Shown here: one piece after another, positions 1 through 24,547 of the stretch
How positions within the stretch are numbered: position 1 is the stretch's first letter
Layout of the letters: each line of letters starts with the position of its first letter
From: a virus
Virus record (IMG/VR): IMGVR_UViG_3300014495_000011
Location: 1-24,547 of that record
Reading direction: 5' to 3' (one strand)
Length of the DNA stretch: 24,547 nt
The notes under the pieces: generated by a model
Databases searched by the model: none
Seen by the model: only the letters and a program-made list of their open reading frames with translations
What the model was told of the DNA's origin: nothing
Program-made: the position numbers and the translations under genes

Positions 1-1881
1 ATGACTACCCTCCTCTACAACCCCGGCGTCCGCATCGTCCTCGACACTCGTGCATACGGGATCATCGACGTGACCGAGGACATCGAGAGTGGTACGATGA
101 CTCTCAACGAGAATGCTCTCCACACGCTGAGCTTCACCCTCAGCAACCGGGGCGGTAAGTACATCGGCAAGCTCACTCCGAACGACCGGGTAGTGGTCCA
201 GATGAAGAGGGTCCAGTGGCTACAGGTCTTCTCGGGCTACCTCAACGTCGTCCCCTACTTCTCGACCTTCAACCAGTCGGTTACCATCAGCGCCTCGTGT
301 ACCCTGAAGCGAATCTTCTATCACTTTTGGGACCCTGGTCTCACGGCTTCAATCGAGTTGCTTGTCAGTGCGCTCACGCAGCAGAGCAGCACTCCCGACG
401 CTGGCATGACTCAGGTCATCATCGCCTTGCTCACCCAGGTGATCGGATGGGACCCGGCGCTCATCCACATCGGCGTCATCCCGCTCGACTTCCTACAGAC
501 GATTGCGAACTTGTGGACCAGCGTCGAGGCGGGCATCAACACGACCATTAACAACCTCGGTGGCCTGATCGTCGGCGGTCAGTTCGGCACCGACGTGGGG
601 TCCACCGTTGCTCCCAATCTGAACGGAGCATCCGCCCCTCCGGGCACGACCATCCCCGTGCTCTCAGGTCTGGCGCAAACCGAAGCCTCCTTGAGCAAGT
701 GGGACGCTTCCTTCCAGTGGGGATACGGGGCGCCCGGTGTCTCTGCCGACGAGCAGAAGACAGCCAAGGCCTACCTCAAGGGAGCGGATGGCCAGGGTCA
801 GCGCATCCTCGTGGGCAACGCCCTCACCGGCAAGTGCATCTGCGTCTCCACGAACGGCGGCTTCCAAGACAGCACGCAGCCACAGGGAGCCGTCAACCTG
901 TCAGCCAGCGCCATGAACGCCCTCGGGATCTCCGGCGACCAAGGACAGGTAGCCCTCGCCTGGGCGCCAGTCAAGCCGACAACTCCGTTCGGTCCCTTCA
1001 CAGTGCCACCCCCGGCAGGAGCCGTGGCGCAGACGGGCGCCTCGCAGTCCGGTCTCTGGACCGCTGGCGACGGCCAACTCATCGCCGGTAACTGGGCACC
1101 GACGCCGCAACAGGACTACGTTGGCTACGAACTAACCGGCTACCGTGCCCTCATGAACGACACCTCCATCTACAGCACCGTCGCCTCGTGCGTCAACACG
1201 GCGCTCCGCTCCTTCTGCTCCGCTCCGAACGGCGACTTCATCTCCTGGTTCCCTGACTACTTCGGACTCTATGGCTTGGCAGCGACGTACACCCTTGAGA
1301 CCATCGAGCTTCAGGACTTCACTATCACATGGACGGACGCCACGCTCGTCACCCACCAGTACACTGTCGGCTCGACCGTTGGTGGAGTAGCTACGGGCAC
1401 AGACCCCTCGGAGGAGGGTAACACCATCTCCGCCTTCAACATGTACAACAGCTACGGCGTGGCCACCATCGACATCCCCGGTCTCTTCAAGGCTCTCTTC
1501 AACACGGGAGATGCCGACAACGGTCTCTTCGGTGCCGACGCAGCGCAGCAGATCTACCAGCAGTTCGGAGCACGTCCGAGCTTCCAGCAGATGCCGACCA
1601 TCGCTCAGGGCGAGATCGAGTTCTGGTACGCCGTCCATCAGTGGATGCTCAGTTGGTCGCAGCAGTTCTCGTGCAACATCCCGATCACGTTCACGCCCGA
1701 ACTCTTCCCTGGCATGTTGCTGCGCATCCCGGCCTACGGATTCCAAGCCTACGTCACCTCGGTGACGCACTCGTGGAGCTTGCAGAATGGTGGCGGCTTC
1801 CAAACGCAGGTGGGCATCCTGGCGCCGTCGTCTACGGACGGTAACGGTCTCATCGGTCTAGCAAGGAGCTACACAACCTAA
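1..1881 (+). CDS. Baseplate hub-like tail protein with a possible double-psi beta-barrel insert
   Basis: 626 residues beginning with ATG at the first base of the window, so a start further upstream cannot be excluded. The N-terminal ~110 residues (beta-rich, with a segment about being displaced by operating 'NDRVVVQM') and the C-terminal ~560-610 segment (PGMLLRIPAYGFQAYVTSV, then a beta strand ending QVGILAP) look like the hub (gpD/gp27-like) fold that sits on the tail-tube end. Between them, residues ~230-325 resemble RlpA/expansin-type double-psi beta-barrels: GNALTGKCICVS (272-283) followed by NLSASAMNALGI (299-310) and GQVALAW (315-321). Such a domain could contact cell-wall glycans, but the usual Asp of the 'DLS' motif is Asn here, so enzymatic activity is doubtful. 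Its last codon overlaps the next gene by one base. The hub call rests on motif recall and position ahead of gp25 and J homologues; it was not confirmed by a search. Confidence 0.6.
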   Translation: MTTLLYNPGVRIVLDTRAYGIIDVTEDIESGTMTLNENALHTLSFTLSNRGGKYIGKLTPNDRVVVQMKRVQWLQVFSGYLNVVPYFSTFNQSVTISASCTLKRIFYHFWDPGLTASIELLVSALTQQSSTPDAGMTQVIIALLTQVIGWDPALIHIGVIPLDFLQTIANLWTSVEAGINTTINNLGGLIVGGQFGTDVGSTVAPNLNGASAPPGTTIPVLSGLAQTEASLSKWDASFQWGYGAPGVSADEQKTAKAYLKGADGQGQRILVGNALTGKCICVSTNGGFQDSTQPQGAVNLSASAMNALGISGDQGQVALAWAPVKPTTPFGPFTVPPPAGAVAQTGASQSGLWTAGDGQLIAGNWAPTPQQDYVGYELTGYRALMNDTSIYSTVASCVNTALRSFCSAPNGDFISWFPDYFGLYGLAATYTLETIELQDFTITWTDATLVTHQYTVGSTVGGVATGTDPSEEGNTISAFNMYNSYGVATIDIPGLFKALFNTGDADNGLFGADAAQQIYQQFGARPSFQQMPTIAQGEIEFWYAVHQWMLSWSQQFSCNIPITFTPELFPGMLLRIPAYGFQAYVTSVTHSWSLQNGGGFQTQVGILAPSSTDGNGLIGLARSYTT

Positions 1882-2840
1882 TGACAGGTCGAGATCCTTC
1901 AGGCGGTTCGATGGGCTTCCATCAGGTGCTCTTCACTATTCAGGAGATCACCAACGGATACGCCTTGGGCGTAGACAACTTCAACGTCACCCGCAAGATC
2001 CCGGTACAGGTGCAGCGGGCCAAGGGTGCCGCTCCGCTACCGGGTGAGCAGTGGGTCATCACCAAGGATCTCGGTCCATGGACCTTCGCCGCCATCATGA
2101 ACAACCCCATCACGAACATCGTGGAGTCGGTAGTGGCTGGTGATGGAATCTCAGTAAACGACGATGATCCATTGAACCCCATTGTCACCAATACCGGAGT
2201 CTACTCTGTTGTGGCTGGTACCAATGTGACTGTCGATGACACCGATCCACACAACCCTATCGTCAGTGCTACGGGTGGAGGAGGTGGAGGCATCTCAGAG
2301 ATTGACTCACCCAACTCGACCATCTCGATCACCAACGATACAGGTCCGACCACCGACATCGACGTGGCCAACCCACTCAACCTCTACTCGTCAAGCACGG
2401 GAGGCCACCTTGAGCTTGTTGCTGACGATGTGTACGGCACCCAACCGGAGGGTTACGTCAGTCTGACGGGAGCGTCGGAAGGGATTACAGCTACGGCAGT
2501 CCTCCTAGCCATGTCCACCGGAACGAAGCCCTATGCTGCCCTACGCATGTCGCAGAACGACAGTGGAGCATCCTTCTTGCTGGCGGGTGATGATCCGACC
2601 GAGAATGTCTACGAGTACACCGCTTCCTCGATGATATGGAGCGCCGAGTCTGAGTCTTTCTGGTCTACCATCACCACCGATCGCGGCGGCAACCCAACCG
2701 TCTTCCTTGCTCCCGGCTATCTCGGCATCACCACCGGAGAGCCTTCCCTTAGCCCCACATGGGCCTACGGTGCCATGATGTCCGACACCGATGGGTCACT
2801 GTGGATCTTCACCTCCTCTGGCTGGAACCACATCACCTAA
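1881..2840 (+). CDS. Tail fibre-like/minor tail protein with tandem repeats
   Basis: 319 residues. The ATG shares the last base of the hub gene's TAA, and AAGGAG at 1863-1868 is a plausible ribosome site. Residues ~12-75 form a compact N-terminal domain that probably attaches to the baseplate. Then come two tandem ~25-residue repeats of the type VVAG(D/T)xxxxVDDxDPxNPIV (about 84-106 and 110-132), a GGGGGG linker at 132-137, and a third diverged copy (ISEIDSPNSTISITND). The remainder is a beta-rich C-terminal region ending in a short aromatic segment, GSLWIFTSSGWNHIT, a kind of ending often seen in phage fibre and appendage proteins. The architecture suggests a trimeric fibre or decoration protein. 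The receptor and exact role cannot be read from the sequence. Confidence 0.6.
   Translation: MTGRDPSGGSMGFHQVLFTIQEITNGYALGVDNFNVTRKIPVQVQRAKGAAPLPGEQWVITKDLGPWTFAAIMNNPITNIVESVVAGDGISVNDDDPLNPIVTNTGVYSVVAGTNVTVDDTDPHNPIVSATGGGGGGISEIDSPNSTISITNDTGPTTDIDVANPLNLYSSSTGGHLELVADDVYGTQPEGYVSLTGASEGITATAVLLAMSTGTKPYAALRMSQNDSGASFLLAGDDPTENVYEYTASSMIWSAESESFWSTITTDRGGNPTVFLAPGYLGITTGEPSLSPTWAYGAMMSDTDGSLWIFTSSGWNHIT
2124..2276 (+). repeat. Two tandem ~75-nt coding repeats in the fibre-like gene
   Basis: Codons 82-106 and 108-132 encode diverged copies of the same unit (SVVAGDGISVNDDDPLNPIV, then SVVAGTNVTVDDTDPHNPIV). Similar units recur in phage fibre shafts, where copy number sets shaft length. 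The conservation is clear in protein and weaker in DNA. Confidence 0.7.
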
Positions 2841-2878
2841 CCCTCCCGAAAGCCCCCTAGAACCACCTAAGGTATGAC

Positions 2879-3307
2879 ATGATAACCCTCGAAGTCGAGA
2901 ACGGCGACTTGGTACTGGCCAACGGGTCATTCTCCACGCTCACCGGCCCTGACAAGGTATCCCAGGACATCGAGATCGCCGTGCTCACCCCATACGGCTC
3001 TGACCGATTCCACCCTCGTTACGGCTCCATCTTCAGCAGCTACATCGGCTCACCCTCGAACCCGTCGACAGCGACGTTCATTCAGGCTGAGATGTTGCGG
3101 GTCATCAAGAACTACATGGCAGTCCAACTCAGCAAGGTCAAGGCAGCCGCCCAGGCCGGTCTGGCTTCTCCCTTCTCCCAGGGCGAGCTAGTGGCCTCCG
3201 CAGGCGCCATCAACGTACAGCAGCAACTCGATCAGTTCCAAGTCACCGCCTCGGTCAACACGACCTCTGGCGCTCAGGTGAACGTAAGTACGACCACTAC
3301 TGCGTAG
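2879..3307 (+). CDS. Baseplate wedge protein, gp25/W family
   Basis: 142 residues, the usual size for the T4 gp25 / P2 W family, which forms part of the baseplate wedge and helps start sheath assembly. The N-terminal half shows the expected pattern: a beta strand (LEVENGDLVLANG), a short loop, the helix VSQDIEIAVLTPYG, then RFHPRYGSIFSSYIG. This resembles the family's 'R...P.YG..l' core, followed by a long helix (residues ~65-100). The start is ATG 2879, preceded by TAAGG at 2868-2872. A two-codon reading frame, ATG-ACA-TGA, at 2874-2882 overlaps this start. It lies immediately ahead of a J-family gene, which is the classical order. Confidence 0.8.
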   Translation: MITLEVENGDLVLANGSFSTLTGPDKVSQDIEIAVLTPYGSDRFHPRYGSIFSSYIGSPSNPSTATFIQAEMLRVIKNYMAVQLSKVKAAAQAGLASPFSQGELVASAGAINVQQQLDQFQVTASVNTTSGAQVNVSTTTTA

Positions 3308-3317
3308 TAGGAGAATC

Positions 3318-3497
3318 ATGGGATACAAAGGACCAGGAACATACAAGCAAAAGGATTGTGCAGAGTGCGGTAGCACAACAGAATGGTCTCTGTGCCATGC
3401 GTGCAACATGACGCTTGGTCTCGTTCAAGATGATGTCGAGCGCCTACAGCGGGCCGCTCAGTATCTCGTAACTCACGGAGGTGAGTCCGATAGCTAG
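3318..3497 (+). CDS. Small zinc-ribbon protein inserted between baseplate genes
   Basis: 59 residues from ATG 3318 to TAG 3495-3497, with TAGGAG (3308-3313) four bases upstream of the start. It contains two CxxC knuckles, C14-C17 and C26-C29 (CAECGSTTEWSLCHAC), spaced as in a minimal zinc ribbon, followed by a helix (LVQDDVERLQRAAQYL). The last 17 bases overlap the J-family gene in another frame. Its codons are richer in A/T at third positions (gga, aaa, cca, aca, caa, aag) than the flanking structural genes, which suggests late acquisition. The function is unknown. A DNA- or protein-binding regulator is possible from the zinc motif only. Confidence 0.7.
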   Translation: MGYKGPGTYKQKDCAECGSTTEWSLCHACNMTLGLVQDDVERLQRAAQYLVTHGGESDS

Positions 3498-5646
3498 CCA
3501 ATCCGACATCGTACAGCAGATGATCGCCGCCCTCGGCGTCTCGATCCCTGCGCTCGACACTACCATCGGTTCACCGGTCCGCTCTATCCTCGACGTGGTA
3601 GCCGAGGCTGTCGCTGAGGCCTACGCCGACCAGTACATCCTCTCGTACCAGTACGACATCTACACCAAGAGCGGTGCCGACCTCGACAACTACGTGGCCC
3701 AGTTCGGCTTCACCCGCCTGCCCGGCACCCGAGCCACCGGCTCGATCACCTTCTCTCGTACCAGCCCGGCTGCCTCGGACATCTACATCCCGACCGCTAC
3801 GCAGCTATCCGACAACAACACGCCCCCGGACACCTTCAACACCCTGACGCCGGTCATCCTCGCCCAGGGCACCACCTCGTGCTCGGTTCCGATTCAGGCC
3901 AACGTCGCAGGCACCGCTGGCAACGTAGCCGCCTCGACCATCGTCAACTGCACCAACAACGTCGTCGGCTTCTCGACCCTCACCAACCCCTCGGGCCTCA
4001 CGGGTGGTAGTGACCCGGAGAGCGATGACCAACTCATCGCCCGCTTCCTCGCCACCGTGTTCCGTAACATGTCCGGCACCGAGCCGATGTTCCTCGGCGT
4101 GGCCCTCGAAGACCCGGACGTGACCAAGGCCAACGTCATCGGCGCCGAGAAGACCTACAACGAGATCGTCCAGATTGTCGACGGCTTCGCCCTCTCGTCC
4201 GTGCAGGACTTCTTCTACCTCTACCCAGGTACTAGCGTCCTCGGCACCGACATCTTCAACGGCGACATCGTGACGCCGACCGGCGACTACACGCTCGCCT
4301 CCGAACTGGTCGACCCAGCCTCCTTCAGTCTCGGCGTGACCCCCGGCTCGTCGGGTAACTACACCGACTTCGGCACGGCCCACTACGCCATCGTCGCCAA
4401 CACGGCGGCAGGCGCTTCACTGAATTGCGCTGAAGTCACCGCTGTCACGTCGGGCGGCAGCATCAACTCCTTCAGCCTCACGTGGGACGATAACTACCCT
4501 GGCGCCATCGTGTCGTGGGACATCTACTTCGCAGCCAACAGCACCACAGTGCAGTACCTCACCACGGTGCCGGGCACGCAGACCTCCTTCCTCGACACGG
4601 GACCCCTGGGCTTGGCTGACGGCGACCCTCCGACCGTCAATAATGCTTGGACTCCTCCCATCATCAACGTCCTCAACGACACTGTGGTGCCGGACGGTTT
4701 CTACGAGCTACAGTACGACTACCTCCCGAACTGCTCCCGCAACGATCCGGCCAACGGTATCACCAACCGCATCGACATCTACGTCAACAATGAGCGCTCC
4801 GTCGAGGTCGTGCAGGACGCCCAGTGGACAGATGCCTATGTGTTCAACCACAACGCAGGCGACCCGTTCGATGTCATCAACTGGTCTCGCCTCGATGACT
4901 CGACCCCACAGGACGGCAACTACTTCATCCCGTTCGCCTTCGTGCCGGTCCTCGACATGACCAGTGGCACCCTCGAAGTCGCCAGCACCACCTATTACGA
5001 AGGTGAGGACTACTGGGTCATCAACAACATCAGCCCCTTCGGTCTCAGCCCGCAGTCGCTATCGGGCCTTGAGTGGCTATCGAGTGCCAACGGGGAGTCT
5101 CCTATCCCGAGCAACGGCGATGCCATGACCCTCGACTACGACTTCAACCAGATCCCGCAGTCAGTGCAGGCAGCAATCGCCGCTTGGTCTCTCGTCACCA
5201 CCGACGTGCAAGTCCACCAGGCGAAGGTGTACGACCTCAACGTCTACCTCGGTCTCATCATGTCAACCACCACCTACTCACAGGCCACAGTGCTCTCGCA
5301 GATCGAGACAGCCATCTCGAACTACTTCAACTCCGTCACCTTCGATGGCGTCGTGCAGGTGTCCGAGATCATCGCCCTCGTGCAGAACCTACCGGGTGTC
5401 GTAGCTGTCCGCTTGCTCACCTCTGCCGACGACACATCCGTGACCTACCCCGTCAACGATCAGTACGGTGGCACCAACTACGCCATCCAGTCTGTCGATG
5501 ACGGCAACGAGGTGCTCCTCACCTTCGCTGCAACCGATGGCTCAGTATTCCGTGCCACCGATGTATCCCTCAACGATGACACCCTCGCCGTACTGAACCA
5601 CGTGTACCTCAACTTCTACGCACAGAACACCTTCGGAAGCGTCTAG
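3481..5646 (+). CDS. Baseplate J-family (gp47-like) wedge protein
   Basis: 721 residues. The N-terminus is a typical Baseplate_J opening (SQSDIVQQMIAALG, then a conserved TTIGSPVRSILDVVAEAVAE helix). It continues with YDIYTKSGADLDNYVAQFG and the domain RATGSITFSRTSP...IPTATQLS, the central segment GTAGNVAA, and GGSDPESDDQLIARFL (about 177-192). The C-terminal ~570-670 region (AISNYFNSVTFDGVVQVSEIIA) is also family-like. The protein joins wedges in the contractile baseplate and carries the attachment surface for outer proteins. The middle ~190 residues contain an extra beta-rich segment, making it longer than P2 J (~300 residues). The only canonical upstream start in frame is GTG 3481, yet the GGAGG (3477-3481) overlaps it with no spacing. 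ATA 3490 or ATG 3520 are possible alternatives. Confidence 0.85.
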   Translation: MSPIASQSDIVQQMIAALGVSIPALDTTIGSPVRSILDVVAEAVAEAYADQYILSYQYDIYTKSGADLDNYVAQFGFTRLPGTRATGSITFSRTSPAASDIYIPTATQLSDNNTPPDTFNTLTPVILAQGTTSCSVPIQANVAGTAGNVAASTIVNCTNNVVGFSTLTNPSGLTGGSDPESDDQLIARFLATVFRNMSGTEPMFLGVALEDPDVTKANVIGAEKTYNEIVQIVDGFALSSVQDFFYLYPGTSVLGTDIFNGDIVTPTGDYTLASELVDPASFSLGVTPGSSGNYTDFGTAHYAIVANTAAGASLNCAEVTAVTSGGSINSFSLTWDDNYPGAIVSWDIYFAANSTTVQYLTTVPGTQTSFLDTGPLGLADGDPPTVNNAWTPPIINVLNDTVVPDGFYELQYDYLPNCSRNDPANGITNRIDIYVNNERSVEVVQDAQWTDAYVFNHNAGDPFDVINWSRLDDSTPQDGNYFIPFAFVPVLDMTSGTLEVASTTYYEGEDYWVINNISPFGLSPQSLSGLEWLSSANGESPIPSNGDAMTLDYDFNQIPQSVQAAIAAWSLVTTDVQVHQAKVYDLNVYLGLIMSTTTYSQATVLSQIETAISNYFNSVTFDGVVQVSEIIALVQNLPGVVAVRLLTSADDTSVTYPVNDQYGGTNYAIQSVDDGNEVLLTFAATDGSVFRATDVSLNDDTLAVLNHVYLNFYAQNTFGSV

Positions 5647-5649
5647 CCC

Positions 5650-8600
5650 GTGACGACCGTGTACTCGAATCCGGGTGGGTCATTCAACCTGTCTCCGTTG
5701 CTGTCTCCCGCCCAGGCGACAGACCCGGCTTCGTTGCTGACCCTTCAGGCTCCTCCTACGGCGCCGACCAACGACAACCTCACTGTCGTCACGAGTCCGC
5801 TCAACATCCCACCGGGCATCATGTCCCGCCTGCGCAGCTTCCCCGAAGAGGTCTACACCCTCCTCCCGACTGACAACCTCACCAAGCTCCTCAAGGTCAT
5901 GCTCGGTGACGCCGGAGCCGGGCAGCTTCGCAAGTTCGGAACCCTCGCTCGCATGGGCACCTACCTTCAGGGTGCCAACTTCTACGACCTCGACAACTTC
6001 TACGGTGCCATCTTCAACATCACCCGCACCGTCAACGAGCAGCTTCCTCTCAACCCGTACACGGATCTCGGAACCGCTGACACGTGGTCGAGCATCAAGG
6101 GCTACGACGCCAGCTTCCGCTCCCGCATCGACCAGCTTGGCAAGGCCATCTCCTTCGGTCCCTCCGCCATCGGCATGGAGCTTGTGGCCGAGGCCATCCT
6201 TCAGGTCCCTTGCTCGATCTACGAGTCGTGGCGACTAGCCGACATCGACGCCGGATCGTGGGCCGCTCTTGAGACCTACTCGTGGTCTGCTCTCGAAGCC
6301 TACACGTGGACTGAGCTAGAGGCGCTCTCTTCGAGCGAGACGGCTGGCTACACCAACCGCAAGGTGTTCACCGTCGTGCCTCACCGACCGATCACCCCGG
6401 AGGAGGACTTCGCTCTCCGCAAGGTGCTGAACATCCTCAAGCCTGCCGACGCCGTACTGCTCATTGACGATGCTGGCTTCTCGGTCGCCACGCCGATCAC
6501 CCTTCGAGGTGTCTACGCTGACAGCGAATACTGGGAACTGATCGAGGGCGTCATCCCGAACCCGGCCTACAGCGACTTCTACTCGCTCGACTCCGAGGTG
6601 CTGCCGGGTGGCTTCCGTGAACTTCTGCGCCCGAGCTTCACCGAGTACCAGGGCGAGCAGATTACCTACGGCGGCGACATCATCGGTGTGAGCGCCTACG
6701 ACACGAACGACGCCGGAGACATCACGGCCACCCAGGTGATCGACGCCTACACCTTCCACGATGGCACGACCATCTACTACCCGCCGTCCCTCGCCATCGC
6801 CCCTCGCTTCTTCTCCCTCTCCGGGCGCTACGTCTCGGACGCCATCCTTCAGGGTGCTCCGTACTCGAACGACCCGAGCAACACGCCGAATGGCGAAGAC
6901 AACCCGCTCATGGGTCTCTACGTCGATGGCATCCCGATTGACAGCCTCATCACGGCCCTCAACGTGCCGGGCACCGTCAACGCCCTCGGGATCAACGCAC
7001 CGGGCCAGCGCTTCTGGTCGACGCCGCCTCGACTCGCCACCGACGACACTACCGAGGTACTCGACATCTCGCTCGTGGCCGCTCGTCTCGTCAACAACCT
7101 GACCTTCGCCATCGCTCACTACCCGCAGTCGGTCCAAGTCCAGACCTTCAACCCGAGCACGGGCTACTGGTCTACGATCTGGACGCAGAAGATCTACGAC
7201 TCGGTTCCGTCTGTCCTGTCGATTGCCGACACCGTAGCGCATCAGCACCCGCAGCACCCGGAAGATAACTGGGACACGTTCACTCTCAACATCCCGCCGA
7301 CTCTGATGAGCGAGATCCGCATCGTGCTTCAGCGCCTACCCGTAGGCAAGCCTCCGGTCACGGCTCAGATCTCGTTGGCTCCCGTGGTCGGCGGTGGACC
7401 CACGGTCGTCACGGTGCCCGTCCCCTACTCGCTCGGCATTCAGGACTTCGCCCTCGGCTACAACGTGTCTCAGGAGAGCGACCTCCCGGCGCAGCCGATC
7501 ATCACTACCGACGCTCTCGGTTCGCAGGTCGAGTTCATCCCCCGCTTCGAGGTGGCCGACAACGCCATCAATGGTGGCACCGTCCCGTGGCGCTCATCGC
7601 CGCAGCCGACCGCTGACTCCGTGGTCAACTTCTACGTCGACACCCGAGACATCACCGGCAACGCCCAACTCATCAACCAGATCTTCATCGACCCGCTCTA
7701 CCTCGGTCCGCACTGCACGGTCTACTACTCCGATGAGAGCACCGCAGATCTCGGCTTCCCCGCTGAGGCGACCGACATCCTGCCGCCCAACATCATCCTC
7801 TCTCCGAACGATGCTATCTACCCGACCGGTGTAGCCGTCCCCTACGTCACGGGCCTCGTCTTCGACTCCGTAAACCCCTCTGCCGTCGCCATCGAGAACC
7901 TGCCGATCCAGTTCAACCCGGCAGAGAACTGGTGGATGTCGGTCGAGTTCCGTCCCAACTTCGCTTCGGTCGACGCCAGTGGAGAGACTCTTGCGGATCT
8001 CGGCAATGGCATGGCGCTCTTCCTCACGACGGCTGACGGAGTGGGTGCCCTCGGACTCACCTACAACGACTACGAGGACCAGCTTCTAGTCCCCAATATC
8101 TCCTTCGGTGCAGGCCAGACGCTTGTCGCCACAGTGGCCTACTTCGCAGAGACCACCGGAGAGTTCGCTGCCGGACTGTACCTCTTCTACAACGGCAACA
8201 ACCCAACCATCATCGAGCAGGCCAACCTCAGCGAAGGCCGCATCGTTCAGCCCGACGTGTTCCCGATCTTCTCGTCTCGCTTCTCGACGGGTGGATGGTC
8301 AGTGTCAGCGCCGGGACCGATCCTCTCTGCCTACCCGCAACCGACGCAGATCTGGTTCGGTGACACTGAAGAGAACATGTTCGCTCCGCCCGCCAACCTG
8401 ACCATCATCGGCATGGTCCTCAAGCAGACGGCGCTCGACTACTCCGACCTGACTCGCTTCCCGAGCGGCACGAATGCCTACACCACGGTCGGGGGTCTCG
8501 ATACCGCCAACGCCATCCTCTACTTCAACATCCTGAACGTCACCGACGCCAACCCGTATGGCTTCGAGGGTGGACCGGGCGACTTCTACGAGCTACTCAC

Positions 8601-10530
8601 GTGGACCCCAATCCTCCGTGACTACTTGCTGACGAAGGGCTACTTGGAGTTCCCTCCGGTCTCGGCCCGGTTCTTCAAGATGGAGTTCACCAACCTCGTG
8701 GCGCAGACCCTCCCGACGCTCGTGCCGATCACCAAGACGGCGAAGCAGCACTTCGGTCTCGGCGTAGGCACCGTGCAGGAGACACCGATCCCGCCGCTAG
8801 GCAACCCTGGTACCTCGGTACAGGGCACCGACGCCGCCATCGACCTGGCCAGCGAGATCTACTTCGAGGACTCGAACGTCGTCGTCAACCCGGTGGAGAC
8901 CCAATCCCCGACGATCATCCAGCCTACCTCGGTACAGACTGCCGCCGACATCGAGACGGCAGAACTGCTCGCCAACTCCGCATGGTACTGGCAGTACAAG
9001 GAGTTCGCCGTTGGCTCGACGGCGCCCCGCTTCGTCAACACGAGCGTGCACTACTACAACGAGACGATTGCCGTGCAGGCCGGACAGGTCAGCTACTTCG
9101 TGGGTCTCAACTCGATCTCCATCTACCGCCTCAACCCGAGCGCCGAGGACGACACCCGCATCTACGATGAGCCGTTCCTCGATGACGCCTACATCGCCAC
9201 CTCGCAGCTTCCCATGGAGCCGGGTGACGTGAACACGGTTGATGTCGACACGGACGACCTGCCGGAGTACGACCAGGGAGCACCGTACAACTCATCGACG
9301 CCGGTCTACGGCGTGCAGTTCGCCACCGTCCAGAGCGACCCCATCCAGATCGCCTGGGACGACGACTTCAGCGACCCGGCCATCCGACCTCCGTACAACT
9401 GGTCCGGCAGCACCGGCAACGAAGACTCCCCTGGCCCTCCGATCTCGCAGCCGTATCACTACCAGCCGAGCTACGTCGGGGACGCCCTCCTGACCTACCA
9501 GCCCAACCAGACGGTGCTCGTCTACCGCAATAGCGTCACGGCACCGCTTCCTGGCCCGAGCTTCGACGGCATCGTGGACCCGATTGTCTACCCGATCCAA
9601 GAAGAGATCGTCGTCGTCCCCGAAGTCGTGGCCCTCACGCCGGACATCGCCACCTTCGACTCACAGCCGGGCAGCACGTCGCCGGGCTACCTCGGACCGG
9701 GCATCCAGTTCGGTGGCCTAGCGAACGCACAGACCGACACACCGATGGGTGGCGTCATCTACGCCGCCGTCCGTCTGTCGACCAACGACACCCTCACCAC
9801 TCCCCTCTTCCTAGAGATCGTGGACGTGAACAGCAAGACCGTCGTCGCACAGCTTGAGGTCAACTGCGCTCCTAACCAGACGGTCGAGGCCTACGTCGGC
9901 TACGTCCTCGGGTCTCAGGTCGAGGCCGGTGGCCCGGTCATCGCCCGCATTGTTCAGTACGGCGGAGCCAACAACTCATGGATCGTGGACCGTCTGTCGA
10001 CCTTCCTCGACGCCTGGGTGTGGGAGTTCAGCGTGGACGGGGGCACCAACTGGGTGACGGCAGTCGGCGTCCGCAACAATGCCTACGGCATCATCACTTT
10101 CCCCACGCCCGGAACTCAGCTAGTATGGCGAGTAACGGGATGGGCACCAGGACTCCACCTGCACTGGCTCAGGGTGCGCCCTGCCTACAACGGTGTCCTC
10201 TCCGACGAGCCACTCGGCGTGATCCAGGGACCTAACCAGGGTGTCTTCGACCAGACGCCACCGATCAACCAGGACCCGTACTTCGCCGGGTGGAACAAGC
10301 CGGTTCCCTACTGGTGGTTCTCGCAGTCCTCCGACTATGCGATCCTCCCGCCACCGGGCACGCCTCTCTTCGGTCCGTACAGCAACGTGTACGAGCGAGA
10401 CGAGACCGAGACGCTCGACTTCTCCGACTCGCCTGCCTATCAGCAGACCCTCACCCGAGAGACCGAGGATACCCTCGAACTGTCGACGGGCGTCGGCGGC
10501 AGCGAGTATTCGACCGAGATCCTCCCCTAG
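5650..10530 (+). CDS. Giant baseplate/tail structural protein
   Basis: 1626 residues from GTG 5650, three bases after the J stop; GGAAG at ~5635 may be its ribosome site. The first ~200 residues are helical (MSRLRSFPEEVYTLLPTDN, NFYGAIFNITRTVNEQLP), and by order (W-J-next) occupy the place of P2 protein I, which links baseplate and fibres. Residues 203-226 hold three octad repeats with the pattern (S/T)WxxLExY. The remaining ~1400 residues are beta-rich with recurrent Asn/Asp/Gly/Pro loops and several segments resembling jelly-roll/discoidin-like folds (for example SARFFKMEFTNL near residue 1005, and WVWEFSVDGGTNWVTAVGV near 1456). No enzymatic motif is seen. It probably forms peripheral baseplate or adsorption structures. 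Exact domain homology was not testable here. Confidence 0.65.
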   Translation: MTTVYSNPGGSFNLSPLLSPAQATDPASLLTLQAPPTAPTNDNLTVVTSPLNIPPGIMSRLRSFPEEVYTLLPTDNLTKLLKVMLGDAGAGQLRKFGTLARMGTYLQGANFYDLDNFYGAIFNITRTVNEQLPLNPYTDLGTADTWSSIKGYDASFRSRIDQLGKAISFGPSAIGMELVAEAILQVPCSIYESWRLADIDAGSWAALETYSWSALEAYTWTELEALSSSETAGYTNRKVFTVVPHRPITPEEDFALRKVLNILKPADAVLLIDDAGFSVATPITLRGVYADSEYWELIEGVIPNPAYSDFYSLDSEVLPGGFRELLRPSFTEYQGEQITYGGDIIGVSAYDTNDAGDITATQVIDAYTFHDGTTIYYPPSLAIAPRFFSLSGRYVSDAILQGAPYSNDPSNTPNGEDNPLMGLYVDGIPIDSLITALNVPGTVNALGINAPGQRFWSTPPRLATDDTTEVLDISLVAARLVNNLTFAIAHYPQSVQVQTFNPSTGYWSTIWTQKIYDSVPSVLSIADTVAHQHPQHPEDNWDTFTLNIPPTLMSEIRIVLQRLPVGKPPVTAQISLAPVVGGGPTVVTVPVPYSLGIQDFALGYNVSQESDLPAQPIITTDALGSQVEFIPRFEVADNAINGGTVPWRSSPQPTADSVVNFYVDTRDITGNAQLINQIFIDPLYLGPHCTVYYSDESTADLGFPAEATDILPPNIILSPNDAIYPTGVAVPYVTGLVFDSVNPSAVAIENLPIQFNPAENWWMSVEFRPNFASVDASGETLADLGNGMALFLTTADGVGALGLTYNDYEDQLLVPNISFGAGQTLVATVAYFAETTGEFAAGLYLFYNGNNPTIIEQANLSEGRIVQPDVFPIFSSRFSTGGWSVSAPGPILSAYPQPTQIWFGDTEENMFAPPANLTIIGMVLKQTALDYSDLTRFPSGTNAYTTVGGLDTANAILYFNILNVTDANPYGFEGGPGDFYELLTWTPILRDYLLTKGYLEFPPVSARFFKMEFTNLVAQTLPTLVPITKTAKQHFGLGVGTVQETPIPPLGNPGTSVQGTDAAIDLASEIYFEDSNVVVNPVETQSPTIIQPTSVQTAADIETAELLANSAWYWQYKEFAVGSTAPRFVNTSVHYYNETIAVQAGQVSYFVGLNSISIYRLNPSAEDDTRIYDEPFLDDAYIATSQLPMEPGDVNTVDVDTDDLPEYDQGAPYNSSTPVYGVQFATVQSDPIQIAWDDDFSDPAIRPPYNWSGSTGNEDSPGPPISQPYHYQPSYVGDALLTYQPNQTVLVYRNSVTAPLPGPSFDGIVDPIVYPIQEEIVVVPEVVALTPDIATFDSQPGSTSPGYLGPGIQFGGLANAQTDTPMGGVIYAAVRLSTNDTLTTPLFLEIVDVNSKTVVAQLEVNCAPNQTVEAYVGYVLGSQVEAGGPVIARIVQYGGANNSWIVDRLSTFLDAWVWEFSVDGGTNWVTAVGVRNNAYGIITFPTPGTQLVWRVTGWAPGLHLHWLRVRPAYNGVLSDEPLGVIQGPNQGVFDQTPPINQDPYFAGWNKPVPYWWFSQSSDYAILPPPGTPLFGPYSNVYERDETETLDFSDSPAYQQTLTRETEDTLELSTGVGGSEYSTEILP
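6256..6327 (+). repeat. Three 24-nt coding repeats (WxxLE octads)
   Basis: Three consecutive 24-base units starting at 6256, 6280 and 6304 encode SWAALETY, SWSALEAY and TWTELEAL. Similar tryptophan-rich WxxLE octads occur in tail proteins of Gram-positive phages. Here they separate the helical N-terminal part from the beta-rich body of the giant protein. Confidence 0.8.
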
Positions 10531-10573
10531 CGCTCGAATCTCCGACTAAGAGGTAGAGACCGAAGGAGATGGC

Positions 10574-11362
10574 ATGACCGAGACCGTAACCCGCATCCAT
10601 GAGATTGTAGACCCGGACCACCGAACTGGTCGCCATATCCAGCGAGGTCCCATCTTCGATGCCCACGTGGCCGAGAAGACCGGCACAGCCCTGGCCAATG
10701 CCACCTACGACCGCCAGTGCGCTCCATTCGATCAGGGCAGCATCGGCTCCTGTACAGGCAACGCCTCCGCTGGCGCCCTCATGACCACCCCTCTCTTCGT
10801 GGCGACCCGTGCCTTCACCGAGGTGACCGCCGTCGAGATCTACTCCGAGGGCACCTTCTTCAACGGAACGCCGAACGACTACTACCCGCCGAACGACACC
10901 GGCTCCTCTGGCCCCGCCGTGGCGCAGGGTCTCGAAGTCCTCGGTCTCGTGTCGAGCTACACCCATGCCGTCGACCTTCAGGGCGCCCAGGAGGGTCTAC
11001 AGACCTCGCCGGGCATCTTCGGGATCTCCTGGTACACCTCCTTCGACACCCCGCTCCCGACCGGCGAGTGCCCCCTCACTCCCGGCGCCACCGTTCGAGG
11101 TGGCCACGAGATCCAGTCGTGGCAGCTTGACATGGAGAACCAGCGAGTCTGGTTCTGGCAGTCCTGGGGCGCCACGTGGGGCGGTCTCGGCAATGGCCAG
11201 TTCTGGCTCAGCTTCTCCACCCTCAACTCTCTCTTCCAAGAGCAGGCCGATGTCACGTTCTTCGTTGGCACGCAGCAAGTCAACCCCGGCCCCCTCACCA
11301 ATCCCAACGCACAGCCCGCCGCTCCTCGGACCCTCTGCCAGCGCATCAAGAGCATCTTCTAA
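10574..11362 (+). CDS. Papain-fold (C1-type) cysteine peptidase-like protein
   Basis: 262 residues, start ATG 10574 with AAGGAG at 10563-10568. The motifs follow the bacterial/phage C1 family: Gln54 and Cys60 in DQGSIGSCTGNAS (oxyanion Gln and nucleophile), His178 in RGGHEI, and the block WFWQSWGATWGGLGNGQFWL (193-212), corresponding to the usual NSWG..WG..G. At the catalytic Asn position the residue is Gln196. No signal peptide or membrane segment is visible. It is the last large gene of the tail module, so it may be a virion protein acting on host surface proteins during adsorption, or a processing protease. The substrate is not known. The Asn-to-Gln change leaves activity uncertain, since in papain this Asn only orients the His. 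Confidence 0.75.
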   Translation: MTETVTRIHEIVDPDHRTGRHIQRGPIFDAHVAEKTGTALANATYDRQCAPFDQGSIGSCTGNASAGALMTTPLFVATRAFTEVTAVEIYSEGTFFNGTPNDYYPPNDTGSSGPAVAQGLEVLGLVSSYTHAVDLQGAQEGLQTSPGIFGISWYTSFDTPLPTGECPLTPGATVRGGHEIQSWQLDMENQRVWFWQSWGATWGGLGNGQFWLSFSTLNSLFQEQADVTFFVGTQQVNPGPLTNPNAQPAAPRTLCQRIKSIF

Positions 11363-11375
11363 GGAAGGATACAGA

Positions 11376-11450
11376 ATGTCTCCATTCCTCATTCTCGTAG
11401 TCGTGGTGCTCATCCTGGGTGGCCTCGTACTCGCAAAGAAACTATTGTAA
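11376..11450 (+). CDS. 24-residue single-span membrane peptide
   Basis: ATG 11376 to TAA 11448-11450 encodes 24 residues: a short N-terminus, a run of ~17 hydrophobic residues (FLILVVVVLILGGLVLA) and the basic tail KKLL. A strong ribosome site AAGGAAGGA (11361-11369) overlaps the stop of the peptidase-like gene, which supports real translation and coupling to it. The topology predicted from charge is N-out, C-in. The role is unknown; a small lysis accessory or membrane-modulating peptide is conceivable, but nothing in the sequence proves it. Confidence 0.65.
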   Translation: MSPFLILVVVVLILGGLVLAKKLL

Positions 11451-11475
11451 CCCAAAGGTGAGCATCTGATCCAAG

Positions 11476-11610
11476 ATGATGTGGTTCTACGGCATTGTGC
11501 ATCTCGAAGAAGAGCATGATGAGGTGGAAGACCACAGCCCGGATGTCCTTCACAAGACATGGCCACCAAGAGGATGTACGAAGTGCAATCCGCATTCCGC
11601 TACTTCCTAG
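11476..11610 (+). CDS. Possible small protein, 44 residues
   Basis: ATG 11476 (or 11479) to TAG 11608-11610 encodes a short acidic/His-rich peptide (HLEEEHDEVEDH) with one CxxC (CTKC) near the end. AAAGGTGAG at 11454-11462 lies 13 bases upstream, rather far for a ribosome site. The reading frame overlaps the next ORF by 52 bases. It fills an otherwise empty 100-base gap, but coding evidence is weak. Confidence 0.25.
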   Translation: MMWFYGIVHLEEEHDEVEDHSPDVLHKTWPPRGCTKCNPHSATS

Positions 11611-11741
11611 TCACCTGGGTGGAGGAGGGTGAAGCGAAGGAACATCGCTTCTCCATGGGTCAGGCCGCTCTAGCCTTCGTCGTCCTCATGGAAGGTCGGG
11701 GCTTCGAAGTCGAGTTGACGAGGGTCACAGACCGGGTGTAA
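11559..11741 (+). CDS. Small hypothetical protein, 60 residues
   Basis: 60 residues from ATG 11559 (no upstream start codon exists in frame before a TGA at 11520; Met6 at 11574 is the alternative). The amino-acid pattern looks protein-like: a beta strand (AFRYFLVTWVEEGE), a helix (SMGQAALAFVVLMEGR), and a final strand (FEVELTRV), i.e. a small alpha/beta fold. No family was recognised, and no good ribosome site precedes it. It closes the tail-side gene block before the mobile-nuclease region. Confidence 0.5.
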   Translation: MATKRMYEVQSAFRYFLVTWVEEGEAKEHRFSMGQAALAFVVLMEGRGFEVELTRVTDRV

Positions 11742-11763
11742 GCTGGTAAGTTTGCTCCGACTG

Positions 11764-11778
11764 TGGTACCATGGTACC
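11764..11778 (+). promoter_or_regulatory. Predicted extended -10 promoter overlapping a perfect palindrome
   Basis: TGG-TACCAT (11764-11772) is an extended -10 pattern, followed 10 bases later by ATG 11783 of the GIY-YIG gene. The -10 lies inside the perfect 14-nt palindrome GGTACCATGGTACC (11765-11778). No convincing -35 is present. If this is the promoter, the nearly leaderless mRNA would begin around 11779, and translation would start at ATG 11783 rather than ATG 11771. Confidence 0.35.
11765..11778. repeat. Perfect 14-nt palindrome GGTACCATGGTACC
   Basis: The sequence reads the same on both strands, and a 12-of-14 match (GGTATCATGGTATG) occurs on the minus strand at 15352-15339, again at the start of a gene. 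It could be a dimeric regulator site covering the promoter. Confidence 0.6.
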
Positions 11779-12364
11779 CCTCATGGGACTATCACCAGCG
11801 GAGAGACAGGCTGAGATCTACCTCATCACCACTCCGGGGTACTGGTATGTCGGTTGCACTACAGTGGGGTACAAGCAACGTCTCCGTCAACATAGTGCTG
11901 CTAGTAGTGGATGTGTGCGCTTGCGAGACAAGATCCGAGAGTTGGGTCTCAAGGCTTTTACTGTCTCAGTGCTCGAAACGGTCAGAAGAGAGGATGCTCA
12001 TGAGGCCGAACTAAGATGGTACTACTACTTTCTTGATCTCAATCACGGTGAGAATCTCAACTCTCATCGTCCGGGTGCTTACCCCGAACCCACTCCCGAG
12101 CGTAATGCCAAACTCAGCAGAGCGCTCAAAGGACGAGTATTCACTGAAGCATCTCGTCAACGTATGAGCGTGGCCGCTCAAGGCAATACGAGTCACCTGG
12201 GCATAACCCACACCGAAGAGGCCCGGTATCGGATGGGTACCTTCCATCGAGCTAAGACACACTGCCCTCAACTCCACCCATATGATGATAATAATACCTA
12301 TATCACCAAGGATGGTAAGCGTCAGTGTAGGACATGTGCTCGTGAGAGAGCAAGAGCATCATGA
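11771..12364 (+). CDS. GIY-YIG homing-type endonuclease
   Basis: 197 residues (193 if ATG 11783 is used). The catalytic domain shows the two signature strands: EIYLIT (15-20, GIY position) and YWYVGCT (24-30, YIG position). They are followed by a conserved Arg (R37) and the putative metal-binding Glu in HEAELRWYYYF (77-87). Downstream are three NUMOD3-like DNA-binding repeats (TPERNAKLSRALKG 108-121, TEASRQRMSVAAQG 125-138, HTEEARYRMG 147-156). The C-terminus is a zinc finger (C165, H169, C186, C189 in CPQLHP...NTYITKDGKRQCRTC) typical of phage HNH/GIY homing enzymes. The codons are A/T-rich at third positions compared with the tail genes. Its last four bases (ATGA) overlap the SNF2-like helicase. 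It is a probable free-standing homing nuclease that spreads itself by cutting phages lacking it. Confidence 0.85.
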   Translation: MVPLMGLSPAERQAEIYLITTPGYWYVGCTTVGYKQRLRQHSAASSGCVRLRDKIRELGLKAFTVSVLETVRREDAHEAELRWYYYFLDLNHGENLNSHRPGAYPEPTPERNAKLSRALKGRVFTEASRQRMSVAAQGNTSHLGITHTEEARYRMGTFHRAKTHCPQLHPYDDNNTYITKDGKRQCRTCARERARAS

Positions 12365-13923
12365 GTCTGTGGCGAGACGAGAACCAGATGTTCCCTTTCC
12401 AGGCTACTCATATTGCCGAGGCTTACCAGAAGAGTGTTACTTTGCTTGCGTGGGACACCGGCTGTGGGAAAAGTATTGGAGCACTTGCTCTTGCTTGTTT
12501 GCAGTTGGAGGCGGGGATAATCAATAAGGTGGTCTTGGTATGTGAAGCAAACAAGATGGTCCAAGACGAGTGGCCCGCTTCTATTGAGAAGTTTACGTCG
12601 ATTGACTATCAAGTTTATCATGGTACTCCGAAGAAACGGGCCAAGATGCGCACCAATCTGCCCACGATGATCTTGACGACGTTTGATGTGGTGAAGCGTG
12701 ACGCCGCCATCTTTCCGGCCAAGAAGAACAGCCGCTCGGTCCCGACGCCCGGCCCGCTGCTCGATGTCCTCGCCGGGCAGAAGACGCTCATCATCCTCGA
12801 TGAGACCACCCGCATCGCCAACCGGTCGAGCGGCAACCACAAGGCCATGAAGCTCTTCATCGAGACGATGATGGCGGAGGCCGAGTGCAAGGTACTCGCC
12901 ATGACGGCCACACCGATGGAGCGGGACCCCTCCTCCCTCTACGACCTCGGACGTATCCTGACGCCGGACACCATGCCGACCGTCTCCGACTTCGAGCATG
13001 ACTACGTGGCGACATGGGACATCTTCCGCAAGCCCGCCCGGTACAAGAACCTCAACCCCGGCAACTGTGCCAAGGGCGTCGAGCCGTTCAGCGAGCGCTT
13101 CAACGCCATCCTCCTGCGCAAGCGCAAGACGGACGCCGATGTGGTCGACTTCTTCCCGAAGCGCCGAGAGATGCCGCCTACCTTCGTCCGGCTGGGGAAG
13201 GCCCACCAGCAGTTCTACGACACCGTGAGGGACATCGGACTGTCGGTGCCCGAGTTCGAGCAGCGCAAGTATGTGACGGTCCTCCGGCAGATCGCAGCCA
13301 ACCCCTTGAGCCTCACCCTGGCCCAGGGCGAGATTGCCCGTGCCATCGTAGACTACGTGTCCCCGGCAGGCCTTCAGGCCATGGGGTCGGCCAAGACGGA
13401 CAGGATGATGGAATGGCTCCGTACCGTGGTAGAGGAGCAGGGTGAGCAGGCAGTCGTGTTCACCTACTTCGCCTCGACCGTCCTGCCTCTCCTCAGCGAT
13501 CACATAGGAGGGTATGGGTGGACGCATTCGGTCAACAAGGGGGATATGAGCCTGACGGCCCGTAACGCCTCTATACGCAGCTTCAGGGCGGGCGAGACGC
13601 AGATCTTCCTCACCTCCGACGCCGGGGCCAAGGGGATCAACCTTCCCGAGGCTGCTTACCTCCTCCACTACGAGCGACCACCCCTCCACAGCCTCCTCAT
13701 CCAGCGGGCCGACCGCATCCACCGGATCGACTCGCAGAAGGAGTCGGTATGGATGGATAGCCTCGTGGCCCGTGACACCATCGAGGAGGGTCTGTACAAC
13801 CTCAACCTACGCCGGAACGACTGGTCCGACAAGCTCCTCGGAGACGACGAAGCAGCCGAGATGGAGTGGGTCTCTGCTGCTGACAGAAGAGCGCTATTGA
13901 AGATCGGCAAGGCGTCGTCGTGA
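12361..13923 (+). CDS. SNF2-family (superfamily 2) helicase/ATPase
   Basis: 520 residues. Motif I is DTGCGKS (32-38), motif II (Walker B) is LIILDETT (143-150), and motif III is TAT (182-184). Motif IV-like strands AVVFTYF (364-370), motif V SDAGAKGINL (419-428) and the Arg-finger motif VI QRADRIHRI (448-456) follow, the last as in Snf2 helicases. Such phage proteins use ATP to move along duplex DNA and have roles in replication, recombination or anti-defence; the specific role is unknown. The ATG lies in the ATGA overlap with the GIY-YIG nuclease, so translation is coupled. By eye, ~44 of the first 100 codons end in A/T, compared with ~4 of the 60-odd codons after residue 120, which marks a compositional boundary. 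The last 30 bases overlap the reverse-strand HNH gene. Confidence 0.85.
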   Translation: MSLWRDENQMFPFQATHIAEAYQKSVTLLAWDTGCGKSIGALALACLQLEAGIINKVVLVCEANKMVQDEWPASIEKFTSIDYQVYHGTPKKRAKMRTNLPTMILTTFDVVKRDAAIFPAKKNSRSVPTPGPLLDVLAGQKTLIILDETTRIANRSSGNHKAMKLFIETMMAEAECKVLAMTATPMERDPSSLYDLGRILTPDTMPTVSDFEHDYVATWDIFRKPARYKNLNPGNCAKGVEPFSERFNAILLRKRKTDADVVDFFPKRREMPPTFVRLGKAHQQFYDTVRDIGLSVPEFEQRKYVTVLRQIAANPLSLTLAQGEIARAIVDYVSPAGLQAMGSAKTDRMMEWLRTVVEEQGEQAVVFTYFASTVLPLLSDHIGGYGWTHSVNKGDMSLTARNASIRSFRAGETQIFLTSDAGAKGINLPEAAYLLHYERPPLHSLLIQRADRIHRIDSQKESVWMDSLVARDTIEEGLYNLNLRRNDWSDKLLGDDEAAEMEWVSAADRRALLKIGKASS

Positions 13924-14349
13924 AGCCCATGCCCGCTTTCCGTTTTCGCTGCGAGTCACTTGTTCGAGGTGCTCAGGATTGCAACAAGCTTTCACCTCGC
14001 AGAGATGATCTACCTTCAAGCCTTCCTTCAACTCGATTCCATGCAGAGTAAGGCTAAACCGATGGACCATCATGACACGACCGTTAATCATAATACTGCC
14101 ATATCCAGCCCCTATAATACATCTTGTCCAAAGCCAACAGGGAGAAGTGATACCTCGCAGAGCCGCCAGAGTATGAGCAGCAGGGATCGGACCCTCCTTG
14201 ACCGAAGACCAGAATCTAGCTCGATCATCTCCCACGATCCTAACGGGAGCTATAGGGTCTCCATGGCGCAGCCAACGGGTATGGTGTTTTGAACACCAAC
14301 CACGGGCATGGACCTTCTTGTCACATTGTGGTACCGTACAGAGTTTCAT
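13894..14349 (-). CDS. HNH homing-type endonuclease, reverse strand
   Basis: 151 residues from the ATG whose complement is CAT 14347-14349; the frame is open 29 codons further, but that extension lacks family features. The N-terminal zinc knuckle is C4, C9, C19, H22 (CTVPQCDKKVHARGWCSKHH), followed by WLRHGDP. A CWLWTR segment (71-76) precedes the HNH motif: H96 (VHRFSL), D114-H115 (VDHLC), and N124 with H127 (CCNPEHLEQV). This layout is that of phage HNH_3-type homing nucleases. It is one of only two minus-strand genes in the window, and its 3' end overlaps the SNF2-like helicase end by 30 bases in convergent orientation. It has its own predicted promoter at its start. This suggests independent insertion into the intergenic space after the helicase. 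Confidence 0.8.
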   Translation of the reverse strand: MKLCTVPQCDKKVHARGWCSKHHTRWLRHGDPIAPVRIVGDDRARFWSSVKEGPIPAAHTLAALRGITSPCWLWTRCIIGAGYGSIMINGRVMMVHRFSLTLHGIELKEGLKVDHLCEVKACCNPEHLEQVTRSENGKRAWASRRRLADLQ

Positions 14350-14366
14350 ACCACCAAGTATAGCAC
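14350..14366 (-). promoter_or_regulatory. Predicted extended -10 promoter of the reverse HNH gene
   Basis: On the minus strand, TG-C-TATACT (the -10 hexamer reads 14362 to 14357) is 5/6 to TATAAT with the extended TGn. It ends seven bases before the ATG, so the transcript would begin at about 14350, one base from the start codon (leaderless). No good -35 is visible. Confidence 0.45.
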
Positions 14367-14423
14367 ATGTTTCATATCCGCAGCAGATCGCAGGGACCTC
14401 CTGCGCATAGGAAAGGCAAGCTA

Positions 14424-14771
14424 ATGGCAGAAGCAAGCATGACGGACAAGCTCAAGAGTCTCGTATCAGAGGCCCTCGACAAGTACAGCCATGGAGATCA
14501 GGTCGATTGGGACATCGGTTCCGGCATGGGTCCGAACAACCAACTGTTCCACTTCCTCACCCTGGTGGTCCCGAGTCCTGTGCTCGGTGAGAACATCATG
14601 GCTGGCGGTGTCATCGGTGGGGCCAACAACATCGACGGCTCTAAGATCGACACCATGGTCAACCAAGCTCTAGAGCAGATCCGTGCGGCCCGCACGCAGA
14701 AGCTCAACGAGAGCTTGGCTCAGGTTCCGGTGACGGAGACGGCGAGCGGCCTAGTTCTCCCAGGGCAATGA
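14424..14771 (+). CDS. Hypothetical protein, 115 residues
   Basis: ATG 14424 is chosen because AGGAAAGG (14409-14416) sits upstream at good spacing; the frame is open back to ATG 14367, but the added residues are not protein-like. The protein has a helical N-terminus (MTDKLKSLVSEALDKY), a beta-hairpin-like centre (GPNNQLFHFLTLVVPSPV), a glycine-rich turn, and a C-terminal helix (IDTMVNQALEQIRAARTQKL). No family was recognised. It is coupled by an ATGA overlap to the following gene. Confidence 0.7.
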   Translation: MAEASMTDKLKSLVSEALDKYSHGDQVDWDIGSGMGPNNQLFHFLTLVVPSPVLGENIMAGGVIGGANNIDGSKIDTMVNQALEQIRAARTQKLNESLAQVPVTETASGLVLPGQ

Positions 14772-15088
14772 TCCGCAACCTCATCGAGGTCGTAGACGAC
14801 ATCGTTCGAGGGACGCTAGCCGCTCACGTCACGAGGGACGACGACCTCGACTACGCCATCAACGTCTTCACCGAGACGGCTCTGGTCGGCGGAGAGAAGG
14901 GAATGAGCGTCGTCCAGACTCAGTGCCTTGGTATCTGGCTCATCCTCGAAACCGAGCACGAGAGGCTATCGACTCGATGGTCATGTGCCATCGAGGACTG
15001 GACTGAGGAAGCGATCCGGTCGGAGTTGGTCACGGTGTGGGATGCGCTCGTGGTACACCGCATGGAGCAAGACCTGAAGCGCAGCTAG
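14768..15088 (+). CDS. Hypothetical protein, 106 residues
   Basis: It starts at ATG 14768, inside the ATGA overlap with the upstream gene's stop, so translation is coupled. It is predicted mainly helical and acidic (LIEVVDDIVRG, DDLDYAINVFTETALV, ERLSTRWSCAIEDWTEEAIRSELVTVWDALVV). No catalytic or metal-binding motif is visible and no family was recognised. Its TAG shares the palindromic CTAG (15085-15088) with the stop of the minus-strand gene beyond it. Confidence 0.7.
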   Translation: MIRNLIEVVDDIVRGTLAAHVTRDDDLDYAINVFTETALVGGEKGMSVVQTQCLGIWLILETEHERLSTRWSCAIEDWTEEAIRSELVTVWDALVVHRMEQDLKRS

Positions 15089-15339
15089 CCAGCGATGTCG
15101 ATCCCGCTGATCTGAGCCTTCACCCAGTAGTCGCCGGGATTCTGACAGAGGCAGTTGCGGCTGTCGGGGATGTTCCACGTCGACACCGCATGACAGAGAC
15201 CAACCGTGTGGAGATCTCGACAGTGGCCACAGTGGAAGCAGATGTCGGTGACATCCTTGGCGTCCAGACTGACCTCGTTCTTCTGCCACCACTCCTTGCG
15301 CATGGGTCTAGGTGATGGTGGGGAAGCTCCGGTGGCCAC
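15085..15339 (-). CDS. Small zinc-binding protein, reverse strand
   Basis: 84 residues from GTG 15339, or 72 from the in-frame ATG 15303, where the coding bias becomes clean. The Cys/His pattern C34-xx-C37-x-H39-C40-xxx-H44-xxxx-C49...C63-x-C65 (CFHCGHCRDLHTVGLC, then CLC) resembles a recurring small actinophage zinc protein of the type CxxCGH...H...C...CxC. Minus-strand codons are strongly G/C-ending, which favours this frame over the opposite-strand ORF at 15037-15315. The function is unknown. It converges on the 106-residue gene with a four-base stop overlap and has its own predicted promoter. Confidence 0.6.
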   Translation of the reverse strand: MATGASPPSPRPMRKEWWQKNEVSLDAKDVTDICFHCGHCRDLHTVGLCHAVSTWNIPDSRNCLCQNPGDYWVKAQISGIDIAG

Positions 15340-15353
15340 ATACCATGATACCA
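15340..15353 (-). promoter_or_regulatory. Predicted extended -10 promoter of the reverse zinc-protein gene
   Basis: On the minus strand, TGG-TATCAT (the -10 hexamer reads 15350 to 15345; 5/6 to TATAAT) is followed after five bases by GTG 15339. The predicted start point falls at 15338-15339, so the mRNA would be leaderless. The surrounding GGTATCATGGTATG matches the GIY-YIG promoter palindrome at 12 of 14 positions. Confidence 0.4.
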
Positions 15354-15399
15354 GATCCAGCCCTGGCCCGCCATAACTAGTAGTAGCTGTAGTAGGGAG

Positions 15400-15416
15400 G
15401 AAGGGCTACGCCCTTC
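15400..15416. repeat. 17-nt dyad GAAGGGC-TAC-GCCCTTC
   Basis: A perfect 7-bp inverted repeat with a 3-base loop sits in the 206-base space between two divergent genes. There is no T-tract on either side, so a classical intrinsic terminator is unlikely; a regulator site or a small structured RNA is possible. Nearby, 15376-15395 repeats TAG several times. Confidence 0.5.
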
Positions 15417-15492
15417 ACCAAAGCCTCTCTATCGGCTGCTATCTTCAAGAACCCTACTGTCAATAACATAGAAGTTACAGCACGATTGCCCC

Positions 15493-15521
15493 TTGTGTCA
15501 AGCGCAATGTGCTGCTACCCT
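15493..15521 (+). promoter_or_regulatory. Predicted promoter for the 136-residue zinc-motif gene
   Basis: TTGTGT (15493-15498), a 17-base spacer and TACCCT (15516-15521), preceded by TGC, lie ahead of a gene that follows a divergent gap and therefore needs its own promoter. The predicted start at about 15528 leaves an 18-base leader containing GAGGAGG. The match to consensus is weak. Confidence 0.3.
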
Positions 15522-15545
15522 GGGTCCCTCACCCTGAGGAGGATC

Positions 15546-15956
15546 ATGGAAGACGACGACTGCGAGATCTGCGAGTTCGCCAGAGAGTTCGCTCACTGGC
15601 CCACCCTCGACAACGACCTGGCCATCGCCAACCCCGGCGACGTGATGAAGCCGGACCACGAAGGCCGGAAGAACATCATCACGCACTGCGGCACGAGTCG
15701 GCGCGCTGGCGTCACCGGCTGCCATCGCTCGTGGAAGAGTCTGGCTCAGGGACACTGCACTGTATGTCACGAGCAGTTTGCCACAGAGAGCACCTCCGAC
15801 CATCACTGGGTCAGTGCGAACAAGCGCTCGAAGCTTCCCGGTGTGCACACCCACCCGAGCGAGGTCGAGACACTCGTCTCCGTCGATGAACAGTTCGGCC
15901 CTGTCTGGCACCGCTCGCTCGAACTAGAGCTTGCTCAGCAAAGGGCTGTCAAGTAA
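15546..15956 (+). CDS. Hypothetical zinc-motif protein, 136 residues
   Basis: Start ATG 15546 is preferred over ATG 15486 because GAGGAGG (15536-15542) lies just upstream and the extra 20 residues look non-coding. Cysteine pairs C6-C9 (CEIC) and C71-C74 (HCTVCHEQF), with several His (H60, H75, H86, H87, H101), suggest one or two zinc sites. The CxxCHExF...H pattern resembles a small protein common in actinophages, with no known function. The C-terminus is helical (LELELAQQR). Confidence 0.7.
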   Translation: MEDDDCEICEFAREFAHWPTLDNDLAIANPGDVMKPDHEGRKNIITHCGTSRRAGVTGCHRSWKSLAQGHCTVCHEQFATESTSDHHWVSANKRSKLPGVHTHPSEVETLVSVDEQFGPVWHRSLELELAQQRAVK

Positions 15957-15980
15957 AACTTTGCGAACCAGGTCAGAGAC

Positions 15981-16009
15981 TTGCGCTCCGGTCCGAACAG
16001 GCGTAGGAT
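15981..16009 (+). promoter_or_regulatory. Possible promoter TTGCGC-N17-TAGGAT
   Basis: The -35-like TTGCGC (15981-15986) and -10-like TAGGAT (16004-16009) are separated by 17 bases and lie 39 bases ahead of ATG 16048. It would serve the same gene as the extended -10 at 16033-16041. At most one may be active. Confidence 0.3.
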
Positions 16010-16032
16010 GCCCGAGACCGCTGGAACCCGTT

Positions 16033-16041
16033 TGATACAAT
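16033..16041 (+). promoter_or_regulatory. Predicted extended -10 promoter, leaderless
   Basis: TGA-TACAAT (-10 at 16036-16041, 5/6 to TATAAT with the extended TGn) ends six bases before ATG 16048. This puts the predicted transcript start on the start codon itself. No ribosome site is present, consistent with leaderless translation. Confidence 0.45.
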
Positions 16042-16047
16042 GGACAC

Positions 16048-16530
16048 ATGAGACCAACCAGGAAGTCACAGAGGAAGTTCCCGAGCGGATGGTGCGCTAG
16101 TGCCAACCACTCCCATTGCCGGGGCGCATACAACAACCCCGGCTCGAAGACAGATCCGATCTGGTACTGCGAGTGCAAGTGCCACCGAGGGAAGAAGATC
16201 AGTGAGCCAGAACCCGAGCACCGTCGAGTCCTCAACCCGAGACTCGAAGAGCACGCCGAGTCCGACGAGTGGGTCGGCCAGTGCATCGCCTACACTCACT
16301 TCGAGATCCCTGTTCCCGATCAAGAGACGGCCACCAAGATACAGGCAAGGATCAATCGGGCGTCCAAGCGTGCGGGCGTCAGGATCACGACGCAGTACAA
16401 GGACGGCCAGGTTCATTGTAAGGTAGCGAAGAACCAGACCCGCCCGACCCGGAAGTCATCGGGGAAGGCACTGGCGCAGGACGGCGCTCGCCGTATGAGT
16501 AGGGTCGCCAAGACCCTGAAAGGAAAGTGA
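16048..16530 (+). CDS. Basic zinc-motif protein, 160 residues
   Basis: ATG 16048 lacks a Shine-Dalgarno sequence but sits at the predicted start point of an extended -10 promoter. The N-terminus is a Cys/His cluster (C16, H21, H23, C24, C41, C43, C45, H46; WCASANHSHC and WYCECKCH) that probably binds one or two zinc ions. The centre (GQCIAYTHFEIPVPDQETATKI..., then RAGVRITTQYKDGQVHCKV) looks like a compact alpha/beta domain. The C-terminus is strongly basic (RRMSRVAKTLKGK). Nucleic-acid binding is a reasonable inference, but no family was recognised. Its TGA shares one base with the next small gene. Confidence 0.65.
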   Translation: MRPTRKSQRKFPSGWCASANHSHCRGAYNNPGSKTDPIWYCECKCHRGKKISEPEPEHRRVLNPRLEEHAESDEWVGQCIAYTHFEIPVPDQETATKIQARINRASKRAGVRITTQYKDGQVHCKVAKNQTRPTRKSSGKALAQDGARRMSRVAKTLKGK

Positions 16531-16652
16531 TGGGTAACAAGCAGAAGAAGAAGGATGAGCGACTCAAGGGTCGACTGTCCGCATGGAACAGTTGCTCGAA
16601 GGAAGGCCAAGCAGCCGGGCGCAAGCCGGGTAGCCTGTCCGGTCGCAAGTGA
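16530..16652 (+). CDS. Very basic 40-residue protein
   Basis: ATG 16530 shares a base with the upstream TGA and is preceded by AAAGGAAAG (16519-16527), a good ribosome site. The 40 residues are rich in Lys/Arg (NKQKKKDERLKGRL...GRKPGSLSGRK) with one Cys and no hydrophobic core, so it is likely disordered and nucleic-acid or membrane-surface binding. Its stop overlaps the GTG of the next gene by four bases, consistent with a three-gene coupled unit. Confidence 0.6.
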   Translation: MGNKQKKKDERLKGRLSAWNSCSKEGQAAGRKPGSLSGRK

Positions 16653-17002
16653 CCCTCCCCATCAACATCCTCGGGTACCTCGGTACTCTGGCCGTCCTCC
16701 TGGCCTACTTCCTCGTCTCGTCCAAGCGCCGGACCGCTCAGACGTGGGCATTCCAAGGGCTCAACATCTTCGGGTCGATCACCCTCGGCATCCTGAGCGT
16801 GACCTACCACGTCTGGCCCTCAGTGACCCTCAACGCCGCCTGGCTGGCCATAGCCGTCTATGGGGTGTACAAGATCCCCAGGGTGGAACGGTGGGCTCAG
16901 AGGAGCCTACACCCGCCTGAGACGTACACCTGCCCGCTCTGTGGGGATCAGCACGAGCCCAACGGGATCTGCCATCCCTGCGTGCCCTACGACCAGTGGT
17001 AG
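16649..17002 (+). CDS. CBU_0592-like membrane protein with a C-terminal zinc ribbon
   Basis: 117 residues from GTG 16649 (GTGA overlap with the upstream stop). Residues 1-80 contain three hydrophobic spans (about 4-24, 36-53, 58-75) with the arrangement LGYLGTLAVLLAYFLVS ... WPSVTLNAAWLAIAVYGVYK, as in the small integral membrane CBU_0592-type domain of bacteria. It is followed by a ribbon with CPLCG (C95, C98) and CHPC (C108, C111). Basic residues between spans 1 and 2 suggest that loop is cytoplasmic. The function of this family is not established; the appended zinc ribbon could bring a soluble partner to the membrane. Confidence 0.65.
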   Translation: MTLPINILGYLGTLAVLLAYFLVSSKRRTAQTWAFQGLNIFGSITLGILSVTYHVWPSVTLNAAWLAIAVYGVYKIPRVERWAQRSLHPPETYTCPLCGDQHEPNGICHPCVPYDQW

Positions 17003-17005
17003 GAC

Positions 17006-17035
17006 TTGCACGGTGACACACCCCGGAGCTAAGAT
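17006..17035 (+). promoter_or_regulatory. Predicted leaderless promoter of the DinG-like helicase
   Basis: TTGCAC (17006-17011), an 18-base spacer and TAAGAT (17030-17035) precede ATG 17042 by six bases, so the predicted start point is the A of the ATG. No ribosome site is present. The same spacing and architecture occurs ahead of 19856. Confidence 0.5.
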
Positions 17036-17041
17036 GGGGTC

Positions 17042-19138
17042 ATGACCACCGATACCGTTGTAGACTTCGATTCAGCGCAGGACAACCTCGCCGCCTCCCT
17101 ACCTGGGTACGAGCGCCGGGAGAAGCAGGCCAGCCTCGCCCACAAGGTCGAGAGCCAGATCCGGGGCGACGGCGCCAGCCGCCACGCTCTGCTTCAGTCG
17201 TCGACCGGCACCGGCAAGTCCCTCGCCTACCTGATCCCCGCCATTCTCTCGGGCAAGAAGGTCGTCGTGTCCACCGCCACCAAGGCGCTTCAGGACCAGA
17301 TCGCCAACAAGGATCTCCCCTTCCTGGCCGAGCACCTCGGCGTGAGCTTCACCCACTCGATCCTCAAGGGCCGCTCGAACTACCTCTGCCAGGCCGAGCT
17401 TGCTCGCCTCGGTGAGGATGACCCGGCGCTCGCCGCCAAGATCACCCGCAAGCTCGATGAGCTTTCGACCGATGGCCACGGCCAGAGCTTCCCCGCAGGA
17501 CTCTACGCCGAGGAGACCGACCTCGACGTGACGCCGGTCGAGTTCAGGAAGGTGACCATCGGCTCCGGCGACTGCCCCGGCAAGGCGCAGTGCCCCTTCG
17601 GTGAGACCTGCTTCAGCGAGTTCGCCAAGGCAGACGCCAAGGCTGCTCAGGTGGTTGTGGTCAACCACGCTCTCCTCTGCACCGACCTCTGGCTCGATGA
17701 GATCACGGGCGGCAAGGCTTCGATGCTCGGTGACTACGAGGTGCTCATCGTGGACGAGGCGCACGAACTGACCGACTACGCCACGAACGTGTGGGGCGTG
17801 ACTCTTCGGGAGCACACCCTCAAGAGCCTGGGCGAGGAGGCCACCACCTTCTTCGGGAAGATCGGCTCGAAGGATGCCAAGGAGTTCGCTCGCCAGAACG
17901 ATGCCTACGCCATCCTCATCTCGGACCTGTGGGCCAAGCTCGAAGTGGGTCGGCTGCGGTTCACCGACATCATCGAGTTGGGCGACGACCTCGTGCGGAT
18001 CAACTCGGCGCTGGTCGACATGAAGAACCTGGTGCAGGCTCAGGGCCAGCGCATCGACAACGGAGAGCGTGACGCCAAGGCTGTCGCTTCCCTCAAGGGT
18101 TCCTACAACCGCCTCATCCGCCGCTTCGGCAATGCCACCGAGAGCATCGCCGCTCTGGTGACCGCCGACGAGGAGAACGTGAAGTTCGTGGAGGAGGAGA
18201 CCAAGAAGTTCCGGGGCAAGAGCCAGACCACCAAGGTGATCCAAGCCCTCCCCGTGGAGATGGGACAGATCCTCGACCGGGCGCTGTGGGCCGACAATCG
18301 GACCTGCCGCAACTGCAACGGCACGGGCACCGAGGAGAACCTCAAGGTCTGCTTCCGCTGCGGAGGCTCAGGCCACAAGGTGAACATCTCCTCGCTGCTC
18401 CTCTCGGCCACGCTGACGACGGACGGTGGCAGCTTCGACTACTGCGCCAAGCAGCTTGGCCTCGCTACCTACGAGACCTTCGATGTCGGCACCCCGTTCG
18501 ACTTCCAGAACCAGGCGCAACTCTACATCCCGAGCCATCTCCCCGAGCCGACTCCGGCCAACCGGGAGACCTGGGCCTCGATGAGCATCGCTGAGATCGG
18601 AGACCTCATCAATGCCAGCGACGGACGGGCGCTCGTGCTCTTCACCTCGACCAAGCAGATGAAGGCGGCTTACGATCACCTCTCTCCCCGGCTCCCCTAT
18701 ACCTGCCTCGTGCAGGGCAACGGGACCAACAAAGAGCTTGCCCGGATCTTCACCGAGGATGAGCACTCCGTGCTCTTCGCCACCAAGAGCTTCATGACTG
18801 GTGTCGACTTCCAGGGGTCCACCTGCTCGCTGGTCATCATCGACAAGCTCCCCTTCGCAGTCCCCACCGATCCGATTGTGGAGGCCCGGTGCGAACTGAT
18901 CGAGAAGAGGGGTGGCAACACCTTCGCTGACTTCCAGGTGCCCATGATGACACTGATCCTTCAGCAGGCCTTCGGTCGGCTCATCCGCCACGGCAACGAT
19001 GCCGGTGTGGTCGCCATCCTCGACCGTCGCCTCACCACCAAGGGCTACGGCAAGAAGATCGTCGCCAGTCTCCCCGACGCCCCGCTCGTCCAGACCATCG
19101 AAGAGGTCCAGGGCTTCTTCGAGAAGGTGAGCGCATGA
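17042..19138 (+). CDS. DinG/XPD-type Fe-S helicase with a DnaJ-like zinc finger insert
   Basis: 698 residues. Superfamily 2 motifs: STGTGKS (54-60, Walker A), VDEAH (237-241, motif II), SATL (455-458, motif III) and QQAFGRLIRH (641-650, motif VI). Cysteines C116, C178, C184 and C190 (DCPGKAQCPFGETC) sit between motifs I and II, where DinG/XPD enzymes hold a 4Fe-4S cluster; NHALL (208-212) follows, as in the family. An extra CRNCNGTG...CFRCGGSG module (422-444) is a DnaJ-type zinc finger just before motif III. Such helicases unwind DNA 5' to 3', often at forks or R-loops. No SD is present; the predicted promoter makes the message leaderless. The stop overlaps the endonuclease VII-type gene (ATGA). 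Confidence 0.85.
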   Translation: MTTDTVVDFDSAQDNLAASLPGYERREKQASLAHKVESQIRGDGASRHALLQSSTGTGKSLAYLIPAILSGKKVVVSTATKALQDQIANKDLPFLAEHLGVSFTHSILKGRSNYLCQAELARLGEDDPALAAKITRKLDELSTDGHGQSFPAGLYAEETDLDVTPVEFRKVTIGSGDCPGKAQCPFGETCFSEFAKADAKAAQVVVVNHALLCTDLWLDEITGGKASMLGDYEVLIVDEAHELTDYATNVWGVTLREHTLKSLGEEATTFFGKIGSKDAKEFARQNDAYAILISDLWAKLEVGRLRFTDIIELGDDLVRINSALVDMKNLVQAQGQRIDNGERDAKAVASLKGSYNRLIRRFGNATESIAALVTADEENVKFVEEETKKFRGKSQTTKVIQALPVEMGQILDRALWADNRTCRNCNGTGTEENLKVCFRCGGSGHKVNISSLLLSATLTTDGGSFDYCAKQLGLATYETFDVGTPFDFQNQAQLYIPSHLPEPTPANRETWASMSIAEIGDLINASDGRALVLFTSTKQMKAAYDHLSPRLPYTCLVQGNGTNKELARIFTEDEHSVLFATKSFMTGVDFQGSTCSLVIIDKLPFAVPTDPIVEARCELIEKRGGNTFADFQVPMMTLILQQAFGRLIRHGNDAGVVAILDRRLTTKGYGKKIVASLPDAPLVQTIEEVQGFFEKVSA

Positions 19139-19530
19139 CGGCCCGTCTTGATGGAACCCGAACCGAGAAGAGATGCGCCACCTGTAGGAGGACGCTTGCC
19201 CTGGATGAGTTTGGGAAGGATAGGACCACTCCCGATGGGCTGAAGTGTTACTGCGTAGAGTGTCTTCGCAAGAAGTATCGAGTGTGGGACTTGCATAAGA
19301 AAGGACTCACTGTCGCTGAGTACGATGAGATCTGGAATCGTCAGGGACAGAAGTGTGGCTTGTGCGGAGATGCGACAACAACAGGTAGAGGTTGGCATGT
19401 CGATCATAACCATGAGTCTGGTAAGATTAGAGGCATCGTCTGTCATAACTGCAACCTCGGGCTAGGTCACTTCAGAGATAATCCTGACTTCTTGCGCAAG
19501 GCGATTGAATATCTCAAGGTAGTGACATGA
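19135..19530 (+). CDS. Endonuclease VII-type HNH nuclease
   Basis: 131 residues, ATG 19135 in an ATGA overlap with the helicase. The core CGLCGD (C74, C77), WHVDHNH (87-93) and GIVCHNCNLGLGHF (C103, C106, N107) is the His-Asn-His/zinc arrangement of the phage endonuclease VII family, which resolves branched DNA. An N-terminal zinc ribbon (C14, C17, C40, C43) is also present, as in many phage relatives. Residues 112-128 form the closing helix (HFRDNPDFLRKAIEYL). Its codons are visibly richer in A/T at third positions than the helicase before it, so horizontal arrival is likely. It could be a resolvase coupled to the helicase or a mobile HNH enzyme; the sequence does not decide. Confidence 0.8.
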   Translation: MTARLDGTRTEKRCATCRRTLALDEFGKDRTTPDGLKCYCVECLRKKYRVWDLHKKGLTVAEYDEIWNRQGQKCGLCGDATTTGRGWHVDHNHESGKIRGIVCHNCNLGLGHFRDNPDFLRKAIEYLKVVT

Positions 19531-19859
19531 ACAACCAAGACGTTCAACTGGTAACGCTCTGTATGGGCACCATCATCCCGGCCATAGTGGGACTCATCAC
19601 GAGCACCCGAGCGTCTGTCCCCTTCCAAACGGCGCTGGGTGCCGTGATGAGCGTCATCGTCGGTATCGTGTCAGAGTGGGCTGCGGTCGGCTCCTTCAAC
19701 TGGATCGCCGCTGGGGTTGCCACCATGACCACCTTCATCACCACCATCGTGATCGCCCGAGGTGTCTATCGCAAGACGGGCATCCAGAAGATCCAAGGCG
19801 TGACGGATGGGATTGCACTTGACAGAGTGATCGGCCCGAGTGTACAGTCGACGCCATGA
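19527..19859 (+). CDS. Holin-like small membrane protein
   Basis: 110 residues from ATG 19527 (ATGA overlap with the nuclease stop). There are three predicted membrane spans (about 7-25, 34-49, 58-79), the second and third separated by a short polar turn (SEWAAVGSFN). A basic cytoplasmic tail (RGVYRKTGIQKIQ) follows. The size, three-span topology and charged end resemble actinophage holins and holin-like proteins, but no endolysin is visible nearby, so the role in lysis is unproven. It overlaps the next gene by four bases. Confidence 0.45.
   Translation: MNNQDVQLVTLCMGTIIPAIVGLITSTRASVPFQTALGAVMSVIVGIVSEWAAVGSFNWIAAGVATMTTFITTIVIARGVYRKTGIQKIQGVTDGIALDRVIGPSVQSTP
19819..19848 (+). promoter_or_regulatory. 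Predicted leaderless promoter TTGACA-N18-TACAGT
   Basis: A consensus -35, TTGACA (19819-19824), an 18-base spacer and TACAGT (19843-19848) lie inside the end of the holin-like gene. They place the transcript start within a base of ATG 19856. It would let the following genes be expressed apart from the upstream coupled genes. Confidence 0.5.
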
Positions 19860-20545
19860 CCACTGAGACCGCACTCGTAAGCCAGATCGACCGGACCGCT
19901 CTGAAGAAGAAGGTCGCTGACGGCACCATCAAACTCCCCGAGGTCTGGAAGGCCCTCTCCACCGCCGAGACCGTCGAGTCTGTCGAGACGATCCCTCTCC
20001 CCGCCGTCATCACCGCCGCACAGCAGAAGGCGCTCGCCAAGCTGGTCGAGGTGTACGGCAAGGTCGTGCCGACCGAGGCCCGTGCGCTCACCGACGAAGA
20101 GGTCTCCGCCCTGATGGATGAGCGGGAGACTCTCGATGAGATCGGGACGCTGGCCGAAGATCGGAAGAAGGAGATCCGTACCACGGTACTGAACCACTTC
20201 GATGTCGGCTACGGCGAGGACGACACCATCGGTGACTCTCCGAGGGACAAGGACGGTCACGTCCTGAAGGCAGCGAAGGTGGCATCGCCGGATCACGGCA
20301 AGGTCTTCTCGTGGGAGTTGCGTCAAGGCGGCGGCACACTCGACCCCGCCTCCTTGCTTGCGCTCGTAGAAGCTGGTACCATAGAGCGCTCGACCTACCT
20401 GGCCATGACTACCCAGGTTCGAGTGCTCGATGAGAACAAAGTGATGCTTGAGCTAAAGAAGCATCCCGAACTGATCGACGCCCTGGGCGAGGCAGTAACG
20501 AAGACGAGTCAGACCGGCTCCTTCAACGTGAGGAAGGCGAAGTAG
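19856..20545 (+). CDS. Hypothetical protein, 229 residues
   Basis: It starts at ATG 19856, shared with the upstream TGA and preceded by the promoter at 19819-19848. The N-terminal half is helical and acidic/basic mixed, with possible coiled coil around residues 60-110 (EEVSALMDERETLDEIGTL, AEDRKKEIRTTVLNHF). A second part contains a likely beta hairpin (GKVFSWELRQGGGTL) and a C-terminal helix (ELKKHPELIDALGEAV). No family was recognised. Its position at the head of the replication-side operon suggests an early or DNA-metabolism role, by context only. Confidence 0.6.
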   Translation: MTTETALVSQIDRTALKKKVADGTIKLPEVWKALSTAETVESVETIPLPAVITAAQQKALAKLVEVYGKVVPTEARALTDEEVSALMDERETLDEIGTLAEDRKKEIRTTVLNHFDVGYGEDDTIGDSPRDKDGHVLKAAKVASPDHGKVFSWELRQGGGTLDPASLLALVEAGTIERSTYLAMTTQVRVLDENKVMLELKKHPELIDALGEAVTKTSQTGSFNVRKAK

Positions 20546-21442
20546 ATGGCACAGTGCAAGAAGCCAGTCGGCAAAGGAACCGTGTGCTACCCGTGTGTGG
20601 TGGCCAACGAGCACGACGGACCGTGCATGTCCAACGAGAACGAGCCGAGCAAGCGTGCCCGTGCTGCGTGGCTCCTGGCCGTTGAGGAGGAGAGTGCCCC
20701 CGCATCCCCTGAGGCGCCCCCTGTACCCTCACCTGTGGTCGCTGAGAAGCGTCCGTTGCCTCATCCTGGCGCAGAGGATCTGAGCGCCTTCCAAGGACCG
20801 GCCCGCACGTCGGCTACCGGCCTGATGGAGCACGAGGAAGAGGGCATCGGCGGTACCCCGCTCTCGACCGTCGACACCAACGCACCGGGCCAGGGCCGCA
20901 CCCTCCGCCCCAACCGCACCCGCACGATATGGGCCGGTGAGCCGGTCGAGGTCAACCCCGCCCCGGCTCCCTTCGAGAACTTGGCTACCGTCGAGGCGTG
21001 CTCGGTCTGTGGAGAGCCGAATCACTCGAAGCAGTGGAAGCACTCCGTGCTCGAACAGCCGTCTTCATGGGTGCCTCCGTTGGTGGAGGAGATGGTTGTA
21101 TCGTCTCCCACGAAGACCCGAGAGGGTGACCAGCCCCTACCGGTGGTCAACGACTCGACCTACATTCAGGATCTCGTCATCGAGGACATCGAGGCTCGCA
21201 AGCAGACGGGGATCGAGCGATACGGCACGCCGCTGCAAGCTCACAACGTACGCAACGTCGATCTCGACCTCTACGAGGAGCTACTCGACGCCACGACCTA
21301 CCTCCGCCAGAAGCTTGTCGAGCGGGCTGACCTGAACGATGCCGTAGTGGCTGTGGGTCGTCTCCTGAGCGAAGCTCCCGGTGTCCCCGCCGCCGTGTGG
21401 GGCTACCTCGATACACTCTTCGCCGGAACGAAGAGTGTCTGA
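20546..21442 (+). CDS. Hypothetical zinc-motif protein with a conserved C-terminal phage domain
   Basis: 298 residues; ATG 20546 directly follows the previous TAG, with GGAAGG (20532-20537) as ribosome site. N-terminal C4, C14, C17 and C27 (CKKPVGKGTVCYPC...GPC) suggest a zinc site, and a second CxxC with His (CSVCGEPNH, C152, C155, H160) lies in mid-protein. A Pro/Glu-rich, probably disordered linker separates them (residues ~45-145). The C-terminal ~60 residues, including ARKQTGIERYGTPLQA and a helix (LDLYEELLDATTYLRQKL, 240-257), match a recurrent small phage domain of unknown function that I have seen fused to other parts. The function is not known. Confidence 0.65.
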   Translation: MAQCKKPVGKGTVCYPCVVANEHDGPCMSNENEPSKRARAAWLLAVEEESAPASPEAPPVPSPVVAEKRPLPHPGAEDLSAFQGPARTSATGLMEHEEEGIGGTPLSTVDTNAPGQGRTLRPNRTRTIWAGEPVEVNPAPAPFENLATVEACSVCGEPNHSKQWKHSVLEQPSSWVPPLVEEMVVSSPTKTREGDQPLPVVNDSTYIQDLVIEDIEARKQTGIERYGTPLQAHNVRNVDLDLYEELLDATTYLRQKLVERADLNDAVVAVGRLLSEAPGVPAAVWGYLDTLFAGTKSV

Positions 21443-21704
21443 CTTCCACGGCTTCTCCTGTGACGCTTGCGGGAAGGTGTGGACCCTCGACAAGCGTACC
21501 AAGGTACGGATGGTGTTCGAGCGGACAGAGTTCTGCGACCTCGGTACCTACACCCGTGACCTCTGCCCCGACTGCACAGCCGAGCCGTTCGGCTGGAACC
21601 CCACTCGAAGGAATCGCAATGCTCCTCAACCTCGACACAGCCCGGTCCCCGAAGCCGACACCGACACCTTCCCTCCCGACCCCAACCAGCCCGGCGTCGG
21701 TTGA
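21435..21704 (+). CDS. Small zinc-ribbon protein, 89 residues
   Basis: The preferred start is GTG 21435, overlapping the upstream stop by eight bases; the frame is open further upstream, but those residues are shadow. CDAC (C9, C12) and CPDC (C44, C47) form a zinc ribbon, with an additional Cys at 34. The C-terminal third (GWNPTRRNRNAPQPRH...PNQPGVG) is Pro-rich and probably disordered, and it overlaps the next gene by 86 bases. Function unknown; a DNA- or RNA-polymerase-associated regulator is a possibility for such ribbons. Confidence 0.6.
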   Translation: MSDFHGFSCDACGKVWTLDKRTKVRMVFERTEFCDLGTYTRDLCPDCTAEPFGWNPTRRNRNAPQPRHSPVPEADTDTFPPDPNQPGVG

Positions 21705-22020
21705 TCCGGCTACCCTCTCGAAGACTCACCTTCAGCGTGACCCGGAAGCGTGGGAGTGGCAGGAGCTTCGAGACTACGTGGTCTACGAGATCACGAAGAT
21801 GACCGGCGAGTTCAGCGGGCACACCAACGGTGCCGCCGAAGCTCAGATCTTCAGGAGCTTCCTTCGCCGCCACGGTCCGAACGCACAGCGCATAGCCCGC
21901 TATGCACTGGACACGTGCGGTGGTCTCTGGTACGCTTCACCCGTCACCATCCTCGACTTCTGCAAGAACAGTGACCCGCAGTTCGCAGACCCCATCCTGA
22001 AGCGCTTGGAGGCAGCATGA
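21619..22020 (+). CDS. Hypothetical protein, 133 residues
   Basis: ATG 21619 is preceded by GAAGGAAT (21606-21613) and overlaps the zinc-ribbon gene by 86 bases. The first ~30 residues are Pro/Ser/Thr-rich linker; the rest is helical: WQELRDYVVYEITKMTGEF, EAQIFRSFLRRHGPNAQRIA, RYALDTCGGLWYASPVTILD. No family was recognised. Its position just ahead of a DnaC-type loader suggests a replication-associated helper, for example a DNA-binding adaptor (inference). Confidence 0.6.
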   Translation: MLLNLDTARSPKPTPTPSLPTPTSPASVDPATLSKTHLQRDPEAWEWQELRDYVVYEITKMTGEFSGHTNGAAEAQIFRSFLRRHGPNAQRIARYALDTCGGLWYASPVTILDFCKNSDPQFADPILKRLEAA

Positions 22021-22313
22021 ACAAGAAGACCCCGGAGTATCAGATCGAGATGCAGAACCGGCGAGGTCGACGGCTGGCTCCGGTTCCGTACATCCCCCTC
22101 TGCGACAACTTGCCCGAGCCGAAGCTCATCGGATGGTACAACCTCGCCACCGGCCTGATCCTGACGGCCAACTTCAACCCGTCACTCGGAGGCTCATCCA
22201 CGAAGCCGAACCTCGCACACAACAGGCGAGTCCGGGCGCTCGATGATCGAGTCAAGCTCGCCGTGAAGGAGGTGGCTGCTAGTGCCGAAGCTGAAGCTCC
22301 CGCCGAATCCTAA
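22017..22313 (+). CDS. Hypothetical protein, 98 residues
   Basis: ATG 22017 lies in an ATGA overlap with the upstream stop, with TTGGAGG (22006-22012) as ribosome site. It has a basic N-terminus (KKTPEYQIEMQNRRGRR), a central hydrophobic/Pro segment (PVPYIPLCDNLPEPKLIGW) and a C-terminal Ala/Glu-rich helix. No motif or family was recognised. Its end overlaps the AAA+ loader by 32 bases, and the loader's SD lies inside it. Confidence 0.6.
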   Translation: MNKKTPEYQIEMQNRRGRRLAPVPYIPLCDNLPEPKLIGWYNLATGLILTANFNPSLGGSSTKPNLAHNRRVRALDDRVKLAVKEVAASAEAEAPAES

Positions 22314-23145
22314 GGGCATTCGGGTCCTTCAGTCCTGGGAGTCGGATCGGCTCAAGCTCCTCTTCCCCAACCCGGACAAGCTACCCCCGACGTACAAGGA
22401 GTGCATCACCTGCGGCGGCACCAAAGAGTTCAAGTGGTTCGACTTCGAGAACATGAAGAACGACTTCGTTCCGATTGCCGACTACGAGTGTGACTGCATC
22501 GGGCAGTGGGTTCTCCATCGGTACTTCCTCTACAACGGGATCGGCACCGAGCTTCAGCGCCTTGGCTGGCCCGCCTGCATCGTGGTAGGTGAACCCCGCC
22601 GCATCGTTCAGCAGTACGTGCAAGAGGACAACATTGGCTGGAACATGGATCAGGGCATAGGCCTGTACCTGTACGGCCCGAACGGCACCGGCAAGAGTCT
22701 CATGGCGAGCATCCTCTTGCGGCGCACTCTAGCGTCCGGCTACTCCGGGCACTGGACCTCCTTCCATGAGATGCGATCAGCCAAGACGAACACGTGGAAG
22801 GACGAGGGTCGGTCGGAGTGGTTCAACAGGAAGATCCTAGCGACGAGCGTGCTCGTCATTGACGACCCTGGCCAAGAGGGCAAGACTGAGAAGTCTCTCG
22901 AATACTCACGAACGATTCTCGATGAGGTGATCCGGCATCGGATGCAGGCCAGCCTCGTCACGATCATCACTTCGAACCAGACCCCGGAGAACTTCCGGTT
23001 GCTCTATGGAGGCGCCGTGGACTCACTGATCCAAGAGCGCATGATCCCGGTATCGGTCCCCGGCGAGGACTACCGCCCGAACATGCGACCCGACAAAGAA
23101 CGAGATCGTAAGCTGGGACTGACCCGGCCCATCGTGATCGCATGA
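22282..23145 (+). CDS. DnaC-type AAA+ helicase loader
   Basis: 287 residues from GTG 22282, with AAGGAGG (22266-22272) nine bases upstream. The N-terminal Cys group (CITCGG, C41-C44; CDC, C70-C72) is a likely zinc site, as in DnaC/DnaI-type loaders. The AAA+ core has Walker A GPNGTGKS (132-139), Walker B VLVIDD (190-195), a sensor-1-like ITSNQ (229-233) and a later basic segment with LIQERMIPV (249-257). It should load the phage DnaB-type helicase onto DNA, consistent with that gene lying directly downstream with an ATGA overlap. The C-terminus is Arg/Lys-rich (RPDKERDRKLGL). Confidence 0.85.
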   Translation: MPKLKLPPNPKGIRVLQSWESDRLKLLFPNPDKLPPTYKECITCGGTKEFKWFDFENMKNDFVPIADYECDCIGQWVLHRYFLYNGIGTELQRLGWPACIVVGEPRRIVQQYVQEDNIGWNMDQGIGLYLYGPNGTGKSLMASILLRRTLASGYSGHWTSFHEMRSAKTNTWKDEGRSEWFNRKILATSVLVIDDPGQEGKTEKSLEYSRTILDEVIRHRMQASLVTIITSNQTPENFRLLYGGAVDSLIQERMIPVSVPGEDYRPNMRPDKERDRKLGLTRPIVIA

Positions 23146-24467
23146 GTGACAATGGGCTGACTGCCGAGAAGTCCCTCTTCGCACTCCTGACGGACGTGTC
23201 TTCGATGGAGTACCTCATCCTCGAAGGCTTCCGGGCGGAGTACCTGCCAACGTCGGACACCCGGTTTATTCTCGACTGGGCTATTGACGAGTTCATGCGC
23301 ACGGGCAACGTGTATGCCCCCACTCCTGCCATGTTCGAAGCCACCGACGCACCGGAGCACAAGAAGTCGCTGGCCGACGTTCTGCTCGACAACGGCATCG
23401 ACGTTCACGAGACTTCGCAGCAGCCTATAGAATGGTGTGTGCTAGAGCTAAAGGCCGACTGGCTGCGCCGGACAGCCACCGTTGCTCACCGGGACATGGG
23501 CACCAACCTGAACGAGTCCATGTCGGAAGACATGCAACGTGTCTACATGGGAGATGTGTCCAAGCTGGTCGACGTTGGGGTGCAGCTTGAGACAAGGAGA
23601 ACCGCCGTGGAGATGGTATCAGAAGCCGAGAACATCCTGACCCGGTACGAGGCACGCAAGGCAGACCAAGGGTTCCGGGGACTGACCCTGGGGCTGCAAG
23701 AACTGGACGACTTTACGGGTGGCATCCACGAGGACGAGCTTGCTGTCATCGCTGCACCGCAGAAGACCGGCAAGTCCTACTTCCTCGACCTCATCGCCCT
23801 GAGGGAGCTTGAGAAGGGACACTCGGTCGCTCTATGCACGCTTGAGAACGGCATCGACATGACCATCGACCGCATCGCCTGTCTCGCCACCGGCATCCAC
23901 CCGAGCCGGATGACGAGGGGCCAGCTAACGCCCGAGGAGGAAGACGGGCTGGCGACGTGGGTGCACGACGAGTTCAGTCAGATGAAGGACCAGCTATGGA
24001 TCTTGAAGCCCCCGCAAGGAGAGCGCACGGCACAGTTGATCGTGAGTAAGGCTCGCACCCGGAAGGTGGACGCTCTCCTGGTCGACCAACTCCTCTGGAT
24101 GGAGTCTGTCGACACCCGCATCCCCATGAACCAGCAGATCCGAGAGAGAGTCACCACTCTCAAGACGATGGGCGAGTCCAGCGCCCGGCCCATGCCGATC
24201 ATCCTGGCCCATCAGGTCAACCGTGACGGAATCGAGCGAGCACGCAAGGCCAACCGCCTGTGGCCGAACGACATGGCCGAGGGCGCAGCCGTCGAGCAGA
24301 CCCCGGACTGGATCTTCTCGATGTGGCAGTCCGACGACATGAAGACGGTCGGTCAGATCCTCTGGCAGACCCTCGGCTCCCGCCGTGAGGAGTTCAGGAA
24401 CTTCGACCTCTACTGGAACGTCGAGACTGGTGTCCTGCGGTTCATGAACGAAACGTCGCTCCCGTGA
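23142..24467 (+). CDS. DnaB-type replicative DNA helicase
   Basis: 441 residues. The N-terminal ~170 residues are helical, as in DnaB-type interaction domains, then the RecA-like motor follows: Walker A APQKTGKS (205-212), catalytic-Glu region LENG (234-237), Walker B ALLVDQLLW (311-319) and HQVNRDG (357-363, motif H3-like). The Walker A is atypical (PQKTGKS rather than the usual RPxMGKT/S). It should form the hexamer that unwinds the fork, loaded by the upstream AAA+ protein. ATG 23142 is in an ATGA overlap without its own clear SD, so it depends on the loader's translation. Confidence 0.85.
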   Translation: MSDNGLTAEKSLFALLTDVSSMEYLILEGFRAEYLPTSDTRFILDWAIDEFMRTGNVYAPTPAMFEATDAPEHKKSLADVLLDNGIDVHETSQQPIEWCVLELKADWLRRTATVAHRDMGTNLNESMSEDMQRVYMGDVSKLVDVGVQLETRRTAVEMVSEAENILTRYEARKADQGFRGLTLGLQELDDFTGGIHEDELAVIAAPQKTGKSYFLDLIALRELEKGHSVALCTLENGIDMTIDRIACLATGIHPSRMTRGQLTPEEEDGLATWVHDEFSQMKDQLWILKPPQGERTAQLIVSKARTRKVDALLVDQLLWMESVDTRIPMNQQIRERVTTLKTMGESSARPMPIILAHQVNRDGIERARKANRLWPNDMAEGAAVEQTPDWIFSMWQSDDMKTVGQILWQTLGSRREEFRNFDLYWNVETGVLRFMNETSLP

Positions 24468-24547
24468 GCCGCCGAGGGCTGCACGGCCCCAGTCCGCTAG
24501 AGTACCTGTCGGACATCGACAAGAAGCAGATGGCCCTCGACCTTCTG
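24464..24547 (+). CDS. Partial CDS running off the window
   Basis: GTG 24464 (GTGA overlap with the helicase stop) opens a frame with no stop to the end of the window: 28 codons, basic start then DIDKKQMALDLL. The overlap style and continuity suggest a real gene in the replication operon. Too little is present to identify it. Confidence 0.55.
   Translation, partial: MSRRGLHGPSPLEYLSDIDKKQMALDLL

Follow-up and report, generated by a model that had tools for sequence, protein, structure and literature searches.

Probable invasion of a phage SNF2-like helicase gene at both ends by putative free-standing homing nucleases

Selfish nucleases that replace the end of the gene beside which they sit have been described in fungi. 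In Torulaspora and Lachancea yeasts, each arrival of a WHO element replaces the 3' end of FBA1 and pushes the old end downstream, and a WHO protein has been shown experimentally to cut FBA1 in an allele-specific manner (Coughlan et al. 2020, PMC7282813). The mORFs of fungal mitochondria, described for atp6, atp9, cox2 and nad3 of Glomus and for atp6 of Allomyces (Beaudet et al. 2013, PMC3630166), have a similar organisation: a foreign C-terminus is in use, followed by a nuclease ORF and, downstream, the native C-terminus. The free-standing nucleases SegF, SegG and MobE of T4-like phages usually occupy intergenic positions, with cut sites hundreds to thousands of bp distant (PMC2988022). In the portions consulted of the accounts of mycobacteriophage Cluster J HNH insertions (PMC3706429) and phage HEG boundaries (PMC10448857), such insertions are precise, have disturbed flanks and are a proposed source of gene mosaicism; those same portions contain no case of a gene end being replaced and its native counterpart left stranded. 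Full-text searches of the open-access literature found no report of WHO-type elements in phages, which does not establish priority.

Here we analyse a 24,547-nucleotide IMG/VR virus record (IMGVR_UViG_3300014495_000011, hereafter the window) in which an SNF2-like helicase gene (Pfam; 12361-13923) is flanked by two nuclease genes. Like the two contigs compared with it, L003 and L004, the window is a metagenomic assembly. L003 (IMGVR_UViG_3300025862_000018) has the same gene neighbourhood without the GIY-YIG and HNH genes, and is the sole empty-site relative known for the window; its record is a fragment, in which a search found no match to the right part of the window. At the level of sequence, alignment with L003 shows foreign tracts, insertion junctions and a stranded gene end, as follows.

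11771 to 12364, plus strand: GIY-YIG nuclease ORF with a NUMOD3 motif (NUMOD3, 1.4e-6; TIGR01453), absent from L003
11783 to 11790, plus strand: original helicase start ATGGGACT (codons 1-2 and part of codon 3), placed by homology to L003 and now serving the GIY-YIG ORF as an in-frame start
12361 to 12697, plus strand: low-GC3 5' part of the helicase gene (codons 1 to ~112), read as foreign from a GC3 change point and an identity breakpoint against L003
12698 to 13865, plus strand: native helicase body, 84% nucleotide identity to L003
13866 to 14369, no strand assigned: 504-bp insertion relative to L003 (junction between L003 5505 and 5506), comprising the 3' cap and the HNH gene
13866 to 13923, plus strand: foreign 3' cap, the copy in use (codons ~503-520 and stop), matching L003 at 30/56 nt and the stranded copy at 29/56
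13894 to 14349, minus strand: HNH_3 nuclease gene (Pfam HNH_3, 3.5e-10)
14370 to 14424, plus strand: stranded native helicase 3' end (DFISAADRRDLLRIGKAS, then stop), outside the present gene, matching L003 5506-5561 at 50/56 nt

Judged on these alignments, the 3' event, with its HNH gene, foreign cap and stranded end, is clearer evidence for a mechanism than the 5' event. The cap in use is only 54% identical to L003, as against 89% for the stranded end, after which native downstream DNA resumes, such that no native sequence has been lost on this side. Window-L003 identity drops again over the last ~18 helicase codons, and within this cap the two genes use identical codons at just 2 of 13 shared residues (p=0.001). 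The cap is in frame with the body, making the helicase a chimera of native body and foreign 3' end with its reading frame intact, and the HNH gene overlaps it tail to tail by 30 nt. The window's HNH copy is present in one assembly only. Gene callers will stretch the gene that follows the stranded end upstream to 14367, through 14367-14424; by comparison with L003 its true start is 14424, where it overlapped the former helicase stop as TAATG. The HNH insertion broke this coupling.

The HNH side thus presents a chimeric gene, a stranded old 3' end and, in L003, a nuclease-free allele, as do WHO elements and mORFs. As with WHO, a nuclease lies beside its target gene, whose 3' end has been replaced and whose old 3' end persists as a fragment beyond the nuclease, with no splicing; WHO nucleases may take either orientation, and the HNH gene is on the strand opposite the helicase. 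The window differs from WHO in its phage setting, in carrying an HNH_3 nuclease rather than an intein-like nuclease with a zinc finger, in having a far shorter cap, of 18 codons, and in an additional, mirror-image 5' version with a GIY-YIG nuclease, which may be new. Because Pfam returned HNH_3 and NUMOD3 only, and NCBIfam a GIY-YIG-type intron endonuclease, the window's elements would resemble WHO in their working but are not WHO elements by descent. In mORFs, the native copy is 91-98% and the inserted copy 64-81% identical to a close relative, values much like the 89% and 54% here; unlike the window, mORFs are mitochondrial, C-terminal only and in some cases in phase with the host gene, whereas the window's HNH gene is on the opposite strand. 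With SegF, SegG and MobE the window would have in common intronless homing by break repair, with co-conversion of the flanking DNA, and it has start/stop overlaps with neighbours as they do, but its insertion lies inside an ancestral reading frame and a gene end has been replaced.

At the 5' end, the helicase shows a composition step, which our analysis confirms. GC3 is 0.53 in codons 1-92 and 0.86 thereafter, codon 92 being the best change point (log-likelihood gain of 21.8, against 6.7 for the best of 300 permutations), and a scan of all genes in the window found no comparable break in any other, the next strongest step having a gain of only 7.0. An earlier note on this DNA had counted by eye ~44 A/T-ending codons among the first 100 and ~4 among the 60-odd past residue ~120. 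Both counts hold, at 44% for codons 1-100 (GC3 0.56) and 3/60 for codons 121-180 (GC3 0.95). The note was also right that the adjacent GIY-YIG gene is A/T-rich (GC3 0.48), and that the helicase motifs run unbroken over the boundary, across which the reading frame is likewise continuous. A nuclease-free homologue with the same step would have spoken against its reading of a foreign tract; GC3 in the L003 helicase is flat, at 0.74 in codons 1-112 and 0.70 after.

Divergence from L003 marks the same region. Nucleotide identity between the two helicases is 84% in the body and 55-70% in codons 1-112, the low values extending to synonymous sites and ending abruptly at 12691-12703 (codons 110-114; gain of 40.8 against a permutation maximum of 8.6), ~20 codons deeper than the GC3 step. 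At residues common to both proteins, identical codons are used at 21/69 positions in the 5' tract versus 213/343 in the body (p=2e-6); since codon identity is low even where the residue is shared, faster protein evolution does not account for the difference. The N-terminal part has six times the protein distance of the body (0.505 vs 0.085), which argues against a single phylogenetic origin for the whole gene. The earlier note had expected the first 100 codons to branch with a different donor, which they do not: in separate trees of the N-terminal part and the body, the window and L003 are sisters in both, with 100% support. As the N-terminal parts are still sisters, the donor would be an unsampled sister lineage, and searches with the cap protein, the GIY-YIG protein and the helicase in phages and viral contigs, and with the helicase also in genome contigs, found no donor for either tract. 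That it is the window and not L003 that has changed is indicated by the window's abnormal composition, by the insertions next to the tracts and, on the 3' side, by the stranded native copy. Taken together, these comparisons support a foreign origin for helicase codons 1 to ~112, adjoining the GIY-YIG insertion and differing in history from the rest of the gene. The claim that the nuclease came with the start of a donor helicase is supported in part, by the adjacency of the two; no donor lineage was found for it.

Homology to L003 (window 11735-11790 to L003 3952-4008, the L003 helicase starting at 4001) runs through ATGGGACT and then gives way to the GIY-YIG gene, which therefore lies inside the ancestral helicase frame. 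The inserted DNA spans about 11791-12360. Its ORF matches TIGR01453 (group I intron endonuclease, NCBIfam) at 5.7e-8, below the curated cut-off, and has in-frame starts at 11783, the old helicase start, and at an ATG further upstream, 11771. The GIY-YIG stop overlaps the new helicase start at 12361 as ATGA, this start being contributed by the foreign tract, and translation of the helicase would now depend on that of the GIY-YIG ORF. The layout is the mirror image of the 3' side, with the foreign 5' end adjoining the GIY-YIG gene and the native flank outside, and both the window and L004 assemblies carry it. As only 8 nt of native 5' coding sequence remain, the argument on this side rests on divergence and composition. 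The earlier proposal that the tract marks both insertion site and cut site is upheld for the former, after 11790; the latter is only bracketed, to somewhere between native codons 3 and ~112, which have been lost. By eye, neither L003 3952-4008 nor window 11735-11790 offers a Shine-Dalgarno-like sequence for the original helicase start, which is possibly leaderless; a promoter and terminator scan of 11300-14600 gave chance-level results and no support for a leaderless start.

The second assembly, L004, matches the window base for base along 6.1 kb apart from a 21-nt deletion. The missing bases correspond to window 12645-12665, in frame and inside the foreign tract, and are flanked by GATG repeats. 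At its 3' end, L004 (6075-6189, against window 13866-13910) carries the foreign 3' cap followed by AAGCTAATGAAAGTTCACG..., without the HNH gene; the DNA downstream of the cap is unrelated and reaches the contig end after 66 nt. No second source for this 66-nt tail was found in the window, nor, via its first bases, in viral contigs. The L004 end is thus either a cap-type allele without HNH, in which case cap and HNH do not always occur together, or an assembly branch, the contig end being an artefact.

We consider it probable that free-standing homing nucleases have invaded the helicase gene at both ends and replaced those ends, with no splicing out. A nuclease from a co-infecting phage would cut the helicase gene near one end, whereupon the broken end in the gene body would invade the donor helicase and copy outward, taking in the donor version of the gene end and the adjoining nuclease gene before the copied stretch rejoined the recipient at the cut. 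The outcome would be an intact chimeric gene with a nuclease alongside and a new end too diverged to be recut, and the recipient sequence outside the cut would stay behind. On the HNH side, this predicts the order seen in the alignment: body, donor 3' cap, HNH gene, stranded native 3' end. On the GIY-YIG side, it would give the mirror image of native start (8 nt), GIY-YIG gene, donor codons 1 to ~112 and native body, the former start of the helicase now serving the GIY-YIG ORF and the helicase beginning afresh at the ATGA overlap. Cutting, immunity, nuclease activity and homing of the HNH and GIY-YIG elements are what we infer from this arrangement. The single-nuclease account of the earlier note survives in its 5' part; it had missed the HNH nuclease, the foreign 3' copy and the stranded native 3' end.

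The gene ends might instead have been swapped when related phages underwent ordinary homologous recombination, the nucleases being passengers that arrived separately. Mosaic genes are common in phages, the 3' cap stands without HNH in L004, and the donor was not found, all of which would suit such an exchange; we nonetheless think it unlikely, because a simple crossover would not strand a native 3' end right behind a nuclease, both foreign tracts terminate exactly at the nucleases, and the order of cap, nuclease and remnant is repeated in two further phage sequences described below. The composition step could also be purely local, with no foreign tract, if selection were relaxed near the gene start or codon choice there were tied to expression. 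In favour of this, atypical codon usage is common at gene starts and some window genes have small steps there. These other steps span just 10-36 codons, L003 lacks the step altogether, and the sharp-edged tract diverges from L003 at both protein and synonymous level, so that, set against L003 and all other window genes, local codon bias was rejected as highly improbable.

We give still less credence to the HNH insertion being a group I intron whose splicing would connect the body of the helicase with the 3'-terminal segment at 14370. Its junctions do lie inside coding sequence, and the segment at 14370 would give back the native C-terminus, but the body already runs in frame into a complete homologous C-terminus, making the gene complete without splicing, Rfam returned no match at E up to 1, and the insertion folds no better than shuffles (z 0.19), on which grounds this candidate was rejected.

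The same layout recurs independently in other phages. In a survey of 85 further HNH loci from phages, we looked for copies of one gene end on both sides of the nuclease, with the window as positive control, whose stranded 3' end was recovered; as the survey was confined to 40-residue ends, the two firm cases among the 85 are a lower bound. In Mycobacterium phage SkinnyPete, the last 27 codons of the gp52 DNA methyltransferase have a GC3 of 0.26, compared with 0.84 for the gene, and this low-GC3 cap is followed by the HNH gene gp53 and then by a GC-rich native end matching the HNH-free phage Piper2020 at 64/72 and Sparky at 66/72. Awesomesauce (HNH gene 74; like Piper2020, a Cheoctovirus) and DocMcStuffins share this structure, and the nuclease-free relatives of the group are Piper2020, TChen, Sparky, Mao1 and Purky. 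At >=99% identity, the SkinnyPete-type cap occurs in six records only, each with a downstream nuclease ORF. The second case is an IMG/VR contig (L141) in which a phospholipase-D-like gene, named by eye, shows the same pattern with an opposite-strand HNH gene.

The HNH survey yielded no convincing N-terminal (5') cases. An apparent N-terminal hit in L141 was rejected as the antisense shadow of its C-terminal hit. A GIY-YIG gene beside the thymidylate kinase gene of Gordonia phage Sixama was not counted as a 5' case either, there being no composition step at the start. We put at about even odds the broader proposal that homing elements which swap gene ends form a general class in phages, each comprising a nuclease gene and a cleavage-resistant foreign target end, in 3' and 5' forms, of which one of each would be present on the window's helicase, the 5' form capturing the host-gene start and so placing translation of the host gene downstream of the nuclease. 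The same layout in unrelated phage genes (helicase, DNA methyltransferase and phospholipase-D-like) suggests a general route by which selfish nucleases can reside inside genes without introns or inteins, and gene-end swapping provides a mechanism by which single phage genes could become mosaic. Phages of M. smegmatis with and without the element are in culture, making a direct test feasible.

Two further loci were noted. Positions 3383-3899 of contig L133 are a weak and doubtful candidate (score 56) for an HNH gene with copies of one gene end on its two sides (LIPGVEVTRSQRLEIR / IVPGTEVTRGTRLEIK). In the window itself, for a region (19135-19530) in which no covering relative was found, an Endonuclease VII-like gene (Pfam 8.9e-24; low GC3, 0.55) has a 4-nt overlap with the end of a DinG-like helicase and is a possible third nuclease insertion.
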